From: Corynebacterium riegelii
Lineage (GTDB): Bacteria > Actinomycetota > Actinomycetes > Mycobacteriales > Mycobacteriaceae
Length of the DNA: 64,000 nt
Assembly (NCBI RefSeq): GCF_016728505.1
Contig: NZ_CP068159.1
Location: 2,170,001-2,234,000, forward strand
Direction of reading: 5' to 3'
How positions within the stretch are numbered: the first letter of the stretch is position 1; each line of letters starts with the position of its first letter. The translations under genes and the position numbers were made by a program. The notes beneath the pieces were generated by a model. The model was not told where the DNA came from. It saw only the letters and a list, made by a program, of their open reading frames with translations, and searched no databases. Of this stretch, positions 1 to 64,000 are shown one piece after another.

Positions 1-107
1 CCGAAGTAGCACGGCAGCGAGCAGCAGCAGGTGAGCCCAAGGTAGCTATCGCCACAGACCTCGGTATCCGCAGAGCCACCCTCTACCGCACGCTGGCTGA
101 CAGCTGA
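1..107 (+). CDS. C-terminal fragment of a serine resolvase/invertase (runs off the left edge)
   Basis: The frame beginning at base 3 is open to a TGA at 105-107 and gives 34 residues ending in a helix-turn-helix of the kind found at the end of serine recombinases: KVAIATDLGIRRATLYRTL. The catalytic domain would lie to the left of the window. Proteins of this family cut and rejoin DNA at res or inversion sites and usually belong to transposons or plasmids. Seen here: the HTH and the stop. Inferred: the family, from the LGI-R-TLYR pattern. A transposon-end-like sequence lies 68 bp downstream. Confidence 0.75.
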   Translation, partial: EVARQRAAAGEPKVAIATDLGIRRATLYRTLADS

Positions 108-174
108 CCGGCCCTGACATAGAGATAACTACTGGCACGTTGCGGTCCTAGGGCGATACTTTTCCAAGCGGGAC

Positions 175-199
175 TGTCATTTTCAGAAGTCCTCTGCAC
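175..199 (+). mobile_element. Sequence resembling a Tn402/Tn5053-family terminal inverted repeat
   Basis: The 25 bases starting TGTCATTTTCAGAAG and ending CTGCAC agree at about 22 of 25 positions with the terminal repeat I remember for Tn402/Tn5053 transposons and class 1 integrons. TGTC would be the outer end, so the element would extend rightward from 175. No matching inverted copy and no tni transposase gene were seen in the window, so this looks like a solitary or decayed end. The identification rests on memory of the consensus. Confidence 0.5.
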
Positions 200-257
200 G
201 GGAGACATGTTGACTGGGACTGATAGATGGATGCTTTCCCAATTGTGCCGCCAGCTA

Positions 258-707
258 TTATTCTTGCCAACTCTTCATCAGTTCCTTGAGTCCTGATGCT
301 TCCCATCCGAGCTCAACCTCCCAAAATGCGTGTTCCCAAAATTCGGGAGGCAAATTTCGGTCGAACCACCTCAGGTAGTTCACTGCGCTATCTCGATTCA
401 GGTAGGCTCGAACATCAACCGGCTCGTTGTCGTCTGGGCTAGGCCCCTCCTCCATGCTGTAACCAGGGCTGAAAGCAACAATGACCGGTTCTCCATGGAC
501 CGGGCGCCAACTAGAGTTCTTGCCACAATCCACGGCACATTCACTCCAGTAGACATGAAACATGGAGTCATTATGACGTTTCGCAATAGCTCTTGCGTCT
601 TCAAGAGTAGGAACGATCGCCAAGACCCTTTGTCTAAGCTGCAAATCCTGCAGATAACAGACATAGATTCTCTGAGGAAAATGCTTCAGCTCGTATGAGG
701 TTGCCAC
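258..707 (-). CDS. Hypothetical protein, unrecognised (149 aa)
   Basis: I do not recognise this protein. It opens with GTG at 705-707, and a good Shine-Dalgarno (AGGAG, 6 nt spacing) supports that start. The 149 residues are soluble-looking, with no signal peptide or membrane segment. The C-terminal half is rich in Trp and acidic residues (FWEHAFWEVELGWEASG near the end). Size and acidity would suit an immunity-type or phage/plasmid protein, but no motif proves it. It lies between a transposon-end-like sequence and recX, where the conserved neighbourhood of recX is broken, so it is probably acquired cargo. Confidence 0.7.
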   Translation of the reverse strand: MATSYELKHFPQRIYVCYLQDLQLRQRVLAIVPTLEDARAIAKRHNDSMFHVYWSECAVDCGKNSSWRPVHGEPVIVAFSPGYSMEEGPSPDDNEPVDVRAYLNRDSAVNYLRWFDRNLPPEFWEHAFWEVELGWEASGLKELMKSWQE

Positions 708-1049
708 TCTTACTCCTATACTCGGCAGGCAAGTCTTGCGATGTCCGGATAGACCCTAGCGTAATATTCTTTTCCGCCGTAGTGCTACCAGACGTCATCG
801 ACCACCGAGTCCGCGAATAACCCACAACCCACAACCAGCTGGATCCAGGCTGCGGGCACGTGATGCCCATACCCGCAGCCATCCATCTCCCCCCCGTCAC
901 AGTTCCCGGCTCGGGGCCGGGTTCTCCGCCGCGCGGAAAACAACGCCCGGAATTCCTGCCTTTGCCTCACAGCTAATCTGTGCCACTCCAGGTTTAAGCC
1001 AAGACTGGAGCAGCAACACTGTTCGGCAACACCCCGCACCAAGCGCGCA
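708..1049. other. Gene-free stretch downstream of recX
   Basis: About 340 bases without a convincing gene. A leftward open frame (785-1042) lacks a ribosome binding site and its translation has no clear family. There is a GC-rich dyad at 905-921 (CCCGGC/GCCGGG) without a T-run, a weak terminator candidate for recX. The stretch probably marks the edge of an accessory insertion. Confidence 0.5.
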
Positions 1050-1643
1050 TCAGTCGAAAGACTCGATGCGCGCTTCTAATTCACTGCGCGCCACCCGCAT
1101 GGTCAGCTCGGAAGAATACCCGCGACGCGCAAGAACCCCAACGACGCGCCGCAAAGCTTTGTCATACTCCGCCCTATCAGCCGGCGGCTCCTTGACCTCT
1201 CGCACCTTCTTCTGCGCCAAAGCGCGTGCCTGACGTTCCTCGTCCTCGGCACTGATCTGTTCCAATGCTTCTGCACGCACATGCGCCGCGACCCCCTTTT
1301 CACGCAGCTCCAAATCAAGGGCCCGGGAAGACTTTCCCCGCGTTGCCGCGCGCTGGCGTACCCACTCGGAGGCAAACCGTGCGTCGTCTAAAAGCAAGTT
1401 CTGCTCAAGCGAATCCAGCACCTCATCAACAAGCTCAGGCGCAAACTCCAGCTTGAGCAAACGTTCACGCAGCTCGTGGCGTGAACGCTGCCGCTGATCC
1501 AGCAGTCCGAGGGCACGCTTGCGGATCGGCGCAAGCGCGTCTTCTTTGCAAGTGTCAAAGAGCTGCCCGCCCTCAAAGTGCTCAAGGGCCTGCTGTAGTT
1601 TCGCTACCTTGCTGGCAACATCGCGCTCCTGGCTATGCGTCAT
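1050..1643 (-). CDS. recX: Regulatory protein RecX
   Basis: RecX binds RecA filaments and limits their extension, tempering recombination and the SOS response. The 197-residue product has the three-helix repeat layout of the family, including [20 protein letters not shown] near residue 50 and [16 protein letters not shown] near residue 85. I chose ATG 1643 (MTHSQERD), which overlaps the end of recA by 11 bases; a longer frame to 1682 would run further into recA. The overlap implies co-transcription and translational coupling with recA, the usual actinobacterial arrangement. Beyond its stop the conserved neighbourhood is lost. Confidence 0.93.
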
Positions 1644-2745
1644 CGTCCTCATCGTCGAAGTCAACGTTTGGCACCATGTCAATCGCGTCGTCCGTCAGCG
1701 CGTCATCTTCGTCCGTTTTGCCCGCGTACTTGCCAACGCCCAAGGCCTTGAAAATCTTGTCCTCAATCTCATCGGCCAAATCAGGATTGTCCTTGAGGAA
1801 CTGGCGGACTTTCTCCTTACCCTGGCCCAGCTGCTCACCTTCGTAGGTGAACCAAGAGCCGGACTTCTTCACAATGCCGTTGTCCACGCCCATGTCAATG
1901 ATGGAGCTTTCGCGCGAAATGCCCTCGCCGTACATGATGTCGAACTCCGCGATCTTAAACGGCGGGGACACCTTGTTCTTGACCACCTTGAGCTTGGTGC
2001 GGTTACCAATGGAATCCTGGCCGTCCTTCAGCGTCTGGATTCGGCGCACGTCACAGCGCACGGAGGCGTAGAACTTCAGTGCCTTACCGCCCGTGGTGGT
2101 CTCCGGGGAGCCAAACATCACGCCAATCTTTTCACGCAGCTGGTTGATAAAGATGGCGGTAGTGCCGGAATTGTACAGCGCACCGGTCATCTTGCGCAGT
2201 GCCTGAGACATCAGGCGGGCCTGCAAACCAACGTGACTGTCACCCATCTCGCCTTCAATTTCCGCCTTCGGCGTCAGCGCCGCCACGGAGTCAATCACGA
2301 TGATGTCAATGGCACCGGAGCGCACCAGCATGTCTGCAATTTCCAAGGCCTGTTCACCGGTATCTGGCTGGGAGACCAACAGATTATCCGTATCCACGCC
2401 CAGCTTTGCCGCGTAGTCCGGGTCAAGCGCGTGCTCCGCATCGATGAACGCCGCGATACCGCCTGCCTTTTGGGCCTGTGCGATGGCGTGCAGTGCAACC
2501 GTCGTCTTACCGGAAGACTCCGGGCCGTAGATCTCTACTACGCGCCCGCGTGGCCAGCCGCCAATGCCCAGAGCAACGTCGATGGCAGTGTTGCCAGAGG
2601 AGATGGACTGAATCGGCGGGCGCTTTTCCTCGCCCAGGCGCATGATGGCGCCCTTGCCAAAGTCCTTCTCAATCATTGCCATTGCCGCATCAAGTGCGTT
2701 TTGGCGGTCATTGCCCGCAGCAGCGGTCTTCTTCTTTGCAGCCAT
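1633..2745 (-). CDS. recA: Recombinase RecA
   Basis: RecA forms ATP-dependent filaments on single-stranded DNA, drives strand exchange and triggers LexA self-cleavage. The 370-residue product shows the Walker A loop GPESSGKTT near residue 70, the [15 protein letters not shown] segment of the L2 region, and an acidic tail ending DDEDDDA. Length is normal and no intein is present. The ATG at 2745 is preceded by AAGGAG. A degenerate SOS box lies about 120 bp upstream, suggesting LexA control and autoregulation of the recA-recX operon. Confidence 0.98.
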
Positions 2746-2861
2746 GTTTTCTCCTTAGGATTTTTATTGCTTATAGGTATTAGACGTTGGCTACCGGTGG
2801 TTCGGTTCCCTCGCAGCCGAAATTCATCCTAAATTTCTTCAGCACACACAAAACACCTTAC

Positions 2862-2877
2862 ACGCAAGGGTGTTCGA
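2862..2877 (-). promoter_or_regulatory. Candidate SOS box (LexA site) of recA
   Basis: On the minus strand the sequence reads TCGAACACCCTTGCGT. The left half is a perfect match to the corynebacterial SOS half-site TCGAACA; the right half is degenerate against TGTTCGA. It lies in the 154 bp between recA and the DUF3046 gene, where LexA control is expected. No better match was seen in this gap. Confidence 0.5.
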
Positions 2878-2899
2878 TTAGAAGTAGAGGCGCGAAATA

Positions 2900-3115
2900 T
2901 TATTTCCCGGGCCGGTCTACTCCCAAGCGCCGTTCCGCTGGCACGTCAAAGGCATTGCACAGCCCCTCCCACACCTCGCGCGGATCGACACCACTTTCGA
3001 TGAGCTCACTTGCCGTCATATCGCTAGAGGCAAGCACCTGGGAACGAATGATCCATTCCGCACGCTCCGGGCCAAACTCATCACGAACAAGCTGATGAAA
3101 TTCCGTCAATCGCAT
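2900..3115 (-). CDS. DUF3046 family protein
   Basis: A 71-residue protein beginning MRLTEFHQLVRDEFGPERAEW, with the family's central pattern DPREVWEGLCNAFDVPAERR. DUF3046 proteins are small, soluble, of unknown function, and commonly encoded next to recA in actinobacteria, as here. A -10-like hexamer, TAGGTT, ends 6 nt before the ATG, so the transcript is probably leaderless. It is divergent from bioY and shares a nearly symmetric promoter region with it, so BioQ might affect both genes. Confidence 0.93.
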   Translation of the reverse strand: MRLTEFHQLVRDEFGPERAEWIIRSQVLASSDMTASELIESGVDPREVWEGLCNAFDVPAERRLGVDRPGK

Positions 3116-3121
3116 ACGGCC

Positions 3122-3174
3122 AACCTACCTAAGCACCCCTCAATACCACGCATTGAACAGCGTTCAGGTAGGTT
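3122..3174. promoter_or_regulatory. Divergent bioY/DUF3046 promoter, near-palindromic
   Basis: The outer arms are a perfect 9-bp inverted repeat: AACCTACCT at 3122-3130 and AGGTAGGTT at 3166-3174. Each arm carries a TAGGTT hexamer that ends 6 nt before a start codon: 3169-3174 before bioY ATG 3181, and the minus-strand copy 3122-3127 before the DUF3046 ATG at 3115. Both transcripts would be leaderless. The BioQ-type operator lies between the arms. Confidence 0.6.
3154..3166 (+). promoter_or_regulatory. BioQ-type operator
   Basis: TGAAC-AGC-GTTCA is a perfect 5-3-5 palindrome matching the published corynebacterial BioQ motif (TGAAC-N3-GTTAC type; BioQ is a TetR-family biotin regulator). It ends 2 bp before the -10 hexamer of bioY, so a bound repressor would block RNA polymerase and tie expression of the biotin importer to biotin status. 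Confidence 0.8.
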
Positions 3175-3180
3175 TTTCAC

Positions 3181-3798
3181 ATGACCAACTCTGAATCACC
3201 CCAGGCGAATGCCGCCTCAACGTCCCGCAGCTCTACCGCAACTGCAACTGATATCGCCTACATCGCCGTCTTCGCCGCCATCATCATGGTGCTTGGCTTT
3301 GTTGCCATCCCCGCCGGAGTATTCGGTGTGCCGATTGTCCTGCAGAATGCCGCAGTGATCCTGGCCGCCCTAGTGCTGGGCAGCCGCCGCGGTTTCCTCA
3401 CCACGTTGCTCTTCTTGGCTGTCGGTCTTGCATTTCCCGTTCTTGCAGGTGGCCGCACCACGATTGCCGCGCTCGGCGGCCCCACCGCGGGTTACCTTGT
3501 TGGGTATCTCATTGCAGCGCTTGTCGCTGGCGCCATTGCATACCGCGCACCGTTTTCCGCAAACCGCACCGTCACCACCGGCATCTTCATCGTGGCTGGC
3601 TACCTCGGCCTATTCATGCAGTACCTCTTTGGCGTGTTCGGCATGATGCTTCGCCTGGACTTGACCTTCGGTGCCGCATGGGCAGCACAGGTGCCATTCC
3701 TTTTGCCGGATGCAATTAAGGTGGCCGTCATGATTGCTATCGCCCTTGCTGTCCACACCGCGTTTCCGGACCTTCGCGGCAAGCTCGGCAAACGCTAA
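3181..3798 (+). CDS. bioY: Biotin transporter S component BioY
   Basis: BioY is the substrate-binding membrane subunit of the energy-coupling factor biotin importer. After a 20-residue Ser/Thr-rich start, the 205-residue protein has about six hydrophobic helices, with the family segments FGVPIVLQNAAVILAALVLG near residue 43 and AGGRTTIAALGGPTAGYLVG near residue 89. Its stop overlaps the bioM start (TAATG), and bioM overlaps bioN, so the transporter is one coupled operon. A BioQ-type operator sits just upstream. No biotin synthesis genes are in the window, which fits a biotin-scavenging lifestyle. Confidence 0.95.
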   Translation: MTNSESPQANAASTSRSSTATATDIAYIAVFAAIIMVLGFVAIPAGVFGVPIVLQNAAVILAALVLGSRRGFLTTLLFLAVGLAFPVLAGGRTTIAALGGPTAGYLVGYLIAALVAGAIAYRAPFSANRTVTTGIFIVAGYLGLFMQYLFGVFGMMLRLDLTFGAAWAAQVPFLLPDAIKVAVMIAIALAVHTAFPDLRGKLGKR

Positions 3799-4487
3799 TG
3801 CCCACCATCGAGTTCCGCGGCGCAGCAGTCACCTATGACGACAAGCAGATCCTTGCGCCGCTCACCCTCAGGCTGACCGAGCAACGCATCGGCATCATTG
3901 GTTCAAACGGGTCCGGCAAATCCACCGCTGTGCGCCTGATTAACGGCCTTATTGAGCCGACTGAGGGTGACGTGCTTGTCAACGGTTTGTCTACCGCGAA
4001 GGACTCAAAGACTATCCGCAAACAGGTCGGTTTTGTCTTCTCCGATGCGGAGAACCAGATTGTGATGCCGAGGGTTGCCGATGATGTCGCATTCTCTTTG
4101 CGCCGCTTCAAGCTGCCCCGCACCGAGGTCCAGTCACGCGTTGCCGCAGTACTTGAGCGCTTCGATCTGGCCAACCACGCCGAGCACTCCCCGCACACCC
4201 TCTCCGGTGGTGAGAAGCAGATGCTGGCACTCGCATCGGTCCTGGTCACTGAACCGGACACCATTATTTGCGACGAGCCCACGACACTTCTAGATCTTCG
4301 CAACCGACGCCGCATCATCCGCGAGCTCATGGCCCTCGAACAGCAGCTCATAGTGGTCACGCACGATCTGGACATGCTGCGGGATTTCGAGCGTGTCCTG
4401 GTGCTCAACGATTCGCAGCTGATTTTCGACGGCACCCCGAACGCCGCCATCACTTTCTACACCGACCTGATGGAAGCGAAGCCGTGA
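3798..4487 (+). CDS. bioM: Biotin ECF transporter ATPase BioM
   Basis: ABC ATPase that powers biotin uptake with BioY and BioN. The 229 residues include Walker A GSNGSGKST near residue 35, a Q-loop region, the signature LSGGEKQMLAL near residue 135, Walker B TIICDEPTTLLD, and the switch histidine in VVTHDLDML. It starts one base inside the bioY stop and ends in a GTGA overlap with bioN. Length is slightly short of generic ECF ATPases but normal for BioM. Confidence 0.95.
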   Translation: MPTIEFRGAAVTYDDKQILAPLTLRLTEQRIGIIGSNGSGKSTAVRLINGLIEPTEGDVLVNGLSTAKDSKTIRKQVGFVFSDAENQIVMPRVADDVAFSLRRFKLPRTEVQSRVAAVLERFDLANHAEHSPHTLSGGEKQMLALASVLVTEPDTIICDEPTTLLDLRNRRRIIRELMALEQQLIVVTHDLDMLRDFERVLVLNDSQLIFDGTPNAAITFYTDLMEAKP

Positions 4488-5098
4488 TCAGAGAACTCCC
4501 CCTAGGCGTCTACGTCCCTGGCAACACGTGGCTGCACCGCACGAACCCCGCTTGGAAGTTCGTGGCGCTTGTGGCATTCATCATTGTCGCAACGTTTGCT
4601 CCAAACGCCCCGTGGCAATCCATGACCGCTCTGACCTTGGTGATGGCGCTGTACATGTGGGCTCGTATCCCGATTGAGGTTGCCTGGCGTCAGCTGGTGC
4701 CATTGCTGCCAGTGTTGATTTTCCTCGGCGCGTTCTTGGTCTGGCAAAACGGCGTGGAAGCCGCATTGACCAGCATGATCTCGCTTTTGGCAACGATCGC
4801 TGCGGCAAATCTTCTGACGCTGACCACCACGGTGGAGGCGCTACTCGATTCCCTAGATAAGGCAATGCAGCCACTTGCTCGATTCGGCGTGCCGGTGGAT
4901 CTGATCAGTTTGACCATTGCTCTGACGATCCGCCTCATCCCCCTGATGCTACAAACGGCCAACGAGGTGCTCGACGCACGCAAAGCGCGTGGCGCCGGCT
5001 TCTCGGTGGCCGCCTTTGGAACCCCCCTGGTTATCCGCGCCGTGCGACGTGCTCGCATGATTGCGGAAGCACTTGTCGCGCGCGGCGCGGTGGATTAA
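4484..5098 (+). CDS. bioN: Biotin ECF transporter transmembrane protein BioN
   Basis: The T component that couples the BioM ATPase to BioY. I start it at GTG 4484, whose bases overlap the bioM stop (GTGA); the product begins VIRELPLGVYVPGNTWLHR and is 204 residues long. The CbiQ-like fold shows 4-5 hydrophobic helices and the two cytoplasmic coupling motifs of T components: DARKARGAG near residue 165 and ALVARGAVD at the extreme C-terminus. It ends the operon and converges on pspA 17 bp away, with no strong terminator visible. Confidence 0.93.
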   Translation: MIRELPLGVYVPGNTWLHRTNPAWKFVALVAFIIVATFAPNAPWQSMTALTLVMALYMWARIPIEVAWRQLVPLLPVLIFLGAFLVWQNGVEAALTSMISLLATIAAANLLTLTTTVEALLDSLDKAMQPLARFGVPVDLISLTIALTIRLIPLMLQTANEVLDARKARGAGFSVAAFGTPLVIRAVRRARMIAEALVARGAVD

Positions 5099-5115
5099 CC
5101 CCGCGAGACGAAACG

Positions 5116-5937
5116 CTACTCGCCGCGCAGTTCGCGCATACGCTGCGCAACTGCGTCATCAGAAACCTCGGCGCCAGCGTTGTTGCCCTGCTCAATCGCC
5201 GGCTTCGCGCCAGAGGTCAGCTCACCAGCCATCTCGGCGCGGATCTGCTCCAGGCGGCCGTGGCCAGCCATCTGGATACCGGCCTGCTCAACCTCAGCCA
5301 TGCGGCCCTGAATCGAGTTCTGGGCCAGCTCAGCCTGGCCAAGCGCGTTGGCGTAGCGGCGCTCAATCTTGTCACGCACCTGATCCAGGTTGGGGCCCGA
5401 CGCAGTAATCGCGTTCATGGACTGCATGGTCTCGGAGACCTTCTCCTGCATCTTGGCCTGCTCAAGCTGGCTCAGCAGCTTGGTGCGCTCATTGACCTGC
5501 TGCTGCAGCTGTGCCGCGTTGCGCTCAACTGCCTGCTTCGCAGAAGCCGCCTGCTGCAGCGCCTGGTCGTGCAGCTGCTTGGTGTCCTCAACGCCCTGCT
5601 CCGCGGTGACCAGCTGTGCCGCAAACGCCTCAGCAGCGTTCTCGTACTCCTGTGCCTTCTGCGCGTTGCCCTCGCCGCGGGCCTTGTCGGCCAGCTGCAG
5701 TGCCTGGCGGGTATTCGCCTGCAGCTTCTCCACGTCCTCCAGGCGGCGGTTAAGCTGCATCTCCAGCTGACGCTGGTTGCCAATCACGGCAGCTGCCTGC
5801 TGGGACAGTGCCTGGTGCTGGCGCTGGGCCTCATTAATTGCCTGCTCAATCTGGACCTTCGGGTCAGCGTTTTCCTCGATCTTGCTGTCGAAAAGCGCCA
5901 TCAGGTAGTTCCAGAACTTCTTGAACGGGTTCGCCAT
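5116..5937 (-). CDS. pspA: PspA/IM30 family envelope-stress protein
   Basis: PspA/Vipp1 proteins assemble on the inner face of the membrane and stabilise it under stress. The 273-residue product is almost entirely coiled coil after the amphipathic start [20 protein letters not shown], with Gln/Ala-rich heptads and the family pattern [20 protein letters not shown] near residue 25. It lies downstream of clgR, an arrangement also seen in mycobacteria, where ClgR activates pspA. GAAAGG is a plausible ribosome site. No PspC gene is adjacent. Confidence 0.93.
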
Positions 5938-6044
5938 TGGTTACATAAACCTTTCGTGGAAAATTACATTTCTGCGTCCCCACTTTAGACGCGATGGGCG
6001 CGCCCCGCTTGCGCTACTCCCCCTGATAACCCACAGCGAAGGGC

Positions 6045-6401
6045 TTAAGCCTCTGCTGCCGCAGGAGTTGTCGTACGCAGTTCCTCCGCCAAAGACGGCA
6101 GGGAGAGGTTTGCCACAGCCTCAAGCAACACCTCAGACACCGTAGTATCCAGCGCCTGGCAAATGGAAGAAAGCACCTCAGAGGACACTTCCTTGCGGCC
6201 GCGCTCAAGCTCCGAGAGATATCCCGGGCTCACCAGCGCTTGGGTAGCTAGCTCACGAAGTGACACGCCCTTGTCCGCGCGAAATGCACGCAGCGACATC
6301 CCCAGTGCTTCACGCAGCAGGGGTTCCTTCACCGGCGCGGTTGGGATAAGGGGCGCGGTGGTTAACGGTTGGTCTAGAAGCAGAGTCGTTGTTGCCATCA
6401 T
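6045..6401 (-). CDS. clgR: Transcriptional activator ClgR (XRE-family HTH)
   Basis: ClgR activates Clp protease and other proteostasis genes in actinobacteria and is itself a Clp substrate. The 118-residue protein has one Cro/CI-type helix-turn-helix: [20 protein letters not shown] then [20 protein letters not shown]. The short tail ends TTPAAAEA, a hydrophobic/Ala end compatible with Clp recognition. The start could be ATG 6401 or the following ATG 6398. It begins 5 bp after the cinA stop and lies before pspA, suggesting one stress-linked unit. Confidence 0.9.
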
Positions 6402-6406
6402 GAGTT

Positions 6407-6958
6407 CTAACGGATCAGCCCTTCAGTTTGTTCCCCAAGTGCGTGCAACACCCCAATTAGCGCTGCGTCCACGGCTGAATTCCTAATGTCATTGCGGGTT
6501 CCTGCAATCACACGCTGCGGCTCAGCCGTATCTGGAACCAGCGCGAATCGGGTCTGGCTCGGCGGCAACAAATCCGCAGCCAAGCTGGATGCAGTCCAGT
6601 TCGGCCCTGCAAGGCCAATCCAGACCTCGCCCACCGGGTGGCCGTCTTGGAGGTCAGGGCCTGCCACGCCAGTCAGCGCAACCGCCCAGTCAGAACCACA
6701 TGCTTGCCTGCAACCACGAGCCATCTCTCGTGCCACAGCCGCAGAGACCACACCTTCGCGTTCTACAACCTCGGCTTCTACCCCAGCGAGTGCAATCTTT
6801 AAGTCCGTGGCGTAGGTGATCAGTCCGCCGCGCAGCACGTCCGATGCTCCCGGGATGGCTGCAACACGGGCGCTAGCCAAACCAGCAGTCAGTGACTCAC
6901 AAAAGGAGATGGTTTGGGAATGTTTCCGCAGTGCGTCTACAAGCAAAGGCTCAAGCAT
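6407..6958 (-). CDS. cinA: CinA-type nicotinamide-nucleotide amidohydrolase (PncC domain)
   Basis: PncC-type CinA proteins deamidate NMN to nicotinate mononucleotide in NAD salvage. The 183-residue protein is the stand-alone C-terminal domain, with [20 protein letters not shown] near residue 18 and [20 protein letters not shown] near residue 93. The N-terminal MoCF domain of long CinA proteins is absent. I chose ATG 6958 (MLEPLL), which overlaps the pgsA stop by 8 bases; an upstream start would lengthen it by six residues. In the ftsK-pgsA-cinA-clgR-pspA order it links pgsA to clgR. Confidence 0.9.
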
Positions 6959-7496
6959 TGGCTTTCTCCGCATCAATCAAATACTGGATACCGGTCACCA
7001 CCGTCACGGCAGCGGCAATAATCATCACCACGAGTGTAGGAATATCCATCCACGTTGGCAGCGGGCACAGGTAGAGCGCAATACCCACGGTTTGCAGGAC
7101 GGTCTTGAGCTTGCCGCCTTTCGACGCCGGGACGACGCGACCACGCCGCAACATCCACATGCGCCAGAACGTAATGCCCAGCTCACGCACCACAATGACC
7201 ACGGTGATCCACACGGGCAAGGTGGATGCGATGTTGAGCGTGACCATGGCGGTGATCATCAGCGCTTTATCTGCAATCGGGTCAGCGATCTTGCCAAAAT
7301 CCGTGATCAGACCGCGGGCGCGGGCAATATCGCCATCCAGCTTGTCTGTAATCATCAGCGCGACGAACAGGCCGAAGGCCCACCACCAGCGCTGATCAAG
7401 CACCAACCAGGCAAACACCGGGATAAACAGGATGCGCAGGCTGGTCAACATGTTTGGCAGATTCCAATTGGACTGCTTGGCCGTAGCGTTACTCAC
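6951..7496 (-). CDS. pgsA: CDP-diacylglycerol-glycerol-3-phosphate 3-phosphatidyltransferase
   Basis: Makes phosphatidylglycerophosphate, the precursor of phosphatidylglycerol and cardiolipin. The CDP-alcohol transferase signature D-G-x2-A-R-x8-G-x3-D-x3-D is intact at residues 54-76 (LDGDIARARGLITDFGKIAD). Several membrane helices follow. I start it at GTG 7496 (VSNATAKQSNWNLPNMLTSL, 181 aa); the open frame continues 44 codons upstream, but that would cross the divergent YciI gene. TAGGGT ends 7 nt before this GTG, supporting a leaderless transcript. Confidence 0.92.
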   Translation of the reverse strand: MSNATAKQSNWNLPNMLTSLRILFIPVFAWLVLDQRWWWAFGLFVALMITDKLDGDIARARGLITDFGKIADPIADKALMITAMVTLNIASTLPVWITVVIVVRELGITFWRMWMLRRGRVVPASKGGKLKTVLQTVGIALYLCPLPTWMDIPTLVVMIIAAAVTVVTGIQYLIDAEKANA

Positions 7497-7503
7497 GCCA
7501 TCC

Positions 7504-7513
7504 ACCCTAGACT
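7504..7513. promoter_or_regulatory. Back-to-back -10 elements of pgsA and the YciI gene
   Basis: The ten bases ACCCTAGACT read as TAGACT rightward (7508-7513, 7 nt before ATG 7521) and TAGGGT leftward (7 nt before GTG 7496). The two hexamers share the central TA. The same ten-base word, in opposite orientation, lies between cobA and selO. Confidence 0.55.
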
Positions 7514-7520
7514 GCCATTC

Positions 7521-7808
7521 ATGAGATATTTCGCTTGCACCTATACCTACGGCCCTGACGTCCAGCTTGTGGACGAGACGAGGCCCCACCACCGCGAGTT
7601 CATCGCAGGCCTGCTTGAGGCCGGTCACATCGTCGGCTCCGGGCCGTACCTTGAGGGCGGACAGGCCCTGATCATCATTCAGCTGCCGGATACCGCAGGG
7701 ATTGCGGAGGCCGAAGCGTTGATGAATCAGGACCCGTATGTAGCCGCTGGTGCGCTGGCAAACCGGGACATCCGCGAGTGGAACCCGGTCGCAAATATCT
7801 TCACCTAA
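7521..7808 (+). CDS. YciI family protein
   Basis: A 95-residue YciI-like protein, a small ferredoxin-like-fold family of uncertain function. It shows the conserved start MRYFACTYTYGPD, the DETRPHHREFIAGLLEAGHI segment, and the end NRDIREWNPVANIF. The ATG is 24 bp from the divergent pgsA start and preceded only by a -10-like TAGACT, so it is probably leaderless. The stop shares bases with the convergent terC stop (CTAA). The family's His is present (RPHH); no chemistry is inferred. Confidence 0.85.
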   Translation: MRYFACTYTYGPDVQLVDETRPHHREFIAGLLEAGHIVGSGPYLEGGQALIIIQLPDTAGIAEAEALMNQDPYVAAGALANRDIREWNPVANIFT

Positions 7809-8977
7809 CTCTTCTTGCCGCGGGCGACATGCAAGTGATCGGTATCGCGTGAACCGGTCGCTGTGTGGTCGCCCTTTCCGGAGGTCGCCGGATCATCAAT
7901 CCACGCAATGTGGTGGCCGAACTTGTCCACTTTGCGACGGTTACCGTGGTCATCAAAGTCAACGTGGTACTTCTTGTCGTCCGGTTGACGGCGCCCAGCC
8001 TTGAGATCTGCACGGTCCTTGATTACGGACGCAATTGCAGTCACTACGAGTACTCCGACAATCACGCCGAGGGAGGTGACCGTCCCGATTTCCGGCACGC
8101 CCAAGCCCTCTCCGCCGTTGATGAAGGACAGGTTGTTCTCGTGCAGTGCGTGCAGCAGCAGCTTCACACCGATGAAGCCGAGCACGACTGCCAGGCCGTA
8201 TGGCAGGTAGACGAGTTTGTCCAGCAGACCGTTCAGCAGGAAGTAGAGCTGACGCAGCCCAAGCAGCGCAAACGCGTTGGCGGTAAACACCAGGAACGCT
8301 TCCTGGGTGATGCCGTAGATGGCCGGGATGGAATCGAATGCGAACATCACGTCGATAAATCCAATGGACAGCAGCGCGACGAACAGCGGGGTTACAGCCC
8401 GCTTGCCAGCCTGTGTGCGTGACACCAGTCGGTCACCGTGGTACGAGCTGGTCACCGGGATGACCTTGCGCAGGGTCTTGACCACAAACATGTCGTTCGG
8501 GTCCGGATCCTCCTGGTCGGTCGCTTCGTCATACACCAGCTTGATCGCGGTGTAGATGAGGAAGGCGGCGAAGATGTAGAACACATCCGACCAGGCCTCA
8601 ATGATCACGGCGCCAAGCAGGATGAACAACAGACGGAAGATCAGCGCCATCACAATGCCGATCAGCAGCACCTTCTGCTGATACGCACGAGGGATCTTAA
8701 ACGCGCCCATGATCAGCGCGAACACAAACAGGTTGTCCACGGACAGCGAAAGCTCCGTGATGTAACCAGTGAAGAACTGAATGCCGTGTTCTGCGTCCCA
8801 CAGCCACCACACAATGCCACCAAAAATGCAGGCCATGGTCATGTAGAACGCCGCCCACCCACCGGACTCCTTCATGGAGGGCTCGTGCGGGGTGCGCACG
8901 TGGGAAACGAAATCAAAAATGAAAAAACCCAGGATCACTGCAGAAGTGATCAGCCAGATGGACAAAGGCACATGCAT
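7805..8977 (-). CDS. TerC family integral membrane protein (probable Mn efflux)
   Basis: TerC-family membrane protein of 390 residues with about eight to nine helices and the conserved acidic membrane motifs ELSLSVDNLFVFALIMGAF near residue 74 and IDVMFAFDSIPAIYGI near residue 210. Relatives such as Alx and MeeY export or buffer manganese. The C-terminal 80 residues are charged and His/Asp-rich (KYHVDFDDHGNRR), possibly metal-interacting. A yybP-ykoY riboswitch precedes it, so Mn2+-induced translation is expected. The SD GGAGG lies 7-8 nt before ATG 8977 and is part of the switching hairpin. Confidence 0.92.
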   Translation of the reverse strand: MHVPLSIWLITSAVILGFFIFDFVSHVRTPHEPSMKESGGWAAFYMTMACIFGGIVWWLWDAEHGIQFFTGYITELSLSVDNLFVFALIMGAFKIPRAYQQKVLLIGIVMALIFRLLFILLGAVIIEAWSDVFYIFAAFLIYTAIKLVYDEATDQEDPDPNDMFVVKTLRKVIPVTSSYHGDRLVSRTQAGKRAVTPLFVALLSIGFIDVMFAFDSIPAIYGITQEAFLVFTANAFALLGLRQLYFLLNGLLDKLVYLPYGLAVVLGFIGVKLLLHALHENNLSFINGGEGLGVPEIGTVTSLGVIVGVLVVTAIASVIKDRADLKAGRRQPDDKKYHVDFDDHGNRRKVDKFGHHIAWIDDPATSGKGDHTATGSRDTDHLHVARGKKS

Positions 8978-8984
8978 AAGCTTT

Positions 8985-9117
8985 CCTCCGGTCAGAAGTT
9001 ACGTTGAAATGACCGGAGGTCTCCCCCACCTCAATGTTGCGGGGCGGCCCAGACCGGGGCGCGAGATGCGCTGCCGTGCTGACGATCCGGGCACTTACGG
9101 GGTACTCCCCTCCAAGC
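8985..9117 (-). ncRNA. yybP-ykoY manganese riboswitch
   Basis: Read leftward, the aptamer begins GGAGGGGAGTACCCCG (about 9117-9102), contains GGATCGTCAGCACGGC and GTCTGGGCC, and ends GGGGGAGACCTCC near 9014, all hallmarks of the yybP-ykoY Mn2+ class. The expression platform is readable. CCTCCGGTCA (9010-9019) can pair perfectly with TGACCGGAGG (8985-8994), hiding the terC Shine-Dalgarno. The same CCTCC also closes P1 with the 5' GGAGG. Mn binding should therefore stabilise P1 and free the ribosome site. Confidence 0.9.
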
Positions 9118-9124
9118 GCGTCTC

Positions 9125-9130
9125 ACTCTA
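9125..9130 (-). promoter_or_regulatory. -10 element for the riboswitch-terC transcript
   Basis: Minus-strand TAGAGT lies 7 bp before the first aptamer bases, placing the transcription start close to the 5' edge of P1. No clear -35 was seen. Confidence 0.5.
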
Positions 9131-9182
9131 CACCACATGTATTCGGAAGCGCGGTGACACTAGCCTGTGGAACCCAGGTGGC

Positions 9183-9797
9183 CTAAATGGCGAACGGGTC
9201 CTCATTCGGGTCAAGGTGTAGACGCAGCTCGATCGCGTCCGCCACCTCGCGTGCGACTGCCTCGCCGCATTCATCCGCAACGAATGCCGCCGCCATGTCT
9301 GTACCGGCCGAGACTCCTGAGGATGTCCACCGGTCGCGATCATGTACCCAACGCGCAGAGCGGCGCCAATCGATGTCCTGGCCGAAGCTCGTTGCCCACG
9401 CAAACGCGCGCTTGTTACTCGTCGCCGCATACCCTTCCAGAAGCCCGGCCGCGGCGAGTAATGCCGAGCCGGTACACACAGACATCACGACACTGGTGTC
9501 GCTCGCCAGAGATTTGAGAGCGTTGAGGAAGGACTCGTCGTGCGCAAGTTTGCGGGTGCCCCGACCTCCTGGAACGAACAGGACATCACTGCTTTGCGGC
9601 GCATAATCGCCACTTACTTCAAATCGAACACCCTGAGACGAGCCCACAGGTCGCCCATCCGGAGAGAGCAACGTGACTTCCCACCCGTCGACCTTGGAGA
9701 AGACTTCCAGCGGCCCCGCTACGTCTAGAAGCTCGAAGTCCTCAAACAGGACGAAGACAATGTGCTTGGACAAGCGCGGCTTCACTACCTGCTGCAT
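9183..9797 (-). CDS. DJ-1/PfpI family protein
   Basis: Class I glutamine-amidotransferase-like protein of 204 residues. It shows the family's N-terminal glutamate region FELLDVAGPLEVF near residue 20 and the nucleophile elbow VMSVCTGSALLAAAGLLEG near residue 105, with Cys as the probable nucleophile. A fused AraC DNA-binding domain, common in relatives, is absent. Substrate is unknown; isonitrile hydratase-like or glyoxalase-like roles are possible. The start abuts the ftsK stop, so it is probably translated from the ftsK transcript. Confidence 0.85.
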   Translation of the reverse strand: MQQVVKPRLSKHIVFVLFEDFELLDVAGPLEVFSKVDGWEVTLLSPDGRPVGSSQGVRFEVSGDYAPQSSDVLFVPGGRGTRKLAHDESFLNALKSLASDTSVVMSVCTGSALLAAAGLLEGYAATSNKRAFAWATSFGQDIDWRRSARWVHDRDRWTSSGVSAGTDMAAAFVADECGEAVAREVADAIELRLHLDPNEDPFAI

Positions 9798-12700
9798 CTA
9801 GAACGCGCCGCCGGTCGGGTTGTACGTCGCCTGCACGGTGCGGGTGTCATCATCCGTATCGGAGTCACCGCTTGCTTGCGCCTCATCCTGCTCCAGACCT
9901 GCTTCCTTCGGCGCTTCGGCAGGATCGGCTCCCTTGATCATCCAGATGATCGTCTCAAGCTCCTCAGGCTTGACCAGCACCTCGCGAGCCTTCGAGCCTT
10001 CGGAGGGGCCGACAACGCCACGCGATTCCATGAGGTCCATCAGGCGACCCGCCTTGGCAAAGCCGATGCGCAGCTTGCGCTGCAGCATGGAGGTCGACCC
10101 CAGCTGGGAGGTAACCACAAGCTCGACCGCTTCGAGGAGGTCGTCGAGGTCTTTACCAATGTCATCATCAATAACCTTGGCTTCGGCCTGCTTGTCCTCG
10201 GTCACACCTTCGACGTACTCGGGCTCATCCTGGGACTTCGCGGCGTCTACAACCGCCTGGATTTCCTCATCCGTCACAAACGCACCCTGCAAACGCTGCG
10301 GCTTGCCAGCGCCCTGCGGAATGAACAGGCCATCGCCCATACCGATGAGCTTTTCTGCACCCGCCTGGTCCAGAATGACTCGCGAGTCCGTCAGCGAGGA
10401 GGTAGCAAACGCCAGACGCGACGGCACGTTGGTCTTAATCAGACCGGTCACCACATCTACCGACGGACGCTGCGTTGCCAACACCAGGTGGATACCTGCC
10501 GCGCGGGCCTTCTGGGTGATGCGCACGATGGAGTCTTCGATCTCTTTCGGTGCCGTCATCATCAGATCCGCCAGCTCATCCACCACACACACGATGAACG
10601 GGTATGGGCGCATCTCACGCTCAGAGCCCGGAGGTGCCGTGATCTCGCCGCTGCGAACCTTGCGGTTGTAGTCCTTGATGTGGCGCACGCGCGCGGACTT
10701 CATGTCCATGTAGCGCTGCTCCATCTCCTCAACCAGCCACTGCAGTGCGGCTGCCGCCTTCTTCGGCTGCGTGATAATCGGCGTGATCAGGTGCGGGATG
10801 CCCTCATATGGCGTCAGCTCCACCATCTTCGGATCCACCAGAATCAGGCGCACTTCCTCCGGGGTCGCGCGGGTAAGCAGCGACACCAGCATAGAGTTCA
10901 CAAACGCCGACTTACCGGAACCAGTAGAGCCCGCGACCAGCAGGTGTGGCATCTTCTGCACGCTGGCGGAAACGAAGTCGCCTTCGATGTCCTTACCAAG
11001 GCCGATGAGCATCGGGTCCGGGTCAGCGGCCACCTTCGGCGCGTCCAGCACGTCACGCAGGCGCACCATCTCACGGTCCTGGTTAGGCACCTCAATGCCC
11101 ACAGCGGACTTGCCCGGGATCGGAGTCAGCAAACGCACATTGTCCGTAGCCACGGCATACGCCAGGTTGGACTGCAGGTTGGTGATCTTGGAAACCTTGA
11201 CACCTGGGCCCAGCTCAACCTCGTAGCGGGTCACTGTCGGGCCACGGCTAAACCCGGTCACAGTCGCGTCAACGTTGAATTCTTCAAACACGTCCGTGAT
11301 GGCCTCGATCATGCGGTCGTTGGCCTCAGTGCGCGTCTTCGGAGCATTGCCGGGAACCAGCAAGCTTGTCGACGGCAACGTGTAGTCCCCCGCCGCCACC
11401 TTCCGCGCCTCCTGCTGCGCAGGGTTCACCGGCGTTGTTGGTGCCTGTTGCTTTGCAACCTCAGACTTCGGCGTGCTTGCCGGCACCGCGGCAGCATCGA
11501 CGCCGCTTCGCGCAATGATGGCCTGGCGCATCGCCTCACGCGAAGTCCCAACAGCATCGGGTGCGGGGACTGCCGGCTGCGGTTGTGTGACCGGCTCACG
11601 ATCCAGCACGCGTGTCTCTTCGACAGCCGGCGCGGGCTTGGCCGCAGGCTTTCGTTCCGGCTCCGGGGAATCAGCTACGTCTTCAGCAAAGTCGTAGACC
11701 GTATCCCCGTCTGCCGGGTAGTTATCCATCGGCGTGCGGGCTTGTGCAGGAGCAGGTGTCGGCGCAGGTGTCGGTGCCGGCGTCGGTACCGGCGTCTGAC
11801 GCACCCGTGGACGACGCGACGAGCGTGGGCGCTCCACCACCGTCGTCTCCTCAGGCTCACGTGGGCGGCGCTCGCGTCCCTCGGCTATGTCCTCAAGGTC
11901 TCGGTCAACGTGACTGTAGCGGTCATCGCTGTCAGCGTCTGCGTCTTCATCCTCGAAGAACTCTTCCTCGCCTTTCTCACGCACCCTGGCAAAGAGCCCA
12001 ACAAGGTAGTCATAGGTCTGACGGGTAGTAATGCCGGTTGTCTTGAGTGCGCCGTACACAATGAGCAGCGCCAGCAGGGGTACCGCAACAAACGGAGTAA
12101 AGGCTACAGACAGGACACCGCCGACAAGTGTGCCAATAGCACCGCCGGCAATCTTGCGTGTCTCCCAATCCGCTGGAGTACCCGCAAATACGTGAATCAT
12201 GCCCAGCATGCCCACAGCGATGATGCTGATTCCCAGTGCCACGCGGCCACGCACAGCGTTTGCCGTACGCACGTTGAGCATCAGCGCAATCGCAATACCT
12301 ACCAGGACAATCGGCAGGATCAGCGCACCGGCACCAATAACCCAATGGCAGGCCTGAGCGATCACACTACCGACGGGTCCAGCAATGTCCATCCATACGG
12401 ACGCACCAATAATTGCGGAAAGTCCGATAAGAACAAGGCCCCATGCATCGGCGTGAACATTGATATCTTCACTGTCACGTTCCCTCATGGGATCTTCCGA
12501 TTCCTCCTGGACTTCAACCTTTGCGCGGGATTTTCTCCTACGCGGTACATCTTCTTGCTCAGCATCATCAAACGAGGAGTCAAACGGATCAAAGTCCGTT
12601 TCCTCTTCATCGCGCCGACGGCGACGCCCGCCGCCAAGACCAGCGCCGAGACCTGCGCCAAGACCTGCGACAGCGGATCCCACCCAACGGGTCGCAGACC

Positions 12701-12905
12701 CCAGCGTGCTGCCAACAACCTTGGTTGCAGAACCGACGCGCTCATTGGCAGTGTCCGCGGCGACCATAGATGAGGTCGGCGGATGTGTCATGGACGCGGG
12801 CGCACCATAATCACGGTCACGTGAGGCTGCGTATCGGCTGCTCGAATACCCTCTTGACGCGGGGTGCGAGCGCGGCGAACGTGGTGCCGGGTTTTTGACA
12901 GACAT
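9798..12905 (-). CDS. ftsK: DNA translocase FtsK
   Basis: Septal DNA pump that clears chromosome termini and activates XerCD at division. The 1035-residue protein has a basic/acidic head, about four membrane helices (roughly residues 155-320), a Pro-rich linker with [15 protein letters not shown] near residue 380, the RecA-like motor with Walker [11 protein letters not shown] near residue 658, and a winged-helix gamma domain ([20 protein letters not shown]). It then has an acidic tail of about 50 residues. Minus-strand TAGAGT ends 7 nt before ATG 12905, suggesting a leaderless message. It heads the ftsK-pgsA region. Confidence 0.96.
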
Positions 12906-12964
12906 GGGTGTAACTCTAATACCTCAAGTCACACACGTCACAGTTGCCACACCGGCACGGTATT

Positions 12965-13591
12965 TTAAATCTGTCGCTTCAGCCCCTTGAGCGCCGATGT
13001 GTTGCCGCTAAAACTCACATCAACCGCATCGCGACCGCTCACCCACAACAGCAGTTCGCCTGGCGCTCCACTAACTCGGAGCACGTTGTCCCCACGCTCA
13101 GCCACCCCAGCCTTGCCACCGGCAGTAATAGGCGGCAGATCCTGCGGGGTAAGCACCACAGGTACTTCGCTGCCACGCAACGTCAACGCGGCAAAACGTT
13201 TCACGTAACGCATCAAATCAGCATTGACAGCCTTGCTGAATTCGCGCGGCTGAACTACTCCCCTACCCCGGCGCACGTCTTCATGGTGGATGAAATGCTC
13301 CGCACCATTCATCTTCGCGTCTACAGGCGCAAGCAGCGCCGGCGGTCCGGCCGCCCATTCACGCACAACATCCCCGTACGGCCGCGCCTTCTGCTTCTTC
13401 GTCTCGCGCTCCAGCAGCGGCTTGGCTGCCGGGATCAAAATCCCCGGTGCGGCCCATGGCTTGCGCTCACGGATCAACAAATGCACGGCCAAATCTTGGG
13501 TGGTCCATCCGTCGTTGAGGGTTGGGGCGTCCGGGCCAACGTCCAGAAGCAAAAGCCCAAGACGCTCACGCTCTCTTTGTGCGAAAGTCAT
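12965..13591 (-). CDS. TIGR03085 family (mycothiol-dependent isomerase-like) protein
   Basis: A 208-residue member of the DinB/mycothiol-dependent maleylpyruvate isomerase superfamily, TIGR03085 type. The N-terminal pattern NDGWTTQDLAVHLLIRERKP with PWAAPG is typical; the His of AVHLL and the His pair in EHFIHHEDVRRG near residue 98 would be metal ligands. The exact reaction is unknown. Minus-strand TAGGCT ends 7 nt before ATG 13591, so it is probably leaderless. It is separated by only 58 bp from ftsK downstream. Confidence 0.87.
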   Translation of the reverse strand: MTFAQRERERLGLLLLDVGPDAPTLNDGWTTQDLAVHLLIRERKPWAAPGILIPAAKPLLERETKKQKARPYGDVVREWAAGPPALLAPVDAKMNGAEHFIHHEDVRRGRGVVQPREFSKAVNADLMRYVKRFAALTLRGSEVPVVLTPQDLPPITAGGKAGVAERGDNVLRVSGAPGELLLWVSGRDAVDVSFSGNTSALKGLKRQI

Positions 13592-13622
13592 GCCCCTTAG
13601 CCTAGCCGCACAGATGGAGCCG

Positions 13623-14096
13623 TTAGAACGGCAGCGAAGATCCGCTACCGCTAGACAGCTGCCTGCTCATATCGTTGTAGCCGCGGATAACTGGGGCGAA
13701 CTGCACCACAGTTGGATCCACAGTCACCTGGATACCGCCCGTGCCCCAGCCGAGGTCAGTAGCTGGCTTGCCGTCAACGTAGCAGCCGCTAATGCCGCCC
13801 TTGGCGTTCATCAAACACATGATGGTGTCCTTGTCATAGTGACCAATCACGCGGATGCCCTGCACGCTTGGGTTGCGGAAGTTCGGATCGCCCGGACGAA
13901 TCACGTCGTAGTTCCTCCAAGCCGACGCGTAGCCAGGCTCAAATGGAACCTCGGTTCCCGGTGGCAGCGGGCGACCACCCGTCCAATCCACATCCTCGTC
14001 CGCGTGTGCCGCGGGCGCAAACATCATCGTGGCTACAGTCGCAGCAGCCGCCAACATTCCGGCAGTCTTCTTTGCGGTTCTCTTTGCAGTCCTCAT
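13623..14096 (-). CDS. Secreted protein of unknown function (157 aa)
   Basis: I do not recognise a named family. Residues 1-32 form a Sec signal peptide: a Lys/Arg-rich start (MRTAKRTAKKTAG), a hydrophobic core (LAAAATVATMMFAP) and the cleavage site AAHA-DE. The mature part, about 125 residues, has two Cys in IMCLMNAKGGISGCYVDGKP, likely disulfide-linked, and ends Ser/Gly-rich (QLSSGSGSSLPF). It has no membrane anchor, so it is secreted or cell-wall associated. The dyad-rich gene-free region lies upstream. Confidence 0.8.
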   Translation of the reverse strand: MRTAKRTAKKTAGMLAAAATVATMMFAPAAHADEDVDWTGGRPLPPGTEVPFEPGYASAWRNYDVIRPGDPNFRNPSVQGIRVIGHYDKDTIMCLMNAKGGISGCYVDGKPATDLGWGTGGIQVTVDPTVVQFAPVIRGYNDMSRQLSSGSGSSLPF

Positions 14097-14156
14097 GCCC
14101 CAAAGTGTTGCACGCCCCGTCCAGGCGTGTCTACCCCCTTAGACACACGTCACCCG

Positions 14157-14174
14157 CGCGGGACAGTTCCCGCG
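14157..14174. repeat. GC-rich hairpin
   Basis: Perfect 7-bp dyad CGCGGGA-CAGT-TCCCGCG in the gap upstream of the secreted-protein gene. It has no T-run and is not a standard terminator. Confidence 0.6.
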
Positions 14175-14209
14175 ACGTGCTCGGCTGCCCGGTCCGCCCC
14201 AGTCAACAG

Positions 14210-14319
14210 ATATGCAGGTCTAAATATGCAGGAGTAATGGTCAGAGCACTTTTTCAATAAGGGGCCCGTTAATGAAAATTGGCCGTGACCTGCGAACCTG
14301 CATATCTTCCCCTGCATAT
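14210..14319. repeat. Four-copy ATATGCAGG repeat, two direct and two inverted
   Basis: ATATGCAGG occurs at 14210-14218 and 14224-14232, and its reverse complement at 14297-14305 and 14311-14319. Within each pair the copies start exactly 14 bp apart; the two pairs face each other across 64 bp that contains a further small dyad (GGTCA/TGACC). No gene lies inside. It could be a multi-site operator, a small palindromic element or a site for a DNA-organising protein; nothing in the sequence decides between these. Confidence 0.8.
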
Positions 14320-14405
14320 TTGTTCCAAGGACTGCCTCCAGGCCCGGCTTCAACGACGCACCCCCGGCCCGCGTGAAGAAGTTGGGTTTGACCCCGAAAA
14401 CGTAT

Positions 14406-14446
14406 CTACCCCCTAGACCACAACATTGTGCGGCCCTAGGGGGTAG
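14406..14446. terminator. Long dyad downstream of rnj
   Basis: CTACCCCCTAG (14406-14416) and CTAGGGGGTAG (14436-14446) form a perfect 11-bp inverted repeat, and the loop holds a second dyad, CACAA/TTGTG. It begins 20 bp past the RNase J stop. There is no T-run on the leftward side, so termination is a guess. CTACCCCCTTAG recurs at about 14131-14142. Confidence 0.4.
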
Positions 14447-14465
14447 TACGTGCGATGGCTAACGG

Positions 14466-16517
14466 TTAGAGCGACTCGCGGGACGCTTCCACGTCCTCAT
14501 CATCAATCGGGCCCAGATCAGCGGCCATTGGGACGATGGTCGGCAAAATCACCGGCTCACGCTTGTACTTCTGGGAAATGGCGCGGCCCACCTTGCGGCG
14601 CAGCTGCTGCACCATACGCATCGCATCATTTTCACCCTGGGCAGCCAAATCATCCATCACGGCCTCGACGGCTTCGATGAGCTTCTTGTTGAACTCACGG
14701 TCATCATCAGACCAGCCAGTGGTGGACACAGTCGGCGACTGCAGGAGGCGACCCGTACGGTCATCAATCACACACGTAATAGACAACGCACCACCGGCGG
14801 CCAGCGAAGTACGATCCGCCAGCACGTCCAGGTCCACATCACCCATGGTCTCGCCATCAACGTAGAGCTGACCCACCTGGTACTGGCCAACAACCTTGAT
14901 CTTGCCCTTGGTCATATCCACAACCACGCCGTTTTGCGCAAGCGCGGTGTTCTCCGGGCGCACGCCCGTAGAGATAGCAAGCTCCTTGTTGGCGCGCATG
15001 TGGCGCCACTCGCCGTGCACCGGCATCGCGCACGTCGGACGTGCAGCGTTGTACAGCGCAAGCAGCTCTCCTGCATAACCGTGGCCAGAGGCGTGGACGT
15101 GAGCCTCCGCGTTGGTGATCACGTTGGCACCAATCTGGGCGAGGTTGTTGATCACGGCGAAGACTGCTTCCTCGTTGCCCGGGATGAGCGAGGAGGAGAA
15201 GATGATCGTGTCACCGTCACGAATCGTGATCTGGCGGTGCTCGCGACGTGACATACGGCTCAGCGCCGCCATCGGCTCACCCTGCGTACCAGTGGTGATC
15301 AGCACCGTCTTGTGCGGTGCCATCTTCGCGGCCTCTTCGATCGGGATGATCGTGCCCTTCGGAGCCTTAAGCAGGCTCATCTTCTCCGCAATCTCCATGT
15401 TGCGCATCATGGAACGACCGTTGAACGCCACCTTGCGGTTGTTCGCCACAGCAGCGTTAATGGCCATCTGGACACGCGCCACGTTGGAGGCGAAAGACGA
15501 GATCACCACCCGCTGGCGAGCCTGGCTGACCAGGCGGGTCAACGTCTCCTCAATGCCAGCCTCCGAGGAAGAAATGCCCGGGATGGTGGCGTTGGTGGAG
15601 TCACACATGAACAGGTCAATGCCCTCATCGCCGTAGCGGGACAGCGCCGGGACATCCGTTGGCTTGCCGTCGTACGGCGTTTGGTCCAGCTTCACGTCAC
15701 CAGTCATGACAACGTGGCCAGCGCCAGTCTTGATAGACACACCCAGGCACTCCGGAATGGAGTGGTTCACATGCCAGAAACGCACGCGGAACGGACCGAC
15801 GTTAATGTCAGAGTCCTTGTTTACCTCGTGCAGCTTCGGACGCTGGCGGTGCTCCTGCGTCTTCGCGGCGATCAGCGCGTTGGTGAAGCGGGATGCGTAA
15901 ATCGGGATATCGTGACGCAGCTTCAACAGCCACGGAATCGCACCGATGTGGTCCTCGTGGCCGTGGGTGACAATCAGCGCCTCGACCTTATCCAGCTTGT
16001 TTTCAATCGGACCGAAGTCAGGCAGCACCAAGTCCACGCCCGGCTCACCGGAGTTCGGGAACAACACACCACAGTCCACAATGAGCAGGCGGCCGTTGTA
16101 CTCGAAGACGGTCATGTTTCGACCAACCTCAGAAATACCACCAAGCGCGTAGATACGCAGCGTGTTGTTCGCCGGCTTCGGCGGTGCCGGCAGGCGCTTG
16201 GTCAGGTCAGCACCCTGCATGGACTTCATTGGGTTACGACGTTCACCGCGACCCTCGCCACCGTGATTGCCACCACGGCCGCGACCACGACGGCGGCGAC
16301 CATTGCCGCCGCCCTGGTTGTTGCCATTGTTTCCACCACGGCCGCCGCCGTTGGCATTGCCCTTCGCACCGCCCTTGGTGTTGTTATCTACACCAAAATC
16401 GCCGCCCTCTTGGGCGGCTGGGTTTTCAGGTGCCTGGAATACGGGCTGCTGGTCTGCAGCCTCCGGCGGCCCGGCTTTGCGCGTAACTTTGCGTGCGCGG
16501 TTACGGGGTTCATTCAT
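14466..16517 (-). CDS. rnj: Ribonuclease J
   Basis: Metallo-beta-lactamase/beta-CASP nuclease with 5' exonuclease and endonuclease activity in RNA maturation and decay. The 683-residue protein has a 115-residue low-complexity basic/Gly-Asn head (GGNNGNNQGGGNGRRRRGRG) that may bind RNA, the catalytic HGHEDH at 185-190, and a C-terminal domain ending DEDVEASRESL. The head is typical of actinobacterial RNase J and absent from the Bacillus enzyme. It begins 2 bp after the dapA stop, so dapB-thyX-dapA-rnj is probably co-transcribed in part. Confidence 0.95.
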   Translation of the reverse strand: MNEPRNRARKVTRKAGPPEAADQQPVFQAPENPAAQEGGDFGVDNNTKGGAKGNANGGGRGGNNGNNQGGGNGRRRRGRGRGGNHGGEGRGERRNPMKSMQGADLTKRLPAPPKPANNTLRIYALGGISEVGRNMTVFEYNGRLLIVDCGVLFPNSGEPGVDLVLPDFGPIENKLDKVEALIVTHGHEDHIGAIPWLLKLRHDIPIYASRFTNALIAAKTQEHRQRPKLHEVNKDSDINVGPFRVRFWHVNHSIPECLGVSIKTGAGHVVMTGDVKLDQTPYDGKPTDVPALSRYGDEGIDLFMCDSTNATIPGISSSEAGIEETLTRLVSQARQRVVISSFASNVARVQMAINAAVANNRKVAFNGRSMMRNMEIAEKMSLLKAPKGTIIPIEEAAKMAPHKTVLITTGTQGEPMAALSRMSRREHRQITIRDGDTIIFSSSLIPGNEEAVFAVINNLAQIGANVITNAEAHVHASGHGYAGELLALYNAARPTCAMPVHGEWRHMRANKELAISTGVRPENTALAQNGVVVDMTKGKIKVVGQYQVGQLYVDGETMGDVDLDVLADRTSLAAGGALSITCVIDDRTGRLLQSPTVSTTGWSDDDREFNKKLIEAVEAVMDDLAAQGENDAMRMVQQLRRKVGRAISQKYKREPVILPTIVPMAADLGPIDDEDVEASRESL

Positions 16518-16519
16518 AT

Positions 16520-17428
16520 TTAGAGGACTCCAACTTTCTCCATGTCATGTCGGAGCGCCGCAACCTGTGCCTCGGTCGCCGGTGCGACTGGCAGGCGGGG
16601 ATCTCCGACCTCAATGCCCTGCAAACGCAAGGCTGCTTTCGCGAATGTGACACCACCCATTACAGCCTGATGGTGTGCTAGCACGTTAATGATGTTGGCG
16701 TTAATCTCCCTCGAACGGGCGAGGTCGCCAGCCTCAAAACTTGTGAGCAATTCCCGCAGAGCACGCGGCGCCGCGTGCCCCACCACGGAGATAAAGCCAG
16801 TCGCACCCATTGCCAACCACGGCAGGTTCAGCGGGTCATCGCCCGAGTACCAAGCAAGGTCAGTGTTTTGGATCAGTGCCGACGCCTCCGCGAAGTTACC
16901 CTTCGCGTCCTTGACTGCCTGAACGGTATCCAGCTCGGCGAGGCGTGCGATCACGCTTCCGTCAATAGGAATGCCAGAACGGCCCGGAATGTCATACAGG
17001 CAGATCGGCAGATCCGTCGCACCTGCAACTGCCGCGAAGTGGGCGTAGACGCCCTCCTGCGAAGGCTTGGAGTAATACGGGGTAACTACCAAAAGGCCGT
17101 CAGCACCAGCATCTGCAGATGCTTTCGCCAGCTCAATCGTGGTAGCAGTGCTGTTCGTACCCGCGCCAGCGATCAGCTTGGCACGGTCGCCTACTTCCTC
17201 CTTGACTGCCTGAAGTAAAGCGACCTTTTCTTCAGTGGTGGTGGTTGGGGATTCGCCGGTGGTGCCGGCAAGGACGAGTGCGTCCAGCCCATTGTCCACA
17301 AGGTGGGCAGCCAACCTACGCCCGGCCGCGAGATCAAGTTTGCCGTTTGCATCAAACGGAGTGACCATCGCGACACAGGCGGTGCCGAACGTCTCAGCGC
17401 CGCGGTTAGCTATCAATGATGTGCCCAT
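16520..17428 (-). CDS. dapA: 4-hydroxy-tetrahydrodipicolinate synthase
   Basis: Condenses pyruvate with aspartate semialdehyde, the committed step to lysine and meso-diaminopimelate for the cell wall. The 302-residue TIM-barrel protein shows [19 protein letters not shown] near residue 55, the tyrosine region [13 protein letters not shown] near 142, and the Schiff-base lysine in [10 protein letters not shown] near 168. I chose ATG 17428 (MGTSLIAN) because minus-strand TAGTCT ends 8 nt upstream, pointing to a leaderless transcript; a TTG two codons earlier is the alternative. Confidence 0.95.
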
Positions 17429-17514
17429 GGGCAAATAGACTACCCTGTTTCACCCCCAAGTTTGCACAAGAGCACACCAATAGCGGACAAAACCCTCCGC
17501 AACCCGTAGGTAAA

Positions 17515-18264
17515 TTACACGTAAGGACTGGTTGCCATACGCGTGCCATCAGCCAATTCACTAATCAGAAAATCACTAAACAGCACAGGCGAGGCCTCCC
17601 GCAACAGCTCTAAACACGCAATAGCCAGGGTGCGAATCTCCACGTCAGCATGCTCGGAGGCGCGTGCTGCGATAAATTCGCGCCACGCCCGGAAGTTACC
17701 GGTCACCACAAAACGGGTCTCAGTTGCGTTGGGCAGGATTGCGCGCGCAGCCTGGCGCGCCTTCTTGGCCCGAAGCAGTGCATTCGGTTCGCTCGCCAGG
17801 TTTTCCTCTAGGGCGTGCAGCAATTCGTCGTGAACAAAACGCGCCTCATCTACTGCGGCGAGGAACATGCGGTGCAGCGACTCATCTTCTGCAATCACAT
17901 CCGGCACAATGACTTCCCCATCACCGGAATGGACGAAGCGCTGCGATAACTGCGAGAAGGACAAGTGCCTGTGGCGCAAAAGCTCATTGCCAGCGGCACG
18001 CGAAAGCCCACGGATGTAGACGGTTGCAGTTGCATGCTCTAACAGCGCGTCATGGCCAACATCAATGATGTGGCGAAGATACGCATCATTTGCGCGGGTG
18101 TGCGGGTTGGGCTTATCCCAGGTTTCATAGCAAGCCCTACCAGCGAACTCCACAATGGCTTCCGCGTCCGTGGCCTCTGCATCTACCTCCCAGTCCACGC
18201 CGGTAGGCATGTGAAACGTCGAGGCTGCAATGAGCTGCACATCAAGGGTTGATTCCACGGCCAT
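17515..18264 (-). CDS. thyX: Flavin-dependent thymidylate synthase ThyX
   Basis: Methylates dUMP to dTMP using FAD, NADPH and methylene-tetrahydrofolate. The 249-residue protein contains the ThyX motif as [14 protein letters not shown] near residue 79, and the substrate-binding [20 protein letters not shown] near 185. It lies 3 bp after dapB, whose reductase also uses NAD(P)H, and before dapA; this order is conserved in corynebacteria. A ThyA gene elsewhere cannot be judged. Confidence 0.96.
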
Positions 18265-18267
18265 TGA

Positions 18268-19682
<1,415 letters not shown>

Positions 19683-19705
19683 TTCACAACACACGATCAC
19701 AAATG

Positions 19706-19721
19706 AGTGATACAGTTCACA
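19706..19721 (+). promoter_or_regulatory. GlxR/CRP-like site over the oxygenase promoter
   Basis: AGTGA-TACAGT-TCACA matches the corynebacterial GlxR consensus TGTGA-N6-TCACA at 9 of 10 defined bases. Its centre, TACAGT (19711-19716), is also the probable -10 of the gene starting at 19723, so cAMP-GlxR binding would be expected to repress. Confidence 0.5.
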
Positions 19722-19722
19722 C

Positions 19723-20700
19723 ATGGGAACTGATAGCAACAACACTCACTTAACTGAAACTGACAAGCGCGAGCTGAAGCGCGCACCACTCGGCCCCGAT
19801 TCCCTGCTGTGGAAGTGGGGCGCCGACAACCGCATTCAGCTGCTGCGCGGCTACACCGGTGTGCTGCAGAATATGCACCCCGCCATTGGCCAGTCGCTGC
19901 TTGATCACTCGAAGTTTTTCGAGGAGCCGTTCTCCCGCCTGGAGCGCTCAACTCCGCAGATTATCTACTCGATTTATGACGACGGCACGCGCGCCAAGCA
20001 GGTCCGTGATTATCACCACGGCATTAAGGGCACGCTGCGTGACGGTACCCGTTACCACTCCCTGAACCCGGACGTGTACTGGTGGGCGCACGCCACCTTT
20101 GTGTGGCGCGTGATCTGGGCCCAGGAGCTCTTCGGCACCCCGTTTACTCGCGAGGAGAAAGAGCAGATCATCCAGGAGGGCGTGACCTGGTGGGACATGT
20201 ACGGCATGTCCGAGCGCCCGGTGATTGACAACCTCGACGGCTACATCGAGTACTTCAAGAAGATGGAAGACACCGTCTTGGAACGCAACGAGACCGTGGA
20301 CTTCGCACTGCGCACCGCACGCGTAGAGCCGGTGACCCCGCCGGATGGCGTTTCCCAAGCTGTGTGGAATGTGATCTGGAAGCCGATCATGCGCTCGATG
20401 ATTTGGATGACCTACGGCACCTTGAACGACAAGCAGCGTGAGATCCTGGATCTGGAGTGGACCGCGAAGGACCAGAAGCGTTTTGACCGCATTGCGAAGT
20501 TTGTCCGCAAGGTCTTTGACAAGCTGCCGGAAGACAAGCGCTACATGGAGCCTGGTCGCAGCATGATGATCAAGAACGGCATGATCGAAGGCGAGTACAA
20601 GGAGCCGAAGCTTGCGGCACCGTACAGCCACGGCGAGGAATCCGCTGATAACGCTGACGGTAAGGCCAAGGACGCTCGTTCTGGCGGTTGCCCGGTCTAA
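19723..20700 (+). CDS. MpaB/latex-clearing-like oxygenase (DUF2236)
   Basis: A 325-residue DUF2236 protein, the heme-containing family of MpaB and latex clearing protein (Lcp). The core runs from residue 60 to about 260: DHSKFFEEPFSRLERS, TRAKQVRDYHHGIKGTLRDG and YWWAHATFVWRVIWAQELFG, with the family's histidines in DYHHGIKG and WAHATFVWR. There is no signal peptide, so it is probably cytosolic or membrane-peripheral. The substrate is unknown. TACAGT ends 6 nt before ATG 19723, giving a likely leaderless message under a GlxR-like site. Confidence 0.87.
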   Translation: MGTDSNNTHLTETDKRELKRAPLGPDSLLWKWGADNRIQLLRGYTGVLQNMHPAIGQSLLDHSKFFEEPFSRLERSTPQIIYSIYDDGTRAKQVRDYHHGIKGTLRDGTRYHSLNPDVYWWAHATFVWRVIWAQELFGTPFTREEKEQIIQEGVTWWDMYGMSERPVIDNLDGYIEYFKKMEDTVLERNETVDFALRTARVEPVTPPDGVSQAVWNVIWKPIMRSMIWMTYGTLNDKQREILDLEWTAKDQKRFDRIAKFVRKVFDKLPEDKRYMEPGRSMMIKNGMIEGEYKEPKLAAPYSHGEESADNADGKAKDARSGGCPV

Positions 20701-20812
20701 ACCATTCGCTGCCATCCCGCCCCGGCACCACTAACACGAACTCACTGTGACAGCGCTGCCTGGGGCGTTTTGCTCCCCAGCCCAAGATTCAACACTCGAG
20801 AGAAAAACACCA

Positions 20813-22396
20813 ATGCTTCCAAAACGCCTCCAAGAACGCCCGCTGCCGGAAGAGTTTGCCCGCAAGCTCTTGGTCCACTCCACCAATGCCAAATCCGGTT
20901 CTTTGGCTACCGGTGAGCTGCATGAGGTCTACTCCCCCTACTTCAGCGCCCCGCTTGGGCATGTTGGTGTCGGCTCCATCGCAGACGTGGAGAAGGCATT
21001 CGAACTTGCCCGCCACGCCCAAAAGCAGTGGCAGGAACGCCCGATTGCTGCGCGTGCTCGCGTGATCAAGCGCTTCCATGACTTGGTGAAAAAGCACAGC
21101 GACCTTTTGGCGGATATCGTCCAGCTTGAGACCGGCAAGGACCGCACCGCGGCGTATGACGAAGTGTTGGACGTGATGAATAACGCCCGCTACTACGCCA
21201 ACAACGCGGAGAAGTTCCTAGCTACCTCCAGCAAGGCTGGCGCATTTCCAGTGATCACCAGCACCACGCAGCAGCGCGTACCCAAGGGCATCGTTGGCCA
21301 GATCAGCCCGTGGAACTACCCCCTGGCCCTTGGCGTCTCCGATGCGATTGCGGCGTTGATCGCTGGTAACGGCATCGTAGCCAAGCCGGACTGGCAAACC
21401 CCATTTTCCAACCTGATCGCGCTGCACCTGCTGCTCAACGCCGGTTTGCCGCACAACCTATTCCAGATTGTCACCGGCTCAGGCACTGTTGTTGGCCAAG
21501 CCATCGCGCAGCGTTGTGATTACCTCATGTTCACCGGCTCCACAGCAACCGGAAAGCTCCTGGGCAAGGTTGTTGGCGAGAGGCTCGTGGGCTACTCCGC
21601 TGAGTTGGGCGGCAAGAATCCGATGATCATCTCACCCGATGCGGATGTAGCCAAGCACGCCGACACGATTGCCACCGCGTGCTTTTCCAACTCCGGCCAG
21701 CTGTGCGTGTCCATCGAGCGTATCTACGCACACACCGAGATTTACGACGAATTTCTGCGCGCATTCAAAGCCGCCACCGAAAAACTCACACTAGGCACGG
21801 GATTGAACTGGAACTACAGCATGGGCTCGCTCATCAACCAGGATCAGCTCGACCGCGTCACGGCTTTTGTGGAGGACGCGGTGGCGAAGGGCGCAACCGT
21901 GGTCACGGGCGGCAAAGCCCGACCGGACGTGGGACCGTATCACTTCGAGCCGACCATCCTGACCGATCTTGGGCCAGACACAGACCTGGAAACCGAGGAA
22001 GTATTTGGTCCTGTGGTCTACGTGCAACGCGTAGACAGCCTTGAAGAGGCCGTGGAATTGGCAAATGACACCAACTACGGGCTCAACGCCTCAGTATTTG
22101 GTGCCACAGAAACCGCCGAGCGCTTGGCGTGGCAGATTGAGTCCGGCAGCGTGACTATTAATGACGGCTACACGGCCACCTGGGCCTCCATCTCCACCCC
22201 ACTAGGCGGTGTGAAGGAGTCCGGCATGGCCCGGCGCCACGGGCCAGAGGGCATGACCAAGTACACCGAGGTCAAAAACATCGCCCAGCAGCGCATCATG
22301 CCAATGCGTGGCCCGAAGCAGCTGCCGCGTAAGTACTACGGGCAGCTAATGACCACGGCACTTGACCTGGGCAAGAAACTGAAGTTCCTGCCCTAG
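20813..22396 (+). CDS. Aldehyde dehydrogenase (succinate-semialdehyde dehydrogenase type)
   Basis: NAD(P)-dependent aldehyde dehydrogenase of 527 residues. It has the cofactor region [18 protein letters not shown] near 165, the catalytic Glu in [18 protein letters not shown] near 265, and the nucleophile Cys in [18 protein letters not shown] near 305. It is closest in pattern to GabD2-type succinate-semialdehyde dehydrogenases, but the substrate is inferred. I start at ATG 20813 ([10 protein letters not shown]). A dyad CTGGGG/CCCCAG at 20760-20780 lies upstream. Its stop shares four bases (CTAG) with the convergent pnp stop. Confidence 0.87.
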
Positions 22397-24669
22397 TCCT
22401 CGACCGGCACCAGGGAGATCTTGCCGCGATTATCAATATCGCGGATCTCAACCTCAACCTTGTCGCCGACGTTGATGACGTCTTCCACATTCTCCACGCG
22501 GGTGTTGCCACCCAAGTTGGAGATGTGGATCAGGCCATCGGTACCCGGCAGGATGGAAACGAACGCACCGAACGCCACGGTCTTGACCACGGTGCCCAGG
22601 TAGCGCTCGCCCACCTTCGGCATCTGCGGGTTCGCAATGGCGTTGATCTTCTCAATCGCCGCGTCCGCTGCAGCACCCTGGGCGGCGGAGACGTAGATCG
22701 TGCCGTCGTCCTCAATCGTGATGTCCGCGCCGGTCTCCTCCGTAATGGAGTTGATGGTCTTGCCCTTCGGGCCAATGACCTCACCGATCTTGGACACCGG
22801 CACCTTCACGGTGGTGATCTTCGGTGCCAGCTCATTCATCTCATCCGGCTGGTCAATGACCTCAGCCATGGTGTCCAGGATGGTCTCACGTGCCTCGCGT
22901 GCCTGGTTCAGAGCACTTGCCAACACGTCAGACGGGATGCCGTCCAGCTTGGTGTCCAGCTGCAGCGCAGTAATGAACTCGCGGGTACCGGCAACCTTAA
23001 AGTCCATGTCACCGAACGCGTCCTCTGCGCCGAGGATATCGGTCAGTGCCACGTACTCGGTCTTGCCGCCCACCTCACCAGAGACAAGACCCATGGCAAT
23101 ACCAGCAACCGGAGCAGCCAGCGGCACACCAGCGTTGTACAGCGACAACGTGGAGGCGCACACAGAGCCCATGGAGGTCGAACCGTTGGAACCAAGCGCC
23201 TCAGAGACCTGGCGGATGGTGTACGGGAACTCCTCACGCGACGGGATCACCGGCAGCAGAGCGCGCTCTGCAAGCGCACCGTGGCCAATCTCGCGGCGCT
23301 TCGGGGAACCCACACGTCCGGTCTCACCAGTGGAGTACGGCGGGAAGTTGTAGTGGTGGATGTAGCGCTTGGAGGTCTCCGGGGTCAAAGAGTCAATGTG
23401 CTGCTCCATCTTCAGCATGTCCAGGGTGGTCACGCCAAGGATCTGGGTCTCGCCACGCTCAAACAGTGCAGAGCCGTGCGCACGCGGGATGAGCTCCACC
23501 TCTACCTCGAGGTCGCGGATGTCGGTGACCCCGCGGCCGTCGATACGGAAGCCCTCCGAGAGGATCTTGTCACGCACAATCTGCTTTTGCAGCGCGTTGT
23601 ATGCGGCGCGGATCTCCTTGGAGGCGGCAGCCATCTCGTCTTTTTCGTCATCGTCGATGTCGAGCTTGTCAAAGAGGTACTCCTCGACCTCTTCCATGAA
23701 CGCGTTGGATTCTTCCTCGCGCTCCTGCTTGCCCGCAATCGTCATGATCTTGGACAGACGCTTAGCGGCCTTCTTCTCCACTGCCTCAAACACCTTGTCC
23801 GAGTACGGCGGGAAGAGCGGGAACTCCTTGGCGTCCTTCGCCGCTTCCTTTGCCAGCGCGGTCTGCGCCTCGCACAGCGTCTTAATGTACGGCTTTGCAG
23901 CCTCCAGGCCCTGGGCCACGGTCTCCTCGGTCGGAGCCGGGAAGCCGTCCTTGACCAGCTTGACCACGTTAGCGCCAGCGCCGGCCTCCACCATCATGAT
24001 GGCAACGTCCTGCTCGGTCCTGCGGCCACGCTTCTTTTCCACAATGCGGCCGGCAACAACCATCTCGAACAGCGCACGCTCGTGCTGTGCGTGGTTCGGG
24101 AATGCCACCCACTGGCCCTCCGGGTGCTTGTCATCAGCAATCAGCGCCATGCGCACACCACCAACCGCACCGGAGACCGGCAGGCCAGACAGCTGCGTTG
24201 CCGCAGAAGAACCGTTGATGGCTACAACGTCGTAGTACTCCTCCGGGTCCATGGACAGCACCGTGACCACAACCTGCACCTCGTTGCGCAGGCCCTTGAC
24301 AAAGGTCGGGCGAAGCGGGCGGTCAATCAAGCGGCAGGCCAGGATCGCCTCAGTAGAGGGGCGTCCTTCACGACGGAAAAAGGAACCCGGAATCTTGCCT
24401 GCTGCGTACATACGCTCTTCCACGTCCACGGTCAGCGGGAAGAAATCAAAGCCCTCGCGCGGCTGGTTGGATGCGGTGACCGTGGTCAGCATCATCGTGT
24501 CATCATCCAGGTACGTGGTCACAGACCCGTCTGCCTGGCGTGCCAGCTGGCCGGTTTCAAAACGGATGGTGCGGGAACCGAAGTCACCGTTATCAATGGT
24601 GGCTACGGCCTCAGTGATGCCGTAGTCCTCATCCACAAAAACATCGAAGGAGTTTTTGGGCTTAAACAT
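22393..24669 (-). CDS. pnp: Polyribonucleotide nucleotidyltransferase (PNPase)
   Basis: Phosphorolytic 3'-5' exoribonuclease and guanosine pentaphosphate synthetase-type enzyme. The 758-residue protein has two RNase PH domains ([20 protein letters not shown] near 115; [15 protein letters not shown] near 425), a KH domain ([20 protein letters not shown] near 640) and a C-terminal S1 domain ending KISLVPVED. Full length. It follows rpsO leftward, the usual gene order, but a strong terminator between them suggests its own promoter or read-through. Confidence 0.97.
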
Positions 24670-24785
24670 GCGAAGTAATCCTCTTTTCTGGCGATCATCG
24701 GTGCCGCCCTGGGGGTTTTCTTACAACAACAGGCCATCGTAGCAGGTCGCGCAGAAAAAGTAGAGGTCGCAGGTACAGGAAACGC

Positions 24786-24815
24786 AAAAGCCGGCACCCC
24801 GTAACGGGATACCGG
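24786..24815 (-). terminator. Rho-independent terminator after rpsO
   Basis: Read leftward, CCGGTATCCCG-TTA-CGGGGTGCCGG makes an 11-bp stem with two G-T pairs, followed by CTTTTGCG. It lies 42 bp past the rpsO stop, between rpsO and pnp. Confidence 0.8.
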
Positions 24816-24856
24816 TTGAAGCTATAAGGCCGAGATTTTTCAGGCCACGAGCCGAA

Positions 24857-25126
24857 TTAGCGACGCAGGCCCAGGCGAGCGATGAGGTCACGGTAACGCT
24901 CAACGTTGTTCTCGCGCAGGTACTTCAGCAGGCCACGGCGGCGACCAACCAGAAGCAGCAGGCCACGACGGGAGTGGTGGTCGTGCTTGTGGAACTTCAG
25001 GTGCTCGGTCAGGTTGTTAATACGCTCGGTCAGCAGCGCAACCTGTGCCTCCGGGGAGCCAGTGTCGGTCTCGTGCAGGCCGTACTCCTTGAGGATGTCA
25101 GCCTTCTTCTCAGTGGACAGTGCCAT
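24857..25126 (-). CDS. rpsO: 30S ribosomal protein S15
   Basis: Small-subunit protein that binds the 16S rRNA central domain early in assembly. The 89-residue product is the standard length, with [20 protein letters not shown] near residue 16 and the closing [20 protein letters not shown]. It starts MALSTEKK with an AAGGAG site. A 102-bp leader separates it from the nucleoside hydrolase gene; S15 leaders often carry an autoregulatory structure, but I did not identify one. Confidence 0.98.
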
Positions 25127-25228
25127 GAGTGTTCTCCTTGGGTTTTTCAGTTCGCGCTCGAAATAAAGTCTGTTGTTGCGCCGTGACTGCCGCGAACCAC
25201 AGTCAAATGACGCTAGACCGAAAAGAGA

Positions 25229-26191
25229 CTACACCACCGGCGTGGACTGTGCCAAAACGGAAAGCCTGTTCATGAACTGCTCTAGGAAAGCGGCGGTGTC
25301 TACGCGCACGGCAACGGCGGCGTGCTTGTCTGGGTCGTTCAGCCGCGTCTCGTCTCCAATCGTGCGCCCACGGGTGGGCTCCTGGGTGTCAACCTTCATG
25401 TTGATACCCAGGGTGTCCACCAACCCGGGGTTGATCGCCACGGCAACCGCCAACGGGTCGTGCAGCCCGCAGCCGCCTAAGTGCGGCGAGGTCGTCTTGT
25501 AGGCGTTGATGTAGTAGTTCGTAATGTCTGCCAAGAAGTTGCCACCGACCGTGCCCAGCTTCGACCACTCGGCGGTTTCCTTGGTGGTCAGCAGCGTCTG
25601 CAAGGTGACGTCCAGGCCGATCATGGTGACGTTTCGCAGCTGACGAAACACCTTGTCCGCAGCCTCAGGGTCTTGGTAGATGTTGGCCTCGGACCAACCG
25701 TTGACATTGCCCGGCACGGTCAAAGCGCCACCCATCATGACAATATTGGCGTTTTCGCGGAACACGTTTGAGGCGTCAAGCGCCGCCGCAATAGTCGTGG
25801 ACGGACCAGTTGGCACGATGACCAGCTCTTCACCAAAGCGCTCCACAGACTCCACAAGGAAGTCCACCGCGGAGAGCTGCTCTGCCTCACGCTGCGCATC
25901 CGGGATCTCCACCTCACCGATGCCGTTTTTGCCGTGGATAAACGCGGAGATCTCCTGGACCTCAAAAGACGATTGCGCCGAAGCGTGGCCCGGGCCTGCG
26001 AACACCGGCACGTCCGTGCGTCCAAACAGCTCCAGGATCGCAAGCGTGTTGCGCACCGAGTCCTCCACAAGCACATTGCCGTACGTGCAGGTCACGCCGA
26101 TAAGTTCCGCCTCCGGGGAGGCCAGCGCATAGGCCAGCGCCAACGCATCATCAATGCCGGTGTCTAGGTCCAGGATCAGCTTCATCGTCAT
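25229..26191 (-). CDS. Inosine-uridine nucleoside hydrolase family protein
   Basis: Cleaves ribonucleosides to base and ribose in nucleoside salvage. The calcium-binding motif is intact as LDLDTGIDDALAL near residue 6. Further family segments are GVTCTYGNVLVEDSVRNTLA near 33, IVPTGPSTTIAAALD near 126, and HDPLAVAVAINPGLVD near 245. The 320 residues are a normal length. Exact base preference cannot be read. The start may be ATG 26191 or ATG 26185. It begins 12 bp after ribF and probably shares its transcript. Confidence 0.92.
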   Translation of the reverse strand: MTMKLILDLDTGIDDALALAYALASPEAELIGVTCTYGNVLVEDSVRNTLAILELFGRTDVPVFAGPGHASAQSSFEVQEISAFIHGKNGIGEVEIPDAQREAEQLSAVDFLVESVERFGEELVIVPTGPSTTIAAALDASNVFRENANIVMMGGALTVPGNVNGWSEANIYQDPEAADKVFRQLRNVTMIGLDVTLQTLLTTKETAEWSKLGTVGGNFLADITNYYINAYKTTSPHLGGCGLHDPLAVAVAINPGLVDTLGINMKVDTQEPTRGRTIGDETRLNDPDKHAAVAVRVDTAAFLEQFMNRLSVLAQSTPVV

Positions 26192-26202
26192 GAAGCCACA
26201 TG

Positions 26203-27174
26203 TTACGCGCCTAAAATCTCCCGCACACGCGTTACGTCACGGCTCATGTTCTCCAAAAGCTCATCAACTGAATCGAACTTCACCATGTCACGCACCTTGG
26301 CCACAAACTCCACGCGCGCCAGTCGCTCGTACAAATCGGCCTCGCGGTCCAGTACGTAGGACTCCACGCTGCGCCGCTCATCACCAAACGTCGGATTCGT
26401 CCCCACCGAAATCGCCGCCGGGTACGCCACGCCGGGTTCCATGTCGCCTTCCAGCTCACCGTTGTCTATCACGGTGAACCAGCCGGCATACACCCCGTCA
26501 CCAGGCAAGGCTGCTGATTCCGGTACGTACTGGTTCGCCGTCGGGTATCCCAGCTCGCGCCCGCCGCGGCCTGCGCCGCGCTCCACGGGCGCAACCACCG
26601 CGAAGTCGCGGCCCATGTATTCGCGCGCATCGGCAATCTTGCCTTGCGCTAGCTGATTGCGGATGGCGGTTGAGCAGATGTGCCCCTCATCGTCGCCAAG
26701 CAACTGCACCACTGTGACCGCAACCCCGCACTCGTCGCAAAGCTGCAGCATCGTCTGTGCAGTACCCGCCGCATCCGCACCGAAGGTGAAGTTCTCCCCC
26801 ACCAACACGTGGCGCGCGTGCAAGGCACCAACGAGCACCTCCTCCACGTACGCCTGCGGGCTTAAGCCTGCGACCTCCTTACGGAAATCAATTACCAGCA
26901 GGTAATCCACGCCAAGACCGGCAATCTGCTCCGCACGCTGCGCAAACGGCATCAGCTGCGGCGGCGCGCTCTCGGGTGCGAAGATGGTGCGTGGGTGCGG
27001 GTCAAACGTCATCACGACACTGGGCACGCCCAGTTCACGGGCTTGCTGCACCGCCTGCGAAATCAACAGTTGGTGGCCGCGGTGCACACCATCGAACACG
27101 CCGATGGTGACCACGGTGCCGCCGGAGGACCTAAACTCCGCCGGAATGTCACTGAGGCCGCGCAAAACTTTCAC
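26203..27174 (-). CDS. ribF: Bifunctional riboflavin kinase/FAD synthetase
   Basis: Makes FMN and FAD from riboflavin. The 323-residue protein has the adenylyltransferase motif VTIGVFDGVHRGHQLLISQA near residue 20, and a C-terminal kinase domain with GRELGYPTANQYVPESAALP and the VESYVLDREADLYERL segment. I chose GTG 27174 (VKVLRGLSD); the frame continues far upstream, but only as an antisense shadow of truB. Minus-strand TAGTGT ends 7 nt before this GTG, supporting a leaderless transcript divergent from truB. Confidence 0.95.
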   Translation of the reverse strand: MKVLRGLSDIPAEFRSSGGTVVTIGVFDGVHRGHQLLISQAVQQARELGVPSVVMTFDPHPRTIFAPESAPPQLMPFAQRAEQIAGLGVDYLLVIDFRKEVAGLSPQAYVEEVLVGALHARHVLVGENFTFGADAAGTAQTMLQLCDECGVAVTVVQLLGDDEGHICSTAIRNQLAQGKIADAREYMGRDFAVVAPVERGAGRGGRELGYPTANQYVPESAALPGDGVYAGWFTVIDNGELEGDMEPGVAYPAAISVGTNPTFGDERRSVESYVLDREADLYERLARVEFVAKVRDMVKFDSVDELLENMSRDVTRVREILGA

Positions 27175-27181
27175 TCGCAAC

Positions 27182-27198
27182 ACACTACGGCATACTTT
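27182..27198. promoter_or_regulatory. Divergent -10 elements of ribF and truB
   Basis: Leftward TAGTGT (complement of 27182-27187) is 7 nt before ribF GTG 27174. Rightward TACTTT (27193-27198) is 6 nt before truB ATG 27205. The whole intergenic space is 30 bp, leaving no room for 5' leaders. Confidence 0.5.
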
Positions 27199-27204
27199 GA
27201 AAGC

Positions 27205-28092
27205 ATGACTGATCCCCTCGCAGCTTCCGGACTTGTCATTGTGGATAAGCCCGCCGGTCTCACTAGTCACGATGTGGTTGCTCGCCTGCGGCGCATCTTC
27301 CAAACCAGGAAGGTCGGCCACGCGGGCACGCTCGACCCCATGGCCACCGGCGTGCTGGTGGCCGGCATTGAACGTGGCACGAAGCTGCTCACCCACCTGG
27401 TTGGCGCGGACAAGGTCTACGAGACCACGATCCGCCTTGGCGCATCTACCACCACTGATGATGCGGAAGGCGAGATCATTGCCACCGCCGATACCAGCCA
27501 CATCACCGATGAGCAGATTGCCCAGGGTATTGCCGCACTCACCGGCGACATCATGCAGAAACCATCTGCAGTTTCTGCCATCAAGATTGACGGCAAGCGC
27601 GCCCACGAGCGCGTTCGCGCAGGTGAAGAGGTGGACATCCCAGCGCGCCCGGTGACCGTACACAGTTTCACCCATACGGTTCGCCACGGTGAGCACCTGG
27701 ATATTGATGCCCAGGTCCACTGCTCCTCCGGCACCTACATCCGCTCGCTCGCGCGCGACCTGGGTGCCTCCCTTGGGGTTGGAGGGCATTTGGTTGCTTT
27801 ACGACGCTTAAACGTCGGCCCCTACCCCGCCACCCAAGCCAAAACGCTCGAAGAGCTTGAAGCGAATCCACAACTGACCTACTCCATGGATGAGGCGTTG
27901 AAGCTGGGCTGGCCCGTACTCGATGTCACCCAGGAGGAATACGACGCGCTCGCATTGGGCAAATGGCTTGCACCACGCGGCCTAGACGGCGTCCACGTGG
28001 CCGTCGGCCCAGATGGGCGCGCAGTGGCCTTGGTGCGCGAGAAAGGCAAGCGCCTGGCCACCACGTTTGTGGCACGTCCCGCAACACTGTAG
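27205..28092 (+). CDS. truB: tRNA pseudouridine-55 synthase TruB
   Basis: Forms pseudouridine 55 in the T-loop of tRNAs. The 295-residue protein carries the KPAGLTSHDVV motif near residue 15 and the catalytic Asp in VGHAGTLDPMATGVLVAGIE near residue 41, then SAIKIDGKRAHERVRAGEEV and a C-terminal PUA-like region. ATG 27205 gives MTDPLAASGLVIVDK. It stands apart from the rbfA-infB cluster, on the opposite strand next to ribF. Confidence 0.96.
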   Translation: MTDPLAASGLVIVDKPAGLTSHDVVARLRRIFQTRKVGHAGTLDPMATGVLVAGIERGTKLLTHLVGADKVYETTIRLGASTTTDDAEGEIIATADTSHITDEQIAQGIAALTGDIMQKPSAVSAIKIDGKRAHERVRAGEEVDIPARPVTVHSFTHTVRHGEHLDIDAQVHCSSGTYIRSLARDLGASLGVGGHLVALRRLNVGPYPATQAKTLEELEANPQLTYSMDEALKLGWPVLDVTQEEYDALALGKWLAPRGLDGVHVAVGPDGRAVALVREKGKRLATTFVARPATL

Positions 28093-28116
28093 CCGGGCCT
28101 TCACGGCCGCGGCTAC
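28089..28116. terminator. Dyad between convergent truB and pptT
   Basis: GTAGCCG (28089-28095) pairs with CGGCTAC (28110-28116), and an inner GGCC/GGCC extends the stem. There is no clear T-run, so it is at best a weak bidirectional terminator. Confidence 0.4.
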
Positions 28117-28123
28117 AGGGCGT

Positions 28124-28780
28124 TTATTGAAGAAAGGCCGAGGCGATCACGTACCCACCGCGGACAACCCAACGCCCCTCAAAATATGCGGCGGGTGTTG
28201 GTCGGGCGAGCAGGTGGGAGGTAAATGAGCCGTCGATACGCAGCTCGATCTCTGCCTCCTCAAACCCCAGCCAACGGCGAGTCAGCGGGAACCAGCATTT
28301 GTAGGTGGCTTCCTTCGCACAGAACAACAAGCGATCCGCCCACATGTTGCCCTGGGCACGGAAGCGCTCAACAGTCTCAACCTCCGAAGGCAACGCAATC
28401 TGTGCCATCACGCCGTCTGGCAGCGGCTGCGCAGGCTCCGCGTCCAAGCCCATGGACCTCACCTCACGTATCGGCGCCGCGACCGCAGCACGCAAACCAT
28501 CCGTGTGGGTCAGCGATCCGGTGAAGCCGGCAGGCCACAGAGGCATGCCCCGCTCCCCTCGCAGAATGGCTTGCTGGGTGGACACGCCAAGCTCCTTGAG
28601 GGCTTGGTGGGCGCACCAACGTGCGTCCCCAAACTCGCCCTTGCGCATATCCACCGCCTCTGAAACGGCAGCGCGCTCATCGGGCAAAAGATCCCGATAG
28701 TTGGTCAGATCCTTCGCATCATCATTGCGTAGGTACACCACCCGCGCTGCAGGCGGGAAAAGCGTCAGGTCCTGCATCAC
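28124..28780 (-). CDS. pptT: 4'-phosphopantetheinyl transferase (PptT type)
   Basis: Transfers phosphopantetheine from CoA to acyl/peptidyl carrier proteins; in mycolate-making actinobacteria the PptT type activates the FAS-I and Pks13 carrier domains. The 218-residue protein has the Mg-binding motif SMGLDAEPAQPL near residue 110 and FCAKEATYKCWFPLTRRWLG near 153. Two adjacent starts are possible, GTG 28780 and ATG 28777, both overlapping the stop of the upstream phosphoesterase, so the pair is translationally coupled, as in mycobacteria. Confidence 0.93.
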   Translation of the reverse strand: MMQDLTLFPPAARVVYLRNDDAKDLTNYRDLLPDERAAVSEAVDMRKGEFGDARWCAHQALKELGVSTQQAILRGERGMPLWPAGFTGSLTHTDGLRAAVAAPIREVRSMGLDAEPAQPLPDGVMAQIALPSEVETVERFRAQGNMWADRLLFCAKEATYKCWFPLTRRWLGFEEAEIELRIDGSFTSHLLARPTPAAYFEGRWVVRGGYVIASAFLQ

Positions 28781-29580
28781 TGGCCCACCTCCATCACTGG
28801 GTATGGAAATGGCACAGGCGGGCGCTCAAGGCGAGGCTCCCACTCACGCGGATATCCCAGCGAGACCTCAATGTGCTTGATCCCATCTACCTGCATCACA
28901 CCGGGCATGTGCAGGTGCCCGTACACCACGGCCTGGGCGTTATAGCGCTGCGGCCAGCTCCGAGTGTGGCGAGTGCCGCACCACAGCGCGATCTCAGACC
29001 AGCGCATCTTCAACGTAGGTTCCTGCACCAACGGCCAGTGGTTGATCAGGATCGTAGGACCGCTGATACGTGACAGGCGCTTCGTGGTGTAGGCCAAGCG
29101 ATCCCAGCACCACGCACGCACGTCCACAAACGGGGCGATTGCAAACTCATCCGTCATCATGATGTTGCGTTTGCGGGCAGCTTCAACCGCATCCTCCACG
29201 CTCATGCCGGGGCCCCGAAATGAGTAGTCATACAGCGTGAACAGCGGACAGACCGTCACCCCACCAAACACGGGATACGGGTCTTCTGGGGTGATTACGC
29301 CCATCTCACGCATGGACTGCACAAGGGCCGTGTATTTGTCACGTCCACGGTGGCGGTCAGCTGAGCGTGAAAACAACTCATGGTTGCCGGGAACCCAAAT
29401 GACCGTGTCAAAGCGCTGTGCGAGTTTGGCCATAGTGCGCACGATGAGGTCATGACGTTCCGCCACATCGCCTGCCACAATCAGCCAATCAGAGGGATCC
29501 TTTGGTTCAATTGCGTCGATTTGTGGCGTGTTGGCTTTCACCGCCGCATGCAAATCGCTCACTGCCCAAAGTGTGGTCAT
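28777..29580 (-). CDS. Calcineurin-like metallophosphoesterase
   Basis: A 267-residue metallophosphatase with the metal-ligand motifs in order: WAVSDLHA at residue 5, IVAGDVAE near 35, VPGNHELF near 58, ILINHWPLVQEP near 180, and YGHLHMPG near 220. In mycobacteria the gene next to pptT encodes PptH, which removes phosphopantetheine from carrier proteins. Position and size make that role a reasonable inference here, giving an opposed enzyme pair. It overlaps pptT by 1-4 bases. Confidence 0.9.
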   Translation of the reverse strand: MTTLWAVSDLHAAVKANTPQIDAIEPKDPSDWLIVAGDVAERHDLIVRTMAKLAQRFDTVIWVPGNHELFSRSADRHRGRDKYTALVQSMREMGVITPEDPYPVFGGVTVCPLFTLYDYSFRGPGMSVEDAVEAARKRNIMMTDEFAIAPFVDVRAWCWDRLAYTTKRLSRISGPTILINHWPLVQEPTLKMRWSEIALWCGTRHTRSWPQRYNAQAVVYGHLHMPGVMQVDGIKHIEVSLGYPREWEPRLERPPVPFPYPVMEVGQ

Positions 29581-29590
29581 GGCGTCTAGG

Positions 29591-30871
29591 TTAGCGTGCC
29601 CACTTCATGGACCGGAAGCGAACGACCACGCCAATCAACCGGCAGACGACAGAGGCAAGCTGGCCAACCCAAATGCCAGTCAGTCCCCAGCCGAACGCGA
29701 TGGACATCAGCGTAATGGGGAAAAACACGCCAAGTACTGAAGCGATAGTCAGGTTGCGTAAGAATGCGGCGTCCGATGCGCCAAGCAGCACCCCGTCCAG
29801 GGCGAAGACCACGCCACCCACAATGATCATGGCTACGAGGCAGATCCACGGCCCGCGCAGTTGGCTATGCACGCTTGGGTCCTGGGTAAACAGCGACCAG
29901 ATTTGACCCGCAAACAGCGCGAATACCGCTGCAAGCAGCACACCAAACCCGGTAGAAAAGCGCGTGGTCTGGTTGCCTACTTCCTTTGCACGTTCCACGT
30001 CCCCAGTGCCCAGTGCAGAACCGGTAAGCGTCTGCGCTGCAATGGCAAGCGAGTCCAGCACCAGCGCAAGGAAGTTCCACAACTGCAGCAGGATCTGGTG
30101 GGCGGCCAGCGCTGCCACGCCAAAGCGCCCTGCAACTGCCGCAGCGGCAAGCAGAGAGATCTGAAACGACATGGAGCGCAAAATCAAGTCGCGTCCCAGC
30201 ACCAGCTGCTTGCCAATCACATCAAACTGAGGCGCGAAATCTCCCGAGTAGCGCAGGTGTTCGCGCACCAGCACCACAACGAACAAACTGGCGGTAATGC
30301 CAATCCCGATCACGTTGGCAATTGCAGAGCCCACCAGGCCATAGCGATGCACCAGTATCGGTAGCAGGATCGCGCCGGGTATAAGCCCGCATAATGTCAG
30401 CCAGAACGGAAGGCGTGTGTTCTGCACTCCACGCATCCAGCCGTTGCCGGCCATGATGAGCAGGGTTAGCGGGATGGCAAAGGCCGCCACCCGCATCCAT
30501 CGGGCGGACTCCAGGCTGGTTTCATAGTTGCCGGAAAGCGCCATTGCCAGTGGCTGGGCGAACACCCACACGATGGTGGCCAACGCTAGTCCGACTAAAA
30601 GCGCAACCCAGCTTGCTTGGACGCCTTCTGAGACAGCCTTGTCACGTTGGCCCGCCCCAAACATGCGCGAGCTGCGCGCCGTCGTGCCGTAGGACAAAAA
30701 GGTCAGCTGGGTTGTCACCGTTGACTGGATGGCTACGCCCGCAGCAAGTGCTGCCAATTCAGCCGTGCCAAGGCGTCCAACAACTGCTGTGTCTAAAAGC
30801 AGGTAGATCGGATTCGCCGCAAGCACACCAAGTGCCGGCAGCGCTAACGCAAGGATGCGACGCGTGCTCAT
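29591..30871 (-). CDS. dinF: MATE family efflux transporter (DinF type)
   Basis: Multidrug/toxin antiporter of 426 residues with about twelve membrane helices. The start is ATG 30871 (MSTRRILALALPALGVLAAN), followed by PIYLLLDTAVVGRLGTAELA, the MATE hallmark of helices 1-2. The frame continues upstream into nrnA, but that extension is not membrane-like. Coupling ions are unknown. It lies 13 bp after nrnA in the rimP-to-pptT leftward cluster. No SOS box was seen, so the DinF name reflects family only. Confidence 0.9.
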   Translation of the reverse strand: MSTRRILALALPALGVLAANPIYLLLDTAVVGRLGTAELAALAAGVAIQSTVTTQLTFLSYGTTARSSRMFGAGQRDKAVSEGVQASWVALLVGLALATIVWVFAQPLAMALSGNYETSLESARWMRVAAFAIPLTLLIMAGNGWMRGVQNTRLPFWLTLCGLIPGAILLPILVHRYGLVGSAIANVIGIGITASLFVVVLVREHLRYSGDFAPQFDVIGKQLVLGRDLILRSMSFQISLLAAAAVAGRFGVAALAAHQILLQLWNFLALVLDSLAIAAQTLTGSALGTGDVERAKEVGNQTTRFSTGFGVLLAAVFALFAGQIWSLFTQDPSVHSQLRGPWICLVAMIIVGGVVFALDGVLLGASDAAFLRNLTIASVLGVFFPITLMSIAFGWGLTGIWVGQLASVVCRLIGVVVRFRSMKWAR

Positions 30872-30884
30872 AAACTCTTCGTGT

Positions 30885-31856
30885 CTACTCCGGAAGTGCC
30901 TGCAGCAGGTCGCGTGTGATCTGATCCAGGCTGCCTGTGGCCGAGTAGCCAGCTGCCGGGATATGACCACCGCCACCAAGTGCTGCTGCTACCTGGGATA
31001 CGTCGATCTTGGTGGATCGCAGCGACACCGCCCAGTACCGGGGAGCCTGTTGTTTAAACACCACTCCAACGTCTGAGCCTTGCAGCGCTCGGGCGTAATC
31101 AATGATCGCCTCAACCGCTGACTGGCTCATGCGCGCCAGCGCCTCTGCCGGTACCGCGATTACGGAAACCGTCAGGCCCTTCTCACGGTAGGTGTGCAAG
31201 TCAGCCAAGACTGCACCCATAATTTTCAAGTCTTCTGCGCTGATGGAATCCATCAGGTCCATGGCAATTTGGCGGGTATCCAGACCGTGGTGCTGCAGTT
31301 GCGCAGCCAGCTCATGCATACGTGGGCTTCCCCACCGGAAGTTACCGGTATCCGTAACTAGGCCCGCGTACAGGCAGTACGCAATGTCATAGTCAATGGT
31401 CACTCCCATGTGACGGAAAAGCTCACTAATGATGGTAGTTGTGGACTCAGCATCCACAATCAAGTTCATCCCGCCAAAGCCAGGGTTCGTCTCGTGGTGA
31501 TCAATCACCACCACGCGATCCGGGTTTTCCGCAATCGAATGCTGCAGCAAGCCGGTGCGGTCAAGCGAAGCACAGTCAACAGTGACTACCAAAGCGTCAT
31601 CCGGCAGCCATGCTCCGTAGAGCACGTCATCAACACCGGGCACTGTATCCAGGTTCCCCGCATGCGGGTAGGTCTGGCCGATGTGCACGCTGGTTTCAAT
31701 TCCAAGCTGGCGCAGGCCAGCAGCCAAACCGCAGGCAGACCCGACAGCGTCAGCGTCCGGCTTGACGTGCGCTACAACGGCAACCTTGTGCGCGTCACGC
31801 AGGCGCGCGGCCACCGCCGCAAACGCCTGCGCTTCTTCTGGAAACAGTGACTCCAC
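30885..31856 (-). CDS. nrnA: Bifunctional oligoribonuclease/PAP phosphatase NrnA (DHH family)
   Basis: DHH-DHHA1 phosphoesterase that degrades short oligoribonucleotides and, in relatives, pAp and cyclic-dinucleotide products. The 323-residue protein has AHVKPDADAVGSACGLAAGL near residue 30, the DHH signature VVIDHHETNPGFGG near 120, and the DHHA1 glycine motif AALGGGGHIPAAGY near 292. It lies 6 bp after rbfA, where infB-rbfA-nrnA-truB is a widely conserved cluster; here truB has moved to the opposite strand. Confidence 0.94.
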   Translation of the reverse strand: MESLFPEEAQAFAAVAARLRDAHKVAVVAHVKPDADAVGSACGLAAGLRQLGIETSVHIGQTYPHAGNLDTVPGVDDVLYGAWLPDDALVVTVDCASLDRTGLLQHSIAENPDRVVVIDHHETNPGFGGMNLIVDAESTTTIISELFRHMGVTIDYDIAYCLYAGLVTDTGNFRWGSPRMHELAAQLQHHGLDTRQIAMDLMDSISAEDLKIMGAVLADLHTYREKGLTVSVIAVPAEALARMSQSAVEAIIDYARALQGSDVGVVFKQQAPRYWAVSLRSTKIDVSQVAAALGGGGHIPAAGYSATGSLDQITRDLLQALPE

Positions 31857-31862
31857 CAGGCG

Positions 31863-32288
31863 TTACTCCTTGTACGGATTCACGTCGCCCGCCGGCTTCG
31901 CGCCTTGCCTCAAGCGTGCAAGTTCCGCATCGCGCTCTCGTGCGCGGTTCAGGAGCTCTTCCATGCTTGCCGACGCCCCCGGGATACTGTCGTACTCAAA
32001 CGTCAGGGTGGGGGTGAAACGCACGTTCAACGCGTCACCGACGATCTTGCGGATCTGACCGCGTGCGCGGTGCAGGGCCTCAGCAGCCTGGTCCAGATCC
32101 GGCTCATCATCAATGTCGTGGCCACGCACCGTGTAGTACACGGTTGCGTCATGCAGGTCACCTGTCACGCGGGTGTCGGTGACCGTAATCAGCTCCATTC
32201 GCGGGTCTTTAATCTCCCGGTCAATCGCGGTAGCCACGATCTGCTGGATCTGCTTAGCCAAGCGCGCTGCGCGCGGATTCTCACCCAT
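31863..32288 (-). CDS. rbfA: Ribosome-binding factor A
   Basis: Binds the 30S subunit and helps mature the 16S 5' end, with importance in the cold. The 141-residue KH-like protein shows [20 protein letters not shown] near residue 8, [20 protein letters not shown] near 28, and [20 protein letters not shown] near 90. It lies 54 bp downstream of infB in the transcription-translation cluster. Start at ATG 32288 (MGENPRAAR) has an AAGGGAA-type site. Confidence 0.96.
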
Positions 32289-32342
32289 TGTGTTCCCTTT
32301 CGTTGAGCGCTAACTGTGCCTTCATTGTGCGCTAGTGGCGCA

Positions 32343-35180
32343 CTAGTTGCGCGGCACTTCCACCATTTCGTAGGTCTGAATGATGTCGCCCACCTGGATA
32401 TCCGGGTAGGACAGCACCATGCCGCACTCGTAGCCCTTGGCAACCTCGGTAGCGTCGTCCTTCTCGCGGCGCAGCGACTCAATCGTCGCGTCCGGAGTAA
32501 TAACGTTGCCGTCGCGGACCAGGCGCAGCTTCGCACCGCGCTTGACCTTGCCCTCGGTAACCATGCAACCAGCGATGAGGCCGACAGCGGAAGCCTTGAA
32601 GATCTGGCGGATCTCCGCAGCACCCAGCTCGCGCTCCTCGTAGACCGGCTTGAGCATGCCCTTGAGCGCCTTCTCCACCTCCTCGATGACCTGGTAGATC
32701 ACCGAGTAGTAGCGGATCTCAACGCCATCAGCATTGGCTTCCTCAGTTGCCTTGCCGTCAGCGCGAACGTTGAAGGCCACAATCACAGCATCGGATGCGG
32801 CTGCGAGCAGCACGTTGGTCTGGGTTACAGCGCCAACGCCGCGGTCGATGATGTTGACCTCGACCTCGTCGTCCACCTCGATCTTGAGCAGTGCCTCCTC
32901 CAGGGCTTCCACCGAACCGGCGTTGTCGCCCTTGAGGATGAGATTGAGGGTGCTGGTCTCCTTGAGCGCCTGGTCCAGGTTCTCCAGGGACACGCGCTTC
33001 TTGGAACGAGCCTGCATAGCGGCACGCTGGCGAGCATCACGCTGCGCAGCAATCTGACGCGCTACGCGGTCATCCTCAACCACAAGCAGGTTGTCGCCTG
33101 GGCCAGGAACGCCGTTGAGGCCCTGGACCTGTACTGGACGGGACGGACCAGCCTCTTCGACGTCATTTCCCCACTCATCAACCATGCGGCGCACGCGGCC
33201 AAAGTTGCCGCCGACCACGATGGAATCACCGACGCGCAGCGTACCGCGCTGGACAATCACGGTGGAGACCGGACCACGGCCACGGTCCAGGTGGGACTCA
33301 ATAGCAACACCCTGGGCATCCATGTCCGGGTTAGCGGTCAGCTCAAGCGCAGCGTCTGCCGTCAACAGCACAGCTTCAAGCAGCTCATCAATACCAGTGC
33401 CCTGCTTTGCAGAGATGTTGATGAACATGGTGTCACCGCCATACTCTTCCGGCACCAGGCCGTACTCGGTGAGCTGGCCACGGATCTTGTCCGGCTGAGC
33501 TTCCTCTTTATCCACCTTGTTCACGGCCACCACGATCGGCAGGTCCGCAGCCTTGGCGTGGTTAATCGCCTCAACCGTCTGCGGCATCACGCCGTCATCA
33601 GCAGCCACAACCAGGATTGCCAAGTCCGTGGACTTCGCACCACGGGCACGCATGGCGGTAAACGCCTCGTGGCCCGGGGTATCCAGGAACGTGATCTTAC
33701 GAGTCTCACCATCGAGGGTGACCTCTGTCTGGTACGCACCGATGCCCTGGGTGATGCCACCGGCTTCACCCTTGCCCACGTTCGCCTTACGGATCGAGTC
33801 CAACAGGCGGGTCTTACCGTGGTCAACGTGGCCCATGACAGACACCACTGGCGGACGCTGCTCAAGCGCCTCTTCGCCACCTTCATCCTCACCAAACTGC
33901 AGGTCGAAGGATTCAAGCAGCTCACGGTCCTCGTCCTCAGGAGAGACGATCTGCACTTCGTAGTTAATCTCAGCGCCAAGCAGCTGCAGCGTCTCTTCCG
34001 GGACAGACTGCGTTGCCGTCACCATCTCACCGAGGTTGAACAGCGCTTGGACCAGGTTCGATGCTTCGGTACCGATCTTGTCAGCGAAGTCCGACAGGGT
34101 GGCACCCTGGCGCAGACGCACGGTCTTGCCACCGCCGTCTGGCAGACGTACACCACCAATGACGTTTGGTGCGTGCATCTCCTCGTACTCGGTGCGCTTC
34201 TGACGCTTCGACTTACGTCCACGACCCGGTGCACCGCCTGGACGGCCGAATGCGCCTGCGGTACCGCCACGACGTCCGCCGCGGCCACCACGGTAACCAT
34301 CACGCGGGCCACCTGGGCCACCCTGGCCACCACGTCCGCGGCCCGGGCCGCCCTGGCCGCCACGACCACCGCGTCCAACGTTTGCGGACTTGGACGGCAT
34401 TTGGGTTGGCGACGGATGTGCCGCCATATCCGCCGGCGACGGACGGCGTCCCTGACCCTGACCAGCGCGCTCGCCGCCCTGGCCCGGTCCACGACCACGG
34501 CCGCCACCCTGCTGGTTGCCGCCACGGCCGCCACCTGGGCGCGGTGCGGGACGCTGCCCGCCCGTGTTTGAGGAGAACGGGTTGTTAGCTACACGCGGAC
34601 GTCCGCCCGGCTTGGGCATAGGACGCGGCATAGCACCCGGAGTCGGGCCACCTGCGGCAGGCTTCGCTGCGCCAGGCTTCGGCGCGCCCGGCTTCGGTGC
34701 TGCCGGTTTTGCAGCGGCAGGCTTTCCAGGCTGCGCGGGCTTCGGTGCTGCCGGTTTTGCGGCAGCAGGTTTGGCCGGCTGGGCAGGCTTTGCTGCAGCC
34801 GGCTTCGCTGCGCCAGGCTTCGGTGCTGCCGGTTTTGCGGCAGCAGGCTTGGCCGGCTGGGCAGGCTTAGCTGCAGCAGGCTTGGCTGCACCGGGCTTGG
34901 GTGCAGCAGGTTTTGCGGCAGCAGGTTTCGCAGCCGCCGGCTTTGCAGCAGCAGGCTTTGCCGCAGGTTTCGCAGCAGCAGGCTTGCCCTCAGCTGCTTC
35001 CTCTTCGCCGCCACCGGACTGGGCCTCATAGTAGGCCTTCATCTTCTTCACCACCGGAGGTTCGATGGTGGACGAGGCGGTCTTTACAAATTCACCCTGC
35101 TCTTTGAGGGTTGCCAGTAGTTCCTTACTTGTTACGCCGAGCTGTTTAGCCAGTTCGTGAACGCGTAGCTTTCCGGGCAC
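32343..35180 (-). CDS. infB: Translation initiation factor IF-2
   Basis: GTPase that places initiator tRNA on the ribosome. The 945-residue protein has an N-terminal IF2_N domain ([20 protein letters not shown]), a long Ala/Pro/Lys repeat (residues 60-165), a Gly/Arg-rich segment (about 210-300), then the G domain with GHVDHGKT near 452, DTPGHEAF near 500 and NKVDK near 555, and domains II-IV. The disordered head is longer than in E. coli but usual for actinobacteria. Its DNA carries 78-bp tandem repeats. Confidence 0.97.
34693..34960. repeat. 78-bp tandem repeats within infB
   Basis: Copies start at 34741 and 34819, exactly 78 bp (26 codons) apart, with a partial third copy from 34897 and a shorter related unit at 34693. 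They encode the [20 protein letters not shown]-type region. The period keeps the reading frame, so copy number can vary without breaking IF-2. The region suits strain-level length comparison. Confidence 0.85.
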
Positions 35181-35300
35181 GTGTCTCCTTGGTTGTTCGC
35201 TAGGAGCACGTGCTTTCCAACGTCTTGCCGGAAAAGCTACATACCCCTAGATATGGTCAGTGACTTTCATCGCTGATGCTGCTTCATGGTCGCGTACTCA

Positions 35301-35600
35301 TCAGTGTTCGGTCTTCCTATCTACGTGTGGGTCTTGGTGTGAATCGCTTGAAAGGTACTCACGTACATGACTCACGTCCACGAGTGTGGACAAGCGAAGC
35401 GCCCGAGCAAACGCACGGCGCTGCTCCGCCAGCTCTAACGCTTCCAGCGTTGGCGTAATCCACGCACCCCTACCCGGTAGGCACCGAGCAGGATCCGCAA
35501 TCACGCGACCCGGGTCGTCCGGATCCGCAACGACTCGCAGCAACTGCGTGTCGGGCAACTGCTTGCGAGATGCGACGCAGGTCCGGATACGGATTGGCAT
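35301..35600 (-). CDS. ylxR: YlxR family RNA-binding/nucleoid-associated protein
   Basis: A 99-residue YlxR (DUF448) protein, encoded between nusA and infB in most bacteria and linked to RNA binding or transcription of neighbouring genes. The family core is RTCVASRKQLPDTQLLRVVA near residue 6 and the GRGAWITP loop near 45. Start ATG 35600 (MPIRIRTC) has an AAAGG site. Gaps to infB (120 bp) and nusA (78 bp) hold no clear terminator. Confidence 0.92.
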   Translation of the reverse strand: MPIRIRTCVASRKQLPDTQLLRVVADPDDPGRVIADPARCLPGRGAWITPTLEALELAEQRRAFARALRLSTLVDVSHVREYLSSDSHQDPHVDRKTEH

Positions 35601-35678
35601 ACGTGACCTTTCGTCGCACGGAAACGGTTTTTAAGCCGTCCTCAAGGATACGCCACTAAACGACAAATTTGTAACTGC

Positions 35679-36713
35679 CTAGTTTTGCGCTTCGCCTGCG
35701 GCGGTTTCCTCGGCGACATCTGCATCCGAGTGGATGTCAATCTTCCAGCCGGTCAAGCGCGCTGCCAAACGGGCGTTCTGGCCTTCCTTACCAATGGCAA
35801 GGGAGAGCTGATAATCCGGAACAATCACACGCGCGGTCTGCGTGGCTGGGTCGGTGACCTCAACGCTGATGACCTTGGACGGCGCAAGCGCATTGCCAAC
35901 GTACGCCGCCGGGTCATCCGAGTAATCAATGATGTCAATCTTCTCGCCAGCGAGTTCCTTCATAATGTTGGTGACGCGCGAGCCACGCGGGCCAATGCAG
36001 GCGCCCTTGGCGTTGACGCCCTTGACTGCGGAACGCACCGCAACCTTGGAGCGGTGACCAGCCTCGCGGGCAATGCCAACGATTTCAACGCTGCCGTCCG
36101 CAACCTCCGGCACCTCAAGCGCAAACAGGCCGCGTACCAGTTCCGGGTGGGTGCGCGACAGATTGACCATAACGTCACGGTCCCCCTTGTTCACGCCCAC
36201 CACATACGCCTTGATGCGGTCACCATGAACGAGACGCTCCCCTGGAATCTTCTCCGCCGGCAACAGGATGCCGTCCTGGGGCGCAGCCTCAGTACCGATT
36301 GCAACGGCACTGACACCACGTGCTTCCTTCATCGCGTCGCGCTCCACAATGCCGGAGACCACAGTGCCCTCCAGCTCCGCGTACTCGGAGTAGACACGAC
36401 CTGCCTCTACAGAGCGCAGCTTCTTCTTAATCGCGTCACGCACCGCAACTGCGCCGATGCGGGCGAAGTTCACCGGAGTGTCGTCGTACTCAGAGATGAC
36501 CTCGCCGTCCTCATCACGTTCCGTGACCAAAACAGCAACATCGCCCGTAGCCACGTCGATGTCAATGCGCGGCTCAGAACGCTCTTCCAAGGGCACCTCG
36601 CGGTAGTCACGGTATGCCCACAGCAGTGCAGTTGCGATGGTCTCCAGCAGATCCCTAACCGCAATGCCCTGGTTCTTCTCAATCGCCCTGAGGGCGTTCA
36701 TATCAATATTCAC
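35679..36713 (-). CDS. nusA: Transcription termination/antitermination factor NusA
   Basis: Binds RNA polymerase and modulates pausing, termination and rRNA antitermination. The 344-residue protein has the N-terminal polymerase-binding domain (MNIDMNALRAIEKNQGIAVR), an S1 domain near residues 110-190, and KH1/KH2 domains (GACIGPRGSRVTNIMKELAG near 237; SLAIGKEGQNARLAARLTGW near 305). The acidic repeats of the E. coli protein are absent, as usual in actinobacteria. Its start overlaps the rimP end by 11 bases, indicating coupling. Confidence 0.97.
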   Translation of the reverse strand: MNIDMNALRAIEKNQGIAVRDLLETIATALLWAYRDYREVPLEERSEPRIDIDVATGDVAVLVTERDEDGEVISEYDDTPVNFARIGAVAVRDAIKKKLRSVEAGRVYSEYAELEGTVVSGIVERDAMKEARGVSAVAIGTEAAPQDGILLPAEKIPGERLVHGDRIKAYVVGVNKGDRDVMVNLSRTHPELVRGLFALEVPEVADGSVEIVGIAREAGHRSKVAVRSAVKGVNAKGACIGPRGSRVTNIMKELAGEKIDIIDYSDDPAAYVGNALAPSKVISVEVTDPATQTARVIVPDYQLSLAIGKEGQNARLAARLTGWKIDIHSDADVAEETAAGEAQN

Positions 36714-37233
36714 TTGTCACCTCTTCGAAGTCCTGCTCCGCCAACTCAACTTCAGCAGCTGGCGGTTTCTTAAACTCAATTTCTACCACTGCGCCCGCCA
36801 GCTCCGAAACTTGCCGCGCTTCAGCTACTGGTGTCTTCGCACCCGCCGGAATGACCACAACTTCAGTTTCGTCCTGGCTTAACGCACCAACACGGTAGTG
36901 CTGACCTGCGGCATTGACCAAACGCCCACGGTTGCGACGCCAGTGTCGCGGCAGCGTCAGTGGCATGTCGACACCCGGCGTGGTCAGTTCGAGTGTGTAG
37001 CCGGCACCGAAGTTGACTTCGCCGCGTTGCTCCAAAGCGTCGAAAAGCGTGGAAAGCTCATTGGACACTTCCTCCAATTCGTCCAACGTCGGGTGGGTAT
37101 CCGAGTCGAGCGCGATAACAACCTGCGATTTCTTACCCGCCTTGACGGTACGGATGCTCTCAATGTCCATCGCGTACGCCTGCGCAACAGGGGTGACCAG
37201 TTGTTCAAGTTCGTTATTTGTGGGAAATGCCAT
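36703..37233 (-). CDS. rimP: Ribosome maturation factor RimP
   Basis: Needed for 30S maturation. The 176-residue protein has the N-terminal domain ELEQLVTPVAQAYAMDIESI, the conserved TLDELEEVSNELSTLFD stretch near 48, and LELTTPGVDMPLTLPRHWRR near 80. It heads the rimP-nusA-ylxR-infB-rbfA cluster. Minus-strand TAGGTT ends 6 nt before ATG 37233, so the operon likely starts with a leaderless message. Confidence 0.95.
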   Translation of the reverse strand: MAFPTNNELEQLVTPVAQAYAMDIESIRTVKAGKKSQVVIALDSDTHPTLDELEEVSNELSTLFDALEQRGEVNFGAGYTLELTTPGVDMPLTLPRHWRRNRGRLVNAAGQHYRVGALSQDETEVVVIPAGAKTPVAEARQVSELAGAVVEIEFKKPPAAEVELAEQDFEEVTSEY

Positions 37234-37239
37234 GGCTTA

Positions 37240-37256
37240 AACCTAGCGTGTAACGT
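37240..37256. promoter_or_regulatory. Divergent -10 elements of rimP and the DUF4439 lipoprotein gene
   Basis: AACCTAGCGT (37240-37249) holds leftward TAGGTT, 6 nt before rimP, and rightward TAGCGT, sharing TA. A second rightward hexamer, TAACGT (37251-37256), is 7 nt before GTG 37264 and better placed for that leaderless start. Confidence 0.5.
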
Positions 37257-37263
37257 GCAGCGG

Positions 37264-38058
37264 GTGAAGAAGTTGCTTGTTTTGCCAGTTGTACTGCTCC
37301 TGACCAGTTGCACAGTGATGGATGTTGTCGGCCCGCGCGCCAACGGCGAAATCATGACATTGGCCAAGCAGGCCTCCGCTGATTGGGTGTTCGGGGAGCA
37401 CCCCGAGTGGAGGGAGCTGCGCAAATTCCAAAGCGAGCAGCTTCAAGACGAAGCACTGCGCCTGTGCGGCACCGACGAAACTGGACAGACCCCGCAGTCC
37501 TGCAACGTCGGATATGGCGACACCGACCTTCCGGCCGCCGCGGACGGCGCAGCCCTTTTGGAACACACCGTTGCCGCCGCCGACAAGGTACCGGCAGATT
37601 CCGTCGACCTGGTGGTTGCCCAAGCCATCGATGCGCTGGCGCTGGCCCCGGTTGAGCTAGATATCGAGAGCCCCATTACTCACGACGCCTCACTGCAAGC
37701 AGCCGCCGACCTCCTCGCCGCAGAAAACGCAATGTACTACGGCCTCGGCATTGCCTTGGCATACGCCGACGGTGCGCTGCGCACGCGCGTTGCAGAGCTG
37801 CGCGAAGCATCCCACGAACGCACAGAGGTGCTGACTGGAATGCTGACTGAGGTGCTTAGCGAGGATCTGGTACCTGCGGCCGGCTACACGTTTGCGGAAG
37901 GGTACACAGAGCCCACGACAACGCAAGAGGCCACTGAGCTCGTCGAAACGATGCACAGTGACCTTGTTAAACAGTGGCGTTTAGCTGCCGCGGACGCGGA
38001 GTCGAAGCCCTGGCGCAAGGCGGCGATCCAACTCGCCGCCCACGCCCAGCGCGCTTAA
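37264..38058 (+). CDS. DUF4439 ferritin-like lipoprotein
   Basis: A 264-residue exported lipoprotein. GTG 37264 gives VKKLLVLPVVLLLTSCTVMD, a short signal peptide with lipobox LTSC. The C-terminal half, from about residue 145, is a four-helix DUF4439 domain of ferritin-like type (DLLAAENAMYYGLGIALAYA; ELREASHERTEVLTGMLTEV), whose Glu/His spacing could bind metal, though function is unknown. It is divergent from rimP by 30 bp. Its stop lies in the first copy of a 19-bp tandem duplication. Confidence 0.85.
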   Translation: MKKLLVLPVVLLLTSCTVMDVVGPRANGEIMTLAKQASADWVFGEHPEWRELRKFQSEQLQDEALRLCGTDETGQTPQSCNVGYGDTDLPAAADGAALLEHTVAAADKVPADSVDLVVAQAIDALALAPVELDIESPITHDASLQAAADLLAAENAMYYGLGIALAYADGALRTRVAELREASHERTEVLTGMLTEVLSEDLVPAAGYTFAEGYTEPTTTQEATELVETMHSDLVKQWRLAAADAESKPWRKAAIQLAAHAQRA

Positions 38059-38083
38059 AAGTGCCCAGCGCGCTTAAAAGTGC
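38044..38083. repeat. 19-bp tandem duplication at the end of the DUF4439 gene
   Basis: GCCCAGCGCGCTTAAAAGT occurs twice without mismatch (38044-38062 and 38063-38081). The TAA stop of the lipoprotein gene is in copy 1, so copy 2 is silent. It fills most of the gap before the convergent proS stop and looks like a recent slippage event. Confidence 0.9.
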
Positions 38084-38095
38084 AGGGCGGAGTAC

Positions 38096-39874
38096 CTAAC
38101 CACGGACGAGCTCGACAACTTTCTCTACGACCTCGTTGGCTGGGACCTCAAGCGTCTCGCCGCCGCGGATGCGCAGCTCCACAATGCCATCTGCAAAAGA
38201 ACGACCCAGGATCACCACGAACGGCATGCCGAGTAGTTCGGCATCCTTGAACTTTACGCCTGGGGAGACCTTCGGACGATCGTCGTAAAGTACTTCAAGC
38301 CCTGCAGCATCAAACTCACCAACTAGGCGCTCGCCTGCTTCAAGTGCTGCGGCGTCCTTATTCGCCACCGCAACGTGCACCTGGTACGGGGCGATCTCCA
38401 CCGGCCAGACCAGACCCTTGTCGTCGTGGCGCTGCTCAGCCACAACCGCCATCATGCGGGAGACACCGATGCCGTAGGAGCCCATGGTGGGCACGGCGCG
38501 CTTGCCGTTTTCGTCCAGAATCTGCACGTCCATGGCCTCGGTGTACTTGCGGCCCAGCTGGAAGATGTGGCCCAGCTCGATGCCGCGGGCAAGCTCGACA
38601 GTGCCGTTGCCGGACGGCGACGGGTCGCCTTCCTTGATCTCGGCTGCCTCAATAAACCCGTCCACGCTGAAGTCACGGCCGGCCACCAAGCCAACGACGT
38701 GCTTCTGCGGAGCGTCCGCGCCGGTGATCCAGGCGGTGCCTTCCACCACGCGCGGGTCCGCGAGCACGCGCACACCGTTAGCGTTCAGCGCGCGCGGGCC
38801 GACGTAGCCCTTGACAAGGAAACCGCTCTTGGCAAAGTCCTCCTCGCTAGCCAGCTCAAAGGTGGCCGGCTCAAGCGATGCCTCCAGGCGCTTCTCGTCC
38901 AGCTCGCGATCACCCGGGATCAACACACCGACCAGCTGCGGGCCAACCGGCTTGCCGTCCTCATCCAGCGCACGTGGGTCGTTGACCTTGATCATCATGC
39001 ACTTGAGCGTGTCGGCGGCTTGGGCCTCGCGGCCTTCTACAAGCACACCTGCGCTCTGCGCCCACTCAACCAGCGCAGCGATGGTCTCGGAGGCCGGAGT
39101 ATCGTGCACCACAGCCTCTGGCAGCCCCTCGATCGGACGAGCCTCAGGCACAACCGTGGTCACAGCCTCCACGTTGGCCGCGTAATCGCCCGCGGTGGAG
39201 ATAACAAAGGTGTCCTCGCCGTTTTCGGAGTACGCGAGGAACTCCTCGGATGCGGAGCCGCCCATAGCGCCAGAGGTGGCCTGGCAAATCTCGTAGCGGA
39301 TGCCCACGCGATCAAAGATGCGCTGGTAGGCCGCACGGTGGTTCGCGTAGGACTGATCCAGGCCCTCGTCGCTCATGTCGAAGGAGTAGCTGTCCTTCAT
39401 CACAAACTCGCGCCCACGCAAAATGCCAGCGCGCGGACGCGCCTCATCGCGGTACTTCGTCTGGATCTGGTACAGCGTGACCGGGAAGTCCTTGTAGGAG
39501 GAGTACAGGTCCTTGACCTGGAGCGTGAACATCTCCTCATGCGTAGGGCCCAGCAGCATGTCTGCGCCCTTGCGGTCCTTCAGGCGGAACAGGTCATCGC
39601 CGTATTCGGCCCAACGGTTGGTTGCCTCGTACGGCTCGCGCGGCAGCAGCGCCGGGAAGAGCAGCTCCTGGGCGCCCATCGCGTCCATCTCTTCGCGCAC
39701 GATGCCTTCAATCTTGCGCAGCGTGCGCAGGCCAAGCGGCAGCCAGGAGTACACACCAGGTGCGGCGCGGCGCACGTAGCCGGCGCGGACTAAGAGTTTG
39801 TGGCTGGGTACCTCCGCATCGGCGGGGTCTTCGCGCAGCGTGCGCAGGAACAGTGTGGACAGGCGTGTGATCAT
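38096..39874 (-). CDS. proS: Prolyl-tRNA synthetase
   Basis: Charges tRNA-Pro. The 592-residue class II synthetase of bacterial type starts at ATG 39874 ([20 protein letters not shown]). It shows motif 1 around [20 protein letters not shown] near 42, motif 2 [20 protein letters not shown] near 140, an editing (INS) domain in the middle (about 230-400), motif 3 [17 protein letters not shown] near 445, and a C-terminal anticodon domain. A frame extension upstream overlaps yaaA and is not real. Minus-strand TAGAAT is 8 nt before the ATG. Confidence 0.97.
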
Positions 39875-39882
39875 GACCAGAA

Positions 39883-39898
39883 ATTCTAGCGCTAGGGT
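39883..39898. promoter_or_regulatory. Divergent -10 elements of proS and yaaA
   Basis: Leftward TAGAAT (complement of 39883-39888) is 8 nt before the proS ATG; rightward TAGGGT (39893-39898) is 7 nt before the yaaA ATG. The perfect palindrome CTAGCGCTAG (39886-39895) joins them. Confidence 0.5.
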
Positions 39899-39905
39899 TT
39901 TTGGC

Positions 39906-40604
39906 ATGCTCATCGTGTTGCCCCCGTCTGAAACCAAAGCCCCTGGCGGCCAGTTAGGCCCCATGCGTGTGTCCTTCCCGGAGTTGGATCCGATACGCCA
40001 AGCGCTCATGGATCAGCTCGCCTCATCCGATGTTGAAACCATGATGGACCAGCTAAAAATCCCTGCCACCAAGCGTGCAGAGGCTGAGGAGAACCTCCGA
40101 CTGCGCAACGCACCTGTCATGCCAGCCATCCAGCGCTATACGGGCGTGCTCTATGACGCACTTGATGCCTCTACCCTGCCCAGCTCCGCATTGAGCCACC
40201 TCGCCGTCGGCTCCGCATTGTTTGGGCTTTTGCTTAGCGACGACCTCGTGCCCCGCTACCGCGTCTCCGCCGGATCCAAAGTGGACAATAAAACCATGAA
40301 GGCGTGGTGGGGCAAGGCTGTAACTGAGCAGCTAGCGGAGCAGGATTTCGTGGTGGATATGCGCTCTGGCGCCTACCAACAGCTGGGCCCGCTAGCTTCC
40401 GCGATGACTGTGCGGGTGGAGCAAGCTGCAACCGGCAAGGTGGTCAGCCACTTTAATAAGCAGTACAAGGGTGAGCTTGCGCGCTCGCTTGCCATAGCGC
40501 CGAGTATTGCGGATGCCACAAGCATCAACGACGTGGCGGATCTGGCCTCAGCACGCGGATTCCAGGTGCGAATTAACGGCCAACAGCTCACACTGTTGGT
40601 ATAA
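39906..40604 (+). CDS. yaaA: YaaA/DUF328 family peroxide-stress protein
   Basis: YaaA proteins limit free iron and oxidative damage after peroxide stress. The 232-residue product starts [15 protein letters not shown], the family signature, and continues with [20 protein letters not shown] near residue 60, [19 protein letters not shown] near 105 and the closing [17 protein letters not shown] 39906 follows TAGGGT with 7 nt spacing, so the message is probably leaderless. No OxyR-type site was recognised. Confidence 0.92.
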
Positions 40605-40616
40605 CCGCAGGAATCT

Positions 40617-40658
40617 TTATCAATTTATCAATCTGCCCGAATTTATCAATTTATCAAT
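40617..40658 (+). promoter_or_regulatory. Four TTATCAAT repeats upstream of the ATPase gene
   Basis: TTATCAAT occurs as two back-to-back doublets: 40617-40632 and 40643-40658, the doublets starting 26 bp apart. They lie between the yaaA stop and the -10 of the next gene (TAAGAT, 40671-40676), the second doublet reaching the -35 zone. The layout suggests an operator bound cooperatively; slippage of the octamer could also alter expression. Confidence 0.7.
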
Positions 40659-40683
40659 CGGCAACGGTGTTAAGATGCGGGTC

Positions 40684-41805
40684 ATGCACAACCCGTTTCG
40701 CCCCACATTCGGCGCCAGCCCTCGCGTCTGGGCTGGACGTGACGCCGTGCTGCAAGATTTCGCCCGCGCATTACAGGGTGGTCCCGGCAACCCGGATCGC
40801 TCACTGCTCATCTCGGGCTCTCGCGGCATTGGTAAAACAGTACTCTTAACGGAGCTGGAAGACATTGCCATCCAGCACGGGTGGGTGGTGTTGCGCGCAT
40901 CTGCTCGCGAGAACATGCAGCAGGTGTTGGTGGAGTCCACCATCCCTGAGGCAATCGCTCGTCTAGAGGAGCGCCCCAAACGGCAGCTGACCGGGTTTTC
41001 CGTAGCTGGCATTGGGTCGGTCAGTACCCACATCACCGATAGTGAGCCAGCCCAACGGCTGGTTGCGCAACTTCGTCGGCTGATCGACCTGCTGCATGAC
41101 ACCGGCGTGCTGATCACCATCGATGAGGTCCAGGACGTTGACCCTGATGACCTCACCCAGATTGCCATTGCTTACCAGGATCTGGTGCGCGATGACCTTC
41201 CGGTGGCGGTAGCCATGGCGGGGCTGACCCGCGGCATCAACCAGTTGTTGGATCTGCCCGGCGCGACGTTTTTGCGCCGTGCTCGCCATTATGAGCTGGG
41301 CCCGCTGACGTTGGACGACGCCCGACGCGCCTTCGAGGAGACATCGCAAGAGGGCGGGATTGTGTTCGCGGCTGCGGATCAGGCGGCTGAGCTGAGTCAG
41401 GGGTATCCCTATCTGGTGCAGTTGCTTGGTTTCCTTGCCTGGGAGCGGGCAGTAGAGGATTCGCTTTCTACTATCGACGCCAACGTGATCACCCTCGCTA
41501 CCCCAGACGCAGTTGAGCGTCTTGGCTTGCAGGTGCACCAGCCTGCGTTGCGGGATGTGCCGCCGAAGCAGCTGGAGTTCTTGCAGACGATGGCGCTGTT
41601 AGAGGAGCAAGCCGGCACACCTGAGGTGCCGGTTGCACATGTGGCGGAGTTGATGGGGACGACGACAACGTCGGTAAGTGACACGCGTCAGAAGCTGATT
41701 GACCGTGACTTGATTACGCCCGCGGGGTGGGGGTTGGTGGAGTTTGCGCAGCCGTACCTTGGGCAGTACTTGCGTGAGCGGCGCCGTCCGAAACGCGTGC
41801 AGTAG
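40684..41805 (+). CDS. AAA-type ATPase with C-terminal winged helix
   Basis: A 373-residue P-loop ATPase of the archaeal-ATPase-like type (one NTPase domain plus a DNA-binding-like tail). Walker A is SGSRGIGKTVLL near residue 42, Walker B VLITIDEVQDVDPDD near 145, and the sensor region GATFLRRARHYELGPL near 200. The tail (LMGTTTTSVSDTRQKLIDRD) looks like a winged helix. I start at ATG 40684 (MHNPFRPTFGASP): TAAGAT ends 7 nt before it, and an ATG three codons earlier lies inside that -10. Role unknown; a stand-alone regulator or stress ATPase. Confidence 0.85.
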   Translation: MHNPFRPTFGASPRVWAGRDAVLQDFARALQGGPGNPDRSLLISGSRGIGKTVLLTELEDIAIQHGWVVLRASARENMQQVLVESTIPEAIARLEERPKRQLTGFSVAGIGSVSTHITDSEPAQRLVAQLRRLIDLLHDTGVLITIDEVQDVDPDDLTQIAIAYQDLVRDDLPVAVAMAGLTRGINQLLDLPGATFLRRARHYELGPLTLDDARRAFEETSQEGGIVFAAADQAAELSQGYPYLVQLLGFLAWERAVEDSLSTIDANVITLATPDAVERLGLQVHQPALRDVPPKQLEFLQTMALLEEQAGTPEVPVAHVAELMGTTTTSVSDTRQKLIDRDLITPAGWGLVEFAQPYLGQYLRERRRPKRVQ

Positions 41806-41828
41806 CACGTGCAGTAACGTTTACACCC

Positions 41829-42557
41829 ATGCACATGCGCCGCTTCCTTCTTATTTCAGTTGGCATTTACCTTGCAACGTTTGCGTATCTCCTCCTGCGC
41901 TGGGATTCGATTCCGGAGCCGGTGCCGATCCATATCGGCCCTGGCGGTGTGGATGCTTGGGCGGATAAGACGTGGCTTAGTGTTGGCGGCGCGCTGTGGA
42001 TCGGTCTAGCTATTTCGGCGATGATGGCGGCGTGTGCGCTGCCTGCGAACGCTGCCACAAGGCGTCGCGAGGTCCCGGAAGCTGATGCGCTTCCCTACTC
42101 CGAAACGGCAGCGCAGCGAGTCACTGCGCTGTTGAACAAGACGAACGATTTTCTGGGGCACATGGCGGTAGGTACGGCGTTAGTGCTGGCCTCGGCGCAG
42201 CTGATGATGTGTTTCCCGCGTTTGATGCCCACGCCACTGTGGATTGCGGGAATTGTGGTCTACTGCATGTACGCGATTGCGGCGTCGATACGCATTATGG
42301 GCAAGTCGGGTTCCTCCTGGGAGCAGCTACCACCCGATGAGCAGGAGCAGAAGCGCGTGGAGCGGCTGAAACTGAAGGCGTCGATGGGCTTTTACAAAGA
42401 GCCGCTGGACCCGATGCCTGTGAGCATCATGCCTGCTGAGCCCGGCAAGATCCAGATCAATACCGCACACCCGGTTGGCAAGCGCCTGATGCGCCGGATC
42501 ATGTGGGCGATCGTCGCCTGCCTAATCGTGATTGTTGTGTTGGCGGTGCTGCTGTGA
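41829..42557 (+). CDS. DUF1648 domain membrane protein
   Basis: A 242-residue membrane protein. The DUF1648 signature lies at the start: LLLRWDSIPEPVPIHIGPGG near residue 22, directly after the first helix. Further helices fall near 55-75, 110-130, 138-155 and at the C-terminus (WAIVACLIVIVVLAVLL). The family is found in SdpI-like and other membrane proteins; function is unknown here. TAACGT ends 8 nt before ATG 41829, a likely leaderless start. The stop overlaps the nuclease start (TGATG), so these two are coupled. Confidence 0.83.
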   Translation: MHMRRFLLISVGIYLATFAYLLLRWDSIPEPVPIHIGPGGVDAWADKTWLSVGGALWIGLAISAMMAACALPANAATRRREVPEADALPYSETAAQRVTALLNKTNDFLGHMAVGTALVLASAQLMMCFPRLMPTPLWIAGIVVYCMYAIAASIRIMGKSGSSWEQLPPDEQEQKRVERLKLKASMGFYKEPLDPMPVSIMPAEPGKIQINTAHPVGKRLMRRIMWAIVACLIVIVVLAVLL

Positions 42558-43237
42558 TGCACGGAGTCCAGCAGCAAGCCCAGCCAAAGCCCCAGCGCAG
42601 CGCTCGCCGCAACACGCTGCGCCTTGTTATCGCACTTCTTATTGCCGTGGTTGGTATCGCAGGCATCGCGCTTGCCGTACGCATGCTCCAGGACGAAGAC
42701 GCGGTGGTAGTGAGCAAGATTGTGGACGGTGACACCATCGTGGTTACCCACTCCGGCGAAGAGACGCGCGTACGCCTGCTCAACATTGACACTCCCGAAA
42801 AAGAGGAATGCCTCTACAAGGAGTCTACGAAGCACCTGGAATCCCTCATTGCTCCCGGGGAGAGCGTGAACCTGGTCTATGACGTTGAGCGGGTGGATCG
42901 CTACGGCCGGGACCTTGCGGGGGTGTACAAGCAGGACGGCACGTTTGTCAACGAGGTGATGGTGGCCGACGGTTTCGCGCGCGCCGTAGAGTTTCAGCCC
43001 AACACCAAGTTCACGTCCACGATGCGCGCCGCCGAAGCTCGTGCGAAAGATGCTGGCCTAGGTATCTACGGGGTGCCCACAGAGTGCTTGTTGCCTACCG
43101 ACATCGCACGTGATGCCTTTGCCCGCTATCAATCAGACCCGGACCCCTTCTACCTTGATGTGATGCGTGACGCCGTGGAGGGCACAAAGAATTTCACGTA
43201 CCGCGAGCAAGCACTGGATCTGATCAATAGCCTGTAG
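42557..43237 (+). CDS. Membrane-anchored staphylococcal-nuclease-like (SNase) protein
   Basis: A 226-residue thermonuclease homologue with an N-terminal membrane anchor (residues 23-43, LRLVIALLIAVVGIAGIALA), so the catalytic domain should face outside. The SNase core shows KIVDGDTIVV near 54, RVRLLNIDTPEKEECLYKES near 70 with the Ca-binding Asp and active Arg/Glu, and DRYGRDLAGVYKQDG near 112 with the second Arg. It may degrade external DNA for nutrition or defence. It overlaps the DUF1648 gene by one base and is 3 bp from the sirtuin gene. Confidence 0.87.
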   Translation: MHGVQQQAQPKPQRSARRNTLRLVIALLIAVVGIAGIALAVRMLQDEDAVVVSKIVDGDTIVVTHSGEETRVRLLNIDTPEKEECLYKESTKHLESLIAPGESVNLVYDVERVDRYGRDLAGVYKQDGTFVNEVMVADGFARAVEFQPNTKFTSTMRAAEARAKDAGLGIYGVPTECLLPTDIARDAFARYQSDPDPFYLDVMRDAVEGTKNFTYREQALDLINSL

Positions 43238-43240
43238 GCC

Positions 43241-43990
43241 ATGAGCCAATCTGCCAACCTTGCCCAGAGTCTTGCCCAAGCACGCGAGATCCTCAGCCAC
43301 GCCAAACACATCGAGGTGTTTACCGGCGCTGGCATGAGTGCGGATAGCGGCATTGCCACCTACCGCGACGCGCAGACCGGACTGTGGGAAAACGTGGACC
43401 CGCAGGCAATGGCCTCCATCGACGCTTGGCACCGAGACCCCGACACCATGTTCGCCTGGTACCTCTGGCGCGCACACTTGGCCCAGCAGGCGCAACCGAA
43501 CGCGGGCCACTTGGCCATCGCGAACTGCCCAAAAACTACGGTGACCACCCAAAACATTGACAACCTGCACGAGCGCGCCGGGAGCAACAACGTGGTGCAC
43601 CTGCACGGTTCGCTCTTTGATTTCCGCTGCACCGACTGTGACGAGCCCTATACCGCCGAAATTGCACTGCCCCACGAGCCGGTTCCAACGATCACCCCAC
43701 CGACATGCCCCACGTGCGGTGGTCTGATTCGCCCAGGTGTCGTCTGGTTCGGCGAGGCCTTGCCGGAAGCCGAGTGGCATGAGGCGGAACGACGCATGCG
43801 CACGGCCGATGCCCTGCTGATTGTTGGTACCTCGGGCGTGGTCTACCCCGCAGCTGGTTTGCCGCTGATGGCTCATGCACGCGAGATCCCGATTATTGAG
43901 GTCACCCCAATGCGCACGGACCTTTCCCACCTGGCCACGGTGGTTGTTGAAGACACCGCAGCTAACGCCCTGCCCAAGCTCTTGGGCTAG
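43241..43990 (+). CDS. Sirtuin NAD-dependent deacylase (CobB, class III pattern)
   Basis: Removes acyl groups from lysines using NAD. The 249-residue SIR2 protein has GAGMSADSGIATYR at 29-42, TTQNIDNLHERAG near 102, the catalytic His122 in HLHGS, zinc-binding pairs C130/C133 and CPTC, and VGTSGVVYPAAGLP near 195. Tyr74 and Arg77 (WYLWR) are the Y-x2-R signature of class III sirtuins, which prefer succinyl, malonyl or glutaryl groups. It ends the DUF1648-nuclease-sirtuin operon; its stop shares CTAG with yoeB. Confidence 0.93.
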   Translation: MSQSANLAQSLAQAREILSHAKHIEVFTGAGMSADSGIATYRDAQTGLWENVDPQAMASIDAWHRDPDTMFAWYLWRAHLAQQAQPNAGHLAIANCPKTTVTTQNIDNLHERAGSNNVVHLHGSLFDFRCTDCDEPYTAEIALPHEPVPTITPPTCPTCGGLIRPGVVWFGEALPEAEWHEAERRMRTADALLIVGTSGVVYPAAGLPLMAHAREIPIIEVTPMRTDLSHLATVVVEDTAANALPKLLG

Positions 43991-44241
43991 TAGTGGTAAC
44001 GCGCCTGCAAGACTACAAGATCCCCGTCAACAATCATGTAGACCAGTCGGTGTTCTTGCGTAATTCTTCGTGACCAAGCACCCTCAGCACCATATTTCAA
44101 AGGCTCAGGCTTGCCTATCCCCTCAAAAGGGTCACGCAGCGTATCACGCAGCAGCTGATTGACGCGTTTGAGCATCTTTTTGTCATTGGCCTGCCAATGC
44201 AAATAGTCTTCCCACGCGTGGCTAGTCCAAACCAGCCGCAT
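43987..44241 (-). CDS. yoeB: Toxin YoeB (Txe/YoeB family ribosome-dependent mRNase)
   Basis: YoeB cuts mRNA in the ribosomal A site. The product is 84 residues, the same length as the E. coli toxin, and its catalytic residues fall at the same positions: Glu46, Arg65, His83 and the terminal Tyr84 (QARYHY). The toxin is therefore likely intact. It starts one base inside the antitoxin stop (TAATG), so toxin translation depends on antitoxin translation. It converges on the sirtuin gene, with overlapping stops. Confidence 0.93.
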   Translation of the reverse strand: MRLVWTSHAWEDYLHWQANDKKMLKRVNQLLRDTLRDPFEGIGKPEPLKYGAEGAWSRRITQEHRLVYMIVDGDLVVLQARYHY

Positions 44242-44504
44242 TACGCATCTAGTTCAACATCTAAGTCAACGTCGTGCTCTGCTACGGCACCGTTGAGTGC
44301 GTCCTCATATGCCTGCGTCAATCGGCGAGCATTTTCTCGCGTTTTAAACAGGTACGCGGTTTCAAGCCATGCTTCGTAATCCTCGGCAGACATAAGTACT
44401 GCATTGCCATGACGGGAAACAATCTCCACTGCATCGCGATCGTTGTTCACTTGCTGAATAAGCGGGTACAAGGTACGCCGAGCTTCAGACGCACTGATAG
44501 ACAT
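44241..44504 (-). CDS. yefM: Antitoxin YefM (Phd/YefM family)
   Basis: An 87-residue antitoxin that neutralises YoeB and represses the operon. The N-terminal DNA-binding region is MSISASEARRTLYPLIQQVN, followed by VEIVSRHGNAVLMSAEDYEA near 27, the family signature. The C-terminal toxin-binding tail is acidic (VAEHDVDLDVELDA). Start ATG 44504 has GGAGGG upstream. The frame is open further upstream, but only across the methyltransferase gene's other strand phase. The pair is an accessory module within housekeeping genes. Confidence 0.93.
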   Translation of the reverse strand: MSISASEARRTLYPLIQQVNNDRDAVEIVSRHGNAVLMSAEDYEAWLETAYLFKTRENARRLTQAYEDALNGAVAEHDVDLDVELDA

Positions 44505-44544
44505 AACGCCCTCCTTACTGTCGTACCGCAAAAGGGTACCACAT

Positions 44545-45504
44545 TTATGGTGTCGCCCGAAGCACCGTAAAGGTATTATCCCGCGCCACTTGCTCCACTG
44601 AGTCGAAGCGGCGCTGAACTTCCGGCCGATAGCGCAGGTGCGAGTTGTGCACCATGTACAGGGCCCCTCCGGGGGCGAGCATGCGTTTCGACGCATCCAG
44701 CAACCGCTGCACCAACGTCGCGTCAACCGCATTACCGTCGTGAAACGGCGGGTTGAGCGCGATGGTGTCAAAGGAGCCATCGGCAAACCGCGAGCCGGCG
44801 TCGTCCCACGTGACCTCCAGGCCGATGGCGCGCGCGGAAAGCACGGCGTCCGCATCAGCATCGGTGGCCACCCCACCAAGACCACGGGAAACAGAGCCGT
44901 TGCCACAGCCGAAGTCCAGCAGACGTCCGGGATTAGCAGGCAAACAAGACCGCAGCAGCTCTCCGCCTCGGTCCGGCTTCGCCCCGGAAAACACACCACC
45001 GATGGCCACAAGCCCATCGCCCATCACTGGCTCGTAGGTCACATCGCGCGGGCCAGCAGCAACGAGGCAGCGGAACTTCCCGCGGCCACGGGAGGCTGCA
45101 ACGGACGTAAAGGACTCTTCAAGCACCGCGTTCATGCCGCGCGACAGGTGCTTATTGTTGCCACCCAGCACCAAACGCACATCTGAGAAACCTGCGCCAG
45201 CAATAGAGCGCGCGAGATAGTCCAAGCGCGCAAGGGATTTCGGCATCTCTCCCAGAGCAACAACCTGTCCCGAAGACCCCGCCAGATAGGCATCTAGGCG
45301 CTGATCCCCCACCACCGCCGCACCCAGTGCGGCAGCCTCCTGGCAGCGCGCGTAGTCCGGATCCAGAAACGTCACCGACGCGCCAGCTTCAATCGCCGCG
45401 CGTGTGAGATCAAGCGTCGGATCCTGGCAGATCAGCGCATGCGATGGCGGGCGTGTGGCGTCGTCAAGCGAAAGCTCCCAAATCAAGCTATCCAGCGTGC
45501 GCAA
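44545..45504 (-). CDS. RsmC/RlmG-like class I methyltransferase
   Basis: A 319-residue SAM-dependent methyltransferase of the MTS family, which methylates guanines in rRNA. It has a degenerate N-terminal domain (about 1-150) and the catalytic domain with GRLLDFGCGNGSVSRGLG near 192 and the base-binding NPPFHDGNAVD near 253. The exact rRNA target is not determined. Its start overlaps the end of cobA by 17 bases, so the two are probably co-transcribed. Confidence 0.87.
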   Translation of the reverse strand: MRTLDSLIWELSLDDATRPPSHALICQDPTLDLTRAAIEAGASVTFLDPDYARCQEAAALGAAVVGDQRLDAYLAGSSGQVVALGEMPKSLARLDYLARSIAGAGFSDVRLVLGGNNKHLSRGMNAVLEESFTSVAASRGRGKFRCLVAAGPRDVTYEPVMGDGLVAIGGVFSGAKPDRGGELLRSCLPANPGRLLDFGCGNGSVSRGLGGVATDADADAVLSARAIGLEVTWDDAGSRFADGSFDTIALNPPFHDGNAVDATLVQRLLDASKRMLAPGGALYMVHNSHLRYRPEVQRRFDSVEQVARDNTFTVLRATP

Positions 45505-46228
45505 GGCCAGCTACCTCCCCAAAGACGTAGACGGCGGGGTTGGTCACGGAGTGCTCCTCCATGACATCGGCAAGCGTGTCGGCGGTGGCGAAGAACACGC
45601 GTTGCGCTGCGGTCTCACCCTCCTGGATCACCGCTGCCGGGCACTGCGGTGCAAGGCCGGCTTCAAGCAATGCCGAGGCAATAGCGCGGACGTTGCGCAC
45701 GCCCATCACCACCACAATCGTGCCCCCGACCTGAGCCAATGCTCCCCAGTCCACCAGGGACTTCGCGTGCCCCGGCGGCAAGTGCCCGGAGACCACCGTA
45801 AACGCGTGTGTGACTCCGCGCTGGGTCACCGGAACACCTGCCGCAGCCGGCACCGACACCGCAGAGGTCACCCCGGGCACCACCGAGCACTCCAAGCCGG
45901 CAGCCGCACAGGCCTGGAGCTCCTCAAACCCGCGGCCGAACACGTACGGATCACCGCCTTTGAGCCGCACCACCTGCTTGCCCTCGCGCGCGTACTGCAC
46001 GAGCAGCTCATTGATGCGCTCTTGCGCCACCTGCCGGCCGTACGGCAGCTTGGCTACATCGACGACCTCTTTGCCTTCAAGGTCGAGAAACTGCGACAGC
46101 TCCGCGGCGGGCCCGAGGTGGTCTGCAAGAATCACGTCTGCCGCCTCCAGGGCGCGCAGGCCGCGAATAGTCAGCAGGTCCCAGGCACCGGGACCGCCGC
46201 CAACAAGGGTGATGTGACCGTTTCTCAT
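45488..46228 (-). CDS. cobA: Uroporphyrinogen-III C-methyltransferase
   Basis: Doubly methylates uroporphyrinogen III to precorrin-2, feeding siroheme. The 246-residue protein has ITLVGGGPGAWDLLTIRGLR near residue 6, VRLKGGDPYVFGRGFEEL near 82, and TIVVVMGVRNVRAIASALLE near 165. It lacks the CysG oxidase/chelatase half. ATG 46228 (MRNGHITLVGG) lies 8 nt after minus-strand TAGACT, a likely leaderless start, divergent from the selO gene by 24 bp. Confidence 0.95.
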   Translation of the reverse strand: MRNGHITLVGGGPGAWDLLTIRGLRALEAADVILADHLGPAAELSQFLDLEGKEVVDVAKLPYGRQVAQERINELLVQYAREGKQVVRLKGGDPYVFGRGFEELQACAAAGLECSVVPGVTSAVSVPAAAGVPVTQRGVTHAFTVVSGHLPPGHAKSLVDWGALAQVGGTIVVVMGVRNVRAIASALLEAGLAPQCPAAVIQEGETAAQRVFFATADTLADVMEEHSVTNPAVYVFGEVAGLAHAG

Positions 46229-46236
46229 AGGGCTCA

Positions 46237-46246
46237 AGTCTAGGGT
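46237..46246. promoter_or_regulatory. Back-to-back -10 elements of cobA and selO
   Basis: AGTCTAGGGT reads TAGGGT rightward (6 nt before ATG 46253) and TAGACT leftward (8 nt before ATG 46228), sharing the central TA. It is the exact reverse complement of the ten-base word between pgsA and the YciI gene. Confidence 0.55.
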
Positions 46247-46252
46247 GGTGGC

Positions 46253-47446
46253 ATGAACCAACCGCAGCTTGCCCACACGCTCGCAGAAATGCTGCCCGAG
46301 ATGGCACAACCTCAGCCCGGCACTACCTTTGCCAACGCGCAGCTAGTGGTGCTCAATGAGGCGCTCGCGCGAGAGCTTGGGTTGAACCCCGAATGGCTGC
46401 GCAGTCATGACGGAGTGCAGTGGCTTGCCGGTTCCCAGGGTGGTCATGCCATGGCTTACTCCGGCCATCAGTTCGGCCAGTTTGTGCCCTTGCTTGGCGA
46501 CGGCCGCGCCACCCTCCTCGGCAACCTTCCCACCACCGGCGACCAGGGCGGCTACGAAATCCAGCTCAAGGGCTCGGGCCTGACTGGGTTTTCTCGCCCT
46601 GGCTCCGACGGCGCTGGTGCGATCGGGCCGATGCTGCGCGAGTACCTGGTTTCAGAGTTCATGCACGCCGTGGGTATTCCGACGACGCGTTCGCTGGCGG
46701 TGCTCAGCACCGGCCAGCATGTGATTCGTAGGCAGGGCGGGGTACCCGGCGGCATTGTGGTGCGTGTAGCCAAAAGTCACTTGCGTATCGGTTCGGTGCA
46801 ATACGCCGCAACGCAGTCCACGGAGTTGGTGGAAAAGGTCATCCGCGCAGCTGGCTTCTACTCCCCTGTCGCGCTTTTGGAACACACGCTCAATTCCCAG
46901 CTTGCGTTGGTAGCCAAATGGATGCGCATTGGGTTTGTCCACGGGGTGATGAACACGGATAACGCGGCACTATCCGGTGAGACCATCGACTACGGCCCAT
47001 GCGCCTTTACTGAGACGTATGACCCGGACGCGGTGTTTTCCTCCATCGACGCCCAGGGCCGCTACCGTTTTGGTCACCAGCCATCGATCGCGGTGTGGAA
47101 CGTGGCCCGCCTAGCGGAGGCACTGCTTGGGGTGATGGATCAAGACACGGCCCAGTCGATTCTTGGTCAGGCGCAGCAGCGTTGGGACGCCGCCTGGAAT
47201 GCCGAAGTGCCCAACCCCGAAGAGCTTGCTGCGGCAGAGGACCTCTTTGAGTTCAACGGCATCGTGTTTGGGCCACGCAACGGCATGCTGGAGCGCGCCA
47301 TCGTGGAGGCGGAACGAAACAGCAACCTCGAACCGTTTCTGGAACTGGCGCGCGCAACCCAGGACCCGTTCAACCCGGAGGCTGGCCCGGAATGGATGAA
47401 GGCGCCCGAAGGCGCCTTCCCGTTTCGAACGTTCTGCGGTACCTAG
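46253..47446 (+). CDS. selO: SelO/YdiU family protein adenylyltransferase, short form
   Basis: Pseudokinase-fold enzyme that AMPylates proteins in redox stress. The 397-residue protein shows AYSGHQFGQFVPLLGDGRA near 63, QLKGSGLTGFSRPGSDGAGA near 103, VHGVMNTDNAALSGETIDYG near 224, and the C-terminal FPFRTFCGT. E. coli YdiU has about 478 residues; here the stretch between SHLRIGSVQYAA and GFYSPVALLEHT is much shortened, and the C-terminal Cys is kept. Active-site Asp and Asn residues are present, so activity is plausible. Confidence 0.9.
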   Translation: MNQPQLAHTLAEMLPEMAQPQPGTTFANAQLVVLNEALARELGLNPEWLRSHDGVQWLAGSQGGHAMAYSGHQFGQFVPLLGDGRATLLGNLPTTGDQGGYEIQLKGSGLTGFSRPGSDGAGAIGPMLREYLVSEFMHAVGIPTTRSLAVLSTGQHVIRRQGGVPGGIVVRVAKSHLRIGSVQYAATQSTELVEKVIRAAGFYSPVALLEHTLNSQLALVAKWMRIGFVHGVMNTDNAALSGETIDYGPCAFTETYDPDAVFSSIDAQGRYRFGHQPSIAVWNVARLAEALLGVMDQDTAQSILGQAQQRWDAAWNAEVPNPEELAAAEDLFEFNGIVFGPRNGMLERAIVEAERNSNLEPFLELARATQDPFNPEAGPEWMKAPEGAFPFRTFCGT

Positions 47447-47470
47447 CTTGCGCTGGGATCCCGCAGCTGC

Positions 47471-48982
47471 TTACTTCGAGCCGTCCAGGTGACGCTCCTG
47501 CTCCAGCTGCAGGGTCTTCTGGGTCCATGCCCACTGCTCGTCGTAGGCGGCCTTGTCGCGCTTCAGGGACTTGCCGTAGGTCGGGAACATCTGGTGGAGG
47601 GTATCGCCCCACTCGATCATGCGCTCACCGAAGCAACGCTCAAGCAGCTCCAGCATGGCAGCTGGGGTAATCGATGCACCCGGAGATGCGCCGAGGATAC
47701 CGGCGATGCTGCCGCTCTGATCGTTGACCAGTGCGGTCCCGAATTCGAGTGAGCCAAAGCGCGGAGCAGCGGTCGGCTTGATCACCTGCACACGCTGGCC
47801 AGCAACAACCTCGGTCCAGTCCTTCGGATCTGCGTCCGGGTAGTACTCGCGCAGGACGTCCATCTTGCCGTCAAAGTTACGGAAGACCTCTTCAACCAGG
47901 TAGGTGACCAGGTTGAAGTTGGTGGCGGCAACACCCAGGTAGGATGGGATGTTGTCTGGGCGGATGGACTTGAACAGGTCCAGGTAGGAACCCTTCTTCA
48001 TAAACTTCGGAGTCCAGCCACCGTACGGGCCGAACAGCAAGGACTGCTTGCCGTCAACCACGCGCAGGTCCAGGTGCGGGACAGACATCGGAGGGGCGCC
48101 AACCTTGGCCTTGCCGTAGACCTTCGCCTGGTGCTGCTCCACGAGTTCCTGGTTGGTGGTCTGCAGCCACATGCCGGAGATTGGGAAGCCCGCATAGCCG
48201 TGAACCTCTGGGACACCAGCCTTGCGCAGTAGGTCCAGTGCATAGCCGCCGGCTCCGACAAAGACGAAGCGTGCGCGAGTGACCTTCTTGTCGCCCGTGT
48301 GCACGTTCTTCACGGTGACTTTCCAGAAGTTGCCCTCGCGCTTGAGGTTGGTTACTTCGTGACCAAAGCGAACCTCGGTACCGGAAGCTTTCGCGGAGTC
48401 GATGAACTGTTGGGTCAGTGCGCCGTAGTTAATGTCGGTGCCGACATCGGTCCAGGAGACGGCAACCGGCTCAGCGTCGAAGTCGCGGCCCTTGGCCATC
48501 AACGGCAGCATCTCGGTGAACTTTGCGGGATCCTCGGTGAACTGCATCTCCGGGAACATGTGGTTGACGCTCAGCGCGTCGAAGCGGCGCTTCAGGTAGC
48601 CAATCTGGTCTTCGCCCTGTGCGAAGGACACGTGCGGGACAGGGTTGATGAACTCGCGCGGATCCTTCAGCACATTGTTTTCAATGCTGTAGGACCAGAA
48701 CTGGCGTGCCAGCTGGAACTTCTCATTGATGTTCATCGCCTTGGATACATCAATGCGGCCGTTCTTCTCCGGGGTGTAGTTCAACTCGCACAGTGCCGAG
48801 TGGCCGGTACCTGCGTTGTTAAACGGATAGGAGGACTCTTGTGCCGCACCATCAAGACGTTCGTAGATTACCTGCGACCATTCCGGTTCCAGGGCGTGCA
48901 GCATTGCGCCCAGGGTGGCGCTCATGATGCCGGCTCCTACAAGAAGGACATCCACCTCATCGTCGTAGTTCTTGTTAGCCAT
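47471..48982 (-). CDS. mqo: Malate:quinone oxidoreductase
   Basis: Membrane-peripheral FAD enzyme that oxidises malate and feeds electrons to menaquinone, a main malate route in corynebacteria. The 503-residue protein begins MANKNYDDEVDVLLVGAGIMSATLG-type with the FAD-binding loop, followed by SSYPFNNAGTGHSALCELNY near 58, FVFVGAGGYALDLLRKAG near 240 and ILGASPGASITPAAMLELL near 430. I chose ATG 48982; an ATG six codons upstream is less likely. It is divergent from the hydrolase-mtr pair. Confidence 0.96.
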   Translation of the reverse strand: MANKNYDDEVDVLLVGAGIMSATLGAMLHALEPEWSQVIYERLDGAAQESSYPFNNAGTGHSALCELNYTPEKNGRIDVSKAMNINEKFQLARQFWSYSIENNVLKDPREFINPVPHVSFAQGEDQIGYLKRRFDALSVNHMFPEMQFTEDPAKFTEMLPLMAKGRDFDAEPVAVSWTDVGTDINYGALTQQFIDSAKASGTEVRFGHEVTNLKREGNFWKVTVKNVHTGDKKVTRARFVFVGAGGYALDLLRKAGVPEVHGYAGFPISGMWLQTTNQELVEQHQAKVYGKAKVGAPPMSVPHLDLRVVDGKQSLLFGPYGGWTPKFMKKGSYLDLFKSIRPDNIPSYLGVAATNFNLVTYLVEEVFRNFDGKMDVLREYYPDADPKDWTEVVAGQRVQVIKPTAAPRFGSLEFGTALVNDQSGSIAGILGASPGASITPAAMLELLERCFGERMIEWGDTLHQMFPTYGKSLKRDKAAYDEQWAWTQKTLQLEQERHLDGSK

Positions 48983-49082
48983 ACCAAGCCACCTTCTCAT
49001 CTCTTGAAATTTTGTGCTTAATCAACACTAGCGCTTTTCCACTCTACGCTGTAGTTTGACGCTCGCGGCTAGTATTGGCCAC

Positions 49083-50075
49083 ATGAGTCAGACCACATCT
49101 TTTTGCCCAGATATTCTCGGCCCGGATTATGAACAGGCCACGCTTGATCTAGGCAAGGACCCGGACACTGGCAAAACGGTCCAGGCGGTAGTGGTCAAGG
49201 CAAGCGCCGGAAACAAGAAGGCAGATCCGAACAAGCCTGCACTGTTGTGGATTCACGGCATGAGCGATTACTTCTTCCAAACGCACGTGGCGGAATACTT
49301 TACCGAGCTTGGTTTCCCGTTTTATGCGGTTGATCTGCGCCGCTGCGGCCGCGCCCGGAAGGCTGGACAGCGTTGGCATTACACCCGGGATATCGCCAAC
49401 TACTACCCGGAGCTCAACGCAGCGCTTGACATCATTGTCAGTGAGGTTGCATCACAAAAGGTCATTCCCTTCGCACATTCCACCGGCGGTTTGATTGCCC
49501 CACTGTGGCTGGATTATTTGCGCCGCGAAGATCCGAAACGTCACTCCCACATCGCCGGGATGGTGCTCAACAGCCCCTGGCTCGATCTGCAATATCACCC
49601 CGTTGTTGTAACCATTGCCCGTCCCATCATCAATACTTTGGGCCGCTACCTTCCGCTGTTGCCGCTACCGCAGGACAACTTAGGTACCTATGGCGAATCT
49701 ATTCACCACAGCAAGCATGGTGAGTGGCACTTCGATACTGCAATGAAGCCGGTCTACGGTCATCGGAAATACTTTGGTTGGATCCGCGCTGTTAATAAGG
49801 GACAGCAACAGATTCACGCCGGCGATATTGATGCTGGTGTGCCTACGCTGACGCTTGTCTCAGCGCACTCTTATTTAGGTAAGGACTATTCCCCTGCCGC
49901 GGATACTGCAGACACGGTGTTGGACGTGGAGCAGATCCAAAGATGGGCTCCGACACTGTCTCACACCTCAACTGTTAAGACGATTGAGGGTGCACGGCAT
50001 GACGTTTTTCTTTCTGAATCTTTTGCCCGAGAAGTAGCTTTTAAGACAACTGCAGAATGGTTGGAGACTTTGTGA
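49083..50075 (+). CDS. Alpha/beta hydrolase (serine aminopeptidase S33 type)
   Basis: A 330-residue alpha/beta hydrolase. The oxyanion region is LLWIHGMSDYFFQTHVAEYF near 55 and the nucleophile elbow PFAHSTGGLIAPLWLDYL near 135 (Ser in HSTGG). The catalytic His is probably in GARHDVFLSES near 313. There is no signal peptide. A monoacylglycerol-lipase or esterase activity is possible but not proven. TAGTAT (49070-49075) ends 7 nt before ATG 49083, a likely leaderless start. The end overlaps mtr by GTGA, so both are one transcript. Confidence 0.87.
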   Translation: MSQTTSFCPDILGPDYEQATLDLGKDPDTGKTVQAVVVKASAGNKKADPNKPALLWIHGMSDYFFQTHVAEYFTELGFPFYAVDLRRCGRARKAGQRWHYTRDIANYYPELNAALDIIVSEVASQKVIPFAHSTGGLIAPLWLDYLRREDPKRHSHIAGMVLNSPWLDLQYHPVVVTIARPIINTLGRYLPLLPLPQDNLGTYGESIHHSKHGEWHFDTAMKPVYGHRKYFGWIRAVNKGQQQIHAGDIDAGVPTLTLVSAHSYLGKDYSPAADTADTVLDVEQIQRWAPTLSHTSTVKTIEGARHDVFLSESFAREVAFKTTAEWLETL

Positions 50076-51466
50076 ATACGCACTATGACCTCATTATTAT
50101 TGGCACTGGCTCCGGTAACACGATTTTGGACGAGCGCTTTGACAACAAGCGCGTTGCAATCGTGGAGAAGGGTGCCTTTGGCGGTACCTGCCTGAATGTC
50201 GGCTGCATCCCTACCAAGATGTACGTGCTGGCCGCCGATGCGGCCTACACGCCGCGCGAGTCTGATCGCCTTGGAATTAGCTTGGAATATAAAGGTGCTA
50301 ATTGGGATGCAATCAAAGACCGCGTATTTGCCAACCGCATTGACCTGATCGCCGCTGGCGGCGAGGAGTACCGCCGTTCAGACGAATGCCCGAACGTGGA
50401 TGTTTACGACCAGCCTGCCTATTTCACCGGCCTGCGCACCATCGCCACCGGCACCGCAGATGGCCCTGCGACTATTACGGCGGATCAGGTTCTAATTGCA
50501 GCCGGGTCGCGCCCCCGCATCCCCGAGTGGGCTGAGGGCGTGAACTATCACACCAATGAGGACATCATGCGCCTCGATGCGCTCCCAGAGTCCTTAATTA
50601 TTGTCGGCGGCGGTTTCATCGCTATGGAGTTCGCCCACGTTTTTGATGCGCTGGGCACCAAGGTGACCATTGTGAGCCGCTCGCAGATGCTTCGCTCCTT
50701 GGATCCTACGATTCGGGACGCTTTCAATGAGCTCGCCTCCGAACGCTTCAACGTTGTTCACTCGAGCATTACCTCCGCCCGCAACACGGAAGACGGCATT
50801 GAGCTTTCGCTTGACGACGGCACGACGTTGCCCGCCCAACACCTCCTCCTTGCCACCGGTCGTATTCCCAACGGCGACGAGCTTCGCGCCGAAGATGGCG
50901 GCGTCGAGCTCCACCCGGATGGCCGTATCAAGGTTGATGAGTTTGGGCGCACCACCGCTGAAGGTGTGTGGGCGCTTGGCGATGTCTCCTCCCCGTATCA
51001 GCTCAAGCACGTAGCCAATGCGGAGGCCCGCGCGGTGGCTGCGAACATTGTGTCGCAGTTTGAGGGCAAGGCGCCGCAGCGCACGATGCCGCACGAGCAT
51101 GTCCCCTACGCCGTATTTACTCACCCGCAGATTGCCACGGTTGGTCTCAACGAGGACCAGGCGCGCGAGCAGGGTTATGACGTGACGGTGAAGGTGCAAC
51201 GCTACGGCGACGTTGCTTACGGCTGGGCACTGGAAGACACCACGGGCCTTGTGAAGCTGATCGCCGACAAGGCCACCGGCCGCCTACTTGGCGCGCACTA
51301 CATGGGCCCCCAGGCGTCCTCGCTCATCCAGCAAGCGATCACGATCATGGCGTTTAATCTTGATCTGCGCGAGGTTGCCCGCAAACAGTACTGGATCCAC
51401 CCTGCGTTGCCGGAGGTTACTGAGAACGCAATATTGGGTCTCGAACTCGATTTTGTGGATGCGTAA
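50072..51466 (+). CDS. mtr: Mycothione reductase
   Basis: NADPH-dependent flavoenzyme that keeps mycothiol, the actinobacterial low-molecular thiol, reduced. The 464-residue protein starts at GTG 50072 (VNTHYDLIIIGTGSGNTILD) and has the redox pair C40/C45 in GGTCLNVGCIPTK, the NADPH loop IIVGGGFIAMEFAHVF near 180, and the dimer-partner base in WIHPALPEVTENAIL near 440. A frame start at 50057 would add five residues. It overlaps the preceding hydrolase stop by three bases. Confidence 0.95.
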   Translation: MNTHYDLIIIGTGSGNTILDERFDNKRVAIVEKGAFGGTCLNVGCIPTKMYVLAADAAYTPRESDRLGISLEYKGANWDAIKDRVFANRIDLIAAGGEEYRRSDECPNVDVYDQPAYFTGLRTIATGTADGPATITADQVLIAAGSRPRIPEWAEGVNYHTNEDIMRLDALPESLIIVGGGFIAMEFAHVFDALGTKVTIVSRSQMLRSLDPTIRDAFNELASERFNVVHSSITSARNTEDGIELSLDDGTTLPAQHLLLATGRIPNGDELRAEDGGVELHPDGRIKVDEFGRTTAEGVWALGDVSSPYQLKHVANAEARAVAANIVSQFEGKAPQRTMPHEHVPYAVFTHPQIATVGLNEDQAREQGYDVTVKVQRYGDVAYGWALEDTTGLVKLIADKATGRLLGAHYMGPQASSLIQQAITIMAFNLDLREVARKQYWIHPALPEVTENAILGLELDFVDA

Positions 51467-51768
51467 ACAACATGAGCAAAACTTTCTAAGTTTGAATCAC
51501 CCCCGAAATAGGGGCAGGTGATGTTGCTACTGAAGCATGAGTATCGCCAGCTAGAACACTGGCGTTACTAAGTCCAGCCCACAATTTTTAAGTCAGAGAA
51601 CTCTGGCAAAATTTTAGGCGTTAGGTTGCGCCGCGCTCCAAGTTACTTGCTAACATGGTCCGCGACGCTCGGCACAAGGGAGCCGCCACTTCCTACCGAG
51701 AGCCTCCAGGGTGAAGCTCCTGCTTTACTGTGGACGTCCTACAAGTACTACGAGTAAGGATTTGTTTC
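51467..51768. other. Intergenic region and long leader before the small exported proteins
   Basis: About 300 bp without a supported gene. The first part holds short dyads after mtr (for example CACCCCCGAAATAGGGGCAGGTG near 51498-51520) that may end the mtr transcript; then comes the promoter at 51626-51656 and a leader rich in purine/pyrimidine runs. No known riboswitch was recognised. Confidence 0.5.
51626..51656 (+). promoter_or_regulatory. Promoter of the small exported protein genes
   Basis: TTGCGC (51626-51631), a 19-bp spacer, and the extended -10 TGC-TAACAT (51648-51656) lie about 110 bp before the first gene. This predicts an unusually long leader (about 105 nt) for this compact chromosome. 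Confidence 0.5.
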
Positions 51769-52188
51769 ATGCGCAAGTTCCAGAAGGCCGCCCTCGCAGG
51801 CGCCACCGCCGTTGCTGTGGCATTCGGCTCCACCGCAGTCGCAACCGCAGCTGACGAGAACCCCGGCAACTCCAGCGAAAACCAGAGCAGCAGCTCCAAC
51901 TCCAACGGCAACGAGGAGTCCAAGGAGTGGAAGGCTCCGACCAAGCCGACCAACGGTGACAAGCCGGCGACCGGTTCCACCAAGGTTGGTGGCAAGCTGG
52001 GCGCCCACAAGGACGGCCAGGCAATCGGCACCGACTACGACGCATTCTTCGGTGGCGAGGGTTGGACCGAGCAGGCTCCGATCTACAAGCTGCTCTTCGT
52101 TGGTGGCATCGCTACCTTCGTTAGCGCGCTCGTCGGCCTCGTCTTCGGCCCGGCGTACAACTTCTTCGTCCACGGCCCGTCTTTCTAA
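51769..52188 (+). CDS. Small exported protein with C-terminal hydrophobic helix (paralog 1)
   Basis: A 139-residue protein. A Sec signal peptide (MRKFQKAALAGATAVAVAFG, cleavage after ATA-A near residue 29) is followed by a Ser/Asn/Glu-rich low-complexity segment, a Gly/Lys-rich middle (GSTKVGGKLGAHKDGQAIGT), then a hydrophobic helix, LLFVGGIATFVSALVGLVFG, near residues 107-126, and the end NFFVHGPSF. Architecture recalls small envelope or pore proteins of mycolate-containing bacteria, but I cannot assign a family. ATG 51769 has AAGGA upstream. The next gene is a diverged paralog. Confidence 0.85.
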   Translation: MRKFQKAALAGATAVAVAFGSTAVATAADENPGNSSENQSSSSNSNGNEESKEWKAPTKPTNGDKPATGSTKVGGKLGAHKDGQAIGTDYDAFFGGEGWTEQAPIYKLLFVGGIATFVSALVGLVFGPAYNFFVHGPSF

Positions 52189-52232
52189 GTCGTAGCCTCC
52201 AAACAACCTAGATATTCGAAAGAAGGATAAAC

Positions 52233-52619
52233 ATGCGTAACTTCCGCAACGCAGCCGTGGCATCCGCTACCGCAGCAGCTCTGGTTCTTGGTGGCGCAAC
52301 CGTCGCTACCGCTGATGAGCAGAAAGAAACCAGCTCCTCCACAACCACCGAGGACAAGAGCACCGAGAAGAAGGACCTGATCTTCGCTGGCAAGCAGAAG
52401 GTTGAAGGCAAGGATGACGGCAACTGGCCGAACTCCGAGCACAAGGACAAGAACTACTTCGCTACCGACCACTTCGGCGAGAAGACCGACGTTAACGGTG
52501 TTCCGGACTGGGCTCGCTGGTGGGTTGACTCCTCCATCGTTGGCGCAATCGGTGCTGTTATCGGCCTGATCATCGCTGGCGTTAACTACGCTTCCTACAA
52601 CGGCTGGATCAAGCTCTAA
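52233..52619 (+). CDS. Small exported protein with C-terminal hydrophobic helix (paralog 2)
   Basis: A 128-residue relative of the preceding gene. The signal peptides are alike (MRNFRNAAVASATAAALVLG, cleavage near ATA-DE), followed by a Ser/Thr/Glu/Lys-rich linker, an aromatic patch (GVPDWARWWVDSS near residue 90) and the hydrophobic helix SIVGAIGAVIGLIIAGVNYA, ending YNGWIKL. The two genes are 44 bp apart with a good site (GAAAGAAGGA), and a strong terminator follows, so they form a two-gene unit. Mature sequences have diverged more than the signal peptides. Confidence 0.85.
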   Translation: MRNFRNAAVASATAAALVLGGATVATADEQKETSSSTTTEDKSTEKKDLIFAGKQKVEGKDDGNWPNSEHKDKNYFATDHFGEKTDVNGVPDWARWWVDSSIVGAIGAVIGLIIAGVNYASYNGWIKL

Positions 52620-52643
52620 GCTTTCCCCGCTGTAAGCGATAAC

Positions 52644-52674
52644 AAAGCTCCCACTCGATTGGGTGGGAGCTTTT
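52644..52674. terminator. Bidirectional terminator between the exported-protein genes and map
   Basis: AAAGCTCCCAC (52644-52654) and GTGGGAGCTTT (52663-52673) make a perfect 11-bp stem with an 8-nt loop and T-runs on both strands. It serves the rightward gene pair and the leftward map gene. Confidence 0.92.
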
Positions 52675-52688
52675 CTGTTTGCTGAGGA

Positions 52689-53588
52689 CTACTCCCCCAG
52701 CATGTGCTGGCCAGCAGCTACATCAGCGTCTGGGAGGGTGAGGATCTCATTGCCGTCCTCAGTAATCAGGATCGTGTGCTCAAACTGGGCTGTGTACTCA
52801 CCGTCGCGGTTTTGGACGGTCCAGCCGTCATCCCACACGTCGTAAGGCAACGCGCCGAGATTAATCATCGGCTCAATTGTCAGTGTCATACCCGGCTTAA
52901 GGATGTCCGTGTACGCGTCTGAGTCATAGTGCAGCACCACAAGGCCGTTATGGAAGGTGGTGCCCACGCCGTGGCCGGTGAAATCCGTTACCACGTTGTA
53001 GCCGAAGCGCTTCGCGTACGACTCAATAACGCGACCAATCACATTCACCTGGCGTCCCGGCTTCGCAGCCTTGATGCCGCGCATCATGGCCTGATAGGTG
53101 CGGTCTACAAGATCACGGTGTTCCTGGGCCACCTCGCCGGCAAAGAACGTCGCGTTCGTATCGCCATGCACGCCGTTCTTGTACGCAGTGACGTCTATGT
53201 TGGCGATATCGCCCTCGTGGATCACCGTCGTATCCGGGATGCCATGGCAAACGATCTCATTGAGCGAAATGCAGCTGGACTTTGTGAAGCCGCGGTACCC
53301 CAGCGTAGACGGGTACGCGCCGTGATCAAGCAGGTACTCATGGATCACGCCATCAACGTAGTCCGTGGTCACACCTGGCTTGATCTCTGCACCGCCAATC
53401 GCCAACGCATTGGCCGCAATCTTGGACGTCTCGCGCATCGCCTCAATGGTCTCTGGGGTCTGCACAAACGGCTCCCCCACGTTCTCCTGGACTTCGTCCT
53501 TCCAGGCGTACTCCGGCCGCTCAATCGACGCGGGCACTTTCCTAATCGGGGTGGGCTTACCTGGGGTCAATTTTCCGCGTTGATTCAT
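52689..53588 (-). CDS. map: Methionine aminopeptidase, type I
   Basis: Removes N-terminal methionine from new proteins. The 299-residue protein starts at ATG 53588 ([20 protein letters not shown]), a basic/Pro-rich extension of about 45 residues typical of actinobacterial type 1c enzymes that may dock on the ribosome. The metal site is complete: VCHGIPD near 120, [19 protein letters not shown] near 135 with both Asp, [10 protein letters not shown] near 210, TIEPM near 243, and FEHTILIT near 275. Terminated by the dyad at 52644. Confidence 0.96.
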
Positions 53589-53598
53589 GCGATCAATG

Positions 53599-55410
53599 TT
53601 AGCCCCTTGCCGCATCCAGGTTTGCAAGCATGGTCTGCGTCAGCGCCACAGCAGTCTCAGAACCACCGCCCAACACAACAAGGGTGGCAAACGCAATGTC
53701 ATCGTCAGACCGGTAGCCCGTAAACCACGAATGCGATCCGCCGGTGATTTCGGCCTCGCCGGTTTTACCACGGACGTCCCCAAGCGAGGTAAGCCCACTC
53801 GCCGTTCCTCCCGGCGAGGTCACCGCAAGCATCATCTGGCGCAGCTGCTCCATCGCCTCAGGGCGAGGCTTGTCCACATGCTCGTTGACTTTCGTCTCCT
53901 CCCCCGGCAGCAGGAATGGAACCGGCATCTCACCGCGCGCAGCCGTCGCAGAAACCAGAGCCATACCAAAAGGACTTGCCAAATCATAGCCCTGGCCGTA
54001 GCCGGCCTCAGTGCGCTCCAGCGGGGTCTCGCCCACCGGGATGGAGCCAGTGATGGTGTCCAAACCCGGGATCATCATGTCCAGGCCAAGTCCGAACTGC
54101 TTGCCCACCTCTTGGAGCTCGCCGGGTGCCAGTTTGGTGGAGATGTCCGCGAACGTGGTGTTGCAGGAACGCGCGAACGCTGTCTGTAACGGCACGCTGC
54201 CCATGCCAAAACCGGCGTAGTTGGTCACCGTGCGACCGTAAATGTTCATCGTGCCGGGACACGGGACGATGGAATCCGGAGTCAGCGATTGGCGCTCCAA
54301 GCCTGCTGCGGCGCTAATGATCTTGAACGTGGAGCCCGGCGGGTACTGGCCCATCGTGGCCAGGTTGCCCTTCTTGTCCGCCGCCGGAGTTTGGGCGACC
54401 GCCAAGATCCCACCAGTGGAGGGGCGGATTGCCACAATCATTGCCTCGCGGCCAGCGACCGGCTCTAGCGCTTGCTCCGCGGCGCGCTGCACGGCACGGT
54501 CCAGACTGACCTGGATTGCTGGCGAGGGCGCCGGATCCACACGCTCAACCTGTTCAAAGGCCACACCGTTTTCGTTGACTACGGATACGCTCCAGCCCGG
54601 GTCACCATCCAGATCATCACCCACCAACGTGGCAATACGCGCCATGATGTCCGGTGCGAAGCCGGGGTCAAGGTTAACCATTGCGGCTTCCTCGTTAAGC
54701 CGCACGCCCGCCTCGCCGCCGAGGGCTTGCTCGAAGGCGTCCTTAGCGGTGGCGGGAATCAGGGCTGCCGAATACGTGGATTGGGTGGAAGAAAGGGCTT
54801 GGGTGAGCGACGCAGCGCTATGAAGCGGAACGGCCCTATCAACCTCATGTGCTGCCGCAAGGGCTGTCGCGATGCGCTGGGCAGCCTGCGGCACGCTCTT
54901 GATGCCCTTGGGTTCCACCAACACTCGGTAGGCCACGCCGGGACGGAGCAGCTCTGCGCCATCGGAGGAGACCACACTGGCCGGGCGGGCCGGGATTGCG
55001 CGCAGCTCCAAATGCTGGTGGGCTCCCAGCTTCGGGTGGATCGCAGACGGCTGCCAGCGCACCTGCCATCCCTCTGCGGACTGGGTAAGCGTCATGTGCG
55101 CGTCATAGGCATACTCACGCTCACGCGGAAGCTGCCAGGCCATGCGGTAAGTCGCTGTGGCAATCGCCTCGCTTTGGCTTACCTCCGTCAGCGTTGTTTC
55201 AAGCGACTCCGCTTGCAAGCCCTCCCAGGTGGTTTCGGCGGCGGACTGGGCGGTCGACGGATCGTCGATAATCTTGCCAAACTCGGCGCGCTCTTCAAGC
55301 GCTTTCAAAAAAGCCTTCGCTACCGGCTCTGCCGAGTCGGGCCTCGGTGTGCATGCCGCAAGCACCACTGCGAGAAACAGACAGCTAAACAGGGCAATAA
55401 GGCGGCGCAT
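53599..55410 (-). CDS. Lipoprotein penicillin-binding protein (class B transpeptidase)
   Basis: Peptidoglycan transpeptidase of 603 residues anchored as a lipoprotein: [20 protein letters not shown], lipobox LAAC. An NTF2-like MecA_N domain follows (about 30-150), then a dimerisation region. The catalytic motifs are STFK near residue 358, SCN near 415, and KTG near 549. MecA_N-bearing PBPs often show low beta-lactam affinity. The upstream frame extension to 55536 overlaps ispG and is not used. Its leftward neighbour is map, 10 bp away. Confidence 0.93.
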
Positions 55411-55471
55411 GAGAAAAACGTAACAGCGCCGAGGGGATCCCCGGCGCTGCCACAAACATGTCGGAACGCGT

Positions 55472-56635
55472 CTAGCGCGTAACCTTGACCTCCGCCTTAG
55501 CGCCGGCCACTTCCTCCAGGCCCTGCTCCTCAGCAATACGCAGCGCGTGAGCGATCAGGGTCTCCACAATCTTGGACTCCGGCACGGTTTCCACAACCTC
55601 ACCCTTGACAAAGATCTGGCCCTTGCCGTTACCGGAAGCCACGCCGAGATCCGCGTCCCGAGCCTCACCGGGACCGTTGACAACACAGCCCATCACGGCC
55701 ACACGAAGCGGGAACTCCATGCCGTCAAGGCCTGCGGTGACCTCTTCAGCCAGCTTGTACACATCCACCTGGGCGCGGCCACAGGACGGGCAGGAGACAA
55801 TCTCAAGCTTGCGCGGGCGCAGATTCAGCGACTGCAGAATCTGATCACCCACCTTGATCTCCTCCACCGGGTCTGCGGAGAGGGAGACACGGATCGTGTC
55901 ACCGATACCCTGCGACAGCAGCGCACCGAACGCCACGGAAGACTTGATCGTGCCCATGAACTTCGGGCCTGCCTCCGTCACACCAAGGTGCAGCGGGTAG
56001 TCCGTCTTCTCTGCCAGCTGACGGTAGGCCTCCACCATCAGCACCGGGTCAGAGTGCTTCACAGAGATCGCAATATCGCCGTAGCCGTGTTCCTCGAACA
56101 AGCCGGCCTCCCAAATCGCGGACTCCACCAACGCCTCCGGGGTGGCCTTGCCGTACTTCTCCAGTAGACGCTTGTCCAGGGAGCCACCGTTGACGCCAAT
56201 ACGGATCGGGATACCTGCATCCCCCGCAGCCTTAGCCACTTCCTTGACGCGGCCGTCAAACTCCTTGATGTTGCCCGGGTTCACGCGAACTGCGGCGCAG
56301 CCCGCATCGATGGCGGCGAAGATGTACTTCGGCTGGAAGTGAATATCTGCAATCACCGGAATCGGCGACTTTGCAGCAATCGCCGGCAACGCTTCCGCGT
56401 CCACCGTCTTCGGGCAAGCGACACGAACAATGTCACAACCCGCGGTGGCCAGCTGCGCGATCTGCTGCAGCGTGGCGTTAATGTCATGCGTCTTTGTCGT
56501 GGTCATGGACTGCACCGTGATCGGGTGGTCCGACCCAACGCCTACCCCACCAACCATCAGCTGACGCGTCTTGCGGCGCGGCGCCAACGTCGGCGGCGGG
56601 CCTTCTGGAATACCTAAACCGATGGGGAGATTCAT
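55472..56635 (-). CDS. ispG: 4-hydroxy-3-methylbut-2-en-1-yl diphosphate synthase
   Basis: Penultimate MEP-pathway enzyme, making HMBPP for isoprenoids. The 387-residue protein has [20 protein letters not shown] near residue 28, the TIM-barrel segment [19 protein letters not shown] near 146, and the iron-sulfur Cys in [10 protein letters not shown] near 280 and [10 protein letters not shown] near 313. It follows rip1 and dxr leftward, so two MEP enzymes flank a protease gene, a conserved actinobacterial order. Confidence 0.97.
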
Positions 56636-56645
56636 GCGGTTTACC

Positions 56646-57854
56646 TTAGCCCAAAAGCTTCACGGGGTTCACCACGTCCGCCGCCATAACAAGCACACCA
56701 ACCACCAAAAGCAGCCCTGCGATTGTGTAGGTCAACGGCATGAGCTTTTCGTAGTTCGCCGGCGGGCCAGGTGGCAGGCCGCGCAGGCGCCGGAAGAAGT
56801 CCCGGATCTTCTCGTAGAAAATCACCGCGATATGCCCACCATCCAAAGGCGGCAGCGGCACCAGGTTAAACAGCGCGAGGAAGAAGTTCAGGCTGGCCAG
56901 CATCAGGAAGAACACCGGCCACAGGCTGTTTGCCGCAAGCTCGCCACCGGTACGCGACGCGCCGATGACACTGATTGGGCCCTCCACGTCACGCTCCGCA
57001 CCGAATACGGATGCCACAACACCCGGGATCTTGCCCGGAAACGCAATCAAACCATCAACGGTGGCGCCCAACATCTCACCGGTGAACTTCGCGGTAGCCG
57101 GGACTGCCTCAACCGGTCCGAAGCGCTTCATCGCATCCGGCACCGGTGCCAGGCCCACACCGATTGCGCCAGCTTCTACCTCCTGGCCAGTCTGCGGGTT
57201 TAAGCGCTTGACCGCCTGGACCTCCACTGCGAAGTCCTTGTGCTCACCATTTCGCTCAACTGTGACGTCCACGGTCTCACCTGGGCGAGTCATCACGTAA
57301 TCACGCAACTGCGCAAACGCAGTGATCGCTTCACCGTCTACCGCAACCAACGCATCGCCTGAGCGCAACCCCGCCTCGTACGCAGGGCCGCGCCCAGTAC
57401 ACGGCGCAAGCGTTTGCTCATCCACCTGATCGGATGTACACGTCAGCTCACCCACCCTTGGTGTGCGGTCCGCGTACGGGTTAGGAATCCCCGACATCGT
57501 GGCCACCATATAGATGATTACCACGCCGATCAGCAGGTTCATCACAATCCCGCCAATCATGACGATCACCCGCTGCCACCACGGCTTATTCACCATGGCG
57601 TGCGGCGCTTCATCCTCCGTCACCGGATCCAGCGCCGTCATACCCGCGATGTCACAAAAGCCACCAAACGGCAGTGCAGCAATGCCGTACTCAGTGTGCC
57701 CGCGTTTTGTCGACCACACCGTCGGGCCAAACCCAATGAAATACCGGCGCACCCGCATGCCAAACGCACGCGCCGTAAACATGTGCCCCGCCTCATGCAG
57801 CGCAATCGACACCGCAATACCCAGCGCGAACAGCACTATGCCAAGCGCGCCCAC
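56646..57854 (-). CDS. rip1: Site-2 intramembrane metalloprotease (Rip1/RseP family)
   Basis: Cleaves membrane-embedded anti-sigma factors and other substrates. The 402-residue protein has the zinc motif HEAGH at 20-24 in the first helix, a PDZ domain near 130-225 ([20 protein letters not shown]), and the third catalytic segment [12 protein letters not shown] near 335, plus a closing helix. Its start abuts the dxr stop and ispG follows after 10 bp. The order dxr-rip1-ispG matches mycobacteria, where Rip1 controls envelope lipid genes. Confidence 0.95.
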
Positions 57855-59051
57855 CTACGCATCCGCCTTCGCGCCAGCGGCGATTGTTGCAATCACCTCG
57901 GCAGCCAAACTGCGCGCACGCGCGTCCGCCTCCAAAACGGCTTCGACGGTGGTTGGGGGTCGGGGGTGGTTGCCGTCAGCGTCGAAAAGCGAAAGCACCT
58001 GCGCCACCACATCAACAATGTGCGGAAACGCGATGCGTCCGGCGAAGAACGCATCCACTGCAACCTCATTCGCCGCGTTGTACACCGCCGGGTACGGCTC
58101 GCCGCGCTTCACCGACTCACGCGCAAGCTCCACCGCCGGGAACGCCTCGGCATCCAAGGGTTCGAAGGTCCACGTGTGCGCCTGGGCGAAATCGAGTGCG
58201 GGCTGAGCTTTTGCTACACGACGCGGCCACGCCAACGCATGCGCAATCGGCATCTTCATCGACGGCGGGGAGGCCTGCGCGATCGATGCACCGTCCACAA
58301 ACGTCACCATGGAGTGGATCACGGACTGGGGGTGCACGGTGACATCAATAATGTCCGGATCGATCCCGAACAACATCGCCGCCTCAATCAGCTCCAGGCC
58401 TTTGTTGACCATGGTTGCTGAGTTGATCGTGTTCATCGTGCCCATGGACCACGTCGGGTGTGTCACAGCCTCCTGCGGGGTCACCCCCATCATCTGCTCA
58501 CGCGTGCGGCCACGGAAGGGCCCACCAGAAGCCGTAAGCACAAAGCGCGCGACATCCTCCGGGTGGCCTGCTCGCAGGCACTGCGCCATCGCCGAGTGCT
58601 CCGAATCCACCGGCACCAGCTGGCCCTCGCGTGCCTTGTCCAGCACCAGCGAGCCACCGGCAACGAGAGATTCCTTGTTAGCCAACGCCAGCACCGCGCC
58701 GGTCTCCAACGCCGCGAGCGTTGAGCTCAGCCCCGCCGCGCCCACAAGCGCGTTGAGCACCACGTCTGCTTCGTGCTTCTTAATAAGTTCGCGTGCAGCT
58801 TCCTTGCCCGAGATCACTTCCCCGCCAAGCGCCTCACTGACCTGTTGCGCAGCGTCTTCTCGCTGCACGGCAACCTGATCGGGTGCAAGGCCATGCGTAC
58901 GTGCCTGGTCAATGACCGCCTGCGGTTGACTTCCCGCAGCCGCGATACCCGCGACTACGAAATCAGCAGGGTTAGCCTCAATAACCTCAAGCGCCTGCGT
59001 ACCAATAGAGCCTGTTGAACCCAGAATCAGAATGCGTCTCACACCCGCCAT
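57855..59051 (-). CDS. dxr: 1-deoxy-D-xylulose-5-phosphate reductoisomerase
   Basis: First committed MEP-pathway step and fosmidomycin target. The 398-residue protein has the NADPH loop [19 protein letters not shown] near residue 8, [18 protein letters not shown] near 150 with the metal-binding Asp/Glu, and [13 protein letters not shown] near 185. I chose ATG 59051 ([10 protein letters not shown]); an ATG six codons upstream is possible. The stop touches the rip1 start, implying coupling. Confidence 0.96.
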
Positions 59052-59159
59052 TGTTCCAGTCTGCTCCACAAGCGGTAAAACTTTCGGACGTTTAGGGGGT
59101 ATTCACTCGCAAACTGGCAAGCCCATGTGAAAGAATGGTGCCAATACTGTTGCAAATAG

Positions 59160-59181
59160 TTCCAATTGTTTTCCAATTGTT
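59160..59181 (+). repeat. 11-bp tandem repeat before the DUF2631 gene
   Basis: TTCCAATTGTT occurs twice with no gap (59160-59170, 59171-59181), each holding the palindrome CAATTG. The 11-bp period is one helical turn, so a protein could bind both copies on one face. It ends 7 bp before the AAGGAG ribosome site, so it may also lie in the leader. Confidence 0.75.
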
Positions 59182-59201
59182 CAGCATGAAGGAGTTTGGC
59201 T

Positions 59202-59627
59202 GTGGCCAACCACGCTCTCGACAACGCACCTCAGGTGTACAACGGCGTATCTGAGGCAGATGTCCCATCCGCCCGCTTTGGCTGGAGCGAAGCCGGCAAC
59301 GGCATCATCCAGGTCGCAGGCTGGATTTCCGTCATCGCCCTGGTTGGGTTCAACTTTGGTAACCACGAGGGTCACGTAGAGACCATCTGGCTTGTCACCC
59401 TCGCAGTGGTCATCGCACTTGGTTTGATTCTTCTGGCAACCCAGCCGAAGCTGAACCAGGTCCGCACCGTCACCGCGCACAACAAGCCGGTTGGCCACCA
59501 GGAGCCGGACTGGGCATACGACCAGAAGACGCTCTCCGGTGTCTACGCCGATCTTGGTGAGCGTGAGCTGCGCGCCCTCAACATCGACCCGGCTCGCGTT
59601 GCACACCTGCGTGCACCGCAGAACTAG
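59202..59627 (+). CDS. DUF2631 family membrane protein
   Basis: A 141-residue protein with two membrane helices near residues 35-52 (GWISVIALVGFNFG) and 62-81 (IWLVTLAVVIALGLILLATQ), then a soluble tail (GHQEPDWAYDQKTLSG). DUF2631 proteins are actinobacterial and of unknown function. I chose GTG 59202 because AAGGAG lies 7 nt upstream; a TTG two codons earlier is too close to that site. It stands alone between dxr (divergent) and a strong terminator. Confidence 0.88.
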   Translation: MANHALDNAPQVYNGVSEADVPSARFGWSEAGNGIIQVAGWISVIALVGFNFGNHEGHVETIWLVTLAVVIALGLILLATQPKLNQVRTVTAHNKPVGHQEPDWAYDQKTLSGVYADLGERELRALNIDPARVAHLRAPQN

Positions 59628-59656
59628 TTCCCAGCACTAGTACGAAGCTAGATATA

Positions 59657-59686
59657 AAAAACCCGGCCTTACGTGGCCGGGTTTTG
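59657..59686. terminator. Bidirectional terminator between the DUF2631 gene and rlmN
   Basis: A-rich AAAAACCCGGCC pairs with GGCCGGGTTTT across the 6-nt loop TTACGT. Both strands end in T-runs, so it serves the DUF2631 gene rightward and rlmN leftward. Confidence 0.93.
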
Positions 59687-59699
59687 TCGTTGCTGGTGC

Positions 59700-60815
59700 T
59701 TAACCCGCCTTCTCGTCTGCCGCCAACTGGCCACAAGCCGCGGCAATCTCCTGACCCTTGGTGTCGCGCACCGTACACGTCACGCCCTGGGCAATCACGC
59801 GGCGCACAAACTCTTCTTGGCGGTCCTTCGGGGACGCATCCCACTTCGATCCCGGCGTCGGGTTCAACGGAATCAGGTTCACGTGCACCTTGGGGCCGAG
59901 GGCCTTGTGCAGCTTCTGCCCCAACATGTCAGCGCGGAAGTTGTGGTCATTGATGTCACGGATCAGCGCGTACTCAATGGAAACGCGGCGTCCCGACTTA
60001 TCGGCGTAGTAACGCGCGGCGTCCAACACCTCGGACACAGGCCAGCGGTTGTTCATCGGCACCAACTCATCGCGCAGCTCATCATCCGGCGTGTGCAGGG
60101 AGACGGCGAGGGTGCAGGACAACCCTTCGTCTGCAAGCATGCGGATCTGCGGCGCCAACCCCACCGTGGATACCGTGACGTTGCGCTGCGAAATACCAAA
60201 GCCCTCAGGCGACGGCTGCGTGATCTGACGTACCGCAGACACCACACGCTTGTAGTTGGCCAGCGGCTCCCCCATCCCCATAAACACAATGTTGGACAGG
60301 CGCGAGCCTTCCTCCTGCATCATTGCTGCCGCAACGCGCACCTGATCCACAATTTCTGCGGTAGACAGGTTACGGTCCAAGCCACCCTGGCCCGTGGCAC
60401 AGAACGGGCACGCCATGCCGCAGCCCGCCTGGGAAGAAATACACAGCGTGGCGCGGTCCGGGTAGCGCATAAGCACGGACTCCAGCAAGATGCCGTCGTG
60501 CAGGCGCCACAGTGTTTTCGTGGTGTCCCCGTTGTCGGTTTCCACCTTGCGCACTGGGGTTAGTAGCGTTGGAAACAGCGCGTCTTTCACCGCCTGGCGC
60601 TGCGCTTCCGGCAGGTCCGTCATAGTCAACGGATCAGCTTCGAACTTGCCGTAGTAGTGGCGCGCGATCTGATCGGCGCGGAACTTGGGCAGGCCAAGCT
60701 CCTTCAGCGCATCAATGCGCTCTTCTTTATTCAGGTCCGCGAAGTGCTTCGGCGGCATGCCGCGCTTGGGCGCCAGCAGGTTGATCTGGGGAACATCGCT
60801 CATAATGCGCCCCAT
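59700..60815 (-). CDS. rlmN: 23S rRNA (A2503-C2)/tRNA A37 methyltransferase RlmN
   Basis: Radical SAM enzyme that methylates C2 of adenosine in 23S rRNA and some tRNAs. The 371-residue protein has the cluster motif [11 protein letters not shown] near residue 135, [14 protein letters not shown] near 180, and the methyl-carrier Cys in [20 protein letters not shown] near 345. The start may be ATG 60815 or ATG 60803 (MSDVPQ); neither has a strong ribosome site. It lies about 70 bp downstream of cdsA on the same strand. Confidence 0.95.
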
Positions 60816-60884
60816 TGTTGCACGTCAAGCCAACATCAGGCGAATTAGAGCGATTCCTTGCCCAGAACTCCTTGCCCAGAAAAG

Positions 60885-61790
60885 CTAGAACGGGTTGAGC
60901 AGTACCGCAGCGTTGAGCAAAGCGTAGGTGGCGCACGCGGCTGGCAGCATGCCGTCCAAACGGTCCATCAGGCCACCGTGGCCGGGCAGCAGGTTGGACA
61001 TGTCTTTAATGCCAAGCTCACGCTTGAACTGGCTTTCCACCAAGTCACCCATGGTTGCGCACACCACCAGGGCCGCACCCATGACAAGACCCAGCCACCA
61101 CGGGCCGTGGATCAAGAAATGCACAACTAGCAAGCCAGTGATCATGCCGAAGACCATGGAGCCGGCAAAGCCTTCCCAGCTCTTGTTCGGGCTGACCGCC
61201 GGGGCCATCGGGTGGGTGCCAAACATCACGCCGGCGGCGTAGCCACCAACGTCAGACGCCACCACGCACAACATGAACGCGATGATGAAGCGGGATCCCG
61301 GAATGCCGCCCTCATCAATCAACGAGATCATCGCAGCGAAAGAACCAAACAGCGGGATCCACGTCAGCACAAAAATGCCAACGGAAGTATCGCGCAGGTA
61401 GTTTTCCGGGTTGGCGCTGCGGCTCAAGCGCCCTGTGGCATCAGTGCTAGGCCCACTGGTGTGGAAAAACAGGCGCCAGAACATCAAAAACAGCACAGAG
61501 ATGGCAAACGCCGCCACAAGGCCGCCACTGGCGTAGAACGCCGAGGACCACAGCATGATCTGGCCTAAAATGATCAGCAGCGTGCGCGGCTGCTGGTAGC
61601 CCGCCTCACGCAGCCGCGTAAGCACCTCCCACATGGCGAAGGCAACAGCCACCGCCACCAGTGGGTACCACGCCATAGGGCCAACCAACACCGCTGCAAT
61701 GACCACCGCGCCTAGGATCACGCCTGTGGTGATCGCAGCGCCCAGGTTGCGCCCCGCCTTATTCTTCGGCTTGGGGGCGTGGATGTGCAT
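60885..61790 (-). CDS. cdsA: Phosphatidate cytidylyltransferase
   Basis: Makes CDP-diacylglycerol, the precursor of PG, PI and cardiolipin, and so supplies the PgsA enzyme encoded earlier in the window. The 301-residue protein has about eight membrane helices after a basic start (MHIHAPKPKNKAGRN), and the signature SPNKSWEGFAGSM near residue 205 preceded by SDVGGYAAGVMFG. I chose ATG 61790, 13 bp after the frr stop. Confidence 0.95.
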   Translation of the reverse strand: MHIHAPKPKNKAGRNLGAAITTGVILGAVVIAAVLVGPMAWYPLVAVAVAFAMWEVLTRLREAGYQQPRTLLIILGQIMLWSSAFYASGGLVAAFAISVLFLMFWRLFFHTSGPSTDATGRLSRSANPENYLRDTSVGIFVLTWIPLFGSFAAMISLIDEGGIPGSRFIIAFMLCVVASDVGGYAAGVMFGTHPMAPAVSPNKSWEGFAGSMVFGMITGLLVVHFLIHGPWWLGLVMGAALVVCATMGDLVESQFKRELGIKDMSNLLPGHGGLMDRLDGMLPAACATYALLNAAVLLNPF

Positions 61791-61803
61791 AGACACTTGA
61801 GGT

Positions 61804-62361
61804 TTAGACCTCCAACAACTCGGTTTCCTTCTTGGAAACCAAATCATCAATCTGTGCAACGTAGCCCTGGGTGGTCTTGTCCAGCGCCTTCTCAGCGGTC
61901 TGCACGTCGTCCTCGCCCGCGTCGCCGTCCTTCTGAATCTTCTTCAGTGCTTCCATGCCCGTACGGCGCACGTTACGGATGGCAACCTTGCCCTCCTCGC
62001 CCTTCTGCTTAGCCTGCTTCACCAGGTCCTTACGGCGCTCCTCCGTCAGCTGCGGGATGGTCACGCGGATCACGTGGCCGTCATCCGTCGGATTGACGCC
62101 CAGGTCGGAGTTACGGATCGCGTCCTCAATCTCGCGCATAGTGGACGGGTCGAACGGCTTGATGATGAGCATGCGCGGCTCCGGCACCGAAACCGTTGCC
62201 ATCTGGTTGATCGGCGTCGGCGCGCCGTAGAAGTCCGCCATAACGCCGTTGAACATGGCCGGGTTCGCACGTCCGGTGCGGATGGAAGCCAGCTCGCCGC
62301 GGGTGTGCTCCACCGAAGCGGTCATTTTCTCTTCGGCGTTTAGCAGCACGTCATCAATCAT
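61804..62361 (-). CDS. frr: Ribosome recycling factor
   Basis: Splits post-termination ribosomes with EF-G. The 185-residue protein shows the family landmarks: [20 protein letters not shown] near residue 18, [20 protein letters not shown] near 48, and [20 protein letters not shown] near 100. ATG 62361 follows AGGTAGGAAC. It normally sits directly after pyrH; here an oppositely oriented amidase gene lies between. Confidence 0.97.
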
Positions 62362-62445
62362 GGGTCAGTTCCTACCTTCATCGTCGTTTGAAAAACGTAA
62401 CGCCCCCAAATCTACCAGCGCACCCCCGGCCTACACTTGCACACC

Positions 62446-63513
62446 ATGCACCACCCAGCGTTTGCGTCCATCGCCAACACCCCAATCCGTGGCACCCACG
62501 GCGCTCGATTGGACGGATGGTCCATCCCCATCAAGTCATCCACCCCGGTTGTGGGGCTTCCTACTATCGACGGCTCACCGCACCGCACCTCCACCCCAAC
62601 CGACCACGACCCGTTTGTTGCTTGGCTGTTGCGCCAGGGTGCGAGCGTGCCGGCAACCACACTGAGCTCAGAGTTAGGCGCAACGTGCTACGCGGAGCGT
62701 CCCGATATGCCCGTGTTGGAATCCCCGGCGTATCCCGGCTGCACCCCCGGTGGGTCTTCTACGGGTGCAGGTGTGGCGGTGGCGCTGGGTTTAAGCCGGG
62801 CAGCGCACGGCACGGATGCGGGTGGTTCGATTCGCGTTCCCGCCGCGGCATGCAACGTGGTCGGCTTCAAACTGGGTGGCAAATCGCTGTCGGCGCACGG
62901 GATGCTGACCACCACCGTCAAAGACCAGATGGAGATCTTCGGGTGGACGCCTCCCCCGCCACGGCGCTTACGCATCGGTGTGCTGACCCGCGGCGTCTTC
63001 GCTGACCCGCAGGTGCAATCCTGGCGTTTGGATGCCGTGGATGAGGCCGCAGGTGTGCTCGACCGCTACCACGAAGTGGTGGCAATTGATCCGTACCCCG
63101 AGTCACGCGAAACCTACAGGCATTTCGGCACCATCATTAAGTCCTCATTCACCAACGCCGAGCCACTAGACAGCGACTACATTAGCTGGCTGCACGAGGA
63201 AGCACTTGCCCTAAGCCCTGAAGCCCGCGCCAACGCCTCCACCCATGTAGGCGTATTGCCGGAGCTGCTCGCACGCACTTGGGACGTAGACGTCGTGCTC
63301 TGCCCCACCCTTGCATTCGACCCGCCAAAACTCGGCACGTTTTCCGACATGAGCCCTGAAGACAGCTTCGAAGCCCAAACCGACTGGTCCCCCTGGTGTT
63401 CGGTGTTCAACATGCTGAAAACCCCCGCGATCGCCTTGGGGCCCGTCCACTTGGGCGCCCTCAACGTCACGGGGGCTGAGCTGCTTGAGCTCGCGGCGTT
63501 ATTACGCGACTAG
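62446..63513 (+). CDS. Amidase signature family protein, short form
   Basis: A 355-residue amidase-signature hydrolase; family members are usually 450-500 residues. The Ser-Ser-Lys triad appears complete: Lys in [15 protein letters not shown] near 24, the middle Ser in [10 protein letters not shown] near 100, and the nucleophile in [13 protein letters not shown] near 125. The middle and C-terminal parts are shortened. Substrate is unknown. TACACT ends 8 nt before ATG 62446, a likely leaderless start. Its last 12 bases overlap the convergent pyrH end, and it separates frr from pyrH. Confidence 0.87.
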
Positions 63514-64000
63514 CGTGCCTACCTGCTCACCGGCAACCGCACGTGCAATGTTGCCTTCCTGCAGCAGGTTGAACACCAGGATCGGCATGTTGTTGTCCAT
63601 GCACAGGCTAAACGCCGTAGCGTCTGCAACCTTCAGACCCTGCTCAATGACCTCGCGCGGGGTGATCTCAGAAAACAACTGCGCGTTCGGGTTCTCCCGC
63701 GGATCAGCGTCATACACACCATCCACAGCCTTGGCCATCAGCAGCACCTCGCAGCCGATCTCCAGCGCGCGCTGTGCTGCAGTGGTGTCCGTGGAGAAGT
63801 ACGGCATACCCATACCAGCGCCGAAGATGACCACGCGGCCCTTCTCCAGGTGGCGGGATGCACGCAGCGGCAGGTACGGCTCAGCCACCTGCGCCATGTT
63901 GATGGCAGTCTGCACACGGCAGTCCACGCCCTCCTGCTGCAAGAAGTCCTGCAACGCCAGGCAGTTCATCACCGTGCCCAGCATGCCCATGTAGTCCGAA
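63502..64000 (-). CDS. pyrH: UMP kinase (partial, start beyond the right edge)
   Basis: Phosphorylates UMP to UDP. About 166 C-terminal residues are visible; the frame stays open to the window edge ([20 protein letters not shown]). Present are [20 protein letters not shown], the substrate/phosphate loop, [20 protein letters not shown], and [20 protein letters not shown] near the end. The N-terminal glycine-rich loop is outside the window. It would transcribe toward frr-cdsA. Confidence 0.96.

Follow-up and report, generated by a model that had tools for sequence, protein, structure and literature searches.

A tandem gene pair of undescribed type for small, highly expressed exported proteins in Corynebacterium

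Two short genes, here termed A and B, are the only ORFs between mtr and map in a Corynebacterium genome, and both have the build of genes for small exported proteins. The questions raised by this locus are what such a pair contributes to the cell, how strongly it is expressed, and whether its products reside in the mycomembrane or in another layer of the envelope. The pair bears on how small helical proteins reach or build the mycomembrane and on what ties this membrane to the wall, and a conserved and abundant pair, open to deletion in a laboratory strain, makes such questions testable. In this study, the window (the whole stretch of 64,000 nucleotides that was analysed) belongs to a genome of 2.52 Mb in one contig, which was placed in Corynebacterium by its relatives. 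An earlier reading of the DNA letters alone (the sequence-only reading) provided the claims that were followed up.

Build, kinship and distribution of the two proteins

Gene A (51769-52188, plus strand, 139 aa) and gene B (52233-52619, plus strand, 128 aa) were located from the ORF list and the sequence; both start with ATG, and they are separated by 44 nt on one strand. Each protein opens with M-R-x-F and continues into a near-identical alanine-rich, signal-peptide-like segment closing with A-x-A, and a putative signal peptide was assigned by eye to about residues 1-27 of A and of B. A low-complexity linker with abundant Ser, Asn, Asp, Glu and Lys follows; by a crude cut, its length across the family ranges from 45 to 117 aa in A and from 53 to 136 aa in B.

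One hydrophobic helix near the C-terminus was predicted in each protein (A 104-135, B 92-123) using AlphaFold2 and family alignments (40 proteins for A, 39 for B), the members of which were partly chosen by their signal-peptide-like start. The ten-residue mean pLDDT was 81-93 within the helix of A, 84-96 within that of B and 39-69 elsewhere; the whole-model means were 64.9 for A and 63.6 for B (pTM 0.36 and 0.34, respectively), and AlphaFold2 gave no confident fold outside the helix in either protein, the mature forms of which would comprise about 100-110 aa. The helices have aromatic residues at both ends, and the mean hydropathy of the best 19-mer was 2.05 in A and 1.89 in B. F94-G95 is invariant in A, and the helix residues G123 and N131 occur in 38 and 39 of the 40 A proteins; in B, G111 and N118 are each present in 39/39 proteins, and W93 is also conserved. 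The C-terminal tail carries K or R in 18/40 A and 32/39 B proteins. In 22 of the 40 A proteins no K/R occurs past the conserved Asn, and there is thus no classical stop-transfer signal there. Conservation of one helix face was considered and dropped (moment p=0.02 for A and 0.01 for B over the whole helix; p=0.48 and 0.08 for the core). The claim that two tandem genes encode small exported proteins with a single C-terminal hydrophobic helix was confirmed, with the signal peptides recognised by eye and the helices predicted, and the near-identical signal-peptide designs and low-complexity charged linkers were found as the sequence-only reading had described them.

Judged by their sequences, A and B are real tandem paralogues. 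The A profile found B in its own genome at E=1.6e-26, and hhalign aligned the two profiles over their length with a probability of 99.9%; the core common to both alignments consists of FG, a P-W-A motif, the helix and the Asn at the helix end. A and B themselves had no match above the cut-off in Pfam or NCBIfam, where alignment members gave stray weak matches alone (A members in Pfam, B members in NCBIfam), and no fitting family was found for either profile among PDB sequences. Plasmid records held no A match and phage records no B match. These results support the view that A-B is a two-gene family of undescribed type that belongs to no named family, as had been supposed.

The distribution of the family is confined to one genus in the samples searched. 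A single-sequence search with A matched 65 of 121 genus genomes at E<=0.01 (own genome included). The A profile matched 133/201 Corynebacterium genomes at E<=1e-3 and 102/201 at E<=1e-10, and some of its weak matches, where shown, span the N-terminal part only; the B profile matched 137/201 genomes at 1e-3. Across 251 genomes of the wider family, nine matched at E<=1e-6, two of them partially and close to the cut-off; all nine are Corynebacterium, one of 31 genera, and no strong match was found at this threshold in the other 30. Most of those 30 genera are taken to be mycolate genera, and the Corynebacterium-only range therefore indicates that A-B is not a general mycomembrane component. The expectation that homologs would be limited to mycolate genera agrees with a range inside Corynebacterium, but this range is narrower than expected.

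Other small exported proteins were noted in the same genome. The stretch 642000-650000 contains two such genes on its minus strand, at 2938-3342 and 6308-6769 of the stretch, encoding 134 and 153 aa with a linker and a C-terminal hydrophobic stretch ending in LKLPF. Between them lie ORFs of 543 and 271 aa, which we take to resemble istA/istB of the IS21 type. Further matches to these exported proteins occur at 650.9-651.7 kb, and at E<=1e-3 matches of this type were present in 22 of the 121 genomes of the genus; 15 of these 22 have more than one such place, and a few of the places are B itself. Kinship of the exported proteins at 645-652 kb with A/B is not claimed, the stronger match (p2) being confined to signal peptide and linker.

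Expression signals and expression level

The sequence and a comparison of upstream regions identified a -35-like element, TTGCGC (51626-51631, plus strand), 19 nt upstream of the -10 hexamer TAACAT (51651-51656), which with the preceding TGC forms the extended -10 element TGC-TAACAT (51648-51656, plus strand). Many relatives carry TTGTGC, TTGCA or CGTGCA in place of the former. A 5' leader of about 105 nt opening with GAC(A/G)C spans 51664-51768 (plus strand) if transcription starts at the conserved GAC, and in the window 7 nt separate TAACAT from GACGC (51664). TAnnnT followed after 7-8 nt by GAC(A/G)C (GACACC or similar) recurs in 38/51 distinct upstream regions (39/51 counting one at 13 nt), as raw counts without a chance control on regions related to one another. 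The pattern is absent from 12/51 regions, including those of C. glutamicum and the genomes close to it on the mtr tree (L052-L054, L095). The extended -10 form claimed earlier is present in the window; in relatives TAnnnT recurs, but the TG extension is mostly not kept. A promoter scan with an E. coli-type consensus found no promoter.

Ribosome-binding sites of sequence AAGGA precede gene A (51756-51760, plus strand; similar in relatives) and gene B (52223-52227, plus strand). Behind B, between the convergent B and map, an intrinsic terminator with a 13-bp stem and a T-run was located at 52644-52673 (plus strand), as described earlier; two terminator-like sites were found against 1.6 expected by chance, and the stem of the other site has 5 bp.

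The leader, the predicted length of which agrees with the earlier estimate, folds at -36.4 kcal/mol, better than most shuffled sequences (z=-2.1; 4/200 shuffles equally good). Two consensus folds contain 15 pairs each, with at least one two-sided change in 6 and 5 pairs, respectively; covariation is slight, and the compensatory changes are too scarce and too restricted by clade to support a firm conclusion. Leader-based control had also been suggested. The leader does recur and has structure, but it fits no Rfam family and may simply stabilise the mRNA, which we consider its probable role. That it is instead a ligand-sensing switch controlling A-B seems quite improbable to us. Its recurrent start and multi-helix fold would suit a switch, as would a 5' ACACCGG segment that in one clade can pair with the GTGT that otherwise opens the next hairpin; however, this alternative ACAC/GTGT helix is invariant across seven sequences and thus gives no evidence of switching, and the C. 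glutamicum upstream region departs from the pattern, yet its gene is reported as the top transcript. Rfam returned no match at the gathering score in the window and chance-level matches alone below the cut-off in this region, and assignment of the leader to a known riboswitch or RNA family was rejected.

High expression of A-B is well supported by codon adaptation, by a C. glutamicum transcript and by a promoter in practical use. With rpsB and tsf as the reference (0.730 and 0.774 on their own scale), B (0.723) and A (0.639) ranked first and second among 54 window ORFs, a mechanical pick in which false ORFs are possible; the median was 0.31, and the lead of A over the third-ranked PspA-like gene is tiny (0.639 vs 0.638). 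This third gene (5116-5937, minus strand) encodes a PspA/IM30 protein (PF04012), and its codon adaptation suggests an abundant membrane-stress protein. One genome, G443, was taken as C. glutamicum via one published 20-mer primer, present in 1/242 genomes, and there A is the ORF next after mtr, followed by B. In C. glutamicum, mtr is NCgl1928 (PMC4935862). Because of the gene order behind mtr, NCgl1929 and cg2195 are both identified with the A gene. In the part of the RNA-seq study consulted, NCgl1929 has the highest transcript of the test group (TPM 27617; 3136 genes detected; PMC7268698), and the A gene therefore seems to match the most abundant mRNA reported in this species. P180, a 180-bp intergenic fragment of cg2195, serves as a strong promoter (PMC6303301), and overexpression from it is described as independent of the growth phase (PMC3972247), as far as the excerpts of these papers go. 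The high expression proposed by the sequence-only reading was thereby supported. If the C. glutamicum ortholog is indeed the top mRNA, an industrially important model spends its largest transcript share on an exported pair.

Locus, inheritance and the mycolate envelope

In the window, A and B are flanked upstream by mtr, encoding mycothione reductase (TIGR03452; 50057-51466, plus strand), and downstream by the convergent map, encoding methionyl aminopeptidase (TIGR00500; 52689-53591, minus strand); both are conserved neighbours outside the A-B unit. A survey of 48 fetched loci with wider flanks, all containing A and with three genomes present twice, found B directly downstream of A on the same strand in 47, the exception being L080, where the B profile was blank. 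Both mtr upstream and map downstream lay within the fetched stretch in 44/48 loci (not in L043, L048, L050 and L055), and C. glutamicum has an extra ORF between B and map. The unit is duplicated as mtr-A-B-A'-B'-map in seven loci from five genomes, including C. aurimucosum and C. phoceense. In all seven, the third gene scores higher as A and the fourth higher as B by the profiles; in one of them (L037), the ORF found for the fourth gene is shortened.

Mapped onto a 70-row mtr tree, the presence of A-B requires 5 label changes, compared with a mean of 22.4 in shuffles; inheritance of the pair was therefore mostly vertical, together with several losses or gains. Genomes without the pair were sampled by hand-picking 30 without a strong A match (11 Pks13-less and 19 of 87 Pks13-bearing). 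An mtr match was present in 29 of them, with none at the cut-off in G013. Within 1.5 kb after mtr, a crude signal-peptide filter let some ORFs through, but by eye none was built like A or B. In six Pks13-bearing genomes of this sample, the mtr match is followed after 4-27 nt by the 3' end of map; the A-B unit is thus cleanly absent there. Overall, about half of the sampled Corynebacterium species inherit A and B as a pair.

Pks13 was used to relate the pair to mycolates. A Pks13 match (E<=1e-100) was missing in 13/201 genomes, 11 of which are near-complete. A strong A match occurred in 0/11 near-complete Pks13-less genomes versus 101/188 genomes with Pks13 (Fisher p=3e-4), and A is present in one incomplete genome without Pks13 (G077). 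On the mtr tree, the ten placed Pks13-less genomes represent three loss events, and each time the nearest Pks13-bearing relatives are also without A-B; the association between Pks13 and A is therefore not independent evidence, and mycolate dependence of A-B, promising on raw counts, was set aside. In addition, 87 of the 188 Pks13-bearing genomes are without a strong A match, so A-B is dispensable for having a mycomembrane.

A published inventory bears on the same point. In C. glutamicum, mtr is Cgl2003, from which we infer, with some uncertainty, that A and B are Cgl2004 and Cgl2005; the accessible text of PMC12337289 uses Cgl2005 for cspB, which clashes with the number of B. Under these inferred numbers, neither protein appears in the one curated C. 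glutamicum O-mycoloylome table compared, as seen in part (PMC11066868, Table 1). A Ser-rich abundant mycomembrane protein might have been expected in such a table, and its absence might count against a mycomembrane location, although a single table that does not list A and B is compatible with their O-mycoloylation.

Candidate roles of the pair

The closest known systems are envelope proteins of C. glutamicum. PorA/PorH and PorB/PorC are, like A/B, small proteins encoded by adjacent gene pairs in a mycolate envelope. To our knowledge, PorA has no signal peptide; PorH, unlike A/B, is predicted to have none, and Sec signal peptides are predicted for PorB and PorC, in keeping with the signal-peptide-like starts of A and B. 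ProtX (Cg2875), a C. glutamicum mycomembrane protein without homology to proteins of known function, resembles A/B as a small envelope protein without an assigned function, the location of A/B being putative, and differs in having 38 residues and no classical signal sequence, against 139/128 aa with a signal-peptide-like start. The excerpt of PMC12632848 describes PorA and PorH as small helical proteins of one operon with a predicted pore of five copies each, and states that surface exposure of PorH needs PorA. The two proteins, encoded by adjacent genes, are considered to assemble into a hetero-oligomer (PMC12632848, PMC9671496; both seen in part). The porin-type arrangement of two adjacent small helical subunits was found in A/B (47/48 loci; helix predicted), and the PDB sequences that the A and B profiles matched included no porin, in a search of Pfam, NCBIfam and PDB libraries that may not include porins.

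PS2 (CspB) offers a second precedent, in which a C-terminal helix anchors hexamers in the mycomembrane, according to the part of PMC12337289 consulted. Like A/B, PS2 has a signal peptide and a single C-terminal helix (in A/B recognised by eye and predicted, with anchoring putative) and is reported only in Corynebacterium. It was also the best PDB match of both profiles, weakly and in the N-terminal signal region only (E=0.15 and 0.28). In contrast to A/B, which have just a disordered linker, PS2 has a folded core and arm, with an assembly domain at residues 30-483, and AlphaFold2 gave no folded helical core and arm of the lattice-forming type for A or B. The cg2195 region is the orthologous locus by gene order, with A and B behind mtr; the excerpts consulted describe it as the origin of a promoter and as a putative membrane protein, and the openly licensed literature searched gave no function for cg2195.

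With the PorA/PorH and PS2 anchors as precedents, a mycomembrane location of A/B is plausible. Our preferred reading, to which we would give an even chance, is that A and B are the two components of a single, very abundant complex of the cell envelope, probably in the mycomembrane. The pair would have arisen by tandem duplication and then been kept. Sec would export both proteins, and the signal peptides would then be removed; the single C-terminal helix would anchor each protein, most likely in the mycomembrane, with the flexible Ser-rich charged linker pointing toward the arabinogalactan or the outside. The helices, with their near-invariant Gly and Asn and their aromatic ends, may pack A on B into hetero-oligomers, which could give the envelope a structural or channel-forming component comparable to PorA/PorH and the PS2 C-terminal helices, and the strong promoter and structured leader would hold the mRNA level high. 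This reading is favoured by the pairing of A with B, vertical inheritance, the helix Gly and Asn, abundance, the envelope precedents and the uncharged A tails; the K/R tails (32/39 B, 18/40 A) and the low pTM (0.34-0.36) speak against it. The earlier guess of an undescribed, highly expressed envelope protein pair is therefore plausible in direction. A bolder version, which is tentative and in our view more probably wrong than right, would make A-B the founder of a new two-component class of alpha-helical outer-membrane proteins in Corynebacterium, in which C-terminal helices form a hetero-oligomeric ring or array in the mycomembrane, disordered arms reach into the arabinogalactan, and the complex, in amounts like those of Lpp in E. 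coli, acts as a pore or tether.

The strongest competitor places both proteins in the plasma membrane, where the C-terminal helix would stop, with the linker in the periplasm, and A and B would serve an inner-membrane complex as small scaffolding or modulating subunits; we consider this rather unlikely. Helix hydrophobicity lies within the ordinary transmembrane range, and on this measure a plasma-membrane stop is therefore equally possible. The K/R tails and the absence of the family from the other 30 sampled genera also agree with such a location. However, 22/40 A tails have no positive charge, and the window locus has no gene for an inner-membrane partner, its neighbours mtr and map encoding housekeeping enzymes.

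A released or surface-associated role outside any membrane, such as a matrix or glycan-binding brush with the helix serving self-association only, appears unlikely. The variable linker lengths would suit it, as would the signal-peptide-like start of the aligned members, which were partly selected by that start, but a 19-residue segment with a hydropathy of about 2 and conserved Gly and Asn is unusual in a soluble protein. Class IIb bacteriocins are likewise tandem pairs with Gly-rich helices, and a two-peptide bacteriocin-like pore former released against competitors would share the tandem arrangement, helix Gly and high expression of A-B, but this is very improbable given a leader that is signal-peptide-like and not of the double-glycine type, no candidate immunity or export gene between mtr and map in the window, and stable inheritance at a single housekeeping locus.

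Two further loci of the window were noted. At 43987-44504 (minus strand), a Phd/YefM antitoxin (PF02604, E=8.5e-15) is followed by an 84-aa ORF, presumably resembling a YoeB/Txe toxin, and the two form a probable toxin-antitoxin pair. The other locus (46253-47446, plus strand) is a 397-aa ORF for a SelO adenylyltransferase; its match to the Pfam model covers only positions 22 to 331 of 466, and its C-terminus is possibly shortened or diverged.
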